Shown piece by piece: positions 1-64,000 of a DNA stretch of 64,000 nt (position 1 is its first letter; the number at the start of each line of letters is the position of its first letter). This stretch comes from Butyrivibrio sp. CB08. Lineage in GTDB: Bacteria > Bacillota > Clostridia > Lachnospirales > Lachnospiraceae. The notes beneath the pieces were generated by a model. It ran no database searches. It worked only from the letters and a program-made list of their open reading frames with translations, and was not told the DNA's origin. Made by a program: the position numbers and the translations under genes. The stretch covers positions 1 to 64,000 of the forward strand of contig NZ_RAIR01000004.1 in the NCBI RefSeq assembly GCF_003625485.1, in the 5' to 3' direction.

Positions 1-8
1 TGGGATAG

Positions 9-115
9 GGGCATAGTGGACATGCCCTGTTCTGCAGGATGCATAGAGCATCCTACAGGTTCATGCCGCCATGCGGCATAACAGAAACCCTTTCCGACGT
101 GGAGTCGGTGAGGGT
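9..115. repeat. Run of four consecutive hairpins, function unknown
   Basis: Four separate inverted repeats lie end to end downstream of the esterase stop. They are GGGCAT with a 7-base loop (9-27), an 11-bp stem with one mismatch (32-42 with 48-58), a perfect 7-bp stem ATGCCGC with a 3-base loop (63-79), and CCGAC/GTCGG (94-108) extended by ACCCT/AGGGT (87-91, 111-115). None is followed by a clear T-run on either strand, so they are not typical terminators. They may be the 3' part of a structured RNA or a repeat element that continues to the left of the window. I do not recognise the family. Confidence 0.4.
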
Positions 116-118
116 AGT

Positions 119-2041
119 TCATTTTTCATCCATGTATTTATCGATAACTTCATAGATTTCGAGGTTTGGATCCTCCACCATCTGGATGGTTGTATCTAGC
201 TGAAGAAGCTTGTCGTTACTCTTACTGCGCATCTCCCAGGTTGGAAGAGCCTTGCCATCTATCTCAGTGCTGTAAATGCCGTCTCCTGGTGTATCCACCT
301 GACGGTAGTTACCGTTTGGATCTCCGTTGTATACAAAGTTTACCCAGTAGCTCTGCATGATCTCTGAAAGCTCATAGTCGCTCTCATCGTAGAGCCCGCG
401 ATGGCGCCAGAGATTGCCATAAGCGTATGGAAGCTCTCCTGCATGATAATTACTAAGTACGTTGTTGGTCTTGGTGAAATAGTACTCGTAGGCCGGAACT
501 CCCTGCTCTACAAGGTAATTGTTCCATACGTAGTGTGGATAGGTAAACCACATAGCACTGTAGGCTACGTTAAGGGCGCCCTTGGCCTCTCCAAGCTTAT
601 CTATGATGATGTGCTGGTCTCTGGCAGGAAGGTCGTATGGAACAACCTCTGCCATCTCCTCGGCGTAATCTCCCATGTCCTCTGCGAGAAGCTCAACGTA
701 GTTATCCCTTGTGGCCTCCTCGTCCAGCATGAAGGCATCTGCTTCCTTTACATTAAAGCCATTTAAAAGAGCTTTCTCATTGTTGTTACCCTTAACATAG
801 GTCTTATATGGCTGCTCCTTAATAGCATAGCCATCAATTGTCATGGAAGAGTGCTTGGTTATGGTGGTCACCAGCTCTTTTGCCGGAATGTTTCTAAGTT
901 CATCGGAGGTTTCTACTCTGAATTCGCTTCTGACTGCTTCACCAGCCTTAAGGGCATCCTCGTAGGATCTGAAGGTGTGGAAAGGCTTCTTAGGAAGCAC
1001 TGAGCTGGACTCTGCGATGGCGTACTGGAAAAGCCCCTTGGTAAGGGGCGATACGCAAAGAGCGTTAACACTGGATGCTCCTGCGGATTCTCCAGCTATG
1101 GTGATCCTCTTTGGATCTCCGCCAAAGGCCTTGATGTTGGCATTGACCCATTTAAGAACAGCGATCTGATCCAAAAGGCCGTAGTTACCTGTGGTCTTGT
1201 TGGGTGATTCCTGTTTGAGGTCATCTGCTGCGTAGTAGCCAAATACTCCAAGCCTGTATGCACAGTTGACATAGATAACGCCTTTCTTGGCCAGGTCTTC
1301 GCCGCGGTACTCGCTGTAGGACGGCGTACCTGTGGTGAGGGATCCGCCGTGATAGTAGATAACAACCGGAAGGAGATCATCAGTCTCTTTTGCCGGGGCA
1401 AAGATGTTGAGATATAGGCAGTCTTCGCTTACCTCTTCTACATATTCATCGCCAAACTTAATCTGGTAATCATGGTAACCAAGGATCCTTGCCAGGGAAT
1501 CGTAGATAACTGGATTCTGGGGCTGCATAGCCATTGGCCCAAAGTGATTGCAGGCCTTAACCCCTTCCCACTTATCCGGTGCCTGAGGCTCTCTGAACCT
1601 GAGGTCTCCAACAGGAGCCTTGGCATAAGGGATTCCGCCATAGGCCTTGACTGTGTGGTCTTCGTTGTAAACTCCTGTAAGCTGTCCCTGGTCTATGGAG
1701 ATAACATCCGTCACATCAGGTTTTCTGTTATCAACTACCGGAACACGCTTAACTGGTGGCTGTGTCAGAAAGTACGTTGCTGCAAGCACACCAATGTATA
1801 GGAAAAGAGATGCAAACGCTCTAAACTTCATGTCCCTGCGTCTGTTCTCCGGCCCATATCCATGAATGTTCCCAAATACGCTGCCCCTTTTGGCTGCATA
1901 TTTCTTCTTGCAATAAGTCCTGTAGAAAATCATGGCAGCGCAGGCTAAAACTACGATTACCCAGCTGATGAGAATGTTCTTGGATAATTCCAGAACAGTA
2001 ATATATAAAATTGTTATCAGAATGATCAGGAAGTAAAACAT
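119..2041 (-). CDS. Membrane-anchored type-B carboxylesterase
   Basis: The product is an alpha/beta-hydrolase of the carboxylesterase type-B family, expected to hydrolyse carboxylic esters. The nucleophile elbow GESAGASS is near residue 317, an oxyanion-hole HGG lies near residue 230, and a HAGE motif near residue 532 supplies the likely catalytic histidine. The first 100 residues are unusual: three hydrophobic helices with a basic stretch between the second and third, so the enzyme is probably tethered to the membrane with the catalytic domain outside. Type-B enzymes are normally about 500 residues, and the extra length is this anchor. The ATG at 2041 has GAGG five bases upstream and is preferred over an in-frame GTG two codons earlier. 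It appears monocistronic. The substrate is not evident; feruloyl or acetyl esters of plant polysaccharide are possible for a rumen-type organism. Confidence 0.88.
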   Translation of the reverse strand: MFYFLIILITILYITVLELSKNILISWVIVVLACAAMIFYRTYCKKKYAAKRGSVFGNIHGYGPENRRRDMKFRAFASLFLYIGVLAATYFLTQPPVKRVPVVDNRKPDVTDVISIDQGQLTGVYNEDHTVKAYGGIPYAKAPVGDLRFREPQAPDKWEGVKACNHFGPMAMQPQNPVIYDSLARILGYHDYQIKFGDEYVEEVSEDCLYLNIFAPAKETDDLLPVVIYYHGGSLTTGTPSYSEYRGEDLAKKGVIYVNCAYRLGVFGYYAADDLKQESPNKTTGNYGLLDQIAVLKWVNANIKAFGGDPKRITIAGESAGASSVNALCVSPLTKGLFQYAIAESSSVLPKKPFHTFRSYEDALKAGEAVRSEFRVETSDELRNIPAKELVTTITKHSSMTIDGYAIKEQPYKTYVKGNNNEKALLNGFNVKEADAFMLDEEATRDNYVELLAEDMGDYAEEMAEVVPYDLPARDQHIIIDKLGEAKGALNVAYSAMWFTYPHYVWNNYLVEQGVPAYEYYFTKTNNVLSNYHAGELPYAYGNLWRHRGLYDESDYELSEIMQSYWVNFVYNGDPNGNYRQVDTPGDGIYSTEIDGKALPTWEMRSKSNDKLLQLDTTIQMVEDPNLEIYEVIDKYMDEK

Positions 2042-2214
2042 ACGCACCTCGCGAAAATACTGCGCTTATATTACTTTGTATTATACAACATCAGAACATG
2101 GCAGGCTATGCCTGCTTGACCAGATAAAGCACTACTATCCGCAATATTTAATTGAACTACCTTCATGAATTACAACATGCAAAGTTAGCGGGCCTTATTT
2201 GCAAGTACAGAGAA

Positions 2215-2353
2215 TTGTCACCATATTTTCCCTCCAAATCGCTGCGATTCGCGGGTCTAAATGAATCTTTTTAATAATTGTCACCATAAAATCAGCATTT
2301 TTTGACTATATTATGTGAATTTCTCAACCTTCCTTAGTCAATTTATGGTGACA
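2215..2353. repeat. Three TGTCACCATA copies, possible insertion-sequence relic
   Basis: The 480-base gap between the esterase and the next terminator holds no convincing gene. It contains TTGTCACCATA at 2215-2225 and again at 2278-2288, and the inverse TATGGTGACA at 2344-2353. The second and third copies form a 12-bp inverted repeat (2279-2290 with 2342-2353) enclosing a second pair, TTGACTA (2302-2308) and TAGTCAA (2335-2341). The left and right copies also share flanking AGAGAA-like bases. Nested multiple end repeats resemble the transposase-binding ends of some insertion sequences, but no transposase fragment is visible. A stable operator cluster is the alternative. Confidence 0.35.
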
Positions 2354-2522
2354 TTTCTCTACATTCCCCTTTTTAGCCCATTTTCTTGCAAGAGCACCTA
2401 CCATTTCGCCCAAGTGAGCGAGATGGTTCATATGAGCAAATAACGGTAATCTGAACGTTTGGTTGACGTCAACAAATCATCTCAAGGCATATATAAATTA
2501 ACACACAAAAATCATACAAGGC

Positions 2523-2553
2523 AAAAAGCGCCCGGCGAATTCGCCGGGCGCTC
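2523..2553 (-). terminator. Terminator of the aldo/keto reductase gene
   Basis: This is a perfect GC-rich palindrome (2528-2551, arms GCGCCCGGCGAA) immediately after the stop codon. On the minus strand it is followed by five T residues, a standard Rho-independent terminator. Confidence 0.93.
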
Positions 2554-2557
2554 AAGT

Positions 2558-3676
2558 TTATTCGAACTCCGCTGCAACTTTTTCAAGAAGATCACGAATC
2601 GGCAAATGCTGAGGACATACTGCCTCACACATTCCGCACTTAACACAATCTGAAGCCTTTCCACCGGTAGTAGTATACTCCGCATACTTAGCCTCTATGT
2701 TATGTCCAAAACTTGCCTTGTCATTGAGACAGCTAAAGAGATCAGGAATCCTGATGTCCATAGGACAGTGATTCTCTTCGATGCAGTAGTGGCAGTTGGT
2801 ACATGGGATCAGGTCGAGACCCTTGGTGATCCTGGTTACCTTCTGAACTGCCTCCATCTCTTTTTCTGAAAGAGGTTTTAAGTCCTTCATGTAGGAGATG
2901 TTGTCATTCATCTGCTCAATGCTGCTCATTCCGGAGAGCACCATCGCAACCTGGTCGAATCCTGCAACAAAGCGGATCGCATAGGATGCATAGCTCATAT
3001 CTCCAAGCTCGTCGTAGACCTTCCTGGCTTCATCAGAGAGATTTACAAGACTTCCGCCCTTAACAGGCTCCATAACAAGGATTGGCTTGTTATGCTTCTT
3101 GCAGACTTCGTAGCACTTTCTGCTCTGGACCTTGTCATCCTCATAGTCAAGGTAGTTGAACTGGATCTGAACAACCTCAACCTCTGGGTGGTCAGTTAAG
3201 ATCTTATCAAGGAAATCTGCTGAATCATGGAAGGAAAGGCCAACGTGCTTAACCTTGCCCTCTTTCTTAAGTTCCTGTGCAACCTCGTAGGCCTCGCACC
3301 TTTGGAACTTGTCGTAGTTACCTCTTCCCTGGGCGTGCATCAGATAGAAGTCAAAGTAGTCTACACCGCACCACTCAAGCTGTTTCTCAAAGAAGGGACG
3401 GATCTCTTCCTTGCTGTTAAAGTATGGCTCTGTGAGCTTGTTGGTAAGGGTGTACTCACTTCTGTCGTGCCTGCTTGTGAGGCACTCTCTAAGTGTAGTC
3501 TCTGACAGTCCGTCGTGATAGCCATGGGCTGTATCAAAGTAGTTGAAGCCGTTCTCAATAAAGGCATCAACCATGTCACATACCTGCTTGGTGTCGATGG
3601 CTCCGTTTGCCATTGGGAGTCTCATTGCGCCAAAGGCGAGTTTCTTTTTCATCTCAGGGAAAAATACCTGTGCCAT
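2558..3676 (-). CDS. Aldo/keto reductase with C-terminal ferredoxin-like domain
   Basis: The product is an aldo/keto reductase-superfamily barrel (about residues 10-280) with the usual catalytic set: Asp/Tyr in the DTAHGYHDG region, Lys in LTNKL and His in LMHAQ. A C-terminal iron-sulfur segment follows. It has two cysteine clusters, CTNCHYC with a later CP near residue 292 and CVKCGMCEAVCP near residue 340, as expected for 4Fe-4S ligation. This architecture is common in anaerobic Clostridia, where it suggests reduction coupled to ferredoxin-type electron transfer; the substrate is unknown. The ATG at 3676 is preceded by GGAG. The gene lies 32 bases after metY on the same strand and ends at a strong terminator, so the two may be co-transcribed. 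Confidence 0.9.
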   Translation of the reverse strand: MAQVFFPEMKKKLAFGAMRLPMANGAIDTKQVCDMVDAFIENGFNYFDTAHGYHDGLSETTLRECLTSRHDRSEYTLTNKLTEPYFNSKEEIRPFFEKQLEWCGVDYFDFYLMHAQGRGNYDKFQRCEAYEVAQELKKEGKVKHVGLSFHDSADFLDKILTDHPEVEVVQIQFNYLDYEDDKVQSRKCYEVCKKHNKPILVMEPVKGGSLVNLSDEARKVYDELGDMSYASYAIRFVAGFDQVAMVLSGMSSIEQMNDNISYMKDLKPLSEKEMEAVQKVTRITKGLDLIPCTNCHYCIEENHCPMDIRIPDLFSCLNDKASFGHNIEAKYAEYTTTGGKASDCVKCGMCEAVCPQHLPIRDLLEKVAAEFE

Positions 3677-3708
3677 AAAAATCTCCTTTCAAAAGGGGAA
3701 AGGCACGA

Positions 3709-4986
3709 TTATCCGAGGGCCTGCTCCAGATCCGCGATGAGGTCTTCCTTATCCTCAAGTCCGCAGGACATTCTTACAAGGCCGGCTGGGATTCCAGCTT
3801 CTGCAAGCTGCTCGTCGGTCATCTGCCTGTGTGTTGATGTTGCAGGGTTGAGACAGCATGTCCTTGCGTCTGCAACATGGGTTTCAATGGCTGCCAGCTT
3901 CAGCTTCTTCATGAAGCTCTCAGCTGCTGACCTGCCACCTTCGAGCTCGAAAGAAACAACACCGCAACCGCCGTTTGGCATGTATTTCCTGGCAAGCTCA
4001 TAATATGTATCCGATTCAAGGCCAGGATAGCTGACCTTAACTACCTTAGGGTGCTTCTCAAGGAACTGTGCTACTGCAAGTCCGTTCTCTACGTGCTTAG
4101 GCATACGAACGTGCAATGACTCAAGTCCGAGATTCAAAATGAATGCGTTCTGAGGTGACTGAATGCTTCCAAAGTCTCTCATAAGCTGGGCTGTAGCCTT
4201 GGTGATGAAGGCTCCCTCTTTTCCAAACTTCTCAGCATAAGCGATTCCATGGTAAGAATCATCTGGCTGTGTAAGTCCTGGGAACTTGTCTGCATGAGCC
4301 ATCCAGTCGAACTTACCGGAATCAACGATAACTCCGCCAACACCAGCGCCGTGTCCATCCATGTACTTGGTGGTTGAGTGAGTTACGATGTCTGCGCCCC
4401 ACTCGATAGGTCTGCAGTTTACTGGTGTAGGGAAAGTATTATCAACAATGAGAGGTACTCCGTGTCTGTGGGCAGCATTTGCAAATCTCTCAATATCAAG
4501 AACTGTAAGAGCAGGGTTTGCGATAGTCTCTCCAAAAACTGCTCTTGTGTTGTCCCTAAATGCTACGTCCAGCTCCTCATCAGTAGCTGTAGGTGATACG
4601 AAGGTAACCTCGATACCCATCTTAGCCATGGTAACTGCGATCAGGTTGAAGGTTCCGCCATATATTGATGAAGAAGCTACGATGTGGCTTCCGCACTCAC
4701 AGATATTAAACAGTGCAAAAAAGTTGGCTGCCTGTCCTGAAGATGTGAGCATGGCTGCTGTTCCGCCCTCTAATGCTGCAATCTTGGCTGCCACATAATC
4801 ATTAGTGGGGTTCTGAAGCCTTGTGTAGAAATATCCGCTGGCCTCAAGGTCAAAGAGCTTGCCCATATCCTCGCTGGTGTCGTATTTAAAGGTTGTTGAC
4901 TGAATGATAGGTATCTGTCTGGGCTCACCATTCTTGGGTGTATAGCCCGCCTGTACGCACTTGGTTCCAATTTTCTGCTGACTCAT
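3709..4986 (-). CDS. metY: O-acetylhomoserine sulfhydrylase
   Basis: This is a PLP-dependent enzyme of the Cys/Met-metabolism fold (gamma family). It makes L-homocysteine from O-acetyl-L-homoserine and sulfide, or links homoserine ester to other thiols. The PLP lysine is in HSTTKYMDGHG near residue 206, and the C-terminal half has the family's SCGLED stretch. At 425 residues it matches MetY (about 425-430) better than the shorter cystathionine gamma-synthases (about 380-400). No S-box or T-box leader is visible in the roughly 80 bases between this gene and ddh upstream. CysK, encoded at 42.9 kb, provides the parallel cysteine route from sulfide. Confidence 0.93.
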   Translation of the reverse strand: MSQQKIGTKCVQAGYTPKNGEPRQIPIIQSTTFKYDTSEDMGKLFDLEASGYFYTRLQNPTNDYVAAKIAALEGGTAAMLTSSGQAANFFALFNICECGSHIVASSSIYGGTFNLIAVTMAKMGIEVTFVSPTATDEELDVAFRDNTRAVFGETIANPALTVLDIERFANAAHRHGVPLIVDNTFPTPVNCRPIEWGADIVTHSTTKYMDGHGAGVGGVIVDSGKFDWMAHADKFPGLTQPDDSYHGIAYAEKFGKEGAFITKATAQLMRDFGSIQSPQNAFILNLGLESLHVRMPKHVENGLAVAQFLEKHPKVVKVSYPGLESDTYYELARKYMPNGGCGVVSFELEGGRSAAESFMKKLKLAAIETHVADARTCCLNPATSTHRQMTDEQLAEAGIPAGLVRMSCGLEDKEDLIADLEQALG

Positions 4987-5065
4987 CTGTTTATTGCCTC
5001 CAATAGTTTCTATTTTCTAACACGTAAGTGGTTTTATTTTACCATATTTTCCGAAAAAGTACGGC

Positions 5066-6052
5066 TTACAGAAGGTGAGCTCTAAGCTCCTCACCGCTCT
5101 TTTCAGAAAGCATTGCTGGTGGGATATCAAGCATTGTCTTGCATCCCTTAGCGCCATCTGCGTGCATCTTGAAGGCCGCTCTTGCTACTGCAACAAGTAC
5201 ACTGGTTGTAAACTCAGGGTTTGAATCAAGCTTTAAGCTGTACTCAATGATGTGGTTGTGCTCTTTGTCAGCGCCAGTCTTGCCACTTCTGAATACGAAT
5301 CCGCCGTGAGCCATTCCGCTGTGGTTCTTAAGAAGCTCTTCCTCGCTGATGAAATGAACTGTTGTGTCGTAATCAGCGAAGTAGTTTGGCATCTCCTTGA
5401 TCTCTTTTTCAACGGCTGCTGCATCTGCGCCGTCCTCAAGAACTACGAAGCACTCTCTTGTGTGTTTGTCTCTTGTGGTGAGCTCAGGATTCTTGCCGCT
5501 TCTAACTGCCTCAAGAGCGCTCTCTACAGGAATTGTGTACTGCTTGGCGTTCTTGACACCCTTTACGCGGCGAATAGCATCTGAATGGCCCTGTGATACA
5601 CCCTTGCCCCAGAATGTATAGTCGTTGCCATCTGGAAGGATTGCATTTGAGTAAACTCTTGCAAGAGAGAACATTCCTGGATCCCATCCGCAGGAGATAA
5701 CTGCAACCTTTGAAGCCTCTTTTGCTGCTGCGTCAACGTTTGCAAAGTGCTCAGGAATACGAGCGTGTGTGTCAAAGCTGTCAACAACATTGAACATCTT
5801 AGCGTACTGTGGTGTCTGCACTGGAAGGTCTGTTGCGCTTCCTCCGCAGAGGATCATTACATCTATCTTGTCCTTGTAGTCTGCTACATTGTCTACTGAA
5901 ACAACTGGAACTCCAGCAGTCTTAATAGTCAGTGTAGAAGGATCTCTTCTTGTGAAAACAGCTACCAGCTCCATATCAGGTGCTGCAGCAACTGCAAGTT
6001 CTACTCCCTTACCAAGGTTTCCGTAACCCAGGATACCAATTCTGATACTCAT
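5066..6052 (-). CDS. ddh: meso-Diaminopimelate dehydrogenase
   Basis: The product is an NADP-dependent oxidoreductase that forms meso-diaminopimelate directly from tetrahydrodipicolinate, ammonia and NADPH. This is the one-step branch of lysine and peptidoglycan precursor synthesis. The N-terminal Rossmann motif GILGYGNLGKG sits at residues 6-16, and the CGWDPGMFS stretch near residue 120 is characteristic of Ddh. The length (328) is typical. A GGAGG lies upstream of the ATG. The gene is transcribed away from the phosphoribosyltransferase-like gene, with a shared divergent promoter region at 6053-6221. Confidence 0.95.
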   Translation of the reverse strand: MSIRIGILGYGNLGKGVELAVAAAPDMELVAVFTRRDPSTLTIKTAGVPVVSVDNVADYKDKIDVMILCGGSATDLPVQTPQYAKMFNVVDSFDTHARIPEHFANVDAAAKEASKVAVISCGWDPGMFSLARVYSNAILPDGNDYTFWGKGVSQGHSDAIRRVKGVKNAKQYTIPVESALEAVRSGKNPELTTRDKHTRECFVVLEDGADAAAVEKEIKEMPNYFADYDTTVHFISEEELLKNHSGMAHGGFVFRSGKTGADKEHNHIIEYSLKLDSNPEFTTSVLVAVARAAFKMHADGAKGCKTMLDIPPAMLSEKSGEELRAHLL

Positions 6053-6147
6053 TTTCTTTTGCCTCCTATGTATAAAAATAAATCACGTACAATTAAAACG
6101 TATTATACAACCATTTACCTTCCTATACTATTGATTTTTTTGTCTAG

Positions 6148-6179
6148 TTGACATTCCGAAATTGGATTTATGTTATACT
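6148..6179 (+). promoter_or_regulatory. Probable sigma-A promoter for the phosphoribosyltransferase-like gene
   Basis: A TTGACA -35 box (6148-6153) and a TATACT -10 box (6174-6179) preceded by TG form an extended -10 promoter. The 20-base spacer is long, and the extended -10 would compensate. The start codon lies about 43 bases downstream, with an AAGGGGA ribosome-binding site. Confidence 0.6.
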
Positions 6180-6221
6180 GATTAATATAAAGAAATAACA
6201 ATTATCGAAAGGGGATTAATT

Positions 6222-6866
6222 ATGCTAAGTGATTATACGAAAATTCCAGCTTCCATGAATTCATCTGTCGCTCTTAAGATAATTCCTGGACACTATGCGA
6301 CTACTCATTCGCATATCACCAATTACATGGAAATCGGCACATTGAAGACCAGGTGCAATGAAGCTCACGGCGTAGCTAATGCCCTGGCGATGCACTATAC
6401 AGTCAACACTCCTGTTGACACTATCCTGTGCGCCGATGGCACTGAGGTAATAGGAACCTATCTTGCTGAGGAGCTGACCAAGGCCGGCGTTCTTAACTAC
6501 AACGCCCACAAGACAATCTATGTTCTGGCTCCTGAGTATGCTCCAAACGGACAGATTATCTTCAGAGATAACCTTCAGCTTGCTATAAGAGGCAAGAACG
6601 TACTGATCCTTATGGGATCCCTTGCTACAGGTCTTACTCTTGAGGGCCTTATGGACGGAGTTCGCTACTACGGCGCAACTGTTTCCGGAGCATGTGCTAT
6701 TTTTAGCGCGGTAAAAGAGGTTGAAGGAATACCTGTTATTTCAGTCTTCCATCCTGAAGAGATTCCAAACTATCACTCCTATGCTCCATCAGAGTGTCCT
6801 CTTTGCAAGAGTGGACAGCCAATCGATGCCCTTGTAAACAGCTTCGGTTATAGCATTTTAAGATAA
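6222..6866 (+). CDS. Orotate phosphoribosyltransferase-like protein
   Basis: A 214-residue protein with the type-I phosphoribosyltransferase fold: an early SHxTNYME-like segment, a central CADGTEVIG stretch, and the position of the PRPP loop near residue 127. Family members usually carry two acidic residues before the loop (DD..TG); here it reads LILMGSLATGLTLEG, so the acidic pair is missing and PRPP binding may be altered. A C-terminal CPLCKSGQP segment could bind metal. Such proteins are generally annotated as orotate phosphoribosyltransferases, but no pyrimidine genes are nearby, so a true OPRT role is doubtful. The 3' end overlaps the convergent AraC gene by 9 bases. Confidence 0.65.
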   Translation: MLSDYTKIPASMNSSVALKIIPGHYATTHSHITNYMEIGTLKTRCNEAHGVANALAMHYTVNTPVDTILCADGTEVIGTYLAEELTKAGVLNYNAHKTIYVLAPEYAPNGQIIFRDNLQLAIRGKNVLILMGSLATGLTLEGLMDGVRYYGATVSGACAIFSAVKEVEGIPVISVFHPEEIPNYHSYAPSECPLCKSGQPIDALVNSFGYSILR

Positions 6867-7826
6867 CTGGTGTTTTCTTCTATATTCTCTCGGAGGACAT
6901 CCGTACTTGGCTGCAAACTTCTTGTAGAAGTATGCACTGTTTTCATAACCAATGTTTTCTATAATCCTCTCTGTAGTGAGAGTAGTATTCTCTAAATAAT
7001 AAGCAGCTTGCTGCAGCTTCCTTTGCTGCAGGAGCTGCTTAAAATTATTACCGGTGTTATTTTTTAAAAGTCTGCTAAGGTGTGCTGTTGTGTACCCTGT
7101 CTTTTTAGCAAGTTCCTCCAAACTTCCATCCTTATAATTGTGATCAATGTACTCAAGGGCCGCAATGGTGATATTCTGCCCTTTGGATCTCATGTCCTTT
7201 AAGGTGTCAGCGGAAAGAGCTGCCAGATTCATAAGCAGAAGATCCATGGTTCCATTAACCACCTGGTTCATGTCATTTGGATGAACTGTAAGGGTCCAGA
7301 TAAGATTCTCCAAAAGATTCTCAACAGCGATGACTCCCTCTGCGTGATAGAGAAGGAAATCGCTGTATCTGTTTTTCTCAGAAAGTGATGCGATGATAAA
7401 GTCCCGAAGGATATTCTCCCTGTCATAGGATACGCTGCTTCTTGAAAAGAACTCCGGAAGAATAATGATGTTCATTGCAAGGTCATCCCTGCTGCAGGGC
7501 ATGATCTCATGACGGGCGTGGCGGTTCATAAGTAGAATATCACCCGTTTTTAATGTGATGCTGTCTCCGTCTTTGATCCTGGTGGTAAGCGATCCCTGTA
7601 GCATCACTACCATCTCTATGTAGTTGTGTCTGTGCTCAGGAAAGTAAGCGAACCTCGTGTGGGGTCTTATGGCTATGAACTTACCCTTTTCAAGTAGCTT
7701 GGCTGAGTCCACAACGAACTCATCCTCCGAGGTATAAAGTTCCTTGGAGATAGCAGTATCTCCAGCGATGATCTTCTCTTCTTCCTCTGTGATCTTGTAG
7801 ATGTGGTCCAGGATTTCTTTTCTCAT
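6858..7826 (-). CDS. AraC-family regulator, probable rhamnose activator
   Basis: A 322-residue regulator with an N-terminal cupin sensor domain (about residues 45-150, with a histidine-rich HRHNYIEMV core) and a C-terminal double helix-turn-helix (about 215-320, ending in the usual YGCPPREYRRK signature). It is transcribed divergently from rhaBAD with 141 bases between the start codons, the usual arrangement for RhaR/RhaS-type activators, so I infer that it responds to L-rhamnose or a pathway intermediate and activates rhaB. Its 3' end overlaps the converging phosphoribosyltransferase-like gene. Proof would need a binding site, which I could not define. Confidence 0.85.
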   Translation of the reverse strand: MRKEILDHIYKITEEEEKIIAGDTAISKELYTSEDEFVVDSAKLLEKGKFIAIRPHTRFAYFPEHRHNYIEMVVMLQGSLTTRIKDGDSITLKTGDILLMNRHARHEIMPCSRDDLAMNIIILPEFFSRSSVSYDRENILRDFIIASLSEKNRYSDFLLYHAEGVIAVENLLENLIWTLTVHPNDMNQVVNGTMDLLLMNLAALSADTLKDMRSKGQNITIAALEYIDHNYKDGSLEELAKKTGYTTAHLSRLLKNNTGNNFKQLLQQRKLQQAAYYLENTTLTTERIIENIGYENSAYFYKKFAAKYGCPPREYRRKHQLS

Positions 7827-7967
7827 AAATACTCCGGTGAAATAATATCAAATAAGGTTCTATTTTGGATAAGTTTTCGTTCTAGAAAGGTCATGACTCG
7901 TCCTATATTATAACAGATATAAAGGGTATTGGCCCACATTATTAGAAATATCAGATGAGGTATAGCA
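7827..7967. promoter_or_regulatory. Divergent control region of the rhamnose locus
   Basis: These 141 bases separate the AraC-type regulator from rhaB. A TATATT -10-like box (7904-7909) lies upstream of rhaB, but no matching -35 box is seen at the normal distance, as is common for activator-dependent promoters. I could not define a convincing operator repeat. Confidence 0.4.
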
Positions 7968-9416
7968 ATGAGCAAGTACTACCTGGCAATAGACATCGGA
8001 GCCTCCAGCGGAAGGCACATTATAGGATGGCTTGAAGATGGCAGGATGAAACTTAAGGAGATCCACCGCTTCGAGAACAGACAGCGGGAGGAAAACGGTC
8101 ATCTCGTATGGGATATAGATAATCTCTGGAAGGGAATCATTGATGGTCTAAAGGCCTGCAAAACAGAAAATATGATCCCCGAAACTGTGGGAATAGATAC
8201 CTGGGGAGTAGACTACGTACTCCTTGATAAAGAAGGAAATATGGTGGGCGACGCTGTGGCCTACAGAGATAACAGAACAGTTGATATGGATAAAGCGCTG
8301 TCTAAGTTCATCTCTGAAAAAGAGCTGTACCAGAGGACAGGAATCCAGAAGCAGCCATTTAATACAATCTATCAGCTCCTGGCTCTTAAGAAGGAAAGTC
8401 CTGAGCAGCTTGAGGAAGCTGAAAGTCTTCTAATGATCCCTGACTACTTTAACTTTAGGCTCACAGGAGTAAGAAAGCAGGAATACACCAACGCCACCAC
8501 ATCAAATCTTGTAAATGCATCAGATAAAGAGTGGGACTTGGAGATCATAGATAAGCTTGGTCTTCCTAAAAAGCTTTTCGGAAAGCTTTCAGTTCCAGGA
8601 ACTGTTGTAGGGGATTTTTGCGATGAGATCGCTGAAGAAGCCGGATTTAAATCAACTGTTATTTTACCCGCGACCCACGATACAGGCTCAGCTTTCCTGT
8701 CTGTTCCAGCAAGGGATGAATCATCTGTATACCTCTCAAGTGGAACCTGGAGCCTTCTTGGAGTCGAGAATCCATCTCCAATAACAAGCGATATCGCTCA
8801 AAAAGAGAACCTGACCAACGAGGGCGGAGCCTTCTACCGCTATAGATTTTTAAAGAACATCATGGGACTTTGGATCATCCAGTCCATTAGAAGAGAGCTT
8901 AACGGAAGCGAGTACGTTGAGGGCAGAAAGAGTAAATACGCTACGGGTAAGACCTACAGCTTCCCTGACCTTATAGAGGAAGCAAGAAAGTGCAATGGTT
9001 TCGAGACTGTACTTGACGTAAACGACAGCTCTTTTCTCTCACCAGAGAGCATGATCGATGCCATAAAAGAAAACTGCCAGGCTAACGGCCAGAAGGTTCC
9101 TGAAAGTGTCGGAGAGATCATGCAGTGCGTATACAGCGGTCTTTCTAAGTGCTACGCAGATACCATAAAAGAGATTGAAGATATTACCGGCAAAAAGATC
9201 ACAGGCATCAACATAATCGGAGGCGGATGTCAGGACAATTACCTCAATGAACTGACAGCAAAGGCGACTGGACTTCCAGTTTTTGCAGGTCCCATAGAGG
9301 GCACAGCCATTGGAAATCTCGTTATTCAAATGATAACAGGTGGTTTGTTTGAAGATCTTCAGACCGCAAGGAACTGTATATTTGAAAGCTTTGACATAAA
9401 GACTTTTAACGAATAA
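7968..9416 (+). CDS. rhaB: Rhamnulokinase
   Basis: A FGGY-family sugar kinase that phosphorylates L-rhamnulose to L-rhamnulose 1-phosphate with ATP. The N-terminal phosphate-binding motif AIDIGASSGR starts at residue 7. The family hallmarks DTWGVDY, PATHDTGSAF and GGGCQDNYLN follow in order, the last being the ADENOSINE-type motif near the C-terminus. The length (482) is typical of RhaB. It is the first gene of rhaBAD, 18 bases ahead of rhaA. No rhamnose transporter or mutarotase is in the window, so uptake must be encoded elsewhere. Confidence 0.96.
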   Translation: MSKYYLAIDIGASSGRHIIGWLEDGRMKLKEIHRFENRQREENGHLVWDIDNLWKGIIDGLKACKTENMIPETVGIDTWGVDYVLLDKEGNMVGDAVAYRDNRTVDMDKALSKFISEKELYQRTGIQKQPFNTIYQLLALKKESPEQLEEAESLLMIPDYFNFRLTGVRKQEYTNATTSNLVNASDKEWDLEIIDKLGLPKKLFGKLSVPGTVVGDFCDEIAEEAGFKSTVILPATHDTGSAFLSVPARDESSVYLSSGTWSLLGVENPSPITSDIAQKENLTNEGGAFYRYRFLKNIMGLWIIQSIRRELNGSEYVEGRKSKYATGKTYSFPDLIEEARKCNGFETVLDVNDSSFLSPESMIDAIKENCQANGQKVPESVGEIMQCVYSGLSKCYADTIKEIEDITGKKITGINIIGGGCQDNYLNELTAKATGLPVFAGPIEGTAIGNLVIQMITGGLFEDLQTARNCIFESFDIKTFNE

Positions 9417-9434
9417 AAATGGGAGGATTACAAA

Positions 9435-10697
9435 ATGAGTTACGAACAGGCAAAAGAAAAGTACGCAGCTATCGGCATTGATACAGAAGCTGCCATTTCA
9501 AAAATTAAGGACGTTCAGATCGCGCTCCACTGCTGGCAGGGCGATGATGTAAGAGGCTTTGACACAGACCCAAATAAGCCCCTCACAGGTGGAATCCAGA
9601 CAACAGGCAATTACCCGGGAAGAGCAAGAACTCCAGAGGAGCTCATGGCTGATATTGACGAGGTTTTAAAACTTATCCCTGGAAAAGCTAAGATGAATCT
9701 TCACGCCAGCTATGCTATCTTTGATGATGAAAACGGCGGATGGGTAGACAGAGACAAGCTCGAGCCCAAGCACTTCAAGAAATGGGTGGATTTCTGCAAG
9801 GAGAGAGGCCTTGGATGCGACTTTAACCCAACATTCTTCTCTCACCCTAAATGCGATCCACTTACCCTTGCTTCTCCAAACGAGGAGACAAGAAAGTTCT
9901 GGATCGAGCATGGTAAGGCCTGCATCAGGATCTCTCAGTATCTTGCCGAGGAGCTTGGCCAGACCTGCGTTATGAACATCTGGACCGGAGACGGCTTTAA
10001 GGATGTTCCAGCTGACAGGAAGGGCCCTCGTGACAGATACAAGGATTCCATCGAGCAGATCCTTTCTGAGCCCTTCGATTTTAACAAGGTTAAGCCCTGC
10101 GTAGAGTCCAAGGTATTCGGTATCGGAGTTGAGTCCTACACCGTTGGAAGCGCTGAGTTCACACTGACCTTTGCTGCAACCCACATGGATAAGTGCATTC
10201 CTCTTATGGATAACGGACACTACCACCCTACAGAGGTTGTAAGCGACAAGATCCCTGCGCTTCTGTCCTTCTTCCCTAACATCGCTCTTCACATCACAAG
10301 GCCTGTACGCTGGGATTCTGACCACGTTGTGCTCTTTGATGATGAGACAAAAGAGATCGCCAAAGAGATTGTTCGTTGTGGCGGACTAGAAGGCTCTGTA
10401 TTCATGGCTCTCGACTACTTCGACGCTTCCATCAACAGAATTGGCGCATGGGTGACAGGATACAGGAACACTCAGAAAGCTCTTTTAAATGCCCTTCTGA
10501 CACCAAGTGATGAGCTCAAGAAGCTTCAGGACTCCCAGAATTTCAGCAAGCTCCTTGTAAGCCAGGAAGAGCTTAAGACAATGCCATTTGGCGATGTATG
10601 GAACGAGTTCTGCAAGAGATGCGGCGCTCCAGAGGATGGTCAGTGGTTTGAAGAAGTTGAGAAGTATGAAAAAGACGTACTCTCAAAGAGAGTGTGA
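9435..10697 (+). CDS. rhaA: L-rhamnose isomerase
   Basis: Converts L-rhamnose to L-rhamnulose, the first step of the pathway. The 420-residue TIM-barrel protein has the expected landmarks: ALHCWQGDDV near the N-terminus, LHASYAIF, FNPTFFSHP, and the metal-ligand region MDNGHYHPTE followed by HITRPVRWDSDHVV. The length matches RhaA from Firmicutes and enterobacteria. The ribosome-binding site GGGAGGA precedes the ATG, and the gene sits between rhaB and rhaD with short spacers. Confidence 0.97.
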   Translation: MSYEQAKEKYAAIGIDTEAAISKIKDVQIALHCWQGDDVRGFDTDPNKPLTGGIQTTGNYPGRARTPEELMADIDEVLKLIPGKAKMNLHASYAIFDDENGGWVDRDKLEPKHFKKWVDFCKERGLGCDFNPTFFSHPKCDPLTLASPNEETRKFWIEHGKACIRISQYLAEELGQTCVMNIWTGDGFKDVPADRKGPRDRYKDSIEQILSEPFDFNKVKPCVESKVFGIGVESYTVGSAEFTLTFAATHMDKCIPLMDNGHYHPTEVVSDKIPALLSFFPNIALHITRPVRWDSDHVVLFDDETKEIAKEIVRCGGLEGSVFMALDYFDASINRIGAWVTGYRNTQKALLNALLTPSDELKKLQDSQNFSKLLVSQEELKTMPFGDVWNEFCKRCGAPEDGQWFEEVEKYEKDVLSKRV

Positions 10698-10722
10698 GAA
10701 TTTTAGATAGGAGATTTTTGAA

Positions 10723-11547
10723 ATGAAAGTTTTAGATGCTGAGTTTACACAAGGTTTTATCCGCATGGCGGGTGACGGCTGGGAGCAGGGCTGGCACGAG
10801 AGAAACGGCGGAAACCTGTCCTACAGGATGAAGCCTGAAGAAGTAGATATGGTAAAAGAGGACCTCTCTGCCCGTGAGTGGCAGCCAATCGGAACAACTG
10901 TCCCTGACCTCGCTGGAGAGTTCTTCATGGTAACAGGTTCTGGCAAGTTCTTCAGAAACGTCATCATCAAGCCAGAAGACAGTTTCTGCATTATCGAGGT
11001 TGACGACAAGGGCGAAAATTACCGCATCATGTGGGGCCTTGTTAATGGCGGAAGACCAACATCAGAGCTTCCTTCACACCTTATGAACCACGAAGTCAAA
11101 AAGAAAAAGACTGACGGCAGATACCGTGTTATCTACCACGCACATCCAGCCAACACCATAGCTCTTACCTTTGTTCTTCCTCTTACAGACGAGGCCTTCA
11201 CAAGAGAGCTCTGGGAAATGGCTACAGAGTGCCCTGTTGTATTCCCTGATGGTATCGGAGTTGTGCCATGGATGGTTCCTGGCGGAAGAGAGATTGCTGT
11301 AGAAACCAGCAAACTCATGGAAAAGTATGACGTAGCAATCTGGGCTCACCACGGAATGTTCGCAGCCGGCGAGGACTTCGATCTGACCTTCGGTCTCATG
11401 CACACAGTTGAAAAGTCCGCAGAGATCCTGGTTAAGACCCTCTCAATGACCGGAACAAAGAGACAGACCATCACTCCAGATGATTTCAGAAACCTTGCTA
11501 AGGATTTCAAAGTCACTCTCCCTGAGAGATTCTTATTTGAGAAGTAA
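10723..11547 (+). CDS. rhaD: Rhamnulose-1-phosphate aldolase
   Basis: A class-II (zinc-dependent) aldolase that splits L-rhamnulose 1-phosphate into dihydroxyacetone phosphate and L-lactaldehyde. The AraD/FucA fold is evident from ERNGGNLSYR near residue 27, TGSGKFFRN, the zinc-ligand region YHAHPANT and the later WAHHGMFAAGEDF. The length is 274 residues, the family norm. It ends one base before the converging cobD stop codon, leaving no room for a terminator, so read-through antisense transcription of the cobalamin operon tail is possible. Confidence 0.96.
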   Translation: MKVLDAEFTQGFIRMAGDGWEQGWHERNGGNLSYRMKPEEVDMVKEDLSAREWQPIGTTVPDLAGEFFMVTGSGKFFRNVIIKPEDSFCIIEVDDKGENYRIMWGLVNGGRPTSELPSHLMNHEVKKKKTDGRYRVIYHAHPANTIALTFVLPLTDEAFTRELWEMATECPVVFPDGIGVVPWMVPGGREIAVETSKLMEKYDVAIWAHHGMFAAGEDFDLTFGLMHTVEKSAEILVKTLSMTGTKRQTITPDDFRNLAKDFKVTLPERFLFEK

Positions 11548-11548
11548 T

Positions 11549-12610
11549 TTACAGTACTTCTATCAGCCTTTCATTAGAAACATGATCTTTTACTGCGATG
11601 CGATAGTAGCCTTCTGGCAGCCCCTCAAAGGTTGCGCAGTCCCTTATGAGGATGTGCTTATCAAGGAGCTTCTCGTAAAGGTTACTGCCTCTAAGCAGTA
11701 CAAAGTTTGTGTCCGAATAAAAAACCTTTATCCCTTTTTTAAGAAGCCTCGATGTGAGAAAACTCCGTTCCTCGCGGATCATGTCGAGGCTTTTTTGTAT
11801 GTAGTTATCCGCAGAGCCTGCTGCCGGGTCGACGGAACCCTCTGGCCTGGTTCCTGCTGCCAGAATATTAGCGCAGGCTACTCCTGCTGCCTCCGCAAAG
11901 GCTGACATGTTCCACTCTGGAAGGAATCGCCTTAATCTTTCAACGTTTGCTGCCTGAGACAGGCAAGATCCCACTCTCACCCCTGGTATGGAGAACAGCT
12001 TGGTGTAGGCGTCCACGACGTAGAGGTTGTCATACTGGCCAATGTAAGCCCTGGCGCTGGATTGTCCATCCGAGAGCTTATAAAAACACTCATCCACTAA
12101 AACAGCCGCGCCTGCTTCCTTACATCTCTTAAGCACAGCCTCAAACACATCCTTCTTTACGCATCTTCCCGTTGGATTATTGGGATTCCCCAGAATGACC
12201 AGGTCCACATCTTCAGTGATAGCACCTACAAAATCCATCGTAAGCTCGAAATCATCATCCTCTGAAAGCTGATATGTTGCAGTCTCGCACTCTCTTACCA
12301 TCCCCAGGGCATGAACATACCCATAGAAGCTTGGAACTGGCAAAAGAGCTTTCTTCGGACTGAGCAACATTGCAATAGCTGAAAGGAGCTCTGATGCGCC
12401 ATTTCCTCCGATAACGCATGAAGCATCTACTCCCTCAGCTCTGGCAACAGCCTGTCTGAAGTTCCTCTGATCCATGTCCGGATATTTATCCACATCGCAG
12501 ACGGCCCCGGTAAGTGCTTTTTTCACTTCCTCAGGGCATGGATATGGATTTAAGCTCACAGAAAAATCCAGATCTATTCTTTTGTCGTAAATCTCACCGC
12601 CATGCAACAT
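11549..12610 (-). CDS. cobD: L-threonine-O-3-phosphate decarboxylase
   Basis: A PLP-dependent class-I/II aminotransferase-fold enzyme of the HisC-like CobD family. It makes (R)-1-aminopropan-2-ol O-2-phosphate, the linker attached by CbiB. Motifs seen include the N-terminal HGGE, NPNNPTGR near residue 160, and the PLP lysine region YTKLFSIPGVRVG. The ATG at 12610 is chosen over an in-frame TTG two codons upstream; it overlaps the end of cbiB, implying translational coupling. A HisC is the alternative for such sequences, but the HGG start and operon place make CobD very likely. It is the last gene of the operon. Confidence 0.9.
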   Translation of the reverse strand: MLHGGEIYDKRIDLDFSVSLNPYPCPEEVKKALTGAVCDVDKYPDMDQRNFRQAVARAEGVDASCVIGGNGASELLSAIAMLLSPKKALLPVPSFYGYVHALGMVRECETATYQLSEDDDFELTMDFVGAITEDVDLVILGNPNNPTGRCVKKDVFEAVLKRCKEAGAAVLVDECFYKLSDGQSSARAYIGQYDNLYVVDAYTKLFSIPGVRVGSCLSQAANVERLRRFLPEWNMSAFAEAAGVACANILAAGTRPEGSVDPAAGSADNYIQKSLDMIREERSFLTSRLLKKGIKVFYSDTNFVLLRGSNLYEKLLDKHILIRDCATFEGLPEGYYRIAVKDHVSNERLIEVL

Positions 12611-13607
12611 AACCAATCACCAGTAGCACCGCTACCCACAAGTATTCTGTCAAAAACATGAGCCTTGCGGCCCTCTTTATATCTGCCTTTTCAATAGGCC
12701 TTGTATCATCCCCGATATAGGGCTTATGAACCATCTTACCAAAATAGCTGGAATCGCCTCCAAGGCGAAGCCCTAAAGCTCCAGCACATACGCTCTCAGT
12801 CTGTGCAGAGTTGGGAGACTTGTGATTATAGCGGTCACGCTTAAATATAGCGAAAGCTCTTTTCCCGCTATAGTCTCTGCCACCTATGAATGCTGCCAGA
12901 ACCATCATCAGGGCAGATAACCTTGCCGGGATGTAGTTCCAGACGTCGTCCATCTTAGCTGCCACGCGGCCAAAGTACTCGTACCTGTCACTGTGATAAC
13001 CAAGCATGGAATCCATTGTGTTTACTGCTTTGTACGCAAATCCAAGAATGGGACCGCCAATAAATGTATAGATAAGGGGTGCGATGATGCCATCTGAAGT
13101 GTTCTCGGCGATGGTCTCAACCACAGCCCTTGTTATGCCAGCTTCGTCAAGATTTTCCGTATCGCGGCCAACTATCATGGAAAGGGCCTTTCTCGCTTCC
13201 GTAAGATTCCCGCCTTCGGCTGATTCCATGGCCCTGTAGACTTTCATGCTCTCGTCGGACAGACTCTTTGCTGCAAGGATGTAACAGGTCAAAATCGCTT
13301 CTACAAAAACTCCAAGCCACCTGTTTATTCGATAGGCTCCAAGCTGAACAATTGCAGTAACCAGCACAGTAAGCACAACCACCACAAGCCATGTCACTCC
13401 GCCAAGAAAGATCTTCTTCCTGTTTGCAGAGTCCGTACCCGTTGCAGCAGCACCATCCTGATTGCCACCTTCTTTATTCAGTTTCTTGTCCATCCATCCA
13501 ATAAGCGCCCCAATAAGTCGTATGGGATGGGGAAAATTATGGGGATCTCCAATTATGCGGTCCAGCACCACACCAAACGCAAACCCCAGTATATGTTCCA
13601 GTATCAT
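12594..13607 (-). CDS. cbiB: Adenosylcobinamide-phosphate synthase
   Basis: An integral membrane protein of the CobD/CbiB family that attaches the aminopropanol phosphate side chain to adenosylcobyric acid. It starts with the signature GFVLDRIIGDPHNFPHPIRLIG-type segment (here FGVVLDRIIGDP) and has about five hydrophobic helices. It also has the conserved ETIAENTSDGIIAPL and NTMDSMLGYHSDRY stretches and the SPNSAQTESVCAGALG motif. A hydrophilic insert (about residues 40-65, rich in Gly, Asp and Asn) is somewhat longer than usual. The start has AGGA eight bases upstream. It overlaps cobD. Confidence 0.95.
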   Translation of the reverse strand: MILEHILGFAFGVVLDRIIGDPHNFPHPIRLIGALIGWMDKKLNKEGGNQDGAAATGTDSANRKKIFLGGVTWLVVVVLTVLVTAIVQLGAYRINRWLGVFVEAILTCYILAAKSLSDESMKVYRAMESAEGGNLTEARKALSMIVGRDTENLDEAGITRAVVETIAENTSDGIIAPLIYTFIGGPILGFAYKAVNTMDSMLGYHSDRYEYFGRVAAKMDDVWNYIPARLSALMMVLAAFIGGRDYSGKRAFAIFKRDRYNHKSPNSAQTESVCAGALGLRLGGDSSYFGKMVHKPYIGDDTRPIEKADIKRAARLMFLTEYLWVAVLLVIGYVAWR

Positions 13608-13627
13608 TTATAAGTTCCTATTCAAGA

Positions 13628-14407
13628 TCAATATCGTACTACGACGCCAACCACAGCCAGCACCACCAGTGCCACCACCTCAGCCACTACCACAAAGTAC
13701 CCCGCAGTATCACCCGTGACGCCGCCAAATCTCTTTTTGCACATAAACCAGTAATAGGTGCTAAAGGCAAAAAGTGCAACTCCGCAGCCTATGCATGAAA
13801 TCACATCAATAAACGCCCACAAAGCCTCAGCAAACGTATACTGCGTAAGCAGTATCATGATATCAGCAGTATCCGCCTGGCCTGTCTCCCTGGCCAGCAT
13901 TCCATCAGGTTTGGCCTTTGGAAGCAGGATGCTCCACAATCCGCAAAGGGCTCTGACTGCTATGAAGGCGGCCGCGTAGCAATAGATCCCGTAGTCCTGA
14001 CGCCCTGCGTTCCAGTTGTGAACCACAAGGTACAGCGCTCCAAGCCACACCAGAGATAGTTTTAACAGTCCGATTACAGCAAATGCCCCAATATGAGGGT
14101 CTTTCATGATCTCAAGGCTCTTCTCCTTATCGGAAAAAGAGCTTTTGGCGTCCATGACATCCATGAAGCCGTCAAGGTGAAATCCTCCCGTGATCACAAG
14201 TGGAATCAGCGCCAGGATTGCCGTCATCACAAACACCGGAAGTCCCTCCAATAATCCCGCAGCAGCTACGATCAGTGCTACAACTGCGCCAATCAGGGGC
14301 AGGAAGCTTATGGCATGCCTGTACTCCCGGTCCTCCCACTGAAATGTGGGCATGGGAATCCTGGAATACATTGAAAATGCTATAGCAATGCTCTTAATTA
14401 TGCTCAT
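13628..14407 (-). CDS. cobS: Adenosylcobinamide-GDP ribazoletransferase
   Basis: A polytopic membrane enzyme (about six hydrophobic segments) that joins adenosylcobinamide-GDP and alpha-ribazole (phosphate), the last assembly step of cobalamin. Seen in sequence: SMYSRIPMP near the start, the ITGGFHLDGFMDVMDA motif with acidic residues for metal binding, and KDPHIGAFAV. I place the start at the ATG at 14407, which has GGAGG directly upstream and begins with the conserved region; an upstream in-frame start would add 21 residues inside cobU. The gene overlaps cobU by 14 bases. The C-terminal tail is very rich in valine. Confidence 0.94.
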   Translation of the reverse strand: MSIIKSIAIAFSMYSRIPMPTFQWEDREYRHAISFLPLIGAVVALIVAAAGLLEGLPVFVMTAILALIPLVITGGFHLDGFMDVMDAKSSFSDKEKSLEIMKDPHIGAFAVIGLLKLSLVWLGALYLVVHNWNAGRQDYGIYCYAAAFIAVRALCGLWSILLPKAKPDGMLARETGQADTADIMILLTQYTFAEALWAFIDVISCIGCGVALFAFSTYYWFMCKKRFGGVTGDTAGYFVVVAEVVALVVLAVVGVVVRY

Positions 14408-14963
14408 GCTCCCTCCATTTCCCTTGCGAGTACTCGTATATCTTATCTGCCAAGTCTCGAAGCTTCTCATTCACCAGCGCTACCAGCCTTGCGTATCTTC
14501 TTGTGTCCTCATCGTACCCTTCCCCATCCATGGGAAAAGAGTTTGTGACTATCACCAGGTTTTTGCACATTCCTGAAAGAGCCTTGATGTCAGAAACCAC
14601 CTTGCTTACTACGTCTTCGTCAGACCTCTTAACAGGCTCTTTTCCCTGGGTCTGCACCTCTGCCCCATCCTCATGCATCACATTTCCCACAAGGTTTGAA
14701 ACGCACTCCAAAAGGAAGGTGGAATCCTCAATACCAGCGACCTTAGACGCAGCACCAGCTACATCCACTGGGGCCTCAACGGTAAAAAAGCCTTTCCCTT
14801 CACGGAGCTTTTGATGCTTTTTAACTCTCGCATCGCCCTCTTCTCCAAAAGGAATCATGGTGGCTATGTATATTCTCTTGTCACTTTCAGACTGCTCCAT
14901 GACCAGGGATTCAGCAAGAGCTGATTTTCCGCTGTTCGGAACACCCACAACAAGTGTGATCAT
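14394..14963 (-). CDS. cobU: Adenosylcobinamide kinase / guanylyltransferase
   Basis: A bifunctional nucleotide-loop enzyme that phosphorylates adenosylcobinamide and then transfers GMP to it. The Walker A motif GVPNSGKSA is at residues 8-16, and RIYIATMIPFGEEGDARVKKHQ matches the CobU region carrying the guanylylated histidine. LVIVTNSFPMDGEGYDEDTRRY is the late conserved block, somewhat diverged from classic CobU, which has VTNEVG there. At 189 residues it is typical. The start overlaps the cobT stop by one base (TGATG), indicating coupled translation. Confidence 0.9.
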   Translation of the reverse strand: MITLVVGVPNSGKSALAESLVMEQSESDKRIYIATMIPFGEEGDARVKKHQKLREGKGFFTVEAPVDVAGAASKVAGIEDSTFLLECVSNLVGNVMHEDGAEVQTQGKEPVKRSDEDVVSKVVSDIKALSGMCKNLVIVTNSFPMDGEGYDEDTRRYARLVALVNEKLRDLADKIYEYSQGKWREHEHN

Positions 14964-16021
14964 CAGTTAATCCTCTTGTATTCGTCAATACTGTAGTCGC
15001 TAAATTCCGCGCCTCCAAGGTAATAGTCCATAACAACGTCAAGTAATGGAAACAGCATGATCGCGCCAGTTCCCTCTCCAAGAGCCATGTTTCCTTCGAT
15101 GAGGGGTGCAAGCCCAAGCTTCCCAAGCGCCATGAGATTTCCCTTTTCTCTTCCAGCATGGGAGGGGATAACATACTCTTTTACCCCGGGAACAAGCCTT
15201 TCAGCTACAAGAGCAGCTGTGGTGCTGATAACACCATCAACCACAACAGGAAGGTGGCTAAGCGCAGCGCCGATGCAGAGTCCGCAAAGCCCAGCTATAT
15301 CATATCCTCCAAGGCACGCAAGGATTTCAAGAGCATCTCCAGCTCCGTACTTATTTACAGCCGCTTTTACCACTTCTCTTTTCCTGGATAATCCTGCATC
15401 ATCAAGACCTGAGCCTCTTCCAACGATTTCCTCACTGTCCTCATGCAAAAGAGCTGACAGCACCCCTGCAGATGTGGTGGTATTTCCAATTCCCATCTCC
15501 CCTGTAGCTATTACTTTGTAGCCCTTTGCTGCAAGGTCTTTCGTAAGCTCAATTCCTCTCTCTATGGCAAGTAGAGTCTCATCCTCAGTCATGGCTGGCT
15601 CTTTTACAAAATTCCTGGTGCCCTTTCTTACCTTTAGATCGATCACGCCATCGATGGTCTCGTCGCAGTCAATTCCCATATCCACAGGAATGATATCCAC
15701 TTTCGCAGACCTTCCCAGGGTGCAGGCTGTACTAATGCCACTTCCAAGAGCAGCAGCAACGGCCTTCGTTATCTCTTTTCCAGTCTGGGAAATCCCTTCC
15801 TCAACCACTCCATTGTCGGAGCACATGATGACTGCGGCGCGCTTATCTAAAGATGGAGCCACTGTCCCCTGGATCGCTGCTATCCTTGCCACCACCTTCT
15901 CAAAATCTCCAAGGCCGTCTATAGGCTTTGAAATTCCATCCCACTTATCCCTTGAAGCCTGATAAATGGCTGCGGAAGGCGGTTCGATATTAAGTTTAGA
16001 TAGTTTCTCTCTTGTTAACAT
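14963..16021 (-). CDS. cobT: Nicotinate-nucleotide:dimethylbenzimidazole phosphoribosyltransferase
   Basis: Makes alpha-ribazole 5'-phosphate by transferring phosphoribose from nicotinate mononucleotide to the lower-ligand base. The sequence has MCSDNGVVEEGISQTG, GEMGIGNTTTSAG and the C-terminal GEGTGAIMLFPLLD, which contains the catalytic glutamate. The length (352) is normal. No bzaABCDE or bluB genes for making the base are in the window, so the lower ligand may be imported or made elsewhere. It is encoded two bases after cbiA. Confidence 0.96.
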   Translation of the reverse strand: MLTREKLSKLNIEPPSAAIYQASRDKWDGISKPIDGLGDFEKVVARIAAIQGTVAPSLDKRAAVIMCSDNGVVEEGISQTGKEITKAVAAALGSGISTACTLGRSAKVDIIPVDMGIDCDETIDGVIDLKVRKGTRNFVKEPAMTEDETLLAIERGIELTKDLAAKGYKVIATGEMGIGNTTTSAGVLSALLHEDSEEIVGRGSGLDDAGLSRKREVVKAAVNKYGAGDALEILACLGGYDIAGLCGLCIGAALSHLPVVVDGVISTTAALVAERLVPGVKEYVIPSHAGREKGNLMALGKLGLAPLIEGNMALGEGTGAIMLFPLLDVVMDYYLGGAEFSDYSIDEYKRIN

Positions 16022-16023
16022 TC

Positions 16024-17364
16024 TTAGATCTTTCTCAAAAATTCCTCTATAAATTCAGGGCAGGATGGGTAATAAAGGTGGGCAAATCCAGCAAATACGT
16101 TATTCTTTGCCTGATACCCTTCCCAGGACCTGCTGCCTGTGGGCTTACTCATCTCGCAAAGGTCGCCATTATCCGTGGTATCGCAGTAGTGGAATTCGTG
16201 CCCCCTTACGGTCCTGCCAGCCTTAAGGTATGTCGTATCCTCTTTAGCCGTCACATTCACATATCCAAAGTGGCCAAGCTTCTCTGTCATAAAGCCCTGC
16301 CCTGGCAAAACTCCTGCCATGTCGTAAACTGCGCCATCTACGCCTATAAAGGATTCCTTAAGATACAGAAATCCGCCGCACTCAGCAAGAATAGGAACTC
16401 CGCTATCAGCAGCCTGCTTAATCTCCCGCCTCATGGATTCGTTCTCAGAAAGCGCCTTTAAGTACAGCTCCGGATATCCGCCTCCGAAGATGTACCCATG
16501 TGCCTTAGGCAGATGCTCATCATGGATCGGGGAAAAGAACTTTATCCTGGCCCCAAGCTTTTCAAGGAACCTGAGGTTATCCTCATAGTAGAAGCAGAAA
16601 GCCTCATCCATGGCTATTCCGACGGCCTTATCTGTAACTGGTGACAGCTCAGGTATGGTCACATCCATAACCTTTGCGCTACCTGCGATCTCCATAAACG
16701 TATCATAGTCAAAGCTCTTTTCAAGCTCTGTTGCCACGTAATCAATAATATCTAAAACTTCCGGCACTTCATCAGGCATGATGAGCCCTAAGTGTCTGCT
16801 CCCAAGAAGCTCTCCCTTTAATTTGGGAAGAACCGCAATCGTTGGAATCCCCAGCTCTCTTTTGATCTCAGCAGCAATGTCTGATGCGATCATCGGAGAG
16901 ATGTTGTTAAGGATGATTCCCTCGATCACTCCGACGCCGTACTCTGAAAAGCCCTTGATAAGCGGAATTACAGACCTGCTCATACCACGGCAGTTGACCA
17001 CCATGATGGCGGGAGTTCCTGTCTTTACGCAAAGGTCATAGGATGACCCTTCCATGGAGCAGCTCCCCATGCCATCGTAAAAGCCCATGACGCCTTCGAT
17101 GACGGAAATATCGCGCCCTTTGGCGCCTTCTGCCATGCTTTGTAAAACACCCTCGCTTCCAGCAAGGAACAGATCCAGGTTCTCTGAAGGGATCCCAAGG
17201 ACCTTCTTATGGAACATGGGGTCAATGTAGTCAGGGCCACACTTAAAGCCAGCGGGCTTTAAACCTCTCTTTTGGAGGAGCCTTAAAATCCCGCAGGTGA
17301 TCAGTGTTTTACCGCTGCCACTTCCAGGGGCACATATTAAGATTCTTGGATCTTCAAGTCTCAT
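16024..17364 (-). CDS. cbiA: Cobyrinate a,c-diamide synthase
   Basis: An ATP- and glutamine-dependent amidase that converts cob(II)yrinate to the a,c-diamide. The N-terminal dethiobiotin-synthetase-like domain begins with the nucleotide-binding motif APGSGSGKT, and the C-terminal class-I glutamine amidotransferase-like domain has the nucleophile block PILAECGGFLYL near residue 327 and a late GHEFHYCD histidine block. The length of 446 is typical for CbiA and too short for CbiP. The ATG at 17364 has GAGG five bases upstream and is preferred over the GTG two codons earlier. Confidence 0.95.
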   Translation of the reverse strand: MRLEDPRILICAPGSGSGKTLITCGILRLLQKRGLKPAGFKCGPDYIDPMFHKKVLGIPSENLDLFLAGSEGVLQSMAEGAKGRDISVIEGVMGFYDGMGSCSMEGSSYDLCVKTGTPAIMVVNCRGMSRSVIPLIKGFSEYGVGVIEGIILNNISPMIASDIAAEIKRELGIPTIAVLPKLKGELLGSRHLGLIMPDEVPEVLDIIDYVATELEKSFDYDTFMEIAGSAKVMDVTIPELSPVTDKAVGIAMDEAFCFYYEDNLRFLEKLGARIKFFSPIHDEHLPKAHGYIFGGGYPELYLKALSENESMRREIKQAADSGVPILAECGGFLYLKESFIGVDGAVYDMAGVLPGQGFMTEKLGHFGYVNVTAKEDTTYLKAGRTVRGHEFHYCDTTDNGDLCEMSKPTGSRSWEGYQAKNNVFAGFAHLYYPSCPEFIEEFLRKI

Positions 17365-17371
17365 ACACACC

Positions 17372-19360
17372 TCAAAAACTTATGATAAATACAGGGTTCT
17401 GGGCATCAGCCATGTGATAAGCTCCTCTTTTCTGGTAGCGACTCACACTGACCTGAATGATATCGGGGTCTGAAATGCCCATTTTATCAAGCACTGAAAT
17501 GGTCTCCGTCATGGTCTCAAGGGTGACACAGTTGACCACGATCTTCACCTTGGGGTTGGCGCTTCTTGCAGTTTCAAGAATTTCATCCAGGTGCTTTCCA
17601 CTGCCGCCAACAAACACGCTGTCCGGTGCAGGCAGCTCCTTAAGGGCCTGTGGCGCCTCTCCCGGGATAACAGTCATGTTAGAAAGACCAAATTTATCCT
17701 TGTTTGCCTTTAAAAGATCCACCGCCTCAGACTTTTTCTCTATTGCATAAACCTCTATTGAAGGATCAAGAAGTGCTGCCTCAAGGGAAATAGAGCCTGT
17801 TCCAGCTCCAACATCCCAAAGAACCGCTCCCTTTCTAAGTCCCAGCCTTCTCACAGACAGAGCTCTTATCTCTTCCTTGGTCATGGGGACATCGCCCCTT
17901 GTTATCTCATCGTCCCGAAGCCCTGCATTTATCAGATGCTTCGCAGCTCCAGGATTACTTATATTCAAAAGAACTTTTCCCTGCATGGACTTTAGTTCCG
18001 CTACGTCACTTACTTCGAAGACCTTCTCATCGTCTGTGCCAAGATTTACGCCGGCTGTAACTCTGAATTCTGGATCAAGCTCCCCTATTATCCTGGCCGC
18101 ATCCTCAAGGTCAGATGGAAGCACGATAAGGTTCTCATTTTCTCTGGCAAAACCAGCTACGTTGCACTTTCTTCCATGGGCGCTGACGACTAAAACGTCT
18201 TCAAGCCCAAGAGAGAGCCTGTTTGCAAAAAGAACTACCGAGGATATGCCAGATATCTTCCTGACTTCAAAGCCTTTTGCCCGGAAAGCTTCTGCGCCTT
18301 TCTTAGCACCGCTGCAAAGAGAAATATCGCCAGAATAAATCACCATGGGGCGCTTAAACTCTGGATGCTCAGCAAGGTGGTTGCAGATTTCATCAGGGCC
18401 AAACATGGGCACAACAGGAACTGAAAGCTTCTTACCGCCTTCGCCTTCAAGCTCAGCCAGAACTGTCTTAGCTCCAAATATCACATCCGCTTCATCAAAA
18501 GCCTCAGCAAATTCTGTCGTCCAGTACTGTCTTCCGCCAGGTCCCATGCCCGCAAGAGTGATCGCCATGGCATCTTTTGGCCCTGCGTTCTCAAGTATCC
18601 TGTCCAGTACTTCCGCCACAGAAGCACAGCTTTCGCCCGTGCCAGCGCTCTCCTTCTCAGGATTCGCGATGACTACGCACTTTATGCCGCAGGCGCTGGC
18701 TGCGGATAGCTTCTCCTCAAAACCGCCGCTGGTGCCGCTTTCCTTGGTAAGAATAACTGATGCATCGACCTCTTTAATAAGGGCCTCATTCATCCTCTGG
18801 GAGAATGGTCCCTGCATTGCTATTATCTGCCTGCCAGAAAGCTCCATCTCCTGACATTTCTCAAGGCTCTCAACACTTGGAAGAACCCTCACATAAACTC
18901 TTGATCTGTCGCTTATTCCAGACAGGAGTTCCTTTAAATCCCTGCTACCAGTAAGGACCAGGATATTTCCAGTTTCTTTATCAAGGACCTTTGCTGCTTC
19001 TGACACTGAAGAGACAGTTACGATACCATCTCCCGCGCTCCAGTCATCAACAGGCCTTCTAAGCCTTAGATATTCACATGAAGCTTCATCACAGGCTCCA
19101 GCAATCTCTTTGGAAGCCGCTGTGGCAAAGGGGTGTGTGGCGTCTACCACAAGGCTGTACTCGCCCGAAAACAGGACTGCTACTATATCTTCCTTGGACT
19201 TTCTGCCCACCAGAAGGCTGTCTTCTCCGCTATTTACCTCGATCTCCCTGCCATATTCTGTTGCAACGCTGACCACATGGGGAATCCCTGCTTTTTTCAA
19301 AGCATCAGCCAGTTCTCTTCCCTCTGTAGTTCCACCAAATATGAGGATCTTATCTGCCAT
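17372..19360 (-). CDS. Fused CbiJ-CbiE-CbiT (cobalt-precorrin-6A reductase, C5- and C15-methyltransferases)
   Basis: A three-domain fusion of 662 residues. Residues 1-255 are the CobK/CbiJ reductase (ILIFGGTTEGRELA start, DATHPFA, TGSRDLKELL), which reduces cobalt-precorrin-6A. Residues 266-470 are CbiE, a tetrapyrrole methylase (GMGPGGRQYWTTEF) acting at C5. Residues 485-662 are CbiT, a Rossmann methyltransferase with the AdoMet motif DVGAGTGSISLEAA near residue 515, acting at C15 with decarboxylation. CbiE-CbiT fusions (CobL) are common; the added reductase places three consecutive steps on one chain. The gene starts 9 bases after cbiH. Confidence 0.93.
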   Translation of the reverse strand: MADKILIFGGTTEGRELADALKKAGIPHVVSVATEYGREIEVNSGEDSLLVGRKSKEDIVAVLFSGEYSLVVDATHPFATAASKEIAGACDEASCEYLRLRRPVDDWSAGDGIVTVSSVSEAAKVLDKETGNILVLTGSRDLKELLSGISDRSRVYVRVLPSVESLEKCQEMELSGRQIIAMQGPFSQRMNEALIKEVDASVILTKESGTSGGFEEKLSAASACGIKCVVIANPEKESAGTGESCASVAEVLDRILENAGPKDAMAITLAGMGPGGRQYWTTEFAEAFDEADVIFGAKTVLAELEGEGGKKLSVPVVPMFGPDEICNHLAEHPEFKRPMVIYSGDISLCSGAKKGAEAFRAKGFEVRKISGISSVVLFANRLSLGLEDVLVVSAHGRKCNVAGFARENENLIVLPSDLEDAARIIGELDPEFRVTAGVNLGTDDEKVFEVSDVAELKSMQGKVLLNISNPGAAKHLINAGLRDDEITRGDVPMTKEEIRALSVRRLGLRKGAVLWDVGAGTGSISLEAALLDPSIEVYAIEKKSEAVDLLKANKDKFGLSNMTVIPGEAPQALKELPAPDSVFVGGSGKHLDEILETARSANPKVKIVVNCVTLETMTETISVLDKMGISDPDIIQVSVSRYQKRGAYHMADAQNPVFIISF

Positions 19361-19369
19361 AGCCTCTCC

Positions 19370-20116
19370 TTACTTCTCGCTCTCATATCCTCTTGGGGTT
19401 ACCATCTTATCCCCAACTCTTCTTGTTCCAGCGCTTCCAATAAACACTGTGGTGAACATATCTGCCTGATAGTCACGAAGTTCTGTCAGGGTCATGACCT
19501 GATACTTCTCACCATCACGACCTATCTCTCCTGCAACTCCGCAGACCCTGTTTCCGTCACACGTCTTTAATAAAATATCACACGCTTTCTTTAAATATCC
19601 AGCTCTGCTCTTGCTTTCAGGGTTATACAAAACTATAGTCATGTCAGCTTCTGCAGCTGATAATAATCTCTTTTCGATAAGCTCCCAGGGAGTTAACCTG
19701 TCACTTAAACTCACAAGACAAAAGTCATGGATAAGTGGTGCTCCAAGAAGAGCCGCTCCGCTTATGGCAGCTGTAACCCCAGGGATTATTTCAACATCTA
19801 TCTGGTCACCCTCAAAATCCTGGCCCATGGAAACAGCAAGACCTGCAAGGCCATAAACTCCTGCATCTCCGCTGCACACAAGGCATACTCTGTTTCCTGA
19901 TGCAGCCTTTTCAAGGGCAAGTTTTACCCTCTCTTCTTCCCTCATCATGGGAGTGCTGATATATTCCTTATCCTGAAAATGTGGCCTGACAAGGTCACAG
20001 TACACGGTATAACCTGCGATAACATCACAGTTTTCAAGAGCTCTATGGGCTCTTATGGTCATATCTTCCAAACTGCCAGGACCAATTCCCACAACAAACA
20101 GCTTTCCTTCGATCAT
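19370..20116 (-). CDS. cbiH: Cobalt-precorrin-3 C17-methyltransferase
   Basis: A tetrapyrrole methylase that methylates C17 and drives ring contraction. It begins LFVVGIGPGSLEDMT, as these methylases do, has the AdoMet-binding block CSGDAGVYGLAG near residue 80 and the PGVTAAISGAALLGAPLIHDFCLVSLSD-type stretch typical of CbiH/CobJ, then VLYNPESKSR. The length of 248 is normal for a stand-alone CbiH. It is encoded four bases after cbiG, with which it is often fused elsewhere. Confidence 0.95.
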   Translation of the reverse strand: MIEGKLFVVGIGPGSLEDMTIRAHRALENCDVIAGYTVYCDLVRPHFQDKEYISTPMMREEERVKLALEKAASGNRVCLVCSGDAGVYGLAGLAVSMGQDFEGDQIDVEIIPGVTAAISGAALLGAPLIHDFCLVSLSDRLTPWELIEKRLLSAAEADMTIVLYNPESKSRAGYLKKACDILLKTCDGNRVCGVAGEIGRDGEKYQVMTLTELRDYQADMFTTVFIGSAGTRRVGDKMVTPRGYESEK

Positions 20117-20120
20117 GTTT

Positions 20121-21167
20121 TTATCTCCATCTAAGTTCTTTAACTATTACTCCAGCAGCAAAAGTCATTCCATTTTCAGAAGTCTTCCTCTTAATGATCC
20201 TGCTGCATCCATAGGCCATCACAGACCTCTCGCAAACATTATCAACGCCCACTGTTGCCTTAACAAAATCAGAGCCTGTAAAATCTCCCTTAACAGCAGA
20301 TAGCTCCTCCTCACTAAAAGTCTTAAACTCTGCCCCAAAGAATCTGGCAGTATCGATAAGCCCCTGCTCCTTACTCTTAACGTCTACTGAAACAACAGCT
20401 TTCACTGCTCTTTCATCTATCCCAATCTCTGAAAGACACTTCCTTGCGAAGGAGATCAGCTCGTCGCTGCCCTTGTCTTTTTTGCAACCCATTCCAATAA
20501 CAATCGTTTTTGGAATCAGCTGGAGCTTATCACCGCCATAAATAGCAGGCGAAATATAAATATCACATGTTTCTTTTGAAGCACTTAAACTCTCTGGCAC
20601 GCTGCCAATAACAATTTCTTTTTTATACTCATCATCTACTACAAAAGTCCCATTTCCTGTTGCAAGAAGTCTTGCAGTAAATTCTTTTGCAAGTTTCATA
20701 TCGCTGATCACAAGTTCATTGTCTTTGGCAAAAACATCAACTGCAAATTCACCCCTTACATCTGTGGCAGTTGTTAAAACAGCTTCCGCTCCAAGGATCC
20801 CAGCGATCTTTTTCGCCTCATCCACAGCTCCTCCAAGGTGCCCAGACAGCACAGGAATAACATAACATGCGTTTTCATCAATCACCAGAACCCCTGGATC
20901 TGTGGCCTTATCAGCCACATAAGGAGCTATAGCTCTTACAGCAATCCCACAGGCCCCAACAAAGATCAAGGTGTTCCCAGTTACAAACGAATCCCTGGTC
21001 CAGTCATCAAGTCCGCCAGCAACTTCAGCAACTTCTAATGTGTGATCATTCGCAGAGCTCCGACCTCCATCAAGCTCACAGAGCCCCTGACAGATCCTCT
21101 CCATCACTTCCCGTCCTCGGTCTGTAAAGCATATTAACTTGTATTTTCCCAGACTAATCTGTTCCAT
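20121..21167 (-). CDS. cbiG: Cobalt-precorrin-5A hydrolase
   Basis: Opens the lactone ring of cobalt-precorrin-5A with loss of acetaldehyde. The N-terminal half carries LSGHLGGA (near residue 108) within a conserved IPVLSGHLGGAVDEA region, and the C-terminal domain has VIGMGCKKDKG and later VCERSVMAYG. The length of 348 is typical. The ATG overlaps the end of the upstream ABC ATPase gene, with AAGGA nine bases upstream, so the reading frames are coupled. Confidence 0.94.
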   Translation of the reverse strand: MEQISLGKYKLICFTDRGREVMERICQGLCELDGGRSSANDHTLEVAEVAGGLDDWTRDSFVTGNTLIFVGACGIAVRAIAPYVADKATDPGVLVIDENACYVIPVLSGHLGGAVDEAKKIAGILGAEAVLTTATDVRGEFAVDVFAKDNELVISDMKLAKEFTARLLATGNGTFVVDDEYKKEIVIGSVPESLSASKETCDIYISPAIYGGDKLQLIPKTIVIGMGCKKDKGSDELISFARKCLSEIGIDERAVKAVVSVDVKSKEQGLIDTARFFGAEFKTFSEEELSAVKGDFTGSDFVKATVGVDNVCERSVMAYGCSRIIKRKTSENGMTFAAGVIVKELRWR

Positions 21168-22152
21168 ACATCTTTTCCTTGAGCTTTTTTATCACATTGG
21201 TGTAATTATCCCTATAGTGGACAAAAGTACAGTTCCTACAGTTCTTAACGCCCTTATCCGTCATAAAGTACTCTCCGCCGCAGTCCTCTACATCAAAGAG
21301 AGGACAATAGCAGAACATGCAGCTGAATTTGTCATCTGGTACATCGTGGCATGGATAGAACTCGCAGGCTCTGTTCACAAAATATCCAGAGTGCCTTCCG
21401 CCATCATGCCCAAGTCCTGACAGCACCTTTCTATACATCTCATCATCAAGATCAAAGAGGCCCTTTAAGAGTCCATCTGCGATAACACTGGTCGGAGTCT
21501 CAACCTTGACATGACCATCATCGTATACTAAAAGCAGTCTGTCAGACACCTCCAGGGCAAGCTCCAGCTCGTGAAGAGACATAACAATCGTTATTCCACT
21601 CTCTGTGAGCTTCTTTAAAACCTTCATAAGTTCAAGCCTGTGCTTGATATCCATATATGAAGTTGGCTCATCCATTACAAGGTACTTTGGGCTCTGACAT
21701 ATAGCCCTTGCTATAAGAGTTCTTTGCTTTTGGCCGTCACTCATATCAGAAAAAGGTCTGTCAGCCAAATGCCTTATATTCATAAGTTCCAGAGCCTTAT
21801 CAGTCTCCTCCTGGTCTGCAGCTCCAAAGAGTCCAAATCCTCCAGTAAATGGCAGTCTTCCTGACAGCACCACATCCCTGCAGGTCATGAGCTGAGGTTT
21901 TACCCGCTCCGTTGTCACAACTGACATGGTCTTCGAGATCTCTTTTGCTGAAAGAGAGGTAATATCCTGCTCTCCAATAGTGACCGTTCCGCCAATGAGG
22001 CTTAGAGCGCCGGAAATAGTCTTAATGAGGGTAGACTTTCCGCCTCCGTTTGGACCTATAAGGGTAATTATCTCCCCCTGTCCTATCTCAAGAGAAACGC
22101 CACCTACCACTATTTTTCTGTTATATCCCGCCTGGACATCAGTAAGCTTCAT
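21154..22152 (-). CDS. Corrinoid/metal ABC transporter ATPase fused to a cysteine-rich domain
   Basis: Residues 1-250 are a FecE/BtuD-type ATPase: Walker A GPNGGGKST near residue 33, signature SDGQKQR near 140, Walker B YLVMDEPTS, and a switch histidine in SLHELELAL. Residues 255-332 form an unusual tail with eight cysteines, including FSCMFCYCPLF and KNCRNC. It resembles the stand-alone cysteine-rich small domain proteins that accompany cobalamin genes in other anaerobes, probably a zinc or iron-sulfur site. The ATPase powers uptake with the adjacent permease and binding protein, most likely of a corrinoid, with cobalt or another chelate as the alternative. It overlaps the permease gene by 14 bases. 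Confidence 0.88.
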   Translation of the reverse strand: MKLTDVQAGYNRKIVVGGVSLEIGQGEIITLIGPNGGGKSTLIKTISGALSLIGGTVTIGEQDITSLSAKEISKTMSVVTTERVKPQLMTCRDVVLSGRLPFTGGFGLFGAADQEETDKALELMNIRHLADRPFSDMSDGQKQRTLIARAICQSPKYLVMDEPTSYMDIKHRLELMKVLKKLTESGITIVMSLHELELALEVSDRLLLVYDDGHVKVETPTSVIADGLLKGLFDLDDEMYRKVLSGLGHDGGRHSGYFVNRACEFYPCHDVPDDKFSCMFCYCPLFDVEDCGGEYFMTDKGVKNCRNCTFVHYRDNYTNVIKKLKEKMYGTD

Positions 22153-23161
22153 GGCTGCCCCTCCTCCTTACCATCATGTAGATGACGATGGGTGCTCCAA
22201 AAAGTGACGTAACTGCTGAGATATTGAGCTCTGTTGGCGCAAACATCTGCCTTGCCAAAAGGTCACTAAACATGCAGAATACTGATCCAGCCAGAAAACT
22301 TGCCGGTACCAGAACAATAGGCTTTGAGCTCTTTAAAAGCTCCCTTACAAGAAATGGCACAGCAATTCCAATAAAGGAAATAGGCCCAGCAAATGCAGTC
22401 ACGCAGGCCGACAGAATGCTTGAAAACAGGATTACCAGAACCCTGCACAGCTTAACGTTAACACCAACGCTACGAGCATAGGTCTCACCAAGCCTGAAGG
22501 CATCCAGAGCCTTACTTAGCATCATCACAAGAATAAATGTCATAAATACGATAACTGCCGCATATTTCACAGTCCCCATGTCTGTTCCCGAAAAGCTTCC
22601 CTGGGACCAGCCGTGGAGATTAACTATGTCCGAATCATCCGCAAAAGCAATGAGAAACTCCGTAATGGCGCTGCAGATATAACCGATCATGATGCCTGCA
22701 GCCAGTAGAATTCCCATATTCCGCACAACTCTCGATATCATGATAATGAAAAAGGTTGAGATCACAGCGCCCACAAAAGCCGCCAGTACCAGCATTATGC
22801 TGCTTGCTCTTCCTGTAGAACCCACTACAAAGATCAGCATAAGAGCCACAGCCATCTTGGCACCTGATGAAATGCCCAGGATGTAGGGTCCTGCGATAGG
22901 GTTTGAGAAGTAGGTCTGTAAAAGAAATCCGGACACCGCAAGAGCGCCTCCAAGAATAAAGGTCATTAGCGCCCTTGGGAGTCTTAGATCCAGTATTATG
23001 GCTGCGTTTTTGCCTGTTTCCTGCCCTGTAAGGATGGAAAGAGCCTCTGATGCACTGATCTTCACATTTCCAATGGTGATACTAAGGACAAAGCCCAGGA
23101 TCACCAGGATGATCAGCACTCCAAAGACCAGTATTCTTCTAATCTTCCTTTCCTTTTCCAT
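22139..23161 (-). CDS. FecCD/BtuC-family ABC permease
   Basis: A highly hydrophobic 340-residue permease with about ten membrane helices. It has the family signatures LRLPRALMTFILGGALAVSG, NPIAGPYILGISSGAK and FAGPISFIGIAVPFLVREL. This family imports vitamin B12, heme and iron-siderophore complexes through a homodimeric channel. The position between cbiF and the ATPase and downstream of a B12 riboswitch points to corrinoid uptake, allowing salvage as well as synthesis. The ATG overlaps the cbiF stop (TAATG). Confidence 0.92.
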   Translation of the reverse strand: MEKERKIRRILVFGVLIILVILGFVLSITIGNVKISASEALSILTGQETGKNAAIILDLRLPRALMTFILGGALAVSGFLLQTYFSNPIAGPYILGISSGAKMAVALMLIFVVGSTGRASSIMLVLAAFVGAVISTFFIIMISRVVRNMGILLAAGIMIGYICSAITEFLIAFADDSDIVNLHGWSQGSFSGTDMGTVKYAAVIVFMTFILVMMLSKALDAFRLGETYARSVGVNVKLCRVLVILFSSILSACVTAFAGPISFIGIAVPFLVRELLKSSKPIVLVPASFLAGSVFCMFSDLLARQMFAPTELNISAVTSLFGAPIVIYMMVRRRGSHEAY

Positions 23162-23922
23162 TAACTGTCTGTTCCTTTTCTATAGCCCGTGGTAAATCCC
23201 GGGTCGTAAAGCTTGGATTTTTCATATTCTGAAGGCTCTACCACATCTCCAACGATGATGAGGGCCGTCTTTTCAATGCCATTTTCAGCTGCAACCTCAG
23301 GCAAAGTCTCAAGGGTACACCTGAATTTCTTTTCATCAGGCCATGTGGCCTTGTACACTATGGCGCAGGGCGTACCAGGTCTTCTCCCTGCTGCAATGAG
23401 CCTCTCTGAGAGCCTTTTGGTATCTCCAGCTGATAAAAAGAACACCATGGTTGATTCATGCTCTGAGAGGGCCTCCAGCGACTCTTTTTCCGGAACCGCA
23501 GTCCTTCCGTCCATTCTGGTTATTATGACGCTCTGACTTACGGTAGGAAGCGTATATTCAAGGTTAAGTGCCGCTGCCGCGCCGCAAAAAGAGCTAACTC
23601 CAGGGGTCACATCATAGCTGATATGAAGCTCATCGAAAGCATCCATCTGCTCCCTGATAGCGCCGTAGATACTGGGATCTCCCGTGTGGAGCCTTACAAC
23701 GTCTTTACCCTGTTCGCAAGCGCCAGAAGCAATTTCCACCACTTCACCCAGGGTGAGCTTTGCACTGTCATGGATTTCGCACCCTTCTTTTGCATATTTT
23801 AAAAGCCCGGGGTTAACCAGTGATCCGGCGTAGATGATCACATCCGCCTTCTCCAAAAGCTCTTTTCCCCTGATGGTAATTAGGTCCTCTGCTCCTGGAC
23901 CCGCTCCAACAAAATGAACCAT
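23161..23922 (-). CDS. cbiF: Cobalt-precorrin-4 C11-methyltransferase
   Basis: A tetrapyrrole methylase that adds the C11 methyl group. The start VHFVGAGPGAEDLITIRG is the hallmark of CbiF/CobM, followed by IYAGSLVNP, RLHTGDPSIYGAIREQ and TPGVSSF. The length of 253 is typical. A CbiL (C20 methylase) was considered, but the AGSLV and TGDPSIYGAI blocks fit CbiF. It lies 25 bases after cbiD. Confidence 0.95.
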   Translation of the reverse strand: MVHFVGAGPGAEDLITIRGKELLEKADVIIYAGSLVNPGLLKYAKEGCEIHDSAKLTLGEVVEIASGACEQGKDVVRLHTGDPSIYGAIREQMDAFDELHISYDVTPGVSSFCGAAAALNLEYTLPTVSQSVIITRMDGRTAVPEKESLEALSEHESTMVFFLSAGDTKRLSERLIAAGRRPGTPCAIVYKATWPDEKKFRCTLETLPEVAAENGIEKTALIIVGDVVEPSEYEKSKLYDPGFTTGYRKGTDS

Positions 23923-23947
23923 ATTTCCTGCCTTTCTGGCTAAATTC

Positions 23948-25159
23948 TTAGTCTGCAGCGCTCTTAAGGCGCTCCATCATATCCGCCGCGCCATCTGTCT
24001 CAACGAGCTTCGTGTAATCGTTACTAAAGACAATGGTCTCAACCTTAACCTGGCCATCCATCCAGTCTTCCATGCACCCCTTGATGCGCCTTGCTATCTC
24101 GCTAAACACGGGCTCTTTAAGCCCCGCCTCAGTTATTATCCTGACCGCCTCATCTGTCATGACGCAGCTTAAAATGTCATCAAGAATAGGCCCGTCACCT
24201 TCTGGCAAAAGAGATCTCGTAGCCTCAGCAAGTATCTCCATCCTGCGGTCTCCATAGGCCGAGTGGGTGTTCTTAACTCCCCCTGCAACCTTAACTAGCT
24301 TACCCAGATGTCCCACAAAGAGAACTTCCTTAAACCCGGCCTCCCTTGCGTACTCCAAAGTGTCATACACAAAATTTGAGCACATAACAGCCATGTCTTC
24401 TAAGACGCCGTATGTATCAGCAAGGAACTTAAGGCCGTAGTTACCAGGAGCCATAAGGAGCACTTTGTTGCCTTCCGCTTTCCTTATGCTGATCTCTGCC
24501 TTTATGGTTGCAAGGATAGCCTCGTCACTCATAGGCTCTACGATCCCGGTGGTTCCAAGTATCGATATTCCCCCTACAATTCCTAGCTTGGGATTAAAGG
24601 TCTTTTCTGCAACAACCTGTCCCTCTGGGGCGCTTATTACAATGCTGACCTTAAGGCCTGACAGGTTCCTCTCTTTAAGCACCTCCATCACTGCCTCAGT
24701 GATCATCTTCCTTGGAACAGAATTTATGGCTGCTTCTCCGATGGGCTGGTCAAGGCCAGGTCTTGTGACCCTGCCAATGCCTTCGCCGCCGTCGATTTCA
24801 ACAACGTTCTCTCCATCCGCCTGGAAATCTGCGGATTCCCCATCTGCAGCAGTCTCCGCGATGGTGACTGTGGCGTAGATCTTCATCCCATTTGTGGCGT
24901 CCGGGTCATCTCCGCCGTCCTTAACAACAGCGCAGCTCACCGCCCTAGCTGCCTCGTCCCTCGTAATATCCTCTATCTCCGCAACATACTCTATACCCTT
25001 GGGAGTGATTATCTTAACGTTCCTTACCTCTGTCCCGTCAAGGAGCATGATGAGCGCAGCCTTGGAAGCAGCTGCAGCGCAGCTACCGGTGGTGTATCCA
25101 CATCTTAACTTTTTTCCGCCCTTTTCTATATAAAGCTCGCTCACTTTATAACCTTTCAT
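23948..25159 (-). CDS. cbiD: Cobalt-precorrin-5B C1-methyltransferase
   Basis: CbiD methylates C1 in the anaerobic pathway and marks the oxygen-independent, early-cobalt route. The hallmark LRCGYTTGSCAAAASKAA occurs near residue 19, followed by GGDDPDATNG, GEGIGRVTRPGLD and GTTGIVEPMSDEA. The ATG at 25159 shares its first base with the cbiC stop (TGATG); an in-frame GTG one codon earlier is also possible. The length of about 403 is slightly above the common 360-380 because of extra residues around position 110. Confidence 0.95.
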   Translation of the reverse strand: MKGYKVSELYIEKGGKKLRCGYTTGSCAAAASKAALIMLLDGTEVRNVKIITPKGIEYVAEIEDITRDEAARAVSCAVVKDGGDDPDATNGMKIYATVTIAETAADGESADFQADGENVVEIDGGEGIGRVTRPGLDQPIGEAAINSVPRKMITEAVMEVLKERNLSGLKVSIVISAPEGQVVAEKTFNPKLGIVGGISILGTTGIVEPMSDEAILATIKAEISIRKAEGNKVLLMAPGNYGLKFLADTYGVLEDMAVMCSNFVYDTLEYAREAGFKEVLFVGHLGKLVKVAGGVKNTHSAYGDRRMEILAEATRSLLPEGDGPILDDILSCVMTDEAVRIITEAGLKEPVFSEIARRIKGCMEDWMDGQVKVETIVFSNDYTKLVETDGAADMMERLKSAAD

Positions 25160-25782
25160 CACATGTTGTAGAGAATGGAATTGCAGATTGCCGCAGCCAC
25201 TGTGCTGCCGCCCTTTCTGCCAACGTTAACGATGTATGGAACGTCCATATCAAGGATCAGCTCTTTGGCCTCCACCACGTTCACAAATCCCACAGGAACT
25301 GCGATCACAGCCTCAGGCCTTAGTCCCTCTTTGTCATATAACTCTCTTATTCGCAAAAGAGCTGTGGGTGCGTTCCCAATTGCGAAAATGGTAGGAACAC
25401 CGAGCCTCGCAGCTTTCTCCATGCTGACGATAGCTCTTGTGACCTGCCTCTCTTTGGCCTCAGCTGCCACGTCCTCATCTGCCATAAAGCAGTGGACCTG
25501 ACCTCCGAACTTTTCCAAAGTCTTCTTGCTGATCCCGGTTAAAGCCATGTTTGTGTCAGTCACTATGTGGGCTCCGGCTCTTAGTGCATCCTTTATTTTA
25601 CCTACTGCACCGTCCGAAAACCGCATAGTGTCTGCATATTCAAAGTCAGCTGTGGTGTGGATCACCCGGACAACGGTAGGCTCTACCTCAGCCGGGATCT
25701 CTTTTCCCATCTCTTTGAGCTCAGACCTGATTATCCTGAAGCTCTCTTTTTCAATTTCTGAAGGAAGAATGTTTTTTATCAC
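25159..25782 (-). CDS. cbiC: Cobalt-precorrin-8 methylmutase
   Basis: Moves the C11 methyl to C12 to form cobyrinate. Conserved blocks include VVRVIHTTADFEYAD with the catalytic histidine, VTDTNMALTGISK, the AIGNAPTALLRI segment and PVGFVNVVEAKE. I place the start at the GTG at 25782: it lies one base beyond the cbiP stop, has AAGGGA upstream, and gives 207 residues, the family length. An ATG 45 bases earlier would extend into cbiP. It is coupled to cbiD by a one-base overlap. Confidence 0.93.
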   Translation of the reverse strand: MIKNILPSEIEKESFRIIRSELKEMGKEIPAEVEPTVVRVIHTTADFEYADTMRFSDGAVGKIKDALRAGAHIVTDTNMALTGISKKTLEKFGGQVHCFMADEDVAAEAKERQVTRAIVSMEKAARLGVPTIFAIGNAPTALLRIRELYDKEGLRPEAVIAVPVGFVNVVEAKELILDMDVPYIVNVGRKGGSTVAAAICNSILYNM

Positions 25783-25783
25783 C

Positions 25784-27301
25784 TTATGCTTTCCCTTCGA
25801 TAACTCTATATATGTAGTCCATATCAAGGCTGTTTCTTACAACGACTGCAAGCTTATCCAGCTCTCTTTCCCTGTAGGTCCAAAGGTCCAAGCGGCCATC
25901 GCAGACACTGCCAATGCCCTTCTTTTTCGAAATGATATCAAGGACTTTTCCTGTAACTTCAGCGCTGTCAAAAAAGCCGTGGATGTATGTACCAAGGACG
26001 TTCCCATCGCAGATAACCTCTCCTGCCACGCCAAAGCTCTGTCCCATATGGATCTCATATCCCCTGTAGGCCACACCATTTAGAGATGCGAACTCTCCTG
26101 ACGCACCGCCTAGCACGCCTTCATTCTGCACCAGGGTCTTCTCATCCATAAACACAGTCTCAACAGGAAGGAGCCCAAGGCCCTTCAGCTCAGCAGAACT
26201 TACAGCTCTATTATCTTGCCCAGCAGAAGCCCCTGCTGCCACATCTTCTCCTGTGATCCTCTGCCCCAGCATCTGGAATCCTCCGCAGATACCCACAATA
26301 AGGGAGCCCTTTTCTCTGGCTTCAAAAATAGCCTTATCAAAGCCTTTCTCCTGTAGCCATTTAAGGTCATTAGAAGTGTTCTTGGTTCCAGGCAGGATAA
26401 CCATATCTGCGGCCTTAACAGCTTCCACTGAATCCGTATATATAAGCTCAGCGTCAGGAACCTTCTCAAAGATGTCAAAATCCGTGTAATTGCTGATGTA
26501 AGGCAGCCTTACAACAGCGATCCTGATAACGTTGCCTGCTCCGGCCGATCCGCCTCTTACAAATCCCCCACTAACTGCAAGCTTCTCCGAAAGAGAATCC
26601 TCCTCTTCAAGCTCAAAGTCTGCATAGGGCACAACTCCCACAAAAGGAATATCGCAGTACTCCTTAAACATGGATAGACCCGGATCAAGAAGCTTCTTAT
26701 CGCCCCTGAACTTATTGATGATAAGTCCCTTAACCCTTGCTCGCTCCTGCGCACTCATCAGCTGCACTGTTCCAAGGAGCTGGGCAAAGACTCCGCCGGG
26801 ATCAATGTTTCCAACAAGAAGGACCGGCGCATCCACCATCTGGGCAAAGCCCATATTTACTATGTCATTTTCCCGAAGGTTTATCTCAACAGGGCTTCCT
26901 GCCCCTTCAATGACCACAATGTCAGAGCGCTCTGAGAGCCTCTCGTAGGCTCCAAGAATTTCCGGAATGAACTCTTTCTTTTTCCCAAAATAATCTGCAG
27001 CCCTCATGTCTCCAACAGGAAGACCATTTACAATAACCTGAGAAGCGGTCTGACCTGTGGGCTTAAGAAGAATTGGATTCATGTCCGCGCTGGGTTCCAT
27101 CCCTGCCGCAAAGGCCTGGAGAGCCTGGGCTCTTCCAATCTCCCTGCCATCTCTGGTGACAAAGGAGTTAAGGGCCATGTTCTGGGACTTAAAGGGCGCA
27201 ACTTTATAGCCATCCTGAGCGAGAACTCTCAGGATGCCCGCCGTCAATATGCTCTTACCTGCACCGGACATGGTGCCCTGTATCATCAGGTTCCTTGCCA
27301 T
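25784..27301 (-). CDS. cbiP: Cobyric acid synthase
   Basis: Performs the four glutamine-dependent amidations (b, d, e, g) of adenosylcobyrinate a,c-diamide. The N-terminal nucleotide-binding block MIQGTMSGAGKS begins at residue 6, KSQNMALNSFVTRDG follows near residue 40, and the C-terminal glutaminase-like domain has the nucleophile GICGGFQMLG and the histidine block YIHGFFDS. I use the ATG at 27301 (AGGAG upstream), giving 505 residues, the usual size. A longer frame would add 24 basic residues not seen in the family. Confidence 0.96.
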   Translation of the reverse strand: MARNLMIQGTMSGAGKSILTAGILRVLAQDGYKVAPFKSQNMALNSFVTRDGREIGRAQALQAFAAGMEPSADMNPILLKPTGQTASQVIVNGLPVGDMRAADYFGKKKEFIPEILGAYERLSERSDIVVIEGAGSPVEINLRENDIVNMGFAQMVDAPVLLVGNIDPGGVFAQLLGTVQLMSAQERARVKGLIINKFRGDKKLLDPGLSMFKEYCDIPFVGVVPYADFELEEEDSLSEKLAVSGGFVRGGSAGAGNVIRIAVVRLPYISNYTDFDIFEKVPDAELIYTDSVEAVKAADMVILPGTKNTSNDLKWLQEKGFDKAIFEAREKGSLIVGICGGFQMLGQRITGEDVAAGASAGQDNRAVSSAELKGLGLLPVETVFMDEKTLVQNEGVLGGASGEFASLNGVAYRGYEIHMGQSFGVAGEVICDGNVLGTYIHGFFDSAEVTGKVLDIISKKKGIGSVCDGRLDLWTYRERELDKLAVVVRNSLDMDYIYRVIEGKA

Positions 27302-27311
27302 CTTACTCCTG

Positions 27312-28919
27312 TCACTTAAGTTTATAGATATAATCCGTCTTTTCCTTTTCGCCTGAAAGGACTTCACCAACACTTTGCGCTATACTTCCGCTCTTACTTG
27401 CAAGCTGATACAAGGATCCGCTCACAACATATACTTCTCCGCTCTTAACTGCCTCAAAGTCTCCAAAAGTAGAATCCATGCCCGCCAGGTCCGATAGTGA
27501 CCCCGGGGCATCCTCAATAACTGCATTATAGATAAGGATATCCGCTTCCCTTGCGTACTGATAAAATGCCTCAACGCTGATGGTTACCTGGGACTGGTTG
27601 TTGTCGTCAGAAACACCCTCGGGCATAAGGTAAGTTCCGCCTGCAGCCTCGATTATCTTAACCAGGTAGTCGTTACCCTTCTTGGTGCAGATCTGGTGCC
27701 TTGTATTTACTGAGAACACCGCAACGCTCTTCCCCTTAAGGGCACCAGCGTCCACCGCTTCTACCATCTGCTTTTGCTGTAAAAAAACTTTCGCTGCCTC
27801 GTCCTCTTTTCCGGACAGCACGCCATAAACCTTGATCCACTCAAGCCTTCCAAGGATACTCTCCTCATAGCTCGACCAGTCCACAAAAGTAGGAATCCCA
27901 AGTTTTTCAAGCTTTTCGATAACCTTGGGACTATGGAGGATCATGGTATTATCAATGGCAAGATCTACGTCCTTATCCACCATCATCTCGTAGTCAGGAG
28001 CACTGTACTTTCCGCCATACAAAAGAGATCCCGCATCCATGGCATCCTTCGCAGCATCAACGTACCAGTCGTCCCTCTGGGTTCCAGAAAGCTTGATTAG
28101 ATCTATTGCATCAATAGCGTCAAACTGGCACATTACCGCACTGGCAGCAAGGTAGATGCTGTCTATTGGCCTTCTCACTGCGACCAGTTCCACGTCAGGA
28201 TCACCAATTGGAGAAAGCGATACTATCCCCTCTCCAAGTTCTGGCAGCCCTGAAACCGTGGTATCTTCAGGAATTATCAGGTAATACCTGCTATCCCTGA
28301 CTGAGATCAGCACGTAATCTCCCTCAAGTCTGTAGATCTTAAAGCCTGTGGCATAGGTGATATCATCTGTTGAAACTATCTTTTTGCCAAGCCTCTCAGT
28401 TATAAAACCAACAATATCTTCTTCAGACTCCTCATGCTCCAAAAGGCTTTCCGCTTCATCGATAGCCGCCTCAACTTTGCTCTCCGCTTCCTCCAAGGCG
28501 CCTTCTCCACTAGCCTCAGGATCAGCTTCACCCCCATCGATCACTTCAAACTTAAGGGTATAGTCTATAAGATGCGGCGTACTCATTGCAGTAGTGTCCG
28601 CCTGAACCGACATCTCTTTTCCCAGTTTAACAGGAATGATAAACTCGGAATTTCCTTCCGAATTTACCGGTTCATATCTGACCCCATCAACCATCATAAA
28701 GTCATAATTGGGGCTACTCCATACAATATCAGCTGTTATTGTCTGCCCCGAAACAGTGACCTTACATGGGCTCTCCACGTAGGCTCTTCCGCTTCCTCCC
28801 GTAAGAGTAACAGATGCGGCATATTCCCCATCTGGAATTCTGCCGCATCCTGTAAGCATCAGAATACATATGAATGCAATTAGTAAACTGCATCTTTTAA
28901 GTACATTACTTGATCGCAC
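27312..28919 (-). CDS. Lipoprotein corrinoid/metal-binding protein with NEAT-like front domain
   Basis: A surface lipoprotein: basic start, hydrophobic stretch and lipobox LTGC. Residues about 30-130 form a beta-rich domain starting DGEYAASVTLTGGSGRA, resembling NEAT or iron-transport-associated domains. An acidic helical linker follows, then a periplasmic-binding-protein fold of the BtuF/TroA-like class (VAVRRPIDSIYLAASAV onward, with YGGKYSAPDYEMMV and DLAIDNTMI). It should deliver substrate to the neighbouring FecCD permease. The start is uncertain: a GTG at 28919 (GGAG ten bases upstream, 25-residue signal) is preferred, while an ATG at 28937 is possible. The 5' end overlaps the chelatase gene by 14 bases. 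Confidence 0.8.
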   Translation of the reverse strand: MRSSNVLKRCSLLIAFICILMLTGCGRIPDGEYAASVTLTGGSGRAYVESPCKVTVSGQTITADIVWSSPNYDFMMVDGVRYEPVNSEGNSEFIIPVKLGKEMSVQADTTAMSTPHLIDYTLKFEVIDGGEADPEASGEGALEEAESKVEAAIDEAESLLEHEESEEDIVGFITERLGKKIVSTDDITYATGFKIYRLEGDYVLISVRDSRYYLIIPEDTTVSGLPELGEGIVSLSPIGDPDVELVAVRRPIDSIYLAASAVMCQFDAIDAIDLIKLSGTQRDDWYVDAAKDAMDAGSLLYGGKYSAPDYEMMVDKDVDLAIDNTMILHSPKVIEKLEKLGIPTFVDWSSYEESILGRLEWIKVYGVLSGKEDEAAKVFLQQKQMVEAVDAGALKGKSVAVFSVNTRHQICTKKGNDYLVKIIEAAGGTYLMPEGVSDDNNQSQVTISVEAFYQYAREADILIYNAVIEDAPGSLSDLAGMDSTFGDFEAVKSGEVYVVSGSLYQLASKSGSIAQSVGEVLSGEKEKTDYIYKLK

Positions 28920-30522
28920 TAGCTGTATGCTCCACATAAACCTTCTGGACATCTTCAATGCTTCCAAGTCCAGCAATCTGACATGTTATCTCATCAAAGG
29001 CATCTGCTGCCTCGAATCCGCTCTTCCATGAGTCATCGTCGTCACCAGCCATATCGTTGTTAGCATGGTCACCAGCAACAACCATAAGTGGACGAAGAAC
29101 AACCTTCTTGTAGCCTGCTGCCTTTACTGCCTCGATGACGTTCTCAAGAGCTGTCTCTTCTGGCTCGCCCTCAACTGTTCCGATGAATACGTTTGTGTTA
29201 CCAAGCTGATCCATCTGTGTCTGCATCTGAGAATATGTAACCTTAGCTGTGTGAGAAGTTCCATGTCCCATGAATACAAATGCCACGCCGTCTTTTTCTG
29301 CATCTGCAAGAGTTGCAAATCCAGCTGTCTTAACCGCCTCAGCTGTGATAGCCTCAGCAACTGCCTTCTTGTCGTCGTTGATCTCTTTAGCGTCAGCGCC
29401 AACCTTACCAAGAAGTGGCTCAGCAACTACTACCTTATCAAACTTATCCTTGTATCCCTCAAGAGTCTCCACAAGCTCATCGTACTCAGCGCCGTGCATA
29501 AGAAGTGTAGGCTGAACAACTAGCTCTTTTACCCCGTTATCAACTGCTCTCTGGAGAGCCTGGTCAACGTTGTCGATCTTCTCGCCGTCTCTTGCATTAA
29601 CGTGGTTGATGATGATCTGAGCTGTGAAAGCACGTCTTACTGAATAATCAGGATAAGCTGCTGCAAGAGCCTTCTCGATTCCGCCGATATCATTAGCTCT
29701 GCTGTCATTAAAGGATGTACCAAAGCTTACAACTAAAAGCTCTTTTTCACCGATGCCATCTGCATTTAATGGATCATCCTTGCTGGCATCACCTGTGTCT
29801 CTTCCAAAGTAATCTGGATCTGCGTCGTCACCCTCAACAAGGGCCTTCTGTGTGTCTGTCAATTTATCCCATGCCTCCTTTGCCTGTGCACAGAGAGAAT
29901 CTGTCTCCTCTGTCCACTTCTGAACATAGATCGCATCGATGAGCTCTGCAACTTCGTCAGCTGCTGCCTGGTCCTCGTCACCTGAAACCTCAGAAACCAT
30001 AACCTTGTGGTCGTACCACTTGCCCTTTGTTCCGATAAGCGCAAGATCAAACTCCTCATCAAGAACTGGTACAGGAACGTCAAAGCCGTTAACTTCCTCA
30101 GTTGTTCCATCTTCGTAGGTAACTGTATCTGTTGTTGGCTGAAGGAGCTCTGCGCCTTCTTTCTGCGCGTCATCAGCTGTTCCAGGGAAAAGATTTACGA
30201 TGTTCTTGGATGGAAGAGTGATGTGAAGTGTCATCTCTCCGTCCTTGACTGTAAGTGTTCCTCTGTCGCCGTAAGCCTCGTTGATGTGGAACATGCTGCT
30301 GTCTGTTGTGAACTTTGCTGTGTATATTCCATCTGCAAGAGCGCCCTCAGCTGGCTCTTCTGCTGGTTCTGTAGCCTCAGTAGCTTCTTCTGTAGAAGCC
30401 TCTGCAGTCTCTTCTACTGCTGCCTCCTGTGGCTTCGCAGGCGCTTCCTTCTGTCCGCATCCTGCAACAAGCGCCATTGCCATGGTTGCAGTAAGCATAA
30501 TTGTGATCAGTTTCTTTTTCAT
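28906..30522 (-). CDS. cbiK: Exported lipoprotein cobaltochelatase (CbiK-type) with NEAT-like front domain
   Basis: The C-terminal half (about residues 255-538) is an anaerobic sirohydrochlorin cobaltochelatase: LLVVSFGTSFNDSR start, and two histidine blocks LLMHGAEY near residue 341 and FMGHGTSH near residue 419, matching the metal-binding histidines of CbiK. The N-terminus is a lipoprotein signal (MKKKL start, lipobox VAGC), then an acidic Ala/Glu/Thr linker, then a beta-rich domain (about residues 66-190, ADGIYTAKF to WYDHKVMV) with NEAT-like features. The domain order implies a chelatase on the outer membrane face, unlike the cytoplasmic pathway. It is the first gene after the B12 riboswitch. 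A salvage or sensing role is possible. Confidence 0.88.
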   Translation of the reverse strand: MKKKLITIMLTATMAMALVAGCGQKEAPAKPQEAAVEETAEASTEEATEATEPAEEPAEGALADGIYTAKFTTDSSMFHINEAYGDRGTLTVKDGEMTLHITLPSKNIVNLFPGTADDAQKEGAELLQPTTDTVTYEDGTTEEVNGFDVPVPVLDEEFDLALIGTKGKWYDHKVMVSEVSGDEDQAAADEVAELIDAIYVQKWTEETDSLCAQAKEAWDKLTDTQKALVEGDDADPDYFGRDTGDASKDDPLNADGIGEKELLVVSFGTSFNDSRANDIGGIEKALAAAYPDYSVRRAFTAQIIINHVNARDGEKIDNVDQALQRAVDNGVKELVVQPTLLMHGAEYDELVETLEGYKDKFDKVVVAEPLLGKVGADAKEINDDKKAVAEAITAEAVKTAGFATLADAEKDGVAFVFMGHGTSHTAKVTYSQMQTQMDQLGNTNVFIGTVEGEPEETALENVIEAVKAAGYKKVVLRPLMVVAGDHANNDMAGDDDDSWKSGFEAADAFDEITCQIAGLGSIEDVQKVYVEHTASAIK

Positions 30523-30595
30523 AATATTTCCTCCAGTATCCTCGCCTTAAAAAAGGCTCTTTATCATGGATCCCAGGACGAAAAGCCGCACAAAT

Positions 30596-30622
30596 AAAAA
30601 ACCTCTGCTTTTTAGGCAGAGG
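30596..30622 (-). terminator. Terminator of the cobalamin riboswitch expression platform
   Basis: Minus-strand CCTCTGC, loop, GCAGAGG (30602-30622) followed by six or more T residues. It lies between the aptamer and cbiK, so B12-bound RNA is expected to terminate here. A GGCUGUA segment (about 30682-30688) could pair with UACAGCC (30621-30627), touching the terminator stem and serving as a possible antiterminator; this pairing is my inference. Confidence 0.85.
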
Positions 30623-30715
30623 CTGTAAACAGACATCATAAAACCGACAAAAGAGTTTCTCTCTTGCCTTAAGTCCATTCGTACAGCCAATTCCTCGTGG
30701 CCCGGTCACCCATGT

Positions 30716-30902
30716 ACAGCGACAGGCAGGTCTCCCGACTGATCGTCTTGGCTAATTAGCCGCGCATTCTTTCCCTTCCCGGACTTCTCCAGTGGTTACG
30801 AAAGAAAACTTCCGAATCACGGTGACGAGATCGCGCAGGACTTGCACCTGCTTCCCTTTTCACCTGCATAGGACTTAAAATCCCGCAGGCACCTTCCGCT
30901 TT
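30716..30902 (-). ncRNA. Cobalamin riboswitch (AdoCbl-type aptamer)
   Basis: Read on the minus strand, this leader has the hallmarks of the cobalamin aptamer: GGTGCC near the start, AGGTGAAAAGGGAAGCAGG, GTGCAAGTCCTGCGC, the B12-box-like ACCACTGG followed by CGGGAAGG, and the closing AGTCGGGAGACCTGCCT. It precedes a terminator and the 17-gene cobalamin operon starting with cbiK, so it should switch the whole operon off when cobalamin is plentiful. A weak -10-like TATTAT precedes it near 30920-30925, with no convincing -35 box. This element occupies the long gap between cbiK and the dctP-like gene. Confidence 0.93.
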
Positions 30903-30938
30903 CTATATATGTTTACGCATATAATAGCACAACAAACC

Positions 30939-31952
30939 TTAATATTCCATTATCTTCTGCAGTATATCCATCTGGTCGCCGCAGTATTTCTCGTAAACAC
31001 TGGCCATGGCGGTCCTGAATTTCTCTTTCTCTTCAGGAGAGAGTTCAATAGTAGTTACGCCGCTGTCCTCTGCGATCTTCTGAGAGCTCTTTTCCCTCTC
31101 CTGCCAAAGCTCCCTCTCATAGAGGGCTGACTGCCTTGCGCACTCTGTAAGGATCTGCTGGTCCTCTGCTGAGAGCTTGTCCCACACGGCCTTGGAACAG
31201 ATCTGCAGCTCCGGAACTCTTGTGTGCTCATCCAAGGTGTAGTACCTTGCAACGTTGTAATGCTTCATGGCCTCGTAGGATGGCCAGTTGTTCTCAGCGC
31301 CGTCTACAAGCCCCTGCTCAAGAGCTGAGTAGACTTCCGCGTAAACGATCTTAACTGGATTCGCTCCAAGGGCTGATACCATGTCCGCCATCATGTCTGA
31401 CTCCTGGACTCTTATGGTCATGCCCTTAAGATCCTCAAGGCATGTCACAGGCCTTGTGGTGTAGAAGTTTCTTGCACCTGCGTCGTACCAGGACAGTCCC
31501 ACCAGGTCGTAGGTAAGAGTCTTTGACAGAAACTCATCTCCGATCTCACCATCAAGAACCCTCCACATGTGGCTTGAATCGCTGTACAGGTAAGGCACCT
31601 GCAAAACATTCATCTCCGGAACAACCTCAGCAAGCTGGGAGAGCGATACTCTGGCAAAAGCAACTCCGCCATAGCGCATCTGCTCAATTACCTGGCTTTC
31701 ACTTCCAAGCTCTGCGTCGTGCTTAACAAGGATCTGTATCCTTCCATCAGTCTGCTCGTAGACCAGGTCTGCGAAGCGCTTGGCACCCTGGGTTGTGGGG
31801 TAGTCCTCTATTTGGTTCTCCGCATACAAAAGAACGTACTCAGGAGCCTCTTCATTATTCTTTTTGAAAAAAGAGAATATCCTTCCGCCGGCCAGTAGCA
31901 ACACCAAAACAGCTGCAATTACCACCACAGCGTATCCCCATTTTCTGTTCAT
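30939..31952 (-). CDS. TRAP-type solute-binding protein, membrane-anchored, probable sensor partner
   Basis: A DctP-family extracytoplasmic binding protein of 337 residues. It begins with an uncleaved-looking membrane anchor (WGYAVVVIAAVLVLLLAGGRIF, no lipobox cysteine) and then the DctP fold with ENQIEDYPTTQGAKRFADL, the signature IRVQESDMMADM near residue 185 and LVDGAENNWPSYE. It is not next to the TRAP permeases but is translationally coupled to the response regulator (TAATG overlap). I infer that it presents the ligand to the adjacent sensor kinase rather than to the transporter. The true transporter binding protein is the one at 36.8 kb. Confidence 0.87.
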   Translation of the reverse strand: MNRKWGYAVVVIAAVLVLLLAGGRIFSFFKKNNEEAPEYVLLYAENQIEDYPTTQGAKRFADLVYEQTDGRIQILVKHDAELGSESQVIEQMRYGGVAFARVSLSQLAEVVPEMNVLQVPYLYSDSSHMWRVLDGEIGDEFLSKTLTYDLVGLSWYDAGARNFYTTRPVTCLEDLKGMTIRVQESDMMADMVSALGANPVKIVYAEVYSALEQGLVDGAENNWPSYEAMKHYNVARYYTLDEHTRVPELQICSKAVWDKLSAEDQQILTECARQSALYERELWQEREKSSQKIAEDSGVTTIELSPEEKEKFRTAMASVYEKYCGDQMDILQKIMEY

Positions 31953-32752
31953 TATCCCAAAACTCCGTTTCTATATTCGCTGGGGGTCATGCCCACCATG
32001 CGCTTGAATACTCTTGTAAAGTAGTTGGCATCCCGGTATCCAGACTCGATACTTACGTCCTTAATGTTTATCTGAGGGTCAGCTAAAAGCTCTTTTGCCT
32101 TGTCCATCCTAAACTCGTTTAAGTAGGTAATAAAGTTCTTGCCAAAGTTCTGCTTAAAGAGCTTGCAGAAGTACACATCTGAATAGCCAAAGAGCCCAGC
32201 CACGTCCTGAAGGGCGATGTCTTCCTTATAGTTATTCTCAATGTATCTGGTGACTTCCCCTACAATAATATTAGAAGCGATCTCTTCGCCGTCCCTTGTT
32301 TCCTGGGCAAAAGAGATATCTGTGTCGGTACCTTCAAGGCCTTCACAGGGGTCAGCTCCTTCCTCCAGCTCTTCCTGTCTGTCCGCAAGCCTCATGGCTT
32401 CCTCGATGACATTTATGAGATCCTCATCAGAGCCTGGCTTTAACAGGTAATCCAGTGCCCTTACTTCGATAGCTCTTTTGGCATAAGTAAACTCATCAAA
32501 AGCAGTGAGGAAAATTATGCTGCATTCAGGATGCGCTTTTCTTATCTCTGAAGCTGCGTCAAGGCCGTTCATTCCTGGCATCTCGATGTCAAGGATGGCA
32601 ATCTGGCAATTGTTATCCTCAAAGACGCTCACTGCCTCAATGCCATTTTCCGCCATGAAAACAGTGACCTGGTCAGGAAAGAATCCCATTATCTTTTTGT
32701 TTATGACCTGTCTCTCGATGGGCTCGTCGTCAGCCACAAGAATTCTGTACAT
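31952..32752 (-). CDS. YesN-type response regulator with AraC DNA-binding domain
   Basis: An N-terminal receiver domain (about residues 1-120, phosphoacceptor Asp in ILDIEMPGMNG near residue 56, conserved Lys in YLLKPGSD) is followed by a linker and a C-terminal AraC helix-turn-helix pair (about 165-266, ending ANYFTRVFKRMVGMTPSEYR). It works with the kinase encoded 28 bases upstream. The likely target is the TRAP operon or itself; no binding site was recognised. Its stop overlaps the start of the membrane-anchored DctP gene. Confidence 0.93.
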   Translation of the reverse strand: MYRILVADDEPIERQVINKKIMGFFPDQVTVFMAENGIEAVSVFEDNNCQIAILDIEMPGMNGLDAASEIRKAHPECSIIFLTAFDEFTYAKRAIEVRALDYLLKPGSDEDLINVIEEAMRLADRQEELEEGADPCEGLEGTDTDISFAQETRDGEEIASNIIVGEVTRYIENNYKEDIALQDVAGLFGYSDVYFCKLFKQNFGKNFITYLNEFRMDKAKELLADPQINIKDVSIESGYRDANYFTRVFKRMVGMTPSEYRNGVLG

Positions 32753-32780
32753 AGTGTTCTCCTATTTACTGGCGCCTGCG

Positions 32781-34289
32781 TCAGTCATTTATCTCTGCTC
32801 CCTGGAGTGGAAGCTGTATCTTAATAGTGGTTCCCTTGTCCTTCTCACTGTCTATTTCAAAGCTGCTGCCTGGGTACATGGCGCGGATTCGCCTGTTGAT
32901 ATTACCAAGTCCGATACCTACGATATCTTCATCAAGCGATACATCTTCGCCGCCTGCAAGCTGCTTTCTGATGCTCTCAAGGGTCTGAGCGTCCATTCCG
33001 ATACCTGTATCTCCAACGTCTATAAGGAGCATGTCATCCTGCTGGCGGACCTTGATAAACACCTTGCCGCCTTCAACCTTTGGAGAAATGCCGTGGATAA
33101 TGGCGTTTTCCAGGATCGGCTGGAAGGTAAAGGTAGGAACGATAACTGAGTTCTCGTCGACTTCACAGTCAACCTCAAACTCTACTCGCCCACCAAATCT
33201 CATCTTCTGAAGGTACATATAATCCCTGGAAACCTTGAGCTCCTGGGACAGAAGGGCCTCTTTGGCCTGGGTCTTTAAGTTATATCTAAACAGCGAGCTT
33301 AAGGCCTCTATCATCTGCTCAGTGGTGGCAGCATCCTCAAGGTTAGCCATACCCGCTATAACATTCAATGTATTAAACAGGAAATGTGGATTGATCTGGC
33401 TCTTTAAAAGCTCAAGATTCATGGTCTCAAGCTGTTTTTCGATCTCGAGAGTCTCAAGCTCCTGGACGTGAAGCTGATCTAAGGCTTCTCTCTTTTCCTC
33501 AAGAGCCTTGATGTATTCTCCTGTTGCGAACTTCATCTTATTAAAAGCTGTTACCAGGTCTCCAATCTCGTCCTGATTCTCAACCTCAATATCTTCTATA
33601 AAGAAGTCGTTGGCCGCGATCTTCTTGGAGGAAGATGCAAGCTTAAGTACCGGCTCAGTAATGGACCTGTTCATCATCTTGGAGATCTGTATGATCACAA
33701 TGAAAAGAACTATACCAAGAGCCGCCACAAGAAATGGCACATAAAGAACAAGAGGCGTCATCTTAAGGTAGCTGGCATTGCCCTCTCTCATGGTCACTTC
33801 CACAAAGCGCTGTGCGTAAAGCGATAAATAGTCCTGCATGCTGTAAACATCGTAGAGCTTATCGATATACATCTTCTCAGCCTGATAGTCCGAAACCACC
33901 TGATTCCTGTACTTGCAGTAGGTGTCATAGGATGTTCTAAGGGACTGAAGGATTGCAAATCTCTCTGGGCCAAGATGCTGATAGCTAAGAGGAACAGCGT
34001 AAATGGCATCATAGGTAGCCTGGACTGCAGCGTCCCACTCCGCCGTATCATCAGGGTCAGAGCCGTGGACATAGGTATCAAAGGCCTCTGTCTCTTTATC
34101 GATGGCGTTTACGATCATACCGCTTCCAGCGTTGTCCACCATGATGTCGTTAAAGTCCATCATGAAGAGTTTGACGATCCAGACATCGAAAAGAATAGCT
34201 GCAAGGATCGCAATAAATACGCTGACGGTGAAGTACTTTATTTTATTTTTAATGGTGAGTGTTTCCCAGAAAGTACGTATCTTTTTCAT
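32781..34289 (-). CDS. YesM-type sensor histidine kinase
   Basis: A 502-residue membrane kinase. An N-terminal helix (about 16-38) and a second helix (about 178-200) flank a mostly helical outside domain. A HAMP linker follows (about 205-255), then a coiled coil and the LytS/YesM-type kinase domain with the phosphoacceptor histidine in NPHFLFNTLNVI near residue 298. The ATPase core has the N-box FQPILENAIIHG and the G-box GDTGIGM. The outside domain resembles four-helix sensor bundles that contact binding proteins, which suits the DctP-like partner two genes downstream. Confidence 0.93.
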   Translation of the reverse strand: MKKIRTFWETLTIKNKIKYFTVSVFIAILAAILFDVWIVKLFMMDFNDIMVDNAGSGMIVNAIDKETEAFDTYVHGSDPDDTAEWDAAVQATYDAIYAVPLSYQHLGPERFAILQSLRTSYDTYCKYRNQVVSDYQAEKMYIDKLYDVYSMQDYLSLYAQRFVEVTMREGNASYLKMTPLVLYVPFLVAALGIVLFIVIIQISKMMNRSITEPVLKLASSSKKIAANDFFIEDIEVENQDEIGDLVTAFNKMKFATGEYIKALEEKREALDQLHVQELETLEIEKQLETMNLELLKSQINPHFLFNTLNVIAGMANLEDAATTEQMIEALSSLFRYNLKTQAKEALLSQELKVSRDYMYLQKMRFGGRVEFEVDCEVDENSVIVPTFTFQPILENAIIHGISPKVEGGKVFIKVRQQDDMLLIDVGDTGIGMDAQTLESIRKQLAGGEDVSLDEDIVGIGLGNINRRIRAMYPGSSFEIDSEKDKGTTIKIQLPLQGAEIND

Positions 34290-34302
34290 AAAGTAATAAA
34301 AT

Positions 34303-34350
34303 AAGAGGCTGCGTTATAGTTATATCAATAATTATAGCGCCGCCTCTTTT
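34303..34350 (-). terminator. Terminator downstream of the TRAP/YcxB-like genes
   Basis: A minus-strand stem of AAGAGGC pairing with GCCTCTT, with a partly paired AT-rich interior, is followed by TATTTTATT. It separates the TRAP genes from the kinase gene and leaves room for a weak separate promoter for the kinase. Confidence 0.7.
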
Positions 34351-34366
34351 AAAATACTATTTAAAA

Positions 34367-34837
34367 CTAGCCTCGTATCTTGCTGCAAAGGAAGTTGTAG
34401 AACTCCTCCTTCTGGTCTCCCAGGACTCTGTTGGTAAACATATATCCGTGGCTGTCATCCGACATAACAACGATCATGTTGTTTCTCTTAATGGCATTGG
34501 CTATCCTGTTCCACTTGATATCCTCTGACTTGTCAGAAGTCTCGACATGAACTCCCTTATCATTAAAGGTAAGCTCCATGTTCTTTGGCAGGTCCTCCAG
34601 CTGTTTAACGCTCATGCCATAGGTGGCAAGAGGCTGAATAACAGGGAAAACAAGGCATCCAAAGATCATAAGTATCCGCAAAAGATCTGAAGACGTGCCA
34701 AAAAACTTTAGTGTTAACAGGATCATGGCCACTGTAAACACAATGTTGACCAAACCAATTGGTGATTTATAAGTGCGCACCATAGCCATCTTCCAGATAT
34801 CAGCTGGCTTAACATCGCACATATACTTGTATTCCAT
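34367..34837 (-). CDS. YcxB-like small membrane protein
   Basis: A 156-residue protein of unknown role. Two hydrophobic helices (about residues 27-70 of the chosen frame) are followed by a soluble beta-rich tail with ELTFNDKGVHVET and WNRIANAIKRNN, which resembles the YcxB-like C-terminal domain in Firmicutes. The ATG at 34837 with GGAAGG six bases upstream is chosen over a TTG six codons earlier. It lies 22 bases after the TRAP large permease gene and before a terminator, so it is co-transcribed with the transporter. No function can be assigned from sequence. Confidence 0.7.
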   Translation of the reverse strand: MEYKYMCDVKPADIWKMAMVRTYKSPIGLVNIVFTVAMILLTLKFFGTSSDLLRILMIFGCLVFPVIQPLATYGMSVKQLEDLPKNMELTFNDKGVHVETSDKSEDIKWNRIANAIKRNNMIVVMSDDSHGYMFTNRVLGDQKEEFYNFLCSKIRG

Positions 34838-34859
34838 AGAAAAACCTTCCAGCAAAATA

Positions 34860-36155
34860 TTACTTATTGATCAGGTTCGGAAGGAACATACTGAGCTCAG
34901 GTATAAATGTAAGAAGCATAAGAACGGCGATCATGCAAAGATAGAATGGAAGTGTCGCCTTAACTACCTTCTCCATCTTAACCTTACCAACAGCAGATCC
35001 GATAAAGAGAACCGCACCTACAGGAGGTGTTAAAAGTCCGATACCGCAATTAAGTATGATCATTATACCAAACTGTATTGGGTTGATGCCAATTGATGTT
35101 GCGATTGGCAGAAGGATAGGTGTAGCGATCAGGATGATCGGAGCCATATCCATGATACAGCCAAGTACAAGAAGTATCAGGTTAAGTAAAAGTGCAATAA
35201 GAATTGGGTTACGTGTAAGACCGATGATAGCGTTAGCTGCAAGGTCTGGCACGTGAAGTGTTGTAAGACAGTATCCAAAGATACTTGATGTGGAGATAAG
35301 GATCATAACGATTGAAAGAGTGTCTACACACTTCTCAAGTACATTCCAAACTCCCTTGAGATCAAGTCCCTTGTAGATGAATACGCTGACAATAAGACTG
35401 TAGATAACAGCGATAGCAGCGGACTCTGTGGCAGTGAACACACCACCTACAACACCGATAACTACGATAACGATAGCAGCAAGAGCCCAGAAAGAAATAC
35501 TAAGCTGCTTGAGGAACTTCTTTAAGCTAAATGGATCACCCTTTGGATAGTGACGTCTCTTGGAAATGATAAATGATCCGATCATCAGCGAAAGAGCAAG
35601 AAGTGCTCCTGGAATATATCCAGCAAGGAACAGGCTTCCTACAGATACACCACCAGCACTCATGGCATAGATAACCATGTTGTGGCTTGGAGGAACAAGA
35701 AGTCCCTCACAGGATGATGTAATTGTTACCGCTGTTGAGAAATCATCATCATATCCCTGCTCAACCATCATAGGGATAAGGATACTTCCAAGTGATGCTG
35801 TATCAGCAGCAGCTGATCCTGAAATACCACCAAAGAAGTATGATGCCACGATATTAACCATGGCCATGCCACCGGTCATCCAGCCTACGCAGGAATCAGC
35901 CAGGGCAATAAGTTTTTCTGAAATACCACCTTCACCCATGATACAGCCCATGGTAATGAAGAACGGAACAGCCATAAGAGAAAAAGAGCTGATACCTTTT
36001 ACCATCTGCTGACAAACAGTATTAAGTGGAAGTCCCTGATAAAGGAGACAGAAAATAGATGAAAGTGCAACCGCGTAAGCGATCTGGAATCTTAAAAAGA
36101 TCATTACAAGAAAGCTTACAAGGAGAATTGCTATGGCAGCTGTATTAGGTGTCAT
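34860..36155 (-). CDS. TRAP transporter large permease DctM
   Basis: The main membrane subunit of a sodium-driven TRAP importer: 431 residues and about twelve helices. Family blocks seen are MTLGCIMGEGG-like VPFFITMGCIMGEGGISEKL, FGGISGSAAADTASLG, PSHNMVIYAMSAGG, and near the end GLLTPPVGAVLFIGSAVG. Its start overlaps the small permease stop (TAATG). Substrates of this family are organic acids such as C4-dicarboxylates, sialic acid or uronates; the specificity here cannot be read off. Confidence 0.95.
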   Translation of the reverse strand: MTPNTAAIAILLVSFLVMIFLRFQIAYAVALSSIFCLLYQGLPLNTVCQQMVKGISSFSLMAVPFFITMGCIMGEGGISEKLIALADSCVGWMTGGMAMVNIVASYFFGGISGSAAADTASLGSILIPMMVEQGYDDDFSTAVTITSSCEGLLVPPSHNMVIYAMSAGGVSVGSLFLAGYIPGALLALSLMIGSFIISKRRHYPKGDPFSLKKFLKQLSISFWALAAIVIVVIGVVGGVFTATESAAIAVIYSLIVSVFIYKGLDLKGVWNVLEKCVDTLSIVMILISTSSIFGYCLTTLHVPDLAANAIIGLTRNPILIALLLNLILLVLGCIMDMAPIILIATPILLPIATSIGINPIQFGIMIILNCGIGLLTPPVGAVLFIGSAVGKVKMEKVVKATLPFYLCMIAVLMLLTFIPELSMFLPNLINK

Positions 36156-36679
36156 TATGCATCTACCTCCCTTCCTGTAAGTCTCTTGATGTGGTTGTAG
36201 ATTGCCTCAAGCTCAAAGATGATCATGGCAACTCCAGCAACCGGAATTGGGAAGTACATCCAAAATCTGGAAAGCTTTGGAAGTGATACGTACACACCCT
36301 TTGCTCCCAGTGTAGTAGCGTAACGCCACCCCACTATCATCATTACAAATGCAAGTCCAAGGACAAATGCATCTGAAAGCAAATCCAAAATCTGTAATAG
36401 TTTTTTGGGTAGATATCTGTCAAGAGCAGTCATACGGATGTGGGCACCGCGTCTGATGGCCAGAGCAGCAGATAATACTGCCATATATGACATGAGAGTG
36501 AGGACAACCTCCTCACTCCATGATGGGTCTGGTACAAAAGAAACGTATCTTCCAAGTACGCTCATGCTGGTGATCAGAATGTCTGCCACCAGAAGGAGCT
36601 TACAAACAAATAAAACAACTTTGTAAGTCACATCATATGCTGGCTTGATCTTGTCCACCGTTTTGAAGAAAGAATCCAT
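36155..36679 (-). CDS. TRAP transporter small permease DctQ
   Basis: A four-helix membrane protein of 174 residues with the DctQ pattern: SWSEEVVLTLMSYMAVLSAALAIRRGAHIRMT contains the E-E-V and R-G-x-H-I motifs typical of the family. It forms the membrane complex with DctM, encoded directly downstream with overlapping codons, and receives solute from the DctP encoded upstream. Confidence 0.93.
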   Translation of the reverse strand: MDSFFKTVDKIKPAYDVTYKVVLFVCKLLLVADILITSMSVLGRYVSFVPDPSWSEEVVLTLMSYMAVLSAALAIRRGAHIRMTALDRYLPKKLLQILDLLSDAFVLGLAFVMMIVGWRYATTLGAKGVYVSLPKLSRFWMYFPIPVAGVAMIIFELEAIYNHIKRLTGREVDA

Positions 36680-36719
36680 AATACCTCCGGTAATTTACAA
36701 GATAAGCTGTTATAAATCA

Positions 36720-36740
36720 GAGTGGTGCAAAGCACCACTC
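36720..36740 (-). promoter_or_regulatory. Intercistronic hairpin between dctP and dctQ
   Basis: A perfect 9-bp stem (GAGTGGTGC, loop of three, GCACCACTC) lies in the 92-base spacer after dctP. On the minus strand it is followed by TGATTTATAA, not a T-run, so full termination is unlikely. Such hairpins often protect the upstream message and raise binding-protein levels relative to permeases. Confidence 0.55.
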
Positions 36741-36771
36741 CGACCATTTTTTGTCTTTATTTCAATTTGAA

Positions 36772-37869
36772 TTACTTACCAAGGTCAACGAGCTTCTGGT
36801 AGTAGTCCTCAAGACCCTTGATGTTCTCTTCGATAACAGGCTTAACTGCTTCCTGCCAAGGTGTGATGTCATCAACTTCGATGATTGTTACGCCATCAGC
36901 CTTAAGCTCGTCAAGAACCTCTTTCTCCTTGCTCTCTGAGATTGATCTGTTGTACTCAGAAGCTGCCTTACCTGCATCCATAAGGATCTGCTGCTGGTCA
37001 GCTGAGAGCTTGTTCCAAGCTTCGTCTGTGATAACAACCTGGATAGCACCAAGTGTGTGTCCGTCAAGGATCATGTAAGGTGCAACCTCAGGGAATGCAT
37101 TTGACTTGTAGTTAGCGATAGGCTGCTCAGCACCATCAACAACACCAGTCTGAAGAGCTGAGTAAAGCTCACCAAATGATACTACTGTAGGAGAAGCGCC
37201 AAGACCTTCAACAAGACCATTCATGATAGGGTCGTTAGAAACACGAAGCTTCATGCCCTTGAATGAGTTGATATCTGTGATCTCGTTAACTGTGAAGAAA
37301 TGACGGAAACCTTCCTCACCATAGTAAAGACCTCTTACGCCTGAACCGTTCTCTGAAGGCTCCTGAAGGAATTCCTGAGCAAGGTCAGATGTAGCGAATT
37401 TCCAGAAATGCTCACGGCTTGTGAAGATGTATGGAAGTGAAAGAAGCATTGACTTCTGTCCGCCGTAGCTTGTAAGAGCGAAAGCTGAGATACGTGACAT
37501 ATCGATTGTGCCGCCGCCACCGAGCATTGAGTCAAGTACGTCGTTCTCTGATCCAAGAACACCACTTGCCTGAAGGTCGATGATGATTGATCCGTTTGAT
37601 CTAGCCTCAACTTCTTCCTTGAACTTCTGGTCTGTCATACCAACGATTGTGTCAAGAGGGTTAACCTCTGCCATAACAAGTGTGATAGCGTCTGCTGCTG
37701 GCTCTGCTGCAGGTGCTTCTGCTGCAGGTGCTTCTGCTGCTGGAGCCTCTGCTGCTGGTGCCTCAGCTGCAGGTGCTTCTGCTGGAGCTTCTGGTGCTGT
37801 AACACCACATGCTGTCATGGAAAGAACCATAGCAGCTGTTAAAACTACTGATAAAAATCTTCTCTTCAT
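36772..37869 (-). CDS. TRAP transporter solute-binding lipoprotein DctP
   Basis: The solute receptor of the TRAP system. It has a lipoprotein signal (lipobox SMTAC) and then an unusual linker of repeated Ala-Pro-Ala-Ala-Glu units (about residues 27-58). The DctP fold follows, with MKLRVSNDPIMNGLVEGLGA near residue 205 and GVVDGAEQPIANYKS. The linker probably spaces the binding domain from the membrane. The gene is first in the order dctP, dctQ, dctM and the YcxB-like gene. It is likely controlled by the nearby two-component system. The substrate is unknown. Confidence 0.94.
   Translation of the reverse strand: MKRRFLSVVLTAAMVLSMTACGVTAPEAPAEAPAAEAPAAEAPAAEAPAAEAPAAEPAADAITLVMAEVNPLDTIVGMTDQKFKEEVEARSNGSIIIDLQASGVLGSENDVLDSMLGGGGTIDMSRISAFALTSYGGQKSMLLSLPYIFTSREHFWKFATSDLAQEFLQEPSENGSGVRGLYYGEEGFRHFFTVNEITDINSFKGMKLRVSNDPIMNGLVEGLGASPTVVSFGELYSALQTGVVDGAEQPIANYKSNAFPEVAPYMILDGHTLGAIQVVITDEAWNKLSADQQQILMDAGKAASEYNRSISESKEKEVLDELKADGVTIIEVDDITPWQEAVKPVIEENIKGLEDYYQKLVDLGK
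37694..37800. repeat. 15-bp tandem repeat coding the Ala-Pro-Glu linker of DctP
   Basis: About six imperfect copies of a 15-base unit (GCTGCAGGTGCTTCT and variants on the plus strand) encode APAAE repeats. Such in-frame repeats can change copy number by slippage and so change linker length. Confidence 0.8.
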
Positions 37870-38069
37870 TTTTAACCTCCCTTTAGTTAAAAGAAAAAAT
37901 GTTAGGACAATTTCTGTCCTTTGATAAACAGATTATAAATTGTATAAACAAATCATTAAATCGGACATTATTAGCATTGAATAGCATATTTTTAATGTCA
38001 GCAAAAGTAATGTATAATAATGTGTATACTAATTTGAGATTAAATCCTGATCCTTCAGGGAGGACATAA

Positions 38070-39209
38070 ATGAACATACTTGCTGTAGCAACTTCGGATT
38101 ATATCGGGCTTATGCTTCTCGTGGCCATGCTTATATCAAGCCGCATCAGAAGAGCAGATTCAACCCACTCAGAATACAAGATATTTTCAGCGATCACCTT
38201 TCTTACAATGATTGCCTGTGTCGTGGACTTCTTTGTATTTTACAGTGACGGAAAACCAGGAAAGCTTATGAAAGCCATCAACATGATCGGCAACACCTAT
38301 TGCTTTATGGCCAACCCATTCTTTATAGCATCCTGGTGTCTCTATGAAGACCTTAAGCTCTACCGTTCCAAGGTAAGGGTAAAGAAGATCTACACCTACG
38401 CTTTTATTCCTGCTGTACTTCTAGCAGTGATTGCTCTCGTAAACAACTTCGTTCCTATCATTTATACAATCGATGCCAACAACGTTTACTCACGGCTTCC
38501 AGCCAGCTATCTGTATTACATCGTAGACACCGGCTATATTATCTTTAGCGTGTATATTTTAAAGAAATTCGAGGAACGTTACGGAAAGGTTCGCTTCTTC
38601 CCGCTTTACCTCATGGTTGGCCCCATAGTTATTGGATGTGCCCTTCAGGTTATTTTCTACGGCATATCACTTATCTGGGTTTCAATTTCAGTTGGACTTA
38701 CAGCGATCTACATGTCGCTTCAAAACGAGTTCTCATATCTTGATAAGCTGACAGGCCTGTACAACAGAGCCTATCTGGATTACCAGCTGGAGAACCTGTC
38801 TAAGGAGAAGAAGACGGTCGGCGGAATCATGATAGACGTTGACTATTTCAAGAGCATCAACGACAACTTCGGACACCACGCAGGAGACGAAGCCCTTATC
38901 GATGTAGCGAGAGTCATCACCTTTGCCAAGCCTGACAAGGCCATAGCTACAAGGTTTGCCGGCGATGAGTTCATCATCCTTGTAACTGATACTTCTGAAA
39001 AAGAGATGAACAACATCCTAAAGAGCCTCCACGACGAGGTTGATCTGTTCAACGAAACAGAGGGAAGACAGTACAAACTGTCGCTTTCCATGGGCTACAG
39101 CTTATTCGACCAGAACATCGAAACTCTGGATGATTTCTTAAAACACATGGACGACAACATGTACGAAGAAAAGCAAAAGAACCATATCGCAGAACTTGCA
39201 AAGAGTTAA
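38070..39209 (+). CDS. Membrane diguanylate cyclase (GGDEF domain)
   Basis: The first 210 residues hold about seven hydrophobic helices, and a C-terminal GGDEF domain spans about 215-379. The domain has the LDKLTGLYNRAYLD entry and the active-site loop FAGDEFIIL near residue 298 (AGDEF in place of GGDEF, a substitution compatible with activity). DVDYFKSINDNFGHHAGDEAL gives the metal site. It should make cyclic di-GMP in response to a membrane signal. I saw no RxxD inhibitory site directly before the loop. A TATAAT box (38013-38018) lies upstream, and the GGGAGG site precedes the ATG. No EAL partner is in the window. Confidence 0.92.
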   Translation: MNILAVATSDYIGLMLLVAMLISSRIRRADSTHSEYKIFSAITFLTMIACVVDFFVFYSDGKPGKLMKAINMIGNTYCFMANPFFIASWCLYEDLKLYRSKVRVKKIYTYAFIPAVLLAVIALVNNFVPIIYTIDANNVYSRLPASYLYYIVDTGYIIFSVYILKKFEERYGKVRFFPLYLMVGPIVIGCALQVIFYGISLIWVSISVGLTAIYMSLQNEFSYLDKLTGLYNRAYLDYQLENLSKEKKTVGGIMIDVDYFKSINDNFGHHAGDEALIDVARVITFAKPDKAIATRFAGDEFIILVTDTSEKEMNNILKSLHDEVDLFNETEGRQYKLSLSMGYSLFDQNIETLDDFLKHMDDNMYEEKQKNHIAELAKS

Positions 39210-39210
39210 A

Positions 39211-39245
39211 AAAACGGAGCATCCCATCGAGATGCTCCGTTTTCT
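39211..39245. terminator. Bidirectional terminator between converging genes
   Basis: A perfect stem ACGGAGCATC/GATGCTCCGT (39214-39223 with 39231-39240) has A-runs on the left and T-runs on the right. It serves the cyclase gene on the plus strand and the dehydrogenase gene on the minus strand. Confidence 0.93.
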
Positions 39246-39252
39246 ATTTGTA

Positions 39253-40374
39253 TCAGTATTTTATCATGATCTTAATATAGTCTTCTGACTTGCGGTGCAT
39301 GATATCAAGGCCCTTTGGCATGTCAGCAATGGAGAAGCTGTGGGTTACAAGGTTTCCTGGATGGAAAGCCGATTTCTCTTTTGCAAAGTCTTCCAGACGG
39401 CTGATCACATAGCGCCAGTCGTCCATGGCATTTTTGTCAGATTCATCACCATCAATTCCGCTAAATGCAGAGTTCCAGGTTCCTGTAAGACTCATCTGGT
39501 TTCTCAGGATCTTCCAGTAAGTCTCTCTGGTAAGGTCCATATCTGAAGCAGGATTACCAACCAGCATAACACGGCCAAGAGGCGCTGTGCACTTGATTGC
39601 CTGCTCATAGCTCTCTGGTCTTCCGATACATTCGAAGTAGTAGTCAGCTCCTGCCCCTGTAGTTTTCTTAATGAAGGCTACAGGATCTCCATATCTTACG
39701 TCAAAGAACTGTTCTTCCTTATATCCCATTTCCAGAAGCTTTTTCTTCTGGATATCCTTGTTGCCAATACAATAAACCTTCGTGTATCCTGCATCCTTTA
39801 GGAAAAGAGCTGTCAGAAGCCCTATAGTTCCAAGACCGCAGACAACGATACTGATGTTTTCTTTTTGCGTTTTTTCAGGTGCGCTTTTGTCACCAAGACC
39901 GCCCTCTATGAGTCCCACATTTCTTATGGCGTGAACTGCAACGCTCATGGGCTCTAACATAGCGGCGTCTTCATCTGATACCTCCTCAGGTATAGGGAGA
40001 AGATTCCATACAGGAGCTGTGACATATTCTGCAAAGCCACCATCACACCTTGAGCCCAGGTAGTTGTAGTTTTCGCACATTTCATAGTGTCCTGCTTTGC
40101 ACTGAGGGCATTCCTTGCAAGGTATGAGAGGAAAGATTCCAACTCTTTTGCCCACAAGCTCAGGTCTGTCCGCGCACTCTTTTACCCTGCCTGTCATCTC
40201 GTGGCCTGGGATAAGTGGCATATTGTGAGCACCGGTCTTAAATATCCTTGGAACGTCAGATCCGCAGATACCGCAGCAGCTAAGCTCAATAAGGGCTTCG
40301 CCTGCCTTGGGGGCCGGGATATCCACCTCCGCATATTTTAAGTTGTCTATTCCGTATAAAACCTGTGCTTTCAT
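39253..40374 (-). CDS. Zinc-dependent alcohol dehydrogenase, polyol(-phosphate) type
   Basis: A medium-chain dehydrogenase of 373 residues with catalytic zinc ligands in CCGICGSDVPR and GHEMTG, and a structural zinc cluster CKECPQCKAGHYEMC near residue 95. The NAD-binding GLGTIGLL motif is near residue 184. It most resembles galactitol-1-phosphate 5-dehydrogenase (GatD) and sorbitol/L-threonine dehydrogenases. No PTS genes are nearby, so GatD is only a label. It is encoded three bases after a phosphatase of the inositol-monophosphatase family, suggesting a two-step route on a sugar or cyclitol phosphate. Confidence 0.85.
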   Translation of the reverse strand: MKAQVLYGIDNLKYAEVDIPAPKAGEALIELSCCGICGSDVPRIFKTGAHNMPLIPGHEMTGRVKECADRPELVGKRVGIFPLIPCKECPQCKAGHYEMCENYNYLGSRCDGGFAEYVTAPVWNLLPIPEEVSDEDAAMLEPMSVAVHAIRNVGLIEGGLGDKSAPEKTQKENISIVVCGLGTIGLLTALFLKDAGYTKVYCIGNKDIQKKKLLEMGYKEEQFFDVRYGDPVAFIKKTTGAGADYYFECIGRPESYEQAIKCTAPLGRVMLVGNPASDMDLTRETYWKILRNQMSLTGTWNSAFSGIDGDESDKNAMDDWRYVISRLEDFAKEKSAFHPGNLVTHSFSIADMPKGLDIMHRKSEDYIKIMIKY

Positions 40375-40377
40375 TGC

Positions 40378-41139
40378 TCAAAGCTCCTTTGCTATACGTT
40401 TGTTGGTAGCAAGAACTGATGATGGTCTGTCATAGGGAAGTGGCTCTCCATCTACGGTTGTCACTACTCCTCCGGCTTCCTTTACCATGAGGGAACCAGC
40501 AGCGTGATCCCATGGATAGAGCCTTAGCTCAAAGTAAAGCTCTGCTCTTCCAGCCGCGATGGTGCAAAGGTCGATGGCTGCGGAACCGCTTCTTCTAAGA
40601 TCCAGTCCTCTCTTAAAGTATTCAAAGGCTCTTTTGAAAGTCTCCTCGTAGAGTTCTTCATAATATGGAGCCGCTCCAAAGAGCACCAGTCCATTTTCAA
40701 GAGGCTCATCGGAAACGTGAATCCTCTTTCCGTTGCAGTAAGCGCCCTCTCCGGCTATAGCAGTAAACATCTCATCTGAGTATGGGTTATAAACTACGCC
40801 GATCTTAGCCTCGCCGCCCTCAATGAGCGCCACTGAGATGCAGCTCATCCTGTAGTCCTTGATGAAATTCGTGGTTCCATCAATCGGGTCCACGATAAAG
40901 AATTTATGCTCCTTATCAAACTCCGCCTGGTCGCCCTCTTCCCCAATAAACCTGGCATCTGGAACCAGGGCCAGGAGCTCTTTTCTAAGAATAGCCTCTA
41001 TCTTCTTGTCATACTCTGTGACAAAATTCGCAAGCCCTGTCTTTTCATCAATGGCTATGTGCTCTCTGTCAGCGTTTTTTATTATCTCTCCGCAGGATCT
41101 GACTATGCTGCAGATATCTTCTAGCAGTTTTTTGCTCAT
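40378..41139 (-). CDS. Inositol-monophosphatase-family phosphatase
   Basis: A lithium-sensitive-type, magnesium-dependent sugar phosphatase of 253 residues. The metal-binding sites are GEEGD (near residue 67), VDPIDGTTNFI (near residue 83) and the late block YPWDHAAGSLMVKEAGG. It dephosphorylates inositol 1-phosphate or related sugar phosphates or nucleotides; the substrate here is unresolved. It is the first gene of a two-gene operon with the dehydrogenase. The palindrome array at 41.2-41.5 kb lies directly upstream and may control it. Confidence 0.92.
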   Translation of the reverse strand: MSKKLLEDICSIVRSCGEIIKNADREHIAIDEKTGLANFVTEYDKKIEAILRKELLALVPDARFIGEEGDQAEFDKEHKFFIVDPIDGTTNFIKDYRMSCISVALIEGGEAKIGVVYNPYSDEMFTAIAGEGAYCNGKRIHVSDEPLENGLVLFGAAPYYEELYEETFKRAFEYFKRGLDLRRSGSAAIDLCTIAAGRAELYFELRLYPWDHAAGSLMVKEAGGVVTTVDGEPLPYDRPSSVLATNKRIAKEL

Positions 41140-41184
41140 ATTTTCCTCGCTTTGCCATGTTCTGATTGTATCTTTGAGGCCTGT

Positions 41185-41455
41185 TTACGGACCAAATACT
41201 CAAAACATGTCTTCTGATCCGTAGTTTTTCGCCCTATAACACTTGTTATTTTATTGTTTTACGGACCAATCCGCAGTTTTGTCTCTCCTGGTCCGTAAAA
41301 TCACTTTTTTGACGTTGAGAACCACCGTCTATCACTATTATATTACGGACCAGACGACAATATAACAGTAATTGGTCTGATTTTATCGATATTTCAATTT
41401 TTCAGAGTAAAAAAATTACAGACCAGAAGCAAGAAACTAGCTTTCTGGTCTGTAA
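41185..41455. repeat. Array of four phased 40-bp palindromes (TTACGGACCA-N20-TGGTCCGTAA)
   Basis: This fills the 375-base gap upstream of the phosphatase gene. The elements are 41185-41224, 41259-41298, 41343-41382 and 41416-41455. Each has two 10-base arms separated by exactly 20 bases; the 20-base cores are unrelated. Arm changes covary: the fourth element has TTACAGACCA/TGGTCTGTAA. The centres are 74, 84 and 73 bases apart, close to 7, 8 and 7 helical turns. A partial half-site TTGGTCC follows at 41464. The element family is not one I recognise: it may be a set of protein-binding operators or RNA hairpins. The fourth element also serves as a terminator. Confidence 0.85.
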
Positions 41456-41457
41456 TG
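41409..41457 (-). terminator. Terminator of the DnaJ-domain gene (fourth palindrome of the array)
   Basis: The stem ATTACAGACCAGAAGC/GCTTTCTGGTCTGTAAT is nearly perfect and is followed on the minus strand by seven T residues. A shorter T-run flanks it on the plus strand. It follows the DnaJ-domain gene by about 60 bases. Confidence 0.85.
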
Positions 41458-41514
41458 ACTTTTTTGGTCCCATTCCAGGCAGAGAACTGCCAAAATATTT
41501 AATGAAAAAAACTC

Positions 41515-42186
41515 TTAGAAGAAGAATACAAACTTCAGGAGAATCGATATAACTTCATATATCAGGAACCACTTAAAGAGCTTACCAAAGATGCTGCTGC
41601 CTGTTGCAGGAGTGTTCCAGTTACTATTTCCATTGGCCCCATTGCTGCCATTGTTGTAGCCATTGCCATAGTAGTGGCCATTTCTGGTGTTACTGAAGTT
41701 ACCAAAACGGAAGAATCCAAATGGGCCAAAACCGAAGAAGGTTCCAAAGTCCTCGAAAGGATTCTCGCCGCTGGTTTGCCAGTTGCCATAGCCATTTCCG
41801 CCAAAGCCATAGCCACCGTTACCGCCATAGCCTGATCCGGAAGTATTACTGCTTGAATAATAGCCATCTGTACCCGTAGCGCTGCCATAGCCTGAACCAT
41901 AACCAGTTTCAGAACCATATCCTGTTCCACGGCTTGATCCAGGGCCATAGCTTGTTCCAGATCCGTAGCTTGATCCTGGTCCATAACCCGAAGCATGTCT
42001 TGCTGTGTGGGGCTTTGACAGGATGTCGTAAGCCGCATTAACTTCGTTCATGCGCTCTGCTGCCACCTCATCCCCTGGATTTAAGTCTGGGTGGTATTTC
42101 TTAGCCAGCGTTCTATATGCTTTTTTAATTTCTTCGTCTGATGCGCCAGGAGCTACTCCCAGCACCTTGTAAGGATCTCGTACCAT
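41515..42186 (-). CDS. DnaJ-domain membrane protein with Gly/Ser/Tyr-rich region
   Basis: Residues 1-62 are a J-domain ([20 protein letters not shown], with the HPD motif in [10 protein letters not shown]), which stimulates a DnaK-type chaperone. Residues 65-150 are low-complexity Gly, Ser, Tyr and Thr repeats of the type GxGYGSG. A Phe-rich stretch ([15 protein letters not shown]), an Asn-rich stretch and a C-terminal hydrophobic helix ([17 protein letters not shown]) follow. There is no zinc-finger or client-binding domain, so it is not DnaJ itself. It is probably a tail-anchored co-chaperone at the membrane. It lies 48 bases after the zinc-ribbon gene. Confidence 0.85.
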
Positions 42187-42234
42187 TTCCTTCCCCCATG
42201 GCCAAAGGCCATATACATCACCTCGAGGCTCTTA

Positions 42235-42663
42235 TCATGTCCTCTTAATAAATCTCTCGCTGCACTTAGGGCATCTGATCTCTATCCTGCCCTTTCCCTT
42301 TGGAACTCTTATCTGCTGATGACAACTCTTGCAGATATAATACCTGCTTGTCTTGCGGTCTCTCCACTGAAGCTTTACAAGCCCGGCTCTTTTTCTGATG
42401 CCATTTGTCATCTCCAGATACTTTTTATTCTCTGCATATCTCTTTGTAATGTTCTTTGAAAAAGTCCTGAACATCGAATATGCAAATAGTCCGATCCAGG
42501 TAAAGTAAATTATAACGCTTGAAGCAAATATATTTACTACCAGAAGGATCATGGATAAACCATAGCAAAGTCTTGCGAGATTATCAAACCCATTTCGTCC
42601 ATACAGAAGTCTCATCATAAAGCCCTGAAGGACAAATCGTATCTGTTTTAAATTATTCTTCAT
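42235..42663 (-). CDS. Membrane protein with C-terminal zinc ribbon
   Basis: A 142-residue protein of unknown function, of a kind seen beside J-domain genes in Clostridia. Two hydrophobic helices (about residues 30-65) are followed by a basic stretch and a zinc ribbon with CKSCHQQIRVP and RCPKCSERF. The second of two close ATG codons (42663) is preferred because AGAGG is at a workable distance. It is the probable partner of the DnaJ-domain membrane protein encoded downstream; both seem to sit at the inner face of the membrane. Confidence 0.75.
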   Translation of the reverse strand: MKNNLKQIRFVLQGFMMRLLYGRNGFDNLARLCYGLSMILLVVNIFASSVIIYFTWIGLFAYSMFRTFSKNITKRYAENKKYLEMTNGIRKRAGLVKLQWRDRKTSRYYICKSCHQQIRVPKGKGRIEIRCPKCSERFIKRT

Positions 42664-42810
42664 TTTCATGCCTCTGTTTCAATTCCTTTCCCAAATTCTA
42701 CCTTATTATGGCCAAACTATAAATGATTTATTTCGCAAAAAAGTGTGTCTTATTTTGCTGATTTGAACATGTTATCAGGTTCACCTTAAAACAACCTAAA
42801 TCCTGCACGC

Positions 42811-42846
42811 AAAAATACTCCGGAGCGGATGAGCCCCGGAGTATTC
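42811..42846 (-). terminator. Terminator of cysK
   Basis: The minus-strand stem AATACTCCGG-GC/GC-CCGGAGTATT with a short loop is followed by five T residues. The rest of the 250-base gap up to the zinc-ribbon gene holds no recognisable gene. Confidence 0.9.
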
Positions 42847-42915
42847 TTTACACGTGTAAATTGGCAAAAACTTTGGCTTTTATAATGGTAGGTAGGGTAA
42901 CCTTATGGCTTCTTA

Positions 42916-43857
42916 TCACTCTGGATCTGCAAAAAGAGCTGTTGAGAGATATCTGTCACCTGAGTCAGGAAGAAGAACTACGATGTTCTTGCCCTGGTTC
43001 TCTGGGCGGCTTGCTACGATGGTAGCTGCCTTAAGTGCTGCACCTGATGAGATTCCTACAAGGATTCCCTCTGATACTGCAAATCTCTTGCCCTCTGCAA
43101 ATGCATCCTCATTCTCGATAGGAATGATCTCGTCATAAACCTTGGTGTTAAGTGTATCTGGAACAAATCCTGCACCGATACCCTGGATCTTATGTGCACC
43201 TGCTGTTCCCTGTGAAAGAACAGGGCTTGTAGCTGGCTCAACTGCGATAACCTTAACGTCAGGATTCTGCTCTTTTAAGTACTCGCCAACACCTGTGATG
43301 GTTCCGCCAGTACCAACACCTGCGATGAAGATATCAACTTTTCCATCTGTCTGCTTCCAGATCTCTGGACCTGTTGTAGCTTTGTGGATAGCTGGGTTAG
43401 CTGGGTTTACAAACTGTCCGAGGATAACTGCTCCCTCGATCTCTTTTTCAAGTTCCTCAGCCTTGGCGATGGCGCCCTTCATGCCCTTGGCACCTTCTGT
43501 AAGTACCAGCTCTGCGCCGTAAGCCTTAAGGATTGTTCTGCGCTCAACGCTCATTGTATCAGGAAGTGTAAGGATTGCTCTGTAACCCTTTGCTGCTGCA
43601 ACTGCTGCAAGTCCGATTCCTGTATTTCCACTTGTGGGCTCAATGATTGTTGCGCCTGGTTTGATCTTTCCACTCTTTTCAGCATCCTCGATCATGCTAA
43701 GTGCAACTCTGTCCTTAACTGATCCAGCAGGATTGAGGTACTCAAGCTTTGCAAGGATGTTTGCACCTGTTACTCCTGCCTTCTTGCTGTATCCGTTTAA
43801 TTTAAGAAGTGGTGTTCCACCGATAAGTTCAAGTGAGCTCTGTTTGATGTCTGCCAT
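42916..43857 (-). CDS. cysK: Cysteine synthase (O-acetylserine sulfhydrylase)
   Basis: A PLP enzyme that makes L-cysteine from O-acetyl-L-serine and sulfide. The PLP lysine is in [11 protein letters not shown], the phosphate-binding loop is [12 protein letters not shown] near residue 69, and the [10 protein letters not shown] block is near residue 176. I use the ATG at 43857, which has GGAGG upstream and opens with the family start [16 protein letters not shown]; a longer frame would add 16 unrelated residues. It is monocistronic with its own terminator. Confidence 0.96.
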
Positions 43858-43940
43858 AATGTATTCCTCCCAAACAATTTGTTTTTGTTTTGATGATGTA
43901 ATCATAGCACGGCATCACAAAGAGCAAAATAAACCAATAC

Positions 43941-44819
43941 TTATAGGCTGATATAACTTTTGCTTTTATCCATTATCTCTTTTGACCAGTCAGCGCCAGT
44001 GGCCTCAAGAGGGATCTCCTCAAAGTCCTTGGACTGGCTGTGGGTCACAAGAACCATATCGTTATCAATGTGAACCGTCTGGCCGTACTTGTTGGCGATA
44101 AGCTTAGCCATTGTCTTCTCAGCTTCTGACTCTGTAACCTTCTTCTTGGAAGTACCGGTGATGATACCGTCAACGTTTACAGAGTATCTGCGGAAGTAGC
44201 GCTTAACGTCGTCAATTGAATAGTAATTAGCTGAGTAAACCCATATATCGTAGCCGTGGGTATTGAAGTGGCGGAAAAGAGCTGGTATACCAAGTCTCAT
44301 GCGCTTCTTGTTCTTACCTTTTCCTCGAAGGCCCGGAACTTTCTCGATATAAGGGTCATTGGCATCTCTAAATACAACCTCATCAAGGTCCAGCGTAACT
44401 CTCTTGTCGTGCTTGGAGTCCTCGATCATGCGCTTGATATCTGCATCTGTAGTCATGTTGATGATCTTTACAGGCACCTTTTTGATGTCAGACTTCATGG
44501 CAGCTGCCCATCTGTGATGTCCGTTGATCAGCATATATCCACTTGGATGAACCTTTCCAACCATAAGAGGCTCCTGCACAGGAGGAAGGCCCTTATCCTT
44601 GTTTTCTCTGAACTCATTTACATATTCTGAAATGATCCTGAAACTTGGTCCTACTTCAGGGAAGCAGAACTCATCCTCAGGATTTGGATGAATGCTCGTG
44701 CATGGGAGCTTCGTTATAAGCAGTCTTTCAAAAATGCTTGCAGTCACAGGAACGTAAAGTCCCTTCTGACTCTCTATCTCTTGTTGCAACCACTCTTCGA
44801 ACTCTGTCTTTTTTGCCAT
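43941..44819 (-). CDS. ParB-like domain fused to a HAD-like domain
   Basis: A 292-residue protein of unknown role. Residues 25-145 resemble the ParB/sulfiredoxin nucleotide-binding fold with the box YMLINGHHRWAAAM near residue 105; no helix-turn-helix follows, so it is not a partition protein. Residues 160-285 look like a haloacid-dehalogenase domain: motif I TLDLDEVVF, motif II VYSANYY, a lysine region GTSKKK and motif IV VHIDNDMVLV. The pairing suggests a nucleotide- or phosphate-dependent enzyme. The ATG at 44819 has AGGA seven bases upstream. It appears monocistronic, with a terminator just upstream of it. Confidence 0.75.
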   Translation of the reverse strand: MAKKTEFEEWLQQEIESQKGLYVPVTASIFERLLITKLPCTSIHPNPEDEFCFPEVGPSFRIISEYVNEFRENKDKGLPPVQEPLMVGKVHPSGYMLINGHHRWAAAMKSDIKKVPVKIINMTTDADIKRMIEDSKHDKRVTLDLDEVVFRDANDPYIEKVPGLRGKGKNKKRMRLGIPALFRHFNTHGYDIWVYSANYYSIDDVKRYFRRYSVNVDGIITGTSKKKVTESEAEKTMAKLIANKYGQTVHIDNDMVLVTHSQSKDFEEIPLEATGADWSKEIMDKSKSYISL

Positions 44820-44850
44820 AACGTTTCCTTTCACAGATACAAACAAACAA

Positions 44851-44888
44851 AATAACGACTATGAATTGATTATATCCCATAGTCGTTA
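44851..44888 (-). terminator. Terminator of the MATE exporter gene
   Basis: An 11-bp perfect stem TAACGACTATG/CATAGTCGTTA (44853-44863 with 44878-44888) is followed on the minus strand by TTTTG. Confidence 0.8.
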
Positions 44889-44924
44889 CTCTTTCCACTT
44901 ATGAGCCATAAAGTGGCTTATATT

Positions 44925-46265
44925 CTATCTTGTAAGGTCTTTGACCCACTTATATTTCCTGAGTCTTATCATAACCCAGGGAATCTTGCCAACTTCATCA
45001 AGGCAGGTGCAGGCGTACACCGCAAGGGGTGACCAGTGAAAAACAAATGCCCCGCATAGAGCCAATGGTATAGCTATCATCCACATGCACACCACAAGGC
45101 TATAAAGGTCAAAAATGGTATCTCCTCCGCCGTCAAGGACTCCATTTATAGTTACTGTATTTACGCTCCTTCCTATCATGTAGAAGGACATGATCACCAT
45201 CATCCAAATGAGGTAATATCTTGCTTTGTCAGTAAGGATTACTCCGTGAACTACAGCAGGTGTAACTGCAAGGACGATTCCCGTTGAGATAAAGCCAATG
45301 ACAAAAGAGATCTTTGTGAGCTTAAGTCCATACTTTTTGCCAAGCTCAAGTTTTCCTGCTCCAAGCTCGTTCCCAACAATAATTCCGGCTGCGCTTCCAA
45401 TACCGTTACACATGCAACACACCAGGTCTCTAACTACAGCCGCCACCGAATTGGCTGCTGCAGCGTCCACACCCATGTGTCCCATTATGGCTGTATATGA
45501 GGTAAATCCAACACCCCAGCACATAGCTCCTCCCATGAGAGGAAGACACTGCTTAAAGAAGTCTCCAATAAGTACTCCTGGGACTTTAAAGAATCTCTGA
45601 AGTGCAGGGCGTATATATCCGCTTTTTGAAGACAGACCGATGCAGAGAAGAAGCTCCGCTATTCTTGCTATGGTCGTTGCAAGGGCTGCTCCTTTTGCCT
45701 CCATCTTGGGAATTCCAAAAAGACCAAAGATGAAGATTGCATTGAAAATGATATTTATTACTACCGCTGCAGAGCTTATAGCAGCGCCGGCCTTTACATT
45801 CTCTGTTACCTTCATGATAGTGAGGTAGCACTGGGAAATACCAGTAATAAGATATGACCATCCAGCTATACGAAGGTAGGTACATCCTATACTGATAAGT
45901 TCAGCGTCCCCCGCAAATATGTTCATGAGAAATCCGGGATAAAACTCGCACGCCACAAAGAAAAGAATAGAAACTGCTCCGCAGAACATCAGCATCAGGT
46001 TAAAGATATTCTCCAGGGTATGCTTGTCACCCTTGCCCCAATACTGGGCTCCAAGAATGGCCCCTGCTGCCGTAGCAGAAGAAAGAATCATATTTTGAAC
46101 GAACTGAATCTGAGTAGCCAGAGAAACCGCCGTCATCTGGGCCTGAGCCACTCTTCCAAGCATCAGAGCATCACAGGCTGCAACCAGCGCCAGCATAAGG
46201 CTCTGGAGCGCAATTGGCAGCGCTATTCTGATTAAGTTTTTGTAAAACTGCTTATTATCTATCAT
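44925..46265 (-). CDS. MATE-family efflux transporter
   Basis: A twelve-helix cation/drug antiporter of 446 residues with the DinF/NorM-type MATE pattern: LPIALQSLMLALVAACDALMLGRV near the start, VSLATQIQFV, and GIGSAAGIIVGNELGAGK in the second half. It probably exports drugs or small metabolites using a sodium or proton gradient; the substrate is unknown. It overlaps the RsmH-paralogue gene by four bases (ATGA), so both are translated from one message. Confidence 0.94.
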   Translation of the reverse strand: MIDNKQFYKNLIRIALPIALQSLMLALVAACDALMLGRVAQAQMTAVSLATQIQFVQNMILSSATAAGAILGAQYWGKGDKHTLENIFNLMLMFCGAVSILFFVACEFYPGFLMNIFAGDAELISIGCTYLRIAGWSYLITGISQCYLTIMKVTENVKAGAAISSAAVVINIIFNAIFIFGLFGIPKMEAKGAALATTIARIAELLLCIGLSSKSGYIRPALQRFFKVPGVLIGDFFKQCLPLMGGAMCWGVGFTSYTAIMGHMGVDAAAANSVAAVVRDLVCCMCNGIGSAAGIIVGNELGAGKLELGKKYGLKLTKISFVIGFISTGIVLAVTPAVVHGVILTDKARYYLIWMMVIMSFYMIGRSVNTVTINGVLDGGGDTIFDLYSLVVCMWMIAIPLALCGAFVFHWSPLAVYACTCLDEVGKIPWVMIRLRKYKWVKDLTR

Positions 46266-47299
46266 GCCTTAACTGCCCATCTAAGCTTTGTTGATTTACT
46301 TCTTGGGTTAAGTCTTATCTCTTCCCCTGAAGGTCTTGTGACATCATCTGAGATGTCGCTGTAAATTCCGGCTTTTTTAAGAGCCTTAAAGGACTTCTTA
46401 ACAAGCCTGTCCTCTCCTGAGTGGAATGTGAGGATCGCTACTCTTGCTCCGGAATTAAGGATATCCGGAAGCTTTTCCAAAAATGAATACAGCACTTCAA
46501 ACTCACTGTTAACATCTATTCTGAGAGCCTGGAATACTCTGGCACAGCTCTTTTTAACAGCGTCTGCCTTCTCTTCCTTGGGAACCTTCCAAAGAGCTGC
46601 CTCAACAGCCTTTCTTAGGGCTGTTGTTGTGTCCATGGGATCTCCCTTTTTCATCAGGTTAAATACTTTGTCAGAGATTTCATCGGCGTATGGCTCATCT
46701 GAGTTTTCTATAAGCATACCCTTAAACTCATCCCTGGTTATCTTGTGAAGCCTCTCTGCAGCTGACTCCCCGTGTTCAGGGTCAAGGCGCAGATCAAGAG
46801 GCCCATCAATCTTGTATGAAAAGCCTCTCGAAGGATCATCTATCTGCATTGAAGAAACTCCAAGGTCCGCAAGGACAAAATCAAACTTGCCAGCTTCAGC
46901 AGCGACCTGATCTATGTTTGCGAAGTTGATGAGCCTGAATCTGAAGATGTCCTCACCAAATCCAGCTTCCCTAAGTCTCTCCACTGTCTTTTTCGATTCA
47001 ATTGGATCGACGTCAAGGCCGTAAACACAGCCTTTTCCGTCAAGCGCCTCAAGCATCTTTCTTGTGTGTCCGCCGTATCCCAGCGTACAGTCAAGCCCCT
47101 GCTCTCCGGGCTGTATTTTAAGTACCTCCAGGATCTCTTTTACCATTATGGAAATATGCATCCCGGCAGGAGTAGAACCCTTGGAAATAACACGGGCTAC
47201 TGTGTCCGCATACTTCAAAGGGTCCTTTTCTTTATACTTCTCTTCAAATTTTCTCGGGTACTTACCAGAGTAATGAACTCTTCTCTTGTGCTCTTCCAA
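46262..47299 (-). CDS. RsmH-family methyltransferase paralogue
   Basis: A class-I AdoMet methyltransferase of the RsmH (MraW) family, which methylates N4 of C1402 in 16S rRNA. Seen are LDCTLGYGGHTRKML, FVLADLGVSSMQIDDPSRGFSY and RVFQALRIDVNSE. The first 46 residues are an extra basic segment (KRRVHYSGKYPRKFEEKY) not found in canonical RsmH, and the gene is not in a division/cell-wall cluster. It is therefore probably a second paralogue with a different RNA target. The start is TTG at 47299 with AGAGG upstream. It follows the GH30 gene by 12 bases and is coupled to the MATE gene. Confidence 0.87.
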   Translation of the reverse strand: MEEHKRRVHYSGKYPRKFEEKYKEKDPLKYADTVARVISKGSTPAGMHISIMVKEILEVLKIQPGEQGLDCTLGYGGHTRKMLEALDGKGCVYGLDVDPIESKKTVERLREAGFGEDIFRFRLINFANIDQVAAEAGKFDFVLADLGVSSMQIDDPSRGFSYKIDGPLDLRLDPEHGESAAERLHKITRDEFKGMLIENSDEPYADEISDKVFNLMKKGDPMDTTTALRKAVEAALWKVPKEEKADAVKKSCARVFQALRIDVNSEFEVLYSFLEKLPDILNSGARVAILTFHSGEDRLVKKSFKALKKAGIYSDISDDVTRPSGEEIRLNPRSKSTKLRWAVKA

Positions 47300-47311
47300 A
47301 GCCTTAACCTC

Positions 47312-48649
47312 TCAAGATAAGATTACTGTCTGGATCGAGTGAGGCATCAAGTTAAGCCCTACTGTCTCGTCCCCTTCCCTAAGATCAACAGGAAGCTCCT
47401 GATCGCTCTTATTCATAACCACTACCACACGCTCTCCGTCTGGATTTAAGAAGGCTGCTGTGTCCAGCTTGTCTGTATAGCAGCTGCTCCAGATGAGCCT
47501 TGCGCCTTCCTTGATATATCTGGTCAAATGTCCAATGTAGTAGTAGGACAGTTTTTTCTCGTATTCCTTACCCGATTCTAAAGCTTTGATGGGCGCATCG
47601 CAATAGTTTCCTACGTGGTTTGGGCCGCCAAGATAGTCAACTATCAGGTTCCAGTCCAGTATTGCTGAGCATCCGCCCTTTAAATTGCCGATCATCTGGT
47701 GACCGTACATCTCGGCGTTGTGCACGTCGCTGGCATCTGAAAGCCTTGAATACTCAACACAGCCTTCGGTAAAAAAGATCTCTTTTCCCGGAAAGTGTTT
47801 CCTTATAAGTCCCAGGTTTTCAAAGTGATCTCCTGTGTACCAGTGAACTGCGCAGCCTGAAACGTACCTGTCTGCTCCTTCCCTTTCAAGGATCTCTTTA
47901 AGTCTCACGTAAGAGATCTCCTTGTTGTGATCCCAGACAAAGATCTTCATCTTATCAAGAAGACCCGCCTTCTCAAGAGCTGGTCCCAGGTAGTCCACTA
48001 CAAACTCCGCCTCGTCCTTGGCTGTATATACGCAGGAGTCCCAGGTCTGTGTGGCCATGGGCTCATTCTGTATGGAGGTAAAAGAGATTTCAAAGCCGAT
48101 ACTGCGATACTCCTCAATGAACTTAACGAAGTATCTTGCCCATAGCTCTTTGTACTCGTCCTTGAGCTTGCCTCCGTGGTTCATCTCACCATTGGTCTTC
48201 ATAAAAGGTGGTGGTGACCAGGGAGCCATCATAAGAACTGGCTGTCTGCCAAGCTTTTTAGTAGCTGCCTCTATCATGGGAATGATCTCTTCCTTGTCAT
48301 GGGAGATATCAAAGGTCTCTAAGGTCTCATCCCCTTCTTCGATATAGGTGTAGTTACCGAGGGCGAAATCACAGCTGTTCATGTGAATACGGCCCATGTT
48401 GTATCGAAGACCATCCTCTCCAAAAAGGTCGGCAATGAGACTATCTTTGTTCTCATCGGTAAGACCCATGTAGGTGTGGGCTGCAGCCTCTGTAAAAGCG
48501 CCGCCAAAGCCCCTTATGGTGGTCTCCTTCTCATCGGGATAGATGACAAGCTGCTTCATTTCCTTAGCAGCAGTGACTTCTCCAGCATCTCTTTTGGCCC
48601 AGAAAAGGCCTCTGCTGGTATCTGTCTCGATTATTGTTATATTTTTCAT
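47312..48649 (-). CDS. Glycoside hydrolase family 30 enzyme
   Basis: A retaining beta-glycosidase (glucosylceramidase/beta-glucosidase/xylosidase class), 445 residues with no signal peptide, so it acts on imported oligosaccharides in the cytoplasm. Landmarks are IRGFGGAFTEAAA, MMAPWSPPPFMKTNG, the acid/base Glu in SIQNEPMA near residue 200 and the nucleophile Glu in IFFTEGCVE near residue 297, then a short beta-sandwich tail. It is translationally coupled to the LacI repressor gene (TAATG) and belongs to the sugar-import locus. The exact substrate linkage is not evident. Confidence 0.93.
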   Translation of the reverse strand: MKNITIIETDTSRGLFWAKRDAGEVTAAKEMKQLVIYPDEKETTIRGFGGAFTEAAAHTYMGLTDENKDSLIADLFGEDGLRYNMGRIHMNSCDFALGNYTYIEEGDETLETFDISHDKEEIIPMIEAATKKLGRQPVLMMAPWSPPPFMKTNGEMNHGGKLKDEYKELWARYFVKFIEEYRSIGFEISFTSIQNEPMATQTWDSCVYTAKDEAEFVVDYLGPALEKAGLLDKMKIFVWDHNKEISYVRLKEILEREGADRYVSGCAVHWYTGDHFENLGLIRKHFPGKEIFFTEGCVEYSRLSDASDVHNAEMYGHQMIGNLKGGCSAILDWNLIVDYLGGPNHVGNYCDAPIKALESGKEYEKKLSYYYIGHLTRYIKEGARLIWSSCYTDKLDTAAFLNPDGERVVVVMNKSDQELPVDLREGDETVGLNLMPHSIQTVILS

Positions 48650-49650
48650 TACGAATCCTTTGCTTTTGTGGACTCGCGCGGTATTATCCTTCCATTTAAG
48701 GTTATAAGTTCGCCTGACTCTCCATTGATCATCTTGACGAGTTTATCTACTGCTATGACACCCTGCTTTTCAAAGAAGGTGCGGATAGTGGTGATAGATG
48801 GGCTCACAAGCCTGGTGAGCTCAATATCATCACAGCCTATGACATTTACCTGATCAGGTACGCTTACTCCTCCGTCCCTGAAGGCCTCTGAAGCACCTAT
48901 GGCACTGAGGTCGTTGGCTGCAAAACATGCATCCGGAAGAGGTTTGCCTGATTCAAGGAAATCAGTTACTGAGTTGTAAGCTGCATTTCGCTCAAACTCA
49001 CCTCTTAAAATATAGTCATCATCTATAGTAATTCCGGCTTTTTTAAGTTCGTCAAAAAAGCCCTTCTTACGTTCATTGGCATCATAGTTTGAAAGTTCAC
49101 CTTCAATGAACATGAATCTCTTGTGCCCAAGCTCTAATAGGAACTTGGCTGCCTTCTGTCCGCCGTTGTAGGAATCAAACACAACGCTGGAGGACTTGTC
49201 ACCAATAAGGATCCTGTCTATGTAAACAGTAGGAATTCCCTGATTTTTAAGGATCTCCTCCTGCTCTCCTGCAATTGCTGAGTTTAAGATTATGGCACCA
49301 TCAACCCTGTATCCCATAATATTCTGCATGATGTGCTTGGGATCTGAGCTAAGGAAGATCTCCAGCTCGTATCCCTTGTCCTTGCAGGCATTGTATATGG
49401 AGTCTGAAAGTTCTCCATAGTAAGGACCTCTTATAGCTCCAAGAAACAGGCCCAGAACACCAGTTGCCTGGGCCTTTAAGTTTCTTCCATTGAGGTTTGG
49501 AGTGTAGTTGAGGCGCTTAGCCACCTCAAGGATCCTCTCCTTGGTATCAGGATGAAGGACATTCACGTTATTTAAGGCGTTGGAAACAGTAGAAATGGAT
49601 ACTCCCGCTTCTCTAGCCACATCTTTTATTGTGATTTTTTTATTTTCCAA
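48649..49650 (-). CDS. LacI-family repressor of the GH30/ABC locus
   Basis: An N-terminal helix-turn-helix (ITIKDVAREAGVSISTVSNALNN) with the hinge helix NLKAQATGV, followed by a sugar-binding periplasmic-like domain. The start is TTG (49648-49650), forced because no upstream ATG exists and the HTH begins at residue 5. An AAAACGTTTT site overlaps the spacer between ribosome-binding site and start codon, and identical cores lie upstream of both ABC genes. I infer that this protein binds them and also represses itself. The inducer is probably the imported oligosaccharide or a GH30 product. Confidence 0.92.
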   Translation of the reverse strand: MENKKITIKDVAREAGVSISTVSNALNNVNVLHPDTKERILEVAKRLNYTPNLNGRNLKAQATGVLGLFLGAIRGPYYGELSDSIYNACKDKGYELEIFLSSDPKHIMQNIMGYRVDGAIILNSAIAGEQEEILKNQGIPTVYIDRILIGDKSSSVVFDSYNGGQKAAKFLLELGHKRFMFIEGELSNYDANERKKGFFDELKKAGITIDDDYILRGEFERNAAYNSVTDFLESGKPLPDACFAANDLSAIGASEAFRDGGVSVPDQVNVIGCDDIELTRLVSPSITTIRTFFEKQGVIAVDKLVKMINGESGELITLNGRIIPRESTKAKDS

Positions 49651-49658
49651 AACGTTTT
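49649..49658. promoter_or_regulatory. LacI-type operator at the repressor's own start codon
   Basis: AAAACGTTTT is a perfect 10-base palindrome with the central CG expected for LacI-family sites. It overlaps the TTG start codon of the LacI gene and the AGAGG-to-start spacer. Confidence 0.7.
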
Positions 49659-49714
49659 TACCTCTTTCACTCTGATATTATACCACACAACAATTCTCAG
49701 AAGAGGCTTCATTA

Positions 49715-51361
49715 TTACTTGTAGTCGTACTCTTCGCAGTATGCTACCCACTGCTTGGTGTACTCTTCACGGCACTTGTCGATGCCAGCTTCTTTCATCT
49801 TGTTTCTGAACTCATCTACTGCTGCATCAACATCGTCTACAAGACCTGCCTCAAGAGGAGCAAGGTACTGTCTCATTACGTTACTTACTGCTGATCTCTC
49901 AGCGCTGTAAGAATCATAGTTTTCAGCAAAGCCGTCATAAATGTTTACGTTAGGGAACTTTGTCTTTTCACCAAGAACAGCGTACTTATCAAACATCTCC
50001 TGAAGAGCCACGTCTGTCTTCTGAGGAAGCTTGGTCTCGCCATTTCTGATGTTCCATGTGTTGAATCCTTCGTAAGGGAATGTAGGTGTCTCACCAGCTT
50101 CTTCCTGAAGGTTCTTGTAAATGCCATCAACTACGTCGTAGTGTGTGCCCTTGATACCATACTGAAGGATAGAGTTAACTTCGTCGTCACAAAGAAGTGT
50201 CTGAAGTACAAGAAGTGCTCTCTCAGGATTCTTGCAACCTCTTACGATAGCTGTTCCGTTCTGTGTTGCATGTCCAGGGAAGATGATTCCGTTTGTCTCA
50301 CCGTAAGCTACATATGCTGACTCCCAGCCCTGTCCAGCATTCTCAAAGTCTGCAATAGCTGTAACCTGCTTGTTAGGGTTCTGACCAGCAACCTCTGCTA
50401 CGCAAAGACCATTCTTGTAAGCATCAGAGTTGTTTGTATCAGAAAGTGCACTCTTGCTCCAGAAGCCAAGATCTGCCCACTTCTTCATGAGCTTCATGTC
50501 GTCTACGAAATCGTCTGAATACCAGTAATCATATACATCTGTAGGTGTGTCATAGTTAGCTGCAAGACCGTAATCAAGACCGTTGTTAGCTACCCATGAA
50601 TACTTGAAGTTAAGAGCCCAAGCTGCGTCGAAACCAGTTTTAAGTCCCTGGCTCTCTTCTGTTGTTACTGTAAGAAGTCCCTGGTTAGGCTCATTCTCTT
50701 TGATTCCAAGAAGGTAAGCCTCAAGGTTCTCAAGGGAATCTGGTACAGGAAGATCATACTTAGCGCGAAGGTCCTCTCTGTACTTAACACCATTACATAC
50801 ATACTCAGCCCATGTGTTAGGAACAGCATAGATCTTGCCATCAACCTTGCACATGTTAAGAGCGCCATCACCTACAGTAGCCTTAAGCTCTGGTGCTACG
50901 CTGTCAAGCATCTCATCAAGCTCTTCGAAAGCGCCGCTACTTGCAAGCTGTCCATAGTTGAGCCAGTTAGCGATGTAGATAAGGTCTGCGCTCTGAGCTG
51001 TGATCTCGTTAGCATACTTCTGCTGGAAATCTGTCCATGTTGAAAACTGCATATCTACTGTAGCGTTGCACTTCTCAAGAAGCTTCTCATTGAGAGCTGC
51101 CTCTACAAGCTCTTCATCCTGTGGAGCATCGCCCATTACGTAGAATACCAGGTCAACCTGCTCGGAGAGGTCAAGCTCTTTTGCCTCAGCTGGAGCTGCC
51201 TCTTCTGTAGTAGCCTCTGTTGTAGCCTCAGTCTGTGGGATCTCTGTTACTCCCTCAGCCTCGAGCTGATCAGCTGCTGACTGCGCTGCTGAACCACAAC
51301 CTGTGATAACCCCGGCAACCATTGCCATTGACAATAACATACTTAAAACTTTTTTCTTCAT
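49715..51361 (-). CDS. Extracellular sugar-binding lipoprotein of an ABC transporter
   Basis: A 548-residue family-1-type solute-binding protein. It has a lipoprotein signal (MKKKVL start, lipobox ITGC), an Ala/Glu/Thr-rich linker, then LVFYVMGDAPQDEELVEAALNEKL and a large two-domain receptor similar to LplA/YtcQ-type lipoproteins that pair with LplB/YtcP permeases. The ATG at 51361 has AGGAGG upstream; a longer frame adds 28 residues without a signal pattern. It is third in the order permease, permease, binding protein, and lies ahead of the LacI gene. Confidence 0.93.
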   Translation of the reverse strand: MKKKVLSMLLSMAMVAGVITGCGSAAQSAADQLEAEGVTEIPQTEATTEATTEEAAPAEAKELDLSEQVDLVFYVMGDAPQDEELVEAALNEKLLEKCNATVDMQFSTWTDFQQKYANEITAQSADLIYIANWLNYGQLASSGAFEELDEMLDSVAPELKATVGDGALNMCKVDGKIYAVPNTWAEYVCNGVKYREDLRAKYDLPVPDSLENLEAYLLGIKENEPNQGLLTVTTEESQGLKTGFDAAWALNFKYSWVANNGLDYGLAANYDTPTDVYDYWYSDDFVDDMKLMKKWADLGFWSKSALSDTNNSDAYKNGLCVAEVAGQNPNKQVTAIADFENAGQGWESAYVAYGETNGIIFPGHATQNGTAIVRGCKNPERALLVLQTLLCDDEVNSILQYGIKGTHYDVVDGIYKNLQEEAGETPTFPYEGFNTWNIRNGETKLPQKTDVALQEMFDKYAVLGEKTKFPNVNIYDGFAENYDSYSAERSAVSNVMRQYLAPLEAGLVDDVDAAVDEFRNKMKEAGIDKCREEYTKQWVAYCEEYDYK

Positions 51362-51393
51362 ATTTTGCCTCCTTTTTGATAAATATGAAAATG

Positions 51394-51403
51394 AAAACGT
51401 TTT
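51394..51403. promoter_or_regulatory. LacI-type operator upstream of the binding-protein gene
   Basis: The AAAACGTTTT core lies in the 80-base spacer between the second permease gene and the binding-protein gene, suggesting an internal promoter or roadblock under the same repressor. Confidence 0.65.
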
Positions 51404-51441
51404 TATTTTTGGGTAAATACCTGGTAAAAACCAGGCACTTA

Positions 51442-52368
51442 TCATCCTTTTACTGCACCAACAGTGATTCCTGAAACGAAGAATCTCTGAACAAACGGAT
51501 AAAACAAAAGTACAGGTCCTGTAGCTACAACTGCCATCGCAAGCTTAACTGACTCAGTTGGAAGGTCAGCTGTCTTCATGCTGACGTTACTTGCCATCTG
51601 CTTCATGGCTGTTGTTGCATTTAACAGGTCGTACAGATAGAACTGAAGCTGCCAGGTGGATGAATTGGTGCTAAACATTGATGATCTGTACCAGTCGTTC
51701 CAGTAACCAAGAGCAAGGAACAAGCCTACTGTAGCAAGTCCCGGCTTAAGGACAGGAAGAACGATTCTGAAGAAGATCGTAAAGTGACCCGCGCCGTCTA
51801 TCTTGGCAGACTCTGTGATGGCATCTGGAACCGCTCCAACAATGAAGGTCCTCATCAGGATTACGAGGAAGGGGCTCATAAGAGCAGGGAACCAGATAGC
51901 CAGTGTTGAGCCTTTCAGATTAAGTACATTGGCATACATGAGATACCATGGGATCATTCCTCCGCCAAATATGCTGGTGAAGTAAATAAGGAATGATACT
52001 GTGTTTCTGTACTTAAACTCTTTTCTTGAGATGACATAGCCCGTTAAAGTTATCATCATAAGTCCAAGGCCTGTGCCCACAATCGTATAGTAGAAGGTCA
52101 TCTTATAGGCCTGAAGTATATCCTTGGGAGACCTAAAAATCGTCTCATAGGCAGAAAATGTGAAATCCCTAGGAAGTAGTGAATAACCCTTTATCAGGAT
52201 CGTTGAGTTGTCCGTGAAGGATCCTGAAACGATGATTATGAACGGGAGCACGCACACTAAGGATCCGATAGCAAGAAGTATGTATGCTATTGCTTCAAAG
52301 ACCTTGGTCCCTGTGGACTTTTTAATGGTCTTTGGCGATGATGGTTCGTAGTCTAAATCTTTTGCCAT
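51442..52368 (-). CDS. Sugar ABC permease, YtcP/LplC type
   Basis: A 308-residue MalG-family permease with six helices. The EAA loop ITESAKIDGAGHFTIFFRIVLP, near residue 190, contacts the ATPase. No ATPase gene is in the locus, so a shared MsmX/MsmK-type ATPase elsewhere is expected, as is usual for this family in Firmicutes. Encoded 14 bases after its partner permease. Confidence 0.94.
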   Translation of the reverse strand: MAKDLDYEPSSPKTIKKSTGTKVFEAIAYILLAIGSLVCVLPFIIIVSGSFTDNSTILIKGYSLLPRDFTFSAYETIFRSPKDILQAYKMTFYYTIVGTGLGLMMITLTGYVISRKEFKYRNTVSFLIYFTSIFGGGMIPWYLMYANVLNLKGSTLAIWFPALMSPFLVILMRTFIVGAVPDAITESAKIDGAGHFTIFFRIVLPVLKPGLATVGLFLALGYWNDWYRSSMFSTNSSTWQLQFYLYDLLNATTAMKQMASNVSMKTADLPTESVKLAMAVVATGPVLLFYPFVQRFFVSGITVGAVKG

Positions 52369-52382
52369 ATCTTCCTCCTTTC

Positions 52383-53834
52383 TTAGAACAGTGCGTACTC
52401 AGGATTTCTCTTTTTAACAACGTAGTTCACAAGAACGATGATAAGGAATCCGAACAGGGACTGATAAAGACCTGCTGCAGTTCCAAGACCGATGGAAAGT
52501 GGCTGTGTCATGGTGATCCTGTAAACATAGGTGTCAAAGATATCCGTTGCGTTAAACAGTACTCCGTTGTTACCAATGAGCTGATAGAACAGCTCGAACT
52601 GGCCCTTCATGATGCTTCCAAGTGCGTACAGAAGGAGGATTATGAAGGTTGGCTTGATGTGTGGCAGTGTAATGTACCAGATCTGCTGAAGGTCATTGGC
52701 TCCATCAACTCTTGCTGCCTCATAGATCTCATTGTCGATACCCATGATAGTTGCCAGATAAACTACCATTCCGTATCCGATATTCTTCCAGAGATAGAAG
52801 AAGGTTATGAGGAATGGCCAGTAGGATGGGGTGTTGTAAAAGTCGATCCTGTCACCACCAAAACCTGTGATTATGTTGTTGATAAGTCCGTACTGGTACT
52901 CAAATACGTTGTAGACAATAACTTTTAAAATAACAAACGATACGAAATATGGCATGAACATCAGTGTCTGTGAGGTTTTCTTGAACCATTTCACTGTGAC
53001 TCTGCTGACAAGTATCGCAAAAATGATCTGAAGTACATTGCCAATACCAATAAACACAACGTTGTAGAGGACTGTGTTCTTGGTGAGTCTGAAAAGGTCT
53101 GCCTTTATCAGGAACTCGAAGTTCTTAAATCCGGTAAAAGGACTGGACCAGAGACCGTCTCTGAAGTTAAAAGAAGTGAATGCGAAGTATACACCCAGCA
53201 TTGGAAGGTAGTTGTTTATCATGAAGTAGATAAAGGTCGGTATCAGCATGACAAACAGTACCCAGTTTCTCTTAAGCTCCACTAAAAGTCCATGCTCTCT
53301 GTATTTCTCCCTCTCCTTCTTCTCAAGGATCTTGATGTAAATATACGCTGCCAGAGAAATGGCCAGCACTATAAACACCACTGCAGAGGGAAGAAATCCC
53401 GTCATCTTAAATCTGATGTTAGAAAAGATAACAAATGCTATTGTTGCAAGTGCTGTGATAAAGCTAAAAAGAAAAGCACACTTAGCAGCAGCTAAATACG
53501 AAAGCTCACCTTTTCCTCTTCCATTCCTGCCTGCCATAAAGGTTCTGATGATGAAGGCTACATTGAAATAAATTGCTGCAGCCATAAGGATCAGAAGTAC
53601 CATCGCTGGCAGTCCCAGAACACCCTGGTTTGCATACTGGACAAAGGACAAAAGATTGTACAGGCTGTAACCTGTAAGCAGGTCTCCTGCCATCTCTTTT
53701 GTCACGCCAATCCTGGAAAAGAGAGAAACCAGATTGACTACTTTTATCCAGTTCATAAATGGGAGAGAAAAAATAAGAATGAAAGCACTTATTCCCGATA
53801 TCCATCGATTACCAGATATCCATCTGTTTTTCAT
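52383..53834 (-). CDS. Sugar ABC permease, LplB type, with extra N-terminal membrane domain
   Basis: The last 300 residues are a standard LplB/MalF permease (MLIPTFIYFMINNYLPMLGVYFAF, and an EAA loop IYEAARVDGANDLQQIWYITLP near residue 390). The first 190 residues are additional: about five hydrophobic helices and a basic end before the normal start. The family is usually about 300 residues, so this is a long variant. The ATG at 53834 has GGGAGG upstream. Residues 2-13 carry a perfect duplication (NRWISG twice), an 18-base tandem repeat. It is the first gene of the operon. Confidence 0.9.
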   Translation of the reverse strand: MKNRWISGNRWISGISAFILIFSLPFMNWIKVVNLVSLFSRIGVTKEMAGDLLTGYSLYNLLSFVQYANQGVLGLPAMVLLILMAAAIYFNVAFIIRTFMAGRNGRGKGELSYLAAAKCAFLFSFITALATIAFVIFSNIRFKMTGFLPSAVVFIVLAISLAAYIYIKILEKKEREKYREHGLLVELKRNWVLFVMLIPTFIYFMINNYLPMLGVYFAFTSFNFRDGLWSSPFTGFKNFEFLIKADLFRLTKNTVLYNVVFIGIGNVLQIIFAILVSRVTVKWFKKTSQTLMFMPYFVSFVILKVIVYNVFEYQYGLINNIITGFGGDRIDFYNTPSYWPFLITFFYLWKNIGYGMVVYLATIMGIDNEIYEAARVDGANDLQQIWYITLPHIKPTFIILLLYALGSIMKGQFELFYQLIGNNGVLFNATDIFDTYVYRITMTQPLSIGLGTAAGLYQSLFGFLIIVLVNYVVKKRNPEYALF

Positions 53835-53865
53835 ATATATCCTCCCGAAGACTAGTAAACTCGTG

Positions 53866-53883
53866 AATAAAAACGTTTTTATT
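53866..53883. promoter_or_regulatory. LacI-type operator at the ABC operon promoter
   Basis: A perfect 18-base palindrome AATAAAAACGTTTTTATT just downstream of the predicted transcription start, where a bound repressor would block transcription. Confidence 0.8.
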
Positions 53884-53896
53884 ATGTTGTAAACAG

Positions 53897-53926
53897 ATAC
53901 TAGCATAATGCATACAACTTTGACAA
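53897..53926 (-). promoter_or_regulatory. Promoter of the ABC permease operon
   Basis: On the minus strand: TTGTCA (53921-53926), an 18-base spacer, and TAGTAT (53897-53902) preceded by TGC, an extended -10. Predicted transcription starts near 53890. The LacI-type operators lie just downstream and about 100 bases upstream. Confidence 0.7.
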
Positions 53927-53988
53927 TATGTTCCGGTCATTTTTGGCATTTTCCACATTTAAACAAATAAAAAATCTCCAAAATCCAC

Positions 53989-54000
53989 AAAAACGTTTTT
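53989..54000. promoter_or_regulatory. Upstream auxiliary LacI-type operator
   Basis: AAAAACGTTTTT, with the centre 120 bases upstream of the main operator. Two sites flanking a promoter are the arrangement used for repression by looping. Confidence 0.65.
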
Positions 54001-54027
54001 ATTTTAACATAAACTATTTCTAGCTAA

Positions 54028-54069
54028 ACAAAAGAGATGCGGATTCAAACCTGAACCTGCATCTCTTAC
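54028..54069 (-). terminator. Terminator of the pyridoxamine-oxidase-family gene
   Basis: The minus-strand stem AAGAGATGC/GCATCTCTT continues inward with GGTT/AATCC pairing and is followed by TTTTG. The rest of the 260-base gap up to the permease start holds the ABC promoter and operators. Confidence 0.8.
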
Positions 54070-54097
54070 TATTTCACATAACTATTCTCAATAAGCC

Positions 54098-54490
54098 TTA
54101 GAACTTTACTGTCTCTGGTGCACTTGTAAATGAACTGAATGTAGCTGTGGCATTCTTGAAGTAGAACACTTCTGTATTGCCATCATCAGCCTTGTACATT
54201 CCCTGAAGTGATGGATATGCATCGAGCATGGACTGCTTAGCCTCAATGCGATCATCCTCTACAAGCTCTCCTGCCACCCTAAGCCACTGACCATCCTTAA
54301 AAGCACAAATCTCAACCTTTGGATTAGCGTGGATCTGCTTGGAAACATCCTTAACCTTACCAGTCTGAATATATAACTTACCCTCAAAGATATGAGCTGT
54401 ACCAAAAGGTCTTACCCTTGGCTGATCCCCATCAACTGTTGCTAAAAAGTATGTTCCTGCATCCTTAAGAAACTGAGTAACTCTCTCCAT
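54098..54490 (-). CDS. Pyridoxamine 5'-phosphate oxidase-family protein
   Basis: A 130-residue split-barrel flavin-binding protein: FLATVDGDQPRVRPFGTAHIFEGKLYIQTG is the family's FMN-site region. These small members in Clostridia act as flavin or F420-like oxidoreductases, or in heme handling; the precise reaction cannot be deduced. True PdxH is longer (about 200 residues), so pyridoxal synthesis is unlikely. It is monocistronic with a terminator downstream. Confidence 0.88.
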   Translation of the reverse strand: MERVTQFLKDAGTYFLATVDGDQPRVRPFGTAHIFEGKLYIQTGKVKDVSKQIHANPKVEICAFKDGQWLRVAGELVEDDRIEAKQSMLDAYPSLQGMYKADDGNTEVFYFKNATATFSSFTSAPETVKF

Positions 54491-54542
54491 ATCTGTCCCA
54501 TCCTTTCATTAAACAATTTATGCTATCACGCCCCACCATAGA

Positions 54543-54568
54543 AAAAGAGGAGCCTTACGGTTCCTCTT
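54543..54568 (-). terminator. Terminator of the 86-residue protein gene
   Basis: The minus-strand stem AGAGGA-ACC with a GTAA loop and GGC-TCCTCT is followed by five T residues, just after the 86-residue gene. Confidence 0.88.
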
Positions 54569-54602
54569 AAAGTTTATATTTCTATGAGACTCTTTTCAAC
54601 CC

Positions 54603-54860
54603 TTATCTTGCTGGTGCCCATGTTACTCCGTACATCTGCTCCATAAGCTTTCTGAGCTCATCCTTCATACGGCTGCAAGCAGAAGCCTCATCTACAAAGT
54701 TCATAACACCGATCTTTTCCTTCTTATCCTGGAAGTATACAGCCCATCCATTCTCTGTCTTATCAAGGCAGATCCTGTTCTTGTGTGAGCCACCAATCTT
54801 ATAAAGTTTTGAAGGAACCAGATGCTCCTTAAAATACTTCTTAAGCTCTTTTGTATTCAT
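54603..54860 (-). CDS. Small hypothetical protein, 85 residues
   Basis: A soluble, lysine-rich protein of unknown function. It has a helical start (NTKELKKYFKEHLVPSKLY), then a beta-type middle (NRICLDKTENGWAVYFQDKKEKIGVMNF) and a helical end (EASACSRMKDELRKLMEQMY). This alpha-beta-beta-alpha pattern recalls small immunity-like or SMI1-type proteins but is too weak to assign. The ATG at 54860 has GGAGG seven bases upstream and a clear terminator follows, so it is a genuine gene. Confidence 0.75.
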   Translation of the reverse strand: MNTKELKKYFKEHLVPSKLYKIGGSHKNRICLDKTENGWAVYFQDKKEKIGVMNFVDEASACSRMKDELRKLMEQMYGVTWAPAR

Positions 54861-54990
54861 CCCCAAACCTCCAGTTATATGCTCGACGTAGTTTTGTAAT
54901 TCGTCGCATGTAGTTTTAATTACTACATATAATATACCACGTTACTATCTGGATTGCAAGGGTCTGGGCCAGGGCTTCGCGTTTACTATA

Positions 54991-56361
54991 TCAGAACTGA
55001 ATAAGGCCAAATACGTTGGCGATGGAACTTACAAGGATAATCAGTACAAACACTGGGCAGAGGTACTGGATCATGAAGCTGAACATCTTCTTGCGCTTGA
55101 AGGGGTGACCGCCTGCCTGCACTTCTTCTTCCAGAACCGGAATAGTCATGTAGCGGACTACAAGAATACAGGTGAAGAGCGCTGCAATTGGCATCATCAC
55201 TGAGTTGGTAAGGAAGTCAAAGAAATCAAGGAACTGCATTCCGATGATAGTCATGTTTGCAAGGGGACCATATCCAAGAGAGGACAGGGATCCAAGGACT
55301 ACCATGATCACACCCATTACGCTGGTTCCAAAAGCTCTGGACCACTTGAATTCATCGTAGAAGGTTGAAACTGCACTCTCCAAGAGTGCTATAGCGCTGG
55401 TAAGAGCTGCAAATAACACAAGCAGGAAGAACAGGATTCCAATTATCTTACCAAAGCCCATGCTGGCAAAGATGTTGGGCATTGTAATAAACATAAGTGA
55501 TGGACCGGCCTTAAGGGTATCTGCGCTGCCGCCGGAGAACGCGAACACAGCAGGAATGATCATAAGGCTGGCGATGATAGCGATGGCGGTATCGAAGATC
55601 TCAACGTGCTCTGTTGACTGCTCGATGCTGACATCTTTTTTTACATAGGATCCAAAGGTGATAAGGATACCCATGGCGATTGACAGAGAGTAGAACATCT
55701 GCCCCATGGCTGACACAAAGGCCATCATTGAGAACCTTGATACGTCAGGGATAAGGCAGTACTTAACTCCCTCTAACGCTCCAGGTCTTGTCACTGAATA
55801 GATGCAGATAATAACTGCCAGGACTGCAAGAACTGGCATCATTATCTTGGATACAGACTCAATTCCTCTTCTTACTCCCATGAAGATGATGGTAAGTACC
55901 ATCATGGCAAATATCAAAAACCACAACTCTGACTCTGAACCGTTGGTGATAAAGTCAGTAAAGAAACCTTCTGAAGCGATTGAATTAACATCATTAGTGA
56001 TGTACTCAAACAGATACTTACATACCCATCCGCCAATTACTGAATAGTAAGGCACGATGAGAATAGGGATAATTGCATTGATCCAGCCGCCAATACGGAT
56101 ATGCTTTTTTGTGGTGAGCGCATTGTATGCGCCTACAGGACTCTTCTTGGTGTTTCTTCCGATGGCTGTCTCCGCCATGATCATGGTGTAACCAAATGTC
56201 AGTGCCAGAATAATATAGATCGCAAGAAAAATTCCCCCACCGTACTTAGCGCACAGATAAGGGAATCTCCATATATTACCCAGTCCTACAGAGGCTCCCG
56301 CCGCAGATAATACAAAACCAATTCTTCCTGAGAAGGAACCTCTCTTTTTATTATGTTCCAA
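54991..56361 (-). CDS. Sodium-dependent symporter, NSS family
   Basis: A LeuT-type sodium:amino-acid or sodium:tryptamine symporter of 456 residues with about eleven helices. The start GRIGFVLSAAGASVGLGNIWRFPYL contains the sodium- and substrate-binding unwound helix. It likely imports amino acids. The start codon is TTG at 56361 with GGAGG nine bases upstream. It follows the GH88/105-like gene by 19 bases without a terminator, and may share its message even though the functions look unrelated. Confidence 0.94.
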   Translation of the reverse strand: MEHNKKRGSFSGRIGFVLSAAGASVGLGNIWRFPYLCAKYGGGIFLAIYIILALTFGYTMIMAETAIGRNTKKSPVGAYNALTTKKHIRIGGWINAIIPILIVPYYSVIGGWVCKYLFEYITNDVNSIASEGFFTDFITNGSESELWFLIFAMMVLTIIFMGVRRGIESVSKIMMPVLAVLAVIICIYSVTRPGALEGVKYCLIPDVSRFSMMAFVSAMGQMFYSLSIAMGILITFGSYVKKDVSIEQSTEHVEIFDTAIAIIASLMIIPAVFAFSGGSADTLKAGPSLMFITMPNIFASMGFGKIIGILFFLLVLFAALTSAIALLESAVSTFYDEFKWSRAFGTSVMGVIMVVLGSLSSLGYGPLANMTIIGMQFLDFFDFLTNSVMMPIAALFTCILVVRYMTIPVLEEEVQAGGHPFKRKKMFSFMIQYLCPVFVLIILVSSIANVFGLIQF

Positions 56362-56380
56362 AACTAAATGCCTCCAAAAT

Positions 56381-57493
56381 CTATTTTATTTTTGACAGAG
56401 CCGCAAGAACTGCACCCTGTCCCCATGGGTAGTGCCCATAGCTCTGATAATGAACTCCAAAGTCATCGCAGGATGACAGGCAGTTCATAACCTTATCATT
56501 TTTAATGCTTGCCCAAAGGGCATCTATAGTGTGACTAAAATCTCCTTCAAGCTCCTGGTCCCAAAGTCCGTATACTATCATACCTGTTGCAGATGTATCA
56601 AGGGGGCCGTCTGTGGCCTGAATCTGCCACGCATACCCGCCGTCAGCCTTCTGATAGGTCAAAAGAATCTTCGACAGTTCTTCATGCCATATCCTAAGTT
56701 CAGGTACAGTCCTGCATTCACCAAGTCCCATAAGAAGCCATCCTGCGGCTCTTCCCCAGGACAGGACTCCCTTCTTTTCTATGGAATAGCCTGCTCCCTC
56801 GCTGTCATCCTCAGTGATGGTGTATCCATGGTAAGGAAGACCGCTTCTGATATCACAGCCGTACTTCATGAAGTTTAGAAGCTGAAGCTCTCCAAAGCCT
56901 GTTCCGCTCTTATCTCCAAAGCATCTTCCATAGAGTCCCAGGAACATGGCAACCTGACCAGCACCGTCTGCAAAGACACTGCTGCTTCGCTCAGCGTTAT
57001 AAACCACGGAGCCCATTCTGTCTCTTGGAGCTGTGGTGAGATACCCAAATATCCTGTTGCAGGCTGTCTTACAGGCAGAAGCCAGTGCTCCACCAGACTT
57101 GCCCTCGCCCTCAAGCTGCTGATAAAGCTTAACAAGAGCAGCTCCTGAAAGAGCATCGTCTATGTAATCTATCCTGCTGCCATACTTGTCATTCCAAAGA
57201 GAGATATGCCTGGAAATCGAAGCGTCGATCTCAGATACAAGGGCGCTTATCTCTTCTGTTTCCGGCTCCGGAGCACAATCCAGTACTGCCTTTTCATCAA
57301 GAAGTCTTTTCCTTGCTTCCACAAGGCCCAGTATCAGCATTCCTGCAGGCCAGAACATGGGATCCTTGGTCCTTACAGACCTTCCCATGGCACTCTTTAT
57401 TACGTCCTTAACCTGATTCTTTATGGAGACATTCATGATGTCATCAAGCTCTGCAATAGTCTCTTTTACAAGTCCAATATAGCGCTCATCCAT
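56381..57493 (-). CDS. Glycoside hydrolase family 88/105-like protein
   Basis: A 370-residue (alpha/alpha)6-barrel protein resembling unsaturated rhamnogalacturonyl/glucuronyl hydrolases of families 88/105 (YesR-like): LSWGRAAGWLLMGLGE near residue 245, QKADGGYAWQIQATDGPLDTSATGMIVYGLW and a GHYPWGQGAVL end. No signal peptide, so it should act inside the cell. The likely action is hydration-driven removal of an unsaturated uronic acid; whether the catalytic Asp pair is complete I could not settle. It is encoded four bases after the flippase gene, as part of the polysaccharide run. Confidence 0.75.
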   Translation of the reverse strand: MDERYIGLVKETIAELDDIMNVSIKNQVKDVIKSAMGRSVRTKDPMFWPAGMLILGLVEARKRLLDEKAVLDCAPEPETEEISALVSEIDASISRHISLWNDKYGSRIDYIDDALSGAALVKLYQQLEGEGKSGGALASACKTACNRIFGYLTTAPRDRMGSVVYNAERSSSVFADGAGQVAMFLGLYGRCFGDKSGTGFGELQLLNFMKYGCDIRSGLPYHGYTITEDDSEGAGYSIEKKGVLSWGRAAGWLLMGLGECRTVPELRIWHEELSKILLTYQKADGGYAWQIQATDGPLDTSATGMIVYGLWDQELEGDFSHTIDALWASIKNDKVMNCLSSCDDFGVHYQSYGHYPWGQGAVLAALSKIK

Positions 57494-57497
57494 ATGC

Positions 57498-59027
57498 TCA
57501 CCCTCTTTTTGAAAGCTTGTCCTTTACCCTTGCGTAAACATACTTAAACTCTTCAGATCTGCCGTAGAGGATAAAATACACGCCGTTAAAGATGACAGTT
57601 ATTACAATTACCATTATAAAGAAGTTCACAAAATTAAGCTCTGAAAGAACGATGCCTGAAATATATCTGCAAACCAGAAGTACAAAAACCATGCTCACCA
57701 GGTACTTAAGTGTATCTACAAAGTAGCCGGTAGCTTTTTTCCCAAAGCAGGTACCGTAGATGATGATGGGCTTGGTCACGTTGGCGATAAGACCTGATAC
57801 GATGGTTCCTATGTAAATACCAGTAATACCAAGCGGTGTCTGAACAAGAGCAATGGACAGAACCAGGTTCACTGCGCCCTGAATAAGGGCCAGATACTTG
57901 TCCGGCTCAAAGACGCCTGCTGCCGTCTTGTAGTTACTAAGAACTATCCTGTCACCCTTAAAATAATAATCCGTAAGGATGCAGTAAACTGCCGCTGAAG
58001 GAATAACCCACTGCTGTCCCCAGATAAGGCTGATAAGAGGGGTTAAAAGAATCATGAACCCAACGCAGCTAAATCCATAGATCCATGATGCAAAGAAGCG
58101 ATAAACCCTGAACATGGAGAACTGTCTTTCTTTGGACTCTGTAGCGATCAGGTTTCCAAAACTGGAAATTACAGAATTGAAAATGATGTTTACAAAGTTT
58201 GACACTGAGTTGATCACAAGGTTGTAGTTATCTACAAATCCAGACATGGATACTTCAATAAAGCTCGAAATGATAAGGGCATCAGTCTGAAGTCTTGCCA
58301 CGTCTCCGACCTTGTGGAATACAAGAGCCTTGGTCTTTTTCCAGACTTCGTCGCTCTCTTCTTTGGAAAGGGGCTGTGCATCCTTGTCCTTAAGATATGG
58401 GTACATCTTATCAAGGAACCTGGATACGAAGATCTTCTGGATAAGCTGAACCGCAGCATCTGTCAAAAGGAACAGATAGAAGTTCTTAAATACCACAATG
58501 ATCACGATCTGGATAAGAGAGGTGATCACCTTGGTAATGGTGTTTATGTTAGTCTGGATGTAGTTCTTTTGCTCCGCATTTATTAGGGAGTACTTGTAGG
58601 CAACAAAATAGCTGCTTACGGTATTAAACAGGAAGATGAAGTAATACAGGGTCAGATCCCTAAGGGATACATCTCCCGGGTTCTTAACAAGGAACTTAAG
58701 GAATGGCGCAAGGGCAAGGCCTACGCCTGCCACAACCAGGGCGATTATATAGTACGCCTTCCTGTACAGCCTCATGTAGGACTTGATCTTCTCTGTCTCT
58801 CCCCTTGCCACAGGGCCATAGAGACTGAAGTTAAGGGCTGTTCCGATACCAAGCTCCGCCATGTTAAGGACAGCTAAAACGTTGGCATAGGTTGAGTTGA
58901 TTCCAAGAAGTTCCTTGCTTAAGTGGAAGAGAAATACAGTTCTAAGGACAAAGGAAATAAGAGCAGTTGCCACCTGCCCTACATAACCAAATGCGATATT
59001 CCTTGTTGCTGATTTAACTCTTCCCAT
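57498..59027 (-). CDS. Polysaccharide flippase (Wzx/MATE-like, MOP superfamily)
   Basis: A 509-residue membrane protein with about twelve to fourteen helices, with start RNIAFGYVGQVATALISFVLRTVFL and the pattern GINSTYANVLAVLNMAELGIGTALNFSLYGP typical of oligosaccharide exporters. It should flip the lipid-linked repeat unit of a surface polysaccharide. It is transcribed after the fucosyl- and pyruvyltransferase genes. Confidence 0.92.
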   Translation of the reverse strand: MGRVKSATRNIAFGYVGQVATALISFVLRTVFLFHLSKELLGINSTYANVLAVLNMAELGIGTALNFSLYGPVARGETEKIKSYMRLYRKAYYIIALVVAGVGLALAPFLKFLVKNPGDVSLRDLTLYYFIFLFNTVSSYFVAYKYSLINAEQKNYIQTNINTITKVITSLIQIVIIVVFKNFYLFLLTDAAVQLIQKIFVSRFLDKMYPYLKDKDAQPLSKEESDEVWKKTKALVFHKVGDVARLQTDALIISSFIEVSMSGFVDNYNLVINSVSNFVNIIFNSVISSFGNLIATESKERQFSMFRVYRFFASWIYGFSCVGFMILLTPLISLIWGQQWVIPSAAVYCILTDYYFKGDRIVLSNYKTAAGVFEPDKYLALIQGAVNLVLSIALVQTPLGITGIYIGTIVSGLIANVTKPIIIYGTCFGKKATGYFVDTLKYLVSMVFVLLVCRYISGIVLSELNFVNFFIMVIVITVIFNGVYFILYGRSEEFKYVYARVKDKLSKRG

Positions 59028-59032
59028 GGAAT

Positions 59033-59962
59033 TTAGATAATACTTCCCTTCTCATCCATAAGTATCCAGCCCTTCCAGTAATCGTGCATGATATCTGGCT
59101 GAACCGGCTGGTTATTTCTCATCTTATATGTGCGGATAACGGTCTTGTCCGCTCTCTTATTGAGCCTTGCTCCCCAGAAGCTGAAAGTGGAGTTGGCACA
59201 GATATTTCCTTTGCAGTGACTCATGAGCATCAGGTCCTGAACTGAGTTCTTGCCTGTGTTCCAGTCAACTATGGTGTACACAGAAGGATCCGAGAATTTC
59301 TCTCTGGCGTACTCGTGGTCGCTGGTGAAAATGTAAAAGTGCGTGTTCGGCTCTTTTACCCTGAAGTAATTCATGGCGCTGTCGTAGTACTCCTCAGTGG
59401 CTATGTTGCCAAGGATAGTGAAGTTTGGCGGATCAAGATAATCGCCTCTTCTGATGTGAACGCTGACAGAATTTTCATTCTCCATCTTGTCTACAAGGGC
59501 CATGTTCCTGGTGTGGAGCATCTCATCTGAGTGAGCCGGGAACTCGTACTTATCTATGAGTTCGTCCATGATATCCCCGTAGTACTTCTGACATGCAAAG
59601 TACCCTGTGATGTACTTGTCATCCAGGGAAAAGAGCTCGTCGTGATACATCTTGGTCTCTACAAAAATATTGGGATTTTCATGCTGCCAGATGCCAAGTT
59701 TTCTAAGCCCTGTTCCCACTGCCTTTTGAAGGACAGTTCTTTTTAAAAAAGCATCCCGCTCTGCCTGAGTGCACTCCTCAAAGGTCACATTCTTAAAAAG
59801 GCCAAGTTCAAATTCCCTTGGAGCCAGCATGTTTTTTTGTGTTGATGCATCGAACCAGGAAAGGTCAAGCTTAACGTCCTTGCCCATGTTCTTTAGTTTG
59901 CAGTACACGGCGTACTGCTGCATTTGGTTCCCCAGACCTCCTGCAATACGAACAATTAACAT
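59033..59962 (-). CDS. Alpha-1,2-fucosyltransferase (GT11)
   Basis: A glycosyltransferase family 11 enzyme that adds L-fucose in alpha-1,2 linkage from GDP-fucose. The start IVRIAGGLGNQMQQYA and the GDP-binding motif HIRRGDYL near residue 172 are diagnostic, followed by the SHCKGNICANSTFSFWGA block. The 309-residue length is typical. It lies in the exopolysaccharide operon; GDP-fucose synthesis genes are not in the window. Confidence 0.94.
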   Translation of the reverse strand: MLIVRIAGGLGNQMQQYAVYCKLKNMGKDVKLDLSWFDASTQKNMLAPREFELGLFKNVTFEECTQAERDAFLKRTVLQKAVGTGLRKLGIWQHENPNIFVETKMYHDELFSLDDKYITGYFACQKYYGDIMDELIDKYEFPAHSDEMLHTRNMALVDKMENENSVSVHIRRGDYLDPPNFTILGNIATEEYYDSAMNYFRVKEPNTHFYIFTSDHEYAREKFSDPSVYTIVDWNTGKNSVQDLMLMSHCKGNICANSTFSFWGARLNKRADKTVIRTYKMRNNQPVQPDIMHDYWKGWILMDEKGSII

Positions 59963-59980
59963 ATGTAATCCCCCAATAGG

Positions 59981-61180
59981 TTATTTCCTGTTTTCCATGA
60001 TCCACTGATATGACCTAATAAGCGAATCTGTATCTTCGATCTCCTGAACAGGAAGAACGTAGTTTTCTGTCTGGCCAAAGAGATCTGTGGCGATTCCCCT
60101 GCTCTTTACTGAATAGCCAATTACAAGAGTTGGTACCCCTGTGCTGTACGCTGCAATGGTACTGTGGGTCCTGGCTCCTACAAAGAAGCTGCAGCAGGAG
60201 ATGTAACCCTTCAAAACCTCCGCTGAGTTGTCCTCTATCATCTGAACTCTTCCAGTATCTTTGAACTCTTCAAAGAATTCAGAAAGGGGCTTCCTGTCAT
60301 CGCTTGTTGGCCACACTACGTGAGGCACAAGAAGGATATCCTTATCCGTGGTATCAAGGATAAAGCGGATGAACTTTCTATAGCTCTCCTTAACTCGGTC
60401 AGGGAACTTAGCCCTGTCAAGGACCATGGGACTTAAGTTTATTCCGACCGGTCCGCCATTTACTATTTTTTCCGGAACCTGCTTAAGGTCTTTTAAAAGC
60501 TCAAAAGCAGGATCTTTTCTGATCTCAAGTTTATCTTTATCAATGCCAGCTTCTAAAAGTGCGCCATAACTTATGGACTCTCTGGCAATGATATTGGTGT
60601 AGCTCTTAAGATCTTCAACGAGCCTTGCGTTATCCTTAAGAGAATCAGGCTCAATTGAACATCCCCACAGCAGGGTATCAAAGCCCTTTTCCTTAAATAC
60701 GTTGTGGGCCAGTATAAGGTCTTCCACCATCTCAGGATAGCAGTAGTTGTCACCACCAATAGAAACAGCAAGGGGCCTTAGGCCACTCTCTGCCGGTTCA
60801 TAGGAAGGCACATCCAGTTCTCTGCACTTATCCTCATATACCCTGAAGGCTTCCCTGAATTTATATCTAAGGAAGGATTCTCTGTCCCCTGTGATCTTTC
60901 TGTATCCGTAGTATAAAACGTGATCAAAAAATCTTCTGTCTATGTGGTTTTCTTCTACTATGGTACAAAGACCGCTCTTTTCAAGCTCACCAAGCTTGTA
61001 TTTGCGATCCTGTTTTGCACTGTTGGTCACCAGAACAATTGGCATCCTTGTGTCAGCACCATGGTACGCCCTTATGGCATCTATGATCCTGATAAGGCTG
61101 TCCGCTATGGCTTCACAGCCATGATTGCCAGATCCTGCGTGCATATATAGAATTATTGGTCTTCCCAGATCAATACTCAT
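59981..61180 (-). CDS. Polysaccharide pyruvyltransferase-family protein
   Basis: A 399-residue CsaB/WcaK-type protein that should transfer pyruvate from phosphoenolpyruvate to a sugar of the surface polysaccharide. Seen are YMHAGSGNHGCEAIADS near the start, LAVSIGGDNYCYP, LLWGCSIEPD and the C-terminal FFVGARTHSTIAAYSTGVPTLVIGYS-type block (FVGARTHSTIAAYS). Pyruvylation would add a negative charge to the polymer. The gene is 10 bases after the GT2 gene. Confidence 0.92.
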   Translation of the reverse strand: MSIDLGRPIILYMHAGSGNHGCEAIADSLIRIIDAIRAYHGADTRMPIVLVTNSAKQDRKYKLGELEKSGLCTIVEENHIDRRFFDHVLYYGYRKITGDRESFLRYKFREAFRVYEDKCRELDVPSYEPAESGLRPLAVSIGGDNYCYPEMVEDLILAHNVFKEKGFDTLLWGCSIEPDSLKDNARLVEDLKSYTNIIARESISYGALLEAGIDKDKLEIRKDPAFELLKDLKQVPEKIVNGGPVGINLSPMVLDRAKFPDRVKESYRKFIRFILDTTDKDILLVPHVVWPTSDDRKPLSEFFEEFKDTGRVQMIEDNSAEVLKGYISCCSFFVGARTHSTIAAYSTGVPTLVIGYSVKSRGIATDLFGQTENYVLPVQEIEDTDSLIRSYQWIMENRK

Positions 61181-61189
61181 GTTGAAAAA

Positions 61190-62179
61190 TTATCCCTTCT
61201 TGTGTTTGTAGTACAGATCAAGGTACAGCTTAGGACTGATCCTAAAAAGTATCACCTTGATCTTGTAGCCAAATGGCAGCCCGGCAAAAGCTCCCCTTGT
61301 CTTAAGAGCCCTGCTTATCTGCTCTGTGGCCTCTGAAACTGCAAGATCTGCAAGCACATCATCCCTCTCATCTTTGCCCCATACTGCTACCTTGCCAACA
61401 ACCAAAAGCGCTGTCATGATCTGACTTGCGGAGAGGCTAACGAAAGCGTACTCAGACAACTGTCTCTTATGGGGCACAAGACGCTCTCCTGCCATTCTCC
61501 AGCACACAAACTCATCCATGTAGCTCTCTTTAAAGATGCTCTTCATGGCTCCGTTTGGATTGTCGTTATATATGTAATCTTCCTCAGTGATGCATCTTAT
61601 GGTGTGATTTCTCTCCTGAGAAAGAGCAAGATCAATTAAAAAGATCAGATCCTCGCCAATGGTGAGGTTCTCATTAAATCTGATATTTCCTGAAACTATT
61701 GTCTGTCTGTCAAAAAGCTTCCCCCATACGTGGGTGTTCTGATTAAGGACAGAGTTTTCAATATACTGATAGCCGCTGAGTTTCTGGGCGCCAACGTACT
61801 TTTTGGTCTCGTCAACAATAACCGTTCCCTCGTCGGCGTACTTGGTCATGTTGTCGATAAAGGTCTCTTTTACCTCATCGTCAGCATCAACGAACACCAG
61901 AAATCTGCCAGTAGCCCTCTCTATTCCAATGTTTCTGGCATGGGATACTCCGTGGTTCCTGCCATGGATCACCTGAATGCGTCCATCATACTGGCTCTGA
62001 AGCTCATCGCAGATCTCAGATGATCCGTCAGTAGATCCGTCGTCCACAAGGATCACTTCCATCTCATCTGCCTCAACAAACTTCTGGTTTAAACAAGATA
62101 AGACACACGTTTTTAGTGTGTCTTTTGCCTGGTAAACAGGGATTATAAAGCTTACTATCTTCTCTCTGTTATCTGTCAT
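61190..62179 (-). CDS. Family 2 glycosyltransferase
   Basis: A GT-A fold glycosyltransferase of 329 residues. The start VSFIIPVYQAKDTLKTCVLS, the VDDGSTDGSSEICDEL block and the metal motif FVDADDEV near residue 95 are standard. It transfers a sugar to the growing lipid-linked unit; the donor and acceptor are unknown. No membrane helices. It is encoded seven bases after the polytopic membrane protein gene upstream. Confidence 0.93.
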   Translation of the reverse strand: MTDNREKIVSFIIPVYQAKDTLKTCVLSCLNQKFVEADEMEVILVDDGSTDGSSEICDELQSQYDGRIQVIHGRNHGVSHARNIGIERATGRFLVFVDADDEVKETFIDNMTKYADEGTVIVDETKKYVGAQKLSGYQYIENSVLNQNTHVWGKLFDRQTIVSGNIRFNENLTIGEDLIFLIDLALSQERNHTIRCITEEDYIYNDNPNGAMKSIFKESYMDEFVCWRMAGERLVPHKRQLSEYAFVSLSASQIMTALLVVGKVAVWGKDERDDVLADLAVSEATEQISRALKTRGAFAGLPFGYKIKVILFRISPKLYLDLYYKHKKG

Positions 62180-62185
62180 TACAAA

Positions 62186-63553
62186 TCAATATCCCATCCA
62201 GGTTTCCCTGTCCACGCCAATGATGTACCAAAGGCCGTAGTGCTCTGCATAACCAAGGTTTAACCAGTTGAATTTATCCTCACAGATATCTGACTTATAG
62301 GCCATGGTATATCTGTTATCCCAATCAGGTCTGAGCATAGGAGCTTCTATTACCATCTCCTCGCCCTTTGCCATCTCGGTAAGATAAGCATCTCTCTCAT
62401 CAAACTCTCTCTTGATCCTTGCAAGGTTTGCTCCATTCTCGATATATGAGAACAGGAACAGTACAGATAATACGGTCAAAAGAGCTGTCGCAAGAATCTG
62501 AACAAGATCCTCTTTAAATCCATCATTTACGATCCACGCAAAGCCATTAGCAATTCCTGTCATAAGGAATAAGCTTGCTCCGTAATATGTTCTAAGCTGT
62601 GAGTCAGGAACAGCCACAAGAGCGTAGCTTGTCGCAAGAAACGCAAGGCCAAAGATCATCATTGAAGATGAAGCCTCTATAAAGCGCTCCTTAGAGCCTG
62701 CCCTGTAAGCTATGGCGATGGCTATAACAATAAATATCAGGATCAGTACAAGATAGTGCTCCTTGAGGATAAGAGTAACCCTGAGGAACCTTGCAGCAAG
62801 TGCCAGCATTCCAGTGTGGGCCTCCTCTGCTGAAGCTGCTCTTGAACTGTTTCCAGGTGAAGATAGGAGGATTCCATAGCCAATAAGGTTTCCGATAAGT
62901 CCTGAAACCATAAAGGCTCTGAATCCGGAAAAGTTCTTTTTAGGAAGCCACTTAAGAAGCATAAGAAGGAGCACAAAAAAGATAACGCCCCCTGACGTAT
63001 TCTCGTTACACCATCCGGATAAAACTCCAAGGAAAAACATTCCTGCAATAAATCCAGGTGTCGCAGCTCTGTCCTCTTTGTATGCCTTCCTGAACAAAGT
63101 GATATAGCCAAAGATAATAGTAGCTGTAAAGAGATAATTGCAGGCACCTGTCTCCCATAAAACGTTGTTGCTGATAGCAGGATCAAAGGTCCACAGAAGG
63201 ATCAGTACGCCAATGTATAACCTGATGTCATACTTGATTTTATGGTCGATACACTGATACACGAAAAGTGACAGCAGCATAAACACAATGCCCGCCACAA
63301 TGTTAAACACACCCTTGTTTCCAATATAAAGAAAAATACGAAGAATGATATGTGCAATGTTGCGTCCTGTATGCTCCAGGTAATGCTCATACTCCTGGAC
63401 AAAAAGATCCATAAAGGAATTAGCTTTTGCTACAGCATCCGCGTACATAATATCATCCGACATGTTTGGAGTCAGGAACTGATATATGGTGATCATTATG
63501 TAATTGACAATGACAACTGCATAGAACAGTTTTTTTCTAAGTTTGTCAGTCAT
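62186..63553 (-). CDS. Polytopic membrane protein of the polysaccharide locus (DUF6056-like)
   Basis: A 455-residue protein with about ten to twelve helices. It has MSDDIMYADAVAKANS, GRNIAHIILRIFLYIG and GWCNENTSGGVIFFVLL, the pattern seen in DUF6056-type proteins found in cell-surface glycan clusters. Its likely role is as a glycan polymerase or lipid-linked sugar transferase, but this is unproven. The ATG at 63553 (AGGGGA upstream) overlaps the end of the upstream gene by 8 bases. Confidence 0.8.
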   Translation of the reverse strand: MTDKLRKKLFYAVVIVNYIMITIYQFLTPNMSDDIMYADAVAKANSFMDLFVQEYEHYLEHTGRNIAHIILRIFLYIGNKGVFNIVAGIVFMLLSLFVYQCIDHKIKYDIRLYIGVLILLWTFDPAISNNVLWETGACNYLFTATIIFGYITLFRKAYKEDRAATPGFIAGMFFLGVLSGWCNENTSGGVIFFVLLLMLLKWLPKKNFSGFRAFMVSGLIGNLIGYGILLSSPGNSSRAASAEEAHTGMLALAARFLRVTLILKEHYLVLILIFIVIAIAIAYRAGSKERFIEASSSMMIFGLAFLATSYALVAVPDSQLRTYYGASLFLMTGIANGFAWIVNDGFKEDLVQILATALLTVLSVLFLFSYIENGANLARIKREFDERDAYLTEMAKGEEMVIEAPMLRPDWDNRYTMAYKSDICEDKFNWLNLGYAEHYGLWYIIGVDRETWMGY

Positions 63554-64000
63554 CGAATTTCCCCTTAAACAGATATCCCAGATAAACACCGGCAATTAAC
63601 AGATAAAAGCATCTGCCAATATATCTGGTAACAAATGTTGCCTCGATTATAGTATATACGGAAACTGATAGTATTATCAACAGTGTCCACATATCCTTCT
63701 TTTTATAGCATACGTAAATAACACAAAGAATAACTGCCGCAATAAAGATTGTCGGGAGTATTCCATACCAGTACATAAGCCTGTTCCATCCCAGGTCAAA
63801 ATAACCATCTACATCCCTTCCGGCAATAAGTCGAAGGTTACTAAGGATCCCTCCATGCTCTGGCACGCCATAGTACAAATTACTTATCCTGCCATTCATC
63901 TTTTCATCAAACTGCCAGAACCAATGCCAGCGAGGATCTTCCTTAGTTCCAGTGTTATATACCGCATCTGCCAGATGCGCTGCTGCAAAAGCCAGTACAG
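63546..64000 (-). CDS. Partial polytopic membrane protein, cut by the window edge
   Basis: The C-terminal part of a larger gene whose 5' end lies beyond 64000. The frame is open to the edge, starting in this window with LAFAAAHLADAVYNTGTKEDP. About four hydrophobic helices follow. The RWHWFWQFDEKMNGRIS segment resembles regions of DUF6056-like proteins, so it may be a paralogue of the next gene. An internal ATG exists at 63899 but the frame clearly extends upstream. Confidence 0.7.
   Translation of the reverse strand, partial: VLAFAAAHLADAVYNTGTKEDPRWHWFWQFDEKMNGRISNLYYGVPEHGGILSNLRLIAGRDVDGYFDLGWNRLMYWYGILPTIFIAAVILCVIYVCYKKKDMWTLLIILSVSVYTIIEATFVTRYIGRCFYLLIAGVYLGYLFKGKFDD

Follow-up and report, generated by a model that had tools for sequence, protein, structure and literature searches.

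Palindromes dispersed in bacterial genomes are commonly interpreted either as RNA hairpins or as debris of mobile elements. REP, BIME and REPIN sequences occur in inverted pairs and clusters and usually number hundreds of copies, BOX elements have a modular boxA-boxB(n)-boxC build, and the res sites of the Tn3/gamma-delta resolvases combine several dimer sites of the inverted-repeat type, set at distances that have to preserve the helical phase. BOX elements of Streptococcus pneumoniae are described as dispersed repeats with extensive secondary structure, judged to be parasitic (PMC3049150), and BrickBuilt of Porphyromonas gingivalis as a tandem repeat array in a MITE-like intergenic element with a leader and a tail (PMC4596501). 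REP, BIME and REPIN units are characterized as extragenic palindromes of 20-40 bp (PMC3116915, PMC3733652).

In this study we describe arrays of palindromes in Butyrivibrio sp. CB08 (CB08) and in the genomes and loci of its relatives (labelled G and L, respectively). BOX and BrickBuilt appear to be the nearest systems by plan and REPINs the nearest by their palindromes. As in BOX (PMC3049150), the repeats are dispersed and structured; they differ from BOX in that their palindromes lie near whole helical turns apart, the arm motif is array-specific and many arrays are tied to the hairpin of a DDE insertion sequence. The BrickBuilt unit (PMC4596501) measures 23 bp and is repeated without spacers, whereas the palindromes here are 5-9 turns apart. 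In contrast to REPINs, CB08 has 8 copies of a fixed quartet geometry, and no RAYT-type Y1 transposase was recognised among its Y1 profile matches (frames of 173 and 60 aa). The array differs from a res site in its four near-symmetric 10-20-10 sites, and Pfam revealed no recombinase domain in the 12 CB08 genes scanned near the eight quartets and a half-array, which are a part of all neighbours. A search of open-licence full texts found no account of such arrays.

The analysed stretch of CB08, referred to as the window, is 64 kb long. An earlier note on it had reported four palindromes with unrelated 20-base cores between a DnaJ-domain gene and a phosphatase gene. All four were recovered with the pattern TTACRGACCA-N20-TGGTCYGTAA (up to 3 mismatches), which matched nowhere else in the window (Table 1) and gave 0 matches in 100 shuffles. 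The start-to-start distances of 74, 84 and 73, the core length of 20 bases and both neighbours, which are minus-strand genes of the DnaJ-domain and inositol monophosphatase families, also agreed with the note. Palindromes 1 and 3 are imperfect. The description of the cores as unrelated held only in part: by reading, most of them carry a short T- or A-run near the middle, and in G022 core 1 and core 2 are partly complementary. Spacer 1 holds a conserved inner motif, ATAACNNNTGTTAT-like.

Table 1. Positions of the window array with its parts and neighbours, and of related features in other genomes.
Feature	Positions	Strand	Remarks
Whole quartet	41185..41455	+	strand aligning with copies C4 and C16; 1 of 8 full CB08 copies
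Palindrome 1	41185..41224	.	half-sites h1 41185-41194 and h2 41215-41224, 20-bp core; 2 mismatches
Spacer 1	41225..41258	.	34 bp, likewise 34 bp in CB08 C4, C16, C19a, C19b
Palindrome 2	41259..41298	.	half-sites h3 41259-41268 and h4 41289-41298; 0 mismatches
Central spacer	41299..41342	.	44 bp; 45 bp in CB08 C4, C16, C19a, C19b, C16b
Palindrome 3	41343..41382	.	half-sites h5 41343-41352 and h6 41373-41382 (h6 degenerate); 3 mismatches
Spacer 3	41383..41415	.	33 bp; 34 bp in CB08 C4, C16, C19a, C19b, C16b
Palindrome 4	41416..41455	.	half-sites h7 41416-41425 and h8 41446-41455, TTACAGACCA type; 0 mismatches
Inositol monophosphatase family gene	40378..41139	-	neighbour, outside the element
DnaJ-domain gene	41515..42186	-	neighbour, outside the element
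Hairpin E, examples	L072:3700-3935, L104:6817-6949, L102:6913-7012		100-200 nt, conserved internal motifs CTTTCGCGGCATATCCTCG / CTGCGGTATTCCACG
Arrays of G473	L192:3415-3717, L193:3232-3557, L194:3443-3793, L195:3170-3444		very regular TACGTATCA/TGATACGTA palindromes every 53 bp

The earlier note had missed that this array has many other copies, dispersed from one another, and that in relatives such arrays form the interior of a larger element, which shares a hairpin with an insertion sequence. Across the CB08 genome the arm pattern (3 mismatches) identified 21 sites, consisting of five groups of four and one lone site, and the reversed control pattern had 1 match. The groups are located in C4, C16, C19 (two, C19a and C19b) and the window. 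Spacings are exactly 74, 85 and 74 in all but the window quartet, which is two single bases shorter than the 273 bp of the other four. Blastn with one copy, together with reading, added C16b, which has other arms, and the covariance model R1, built from nine arrays, added C4:19198-19479, C16:69635-69916 and a half-array of 114 bp at C16:101697. The window quartet scored E 7.8e-39 in this model, whose training arrays include it, and a laxer model search of CB08 returned only one further weak partial match (E 0.35). The genome total is therefore 8 quartets and one half-array, so that 8 of the 9 copies are quartets. Their gene contexts differ: three of the five read lie between convergent genes and two between co-directional ones. 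The copies are scattered, but nearly always as phased quartets, not as the unphased single copies that the earlier note had named as evidence against it.

That note had also proposed a pattern search of relatives. With 2 mismatches the arm pattern matched CB08 only among 98 relatives; this seeming absence was overturned when blastn and the covariance model found arrays with other arms. Three related species also have the quartet, with centres about 74, 85 and 74 apart, in part at gene junctions that carry one in CB08 too. In species other than those with arrays, the stronger blastn matches fall on the arsR end of the query and leave the array uncovered. In the genus, the model matched at E <= 1 in 16 of 79 genomes, four of which hold many full-length copies; reading of others gave spacings of 75 in G050 and 84 in G003 and G004, and a half-array in G059. 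Among 139 genomes from other genera of the family, three were matched at E <= 0.01: G473, where palindromes recur at 53-bp intervals at four loci, with five to seven on each strand of a locus; G552, with a quartet spaced 74, 74 and 64; and G487, with pairs spaced 159. Repeat finders might mistake the 53-bp arrays of G473 for CRISPR-like arrays. A search of 84,980 genomes, which may omit CB08 and very near genomes, with one free position in the arm pattern yielded 4 stretches, two of which (Sulfurovum) were rejected as an unrelated hairpin repeat by reading. There was one viral-contig match to the arm pattern.

At the gene junctions of CB08 C19a and C16c, arrays with changed arm classes are also found in G022 and G006, and the arrays at such shared junctions probably descend from one insertion. 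The polC-arsR junction, the one junction compared in five relatives, contained other DNA in them and no clean empty site. Comparison of L089 (G006 C13) with L070 (G022 C11) revealed the loss of one quartet, and by reading this deletion ends in two half-site copies. A phage-integrase gene at L083:7453-8424 (minus strand, G022 C24; PF00589, E 1.8e-24) lies 284 bp from an array and runs off the end of the stretch; none was seen on reading L081, the G006 counterpart.

Many quartets of G022, G029 and G006 are contained in a non-coding element of about 1.25 kb, parts of which are missing in some copies. In order, it comprises hairpin E, a first quartet, a gap of about 60 bp, an inverted second quartet with the other class of arms, and E inverted. 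CB08 C4 follows this plan, but its two quartets almost touch; in CB08 C20 two hairpins flank three palindromes of a different motif. The window contains no match to the hairpin ends, and its quartet is solitary. Hairpin E carries the motifs TTTCGCGGCATATCCTCG...CTGCGGTATTCCACG, and the first of them (1 mismatch) was found at 59 places in 16 of the 79 genus genomes, while a stricter pattern detected E in 6 of 392 genomes of the order, two of these in other genera. E was seen in three genera, its stems by reading vary yet stay complementary, and it had no Rfam match in L072; it resembles an independent structured element. Other interiors also stand beside E, at L114:1221-1863 and L103:6130-6850, with a long inverted repeat around ATGGGGTACC-like / GGTACYCCAT and no palindrome array.

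In L157, L158 and L159, E is located about 30 bp from the 3' end of a gene for a protein of 485-487 aa, and the two of these proteins that were scanned have DDE/rve domains. We considered E as the terminus of this DDE insertion sequence and rejected the idea, because, when copies were compared, E proved to be an internal module that only some of them carry, other sequence taking its place in the rest. In G028 L186 the outer flank, besides E, is by reading also common with the insertion sequence. At the ten loci compared (L011, L102, L104-L110 and L186) the array is on the E2 side of E, which in the insertion sequence is the side of the transposase gene. Matches to the transposase occurred in 12 of the 79 genus genomes, and none in CB08, G022, G006 and G029, which implies that mobilisation in these four would be indirect. 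As to the criteria for a MITE, the CB08 genome had 0 matches to a cognate transposase; with regard to shared ends, relatives share E with the DDE insertion sequence, but it is internal there and present in only some copies, and none is found at the window array. The Y1 family, although common, was rejected as an autonomous driver: where it would have counted, its members were partial or of a different type.

The spacing of the quartets is nearly constant. In CB08 five of them (C4, C16, C19a, C19b and C16b) measure 273 bp, C42 and C16c 272 bp and the window copy (C22) 271 bp. The five 273-bp quartets differ pairwise by 55-132 substitutions with zero gap columns, and all 28 pairs of the 8 quartets together have 3636 substitutions and 26 indel events (ratio 0.007). 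The 32 quartets aligned from CB08, G022, G006 and G029, 23 of which were found by the model that favours this spacing, are 270-274 bp long (16 of them 273) with centre spacings of 73.5-74.5, 84-86.5 and 72-74; quartets seen by reading in L078-L081, L113 and L117 are outside this count. Within the 1.25-kb element (6 copies, 15 pairs) the indel/substitution ratio was 0.005 in one quartet and 0.043 in the other, 0.029 and 0.073 in the flanks and 0.093 in the gap between the quartets. Thus, the second quartet resembles the flanks.

The helical phasing claimed by the earlier note was borne out by arrays with unrelated arms, which were found via the flanking hairpin and not via their spacing and sit near integral turns of about 10.5 bp. 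These spacings are 73 in CB08 C20, 73 in G004/G032, 62-63 in G004, 74 in the CATGTCCC arrays of G004 and G003 (phased, with arms that are not palindromic), 54 and 94 in G019, and 52 and 62-63 in G028. Compiled by reading, with 62s entered as 63, the eight spacings gave V(10.5) = 0.925 (p 5e-6); scanning periods of 8-13 bp put the peak at 10.50 (scan-corrected p 2e-4, n = 8). When the arrays from weak model hits (75; 84; 53; 74 and 64; 159) were added, the peak was at 10.55 (corrected p 5e-5, n = 14). By the time the phasing idea was set down, 54, 63, 73-75, 84-85 and 94 were known values; measured after it were 52 and 62-63 in G028, an array retrieved for its hairpin at that stage, 74 in CATGTCCC, 72 in G058 (weak), and 53, 74/64 and 159 in other genera.

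An arm-blind lag test was applied to 20 hairpin interiors and reached significance in 12, among which both sides of CB08 C4 count separately; each of the 12 top lags was <=1.5 bp from a multiple of 10.5. No periodicity emerged in the other eight interiors, three of which contain quartets whose divergence is too great for the test. When each family contributed a single lag (n = 8, the quartets being one of the families) we obtained p 4.5e-5 and a best period of 10.45 (corrected p 9e-4). Among the control tiles 36 of 1673 were periodic, or 25 after merging, three of which stem from the array loci L189 and L190; here V was 0.08, 11 of the 25 lags were <=1.5 bp from a multiple of 10.5, and 21 were multiples of 3, as coding repeats would be.

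The arm motif is mostly common within an array and differs between arrays. CB08 alone has the classes TTACGGACCA (5 arrays), TTAGTACCA (2), ATACATATCA (1) and TTTCATACCA (the half-array). In 25 of the 32 quartets, left after 7 near-duplicates were dropped and still including a few, arms matched at 0.65-0.86 within an array for every odd/even pair and at 0.53-0.63 between arrays, and half-sites 1, 6 and 7 strayed most from the array consensus. Pairing scores were 0.77 for nested, 0.76 for giant and 0.73 for local pairing. The arms of an array thus mostly converge on one consensus, with no particular base-pairing partner standing out. In G022, G006 and G029 the half-sites by reading fall into class A (1, 4, 5 and 8) and class B (2, 3, 6 and 7), G006 being offset by one base past its half-site 4 in this comparison; arm 1 with arm 4 and arm 2 with arm 3 pair at 10/10 positions, arm 1 with arm 2 at only 6/10. 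Two claims of the earlier note are not supported by these data as worded: matching changes in both arms of one element are not the rule, and the pairing within an element that it took to be under selection is not the conserved one.

The note had offered hairpin RNA as the alternative, and each half of a quartet (e1-34-e2 and e3-34-e4) might indeed form a long hairpin in a transcript. Predicted folds are strong (z -9.2 in G022, -5.9 in C16b and -7.7 for the plus strand of the window), and the 10/10 pairing of h1 with h4 and h2 with h3 in G022 would suit them. However, the minus strand of the window folds about equally well (z -6.6) and the plus strand is the more stable in only 5 of 9 copies. 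G-U mispairs in the arms of the 25 quartets (0.044-0.054) hardly exceed A-C mispairs (0.034-0.050), and spacing in units of 10.5 is a trait of double-stranded DNA. Rfam gave no match above the gathering score at the window array or at the arrays of L072, L012 and L038 (these three searched at E up to 2), the only family touching an array being MIR319 in L012 (25.5 bits versus a gathering score of 54). We set this reading aside because neither strand is favoured, and consider it a weak alternative with little probability. Termination of transcription or insulation at gene ends seems highly improbable: several arms are followed by T-runs and the convergent contexts in CB08 would fit such a role, but the co-directional contexts would not, and a scan allowing loops of 3-8 (the hairpins here have loops of 20) found no intrinsic-terminator-like site over the window array.

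Mobility was weighed in two other forms. A pair of inverted 40-bp palindromes with 34 bp between them forms a REPIN-like unit of 114 bp, and Y1 transposases occur in 60 of the 79 genus genomes; single-stranded DNA hairpins moved by a RAYT-type Y1 transposase are nevertheless very unlikely, given 8 copies instead of hundreds, only one strong Y1 match in CB08 (the 173-aa frame, read as IS200-like) beside a partial one (60 aa), and a different motif in the repeats about 1.3 kb from the Y1 gene in G006 C9. A better case, although still an unlikely one, can be made for palindromes that are tandem duplicates without a role of their own, carried along as the passive interior of a non-autonomous mobile element. 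Such an interior would agree with dispersed intergenic copies among unlike neighbours, the hairpin common to the DDE insertion sequence, the quartet deleted in G006, equal tandem units in several arrays and three CB08 copies short by 1-2 bp. Against it stand the low indel/substitution ratio among the 8 CB08 quartets, the near-integral-turn spacing shared by unrelated arrays, and the arrays that stand, with changed arm motifs, at two junctions common to CB08, G022 and G006.

We find it moderately probable that the quartet serves as a scaffold on which protein dimers bind along a single helix face, and that it was dispersed together with non-autonomous mobile elements. Each imperfect 40-bp palindrome would be a likely dimer site of two 10-bp half-sites 30 bp (about three turns) apart. 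As the palindrome centres are near whole turns apart, bound dimers would face one side and could build one bent, wrapped or looped nucleoprotein complex. Near-exact distances, free sequence, whole turns and arms that change in concert fit several copies of one dimeric protein on one helix face. The several arm motifs in one genome could not be read by one sequence-specific protein, so either several paralogues or a protein that reads shape would be needed. Three of the 8 CB08 quartets, the window copy included, have lost 1-2 bp, which counts against a scaffold. The same holds for the flank-like indel ratio of the second quartet in the larger element, for the non-palindromic arms of the CATGTCCC family and for the hairpin interiors in which no periodicity emerged. 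Arrays of this kind make up the inner part of intergenic, non-coding elements that belong to one dispersed family, some copies of which may later have been kept, possibly to the benefit of host or element. A hairpin at one or both ends of many elements also stands beside the DDE-type transposase gene, which makes dispersal as non-autonomous mobile elements probable. The window quartet stands alone, shows slight wear and lacks recognisable hairpin ends.

More tentatively, phased arrays across the family (3-7 or more sites, 5-9 turns apart) might be loading platforms for fast-evolving dimeric DNA-binding proteins, the arms changing with the protein and the conserved geometry being the functional character; we regard this extension as possible but rather doubtful. 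The trait conserved here is the distance in whole helical turns, kept across arrays without common arm sequence. If the proposal is true, the arrays would represent an unrecognised nucleoprotein architecture and perhaps link insertion sequences to local chromosome structure.

Some further features were observed in the same sequences. A different hairpin repeat, GACACGGGGACGGTTC..., is scattered in the genus (G006:C9:40911-41077, L077:11908-12019 and L115:3091-5067); in G006 it lies about 1.3 kb from the Y1-transposase gene at C9:39299 and is perhaps the REP of that gene. A Clostridiales-1 RNA (RF01699, 91 bits) at L072:878-1026 (minus strand) adjoins a gene read as secA (L072:1027-3615), and the window contains a cobalamin riboswitch at 30708-30911 on the minus strand (Rfam RF00174, 97 bits).
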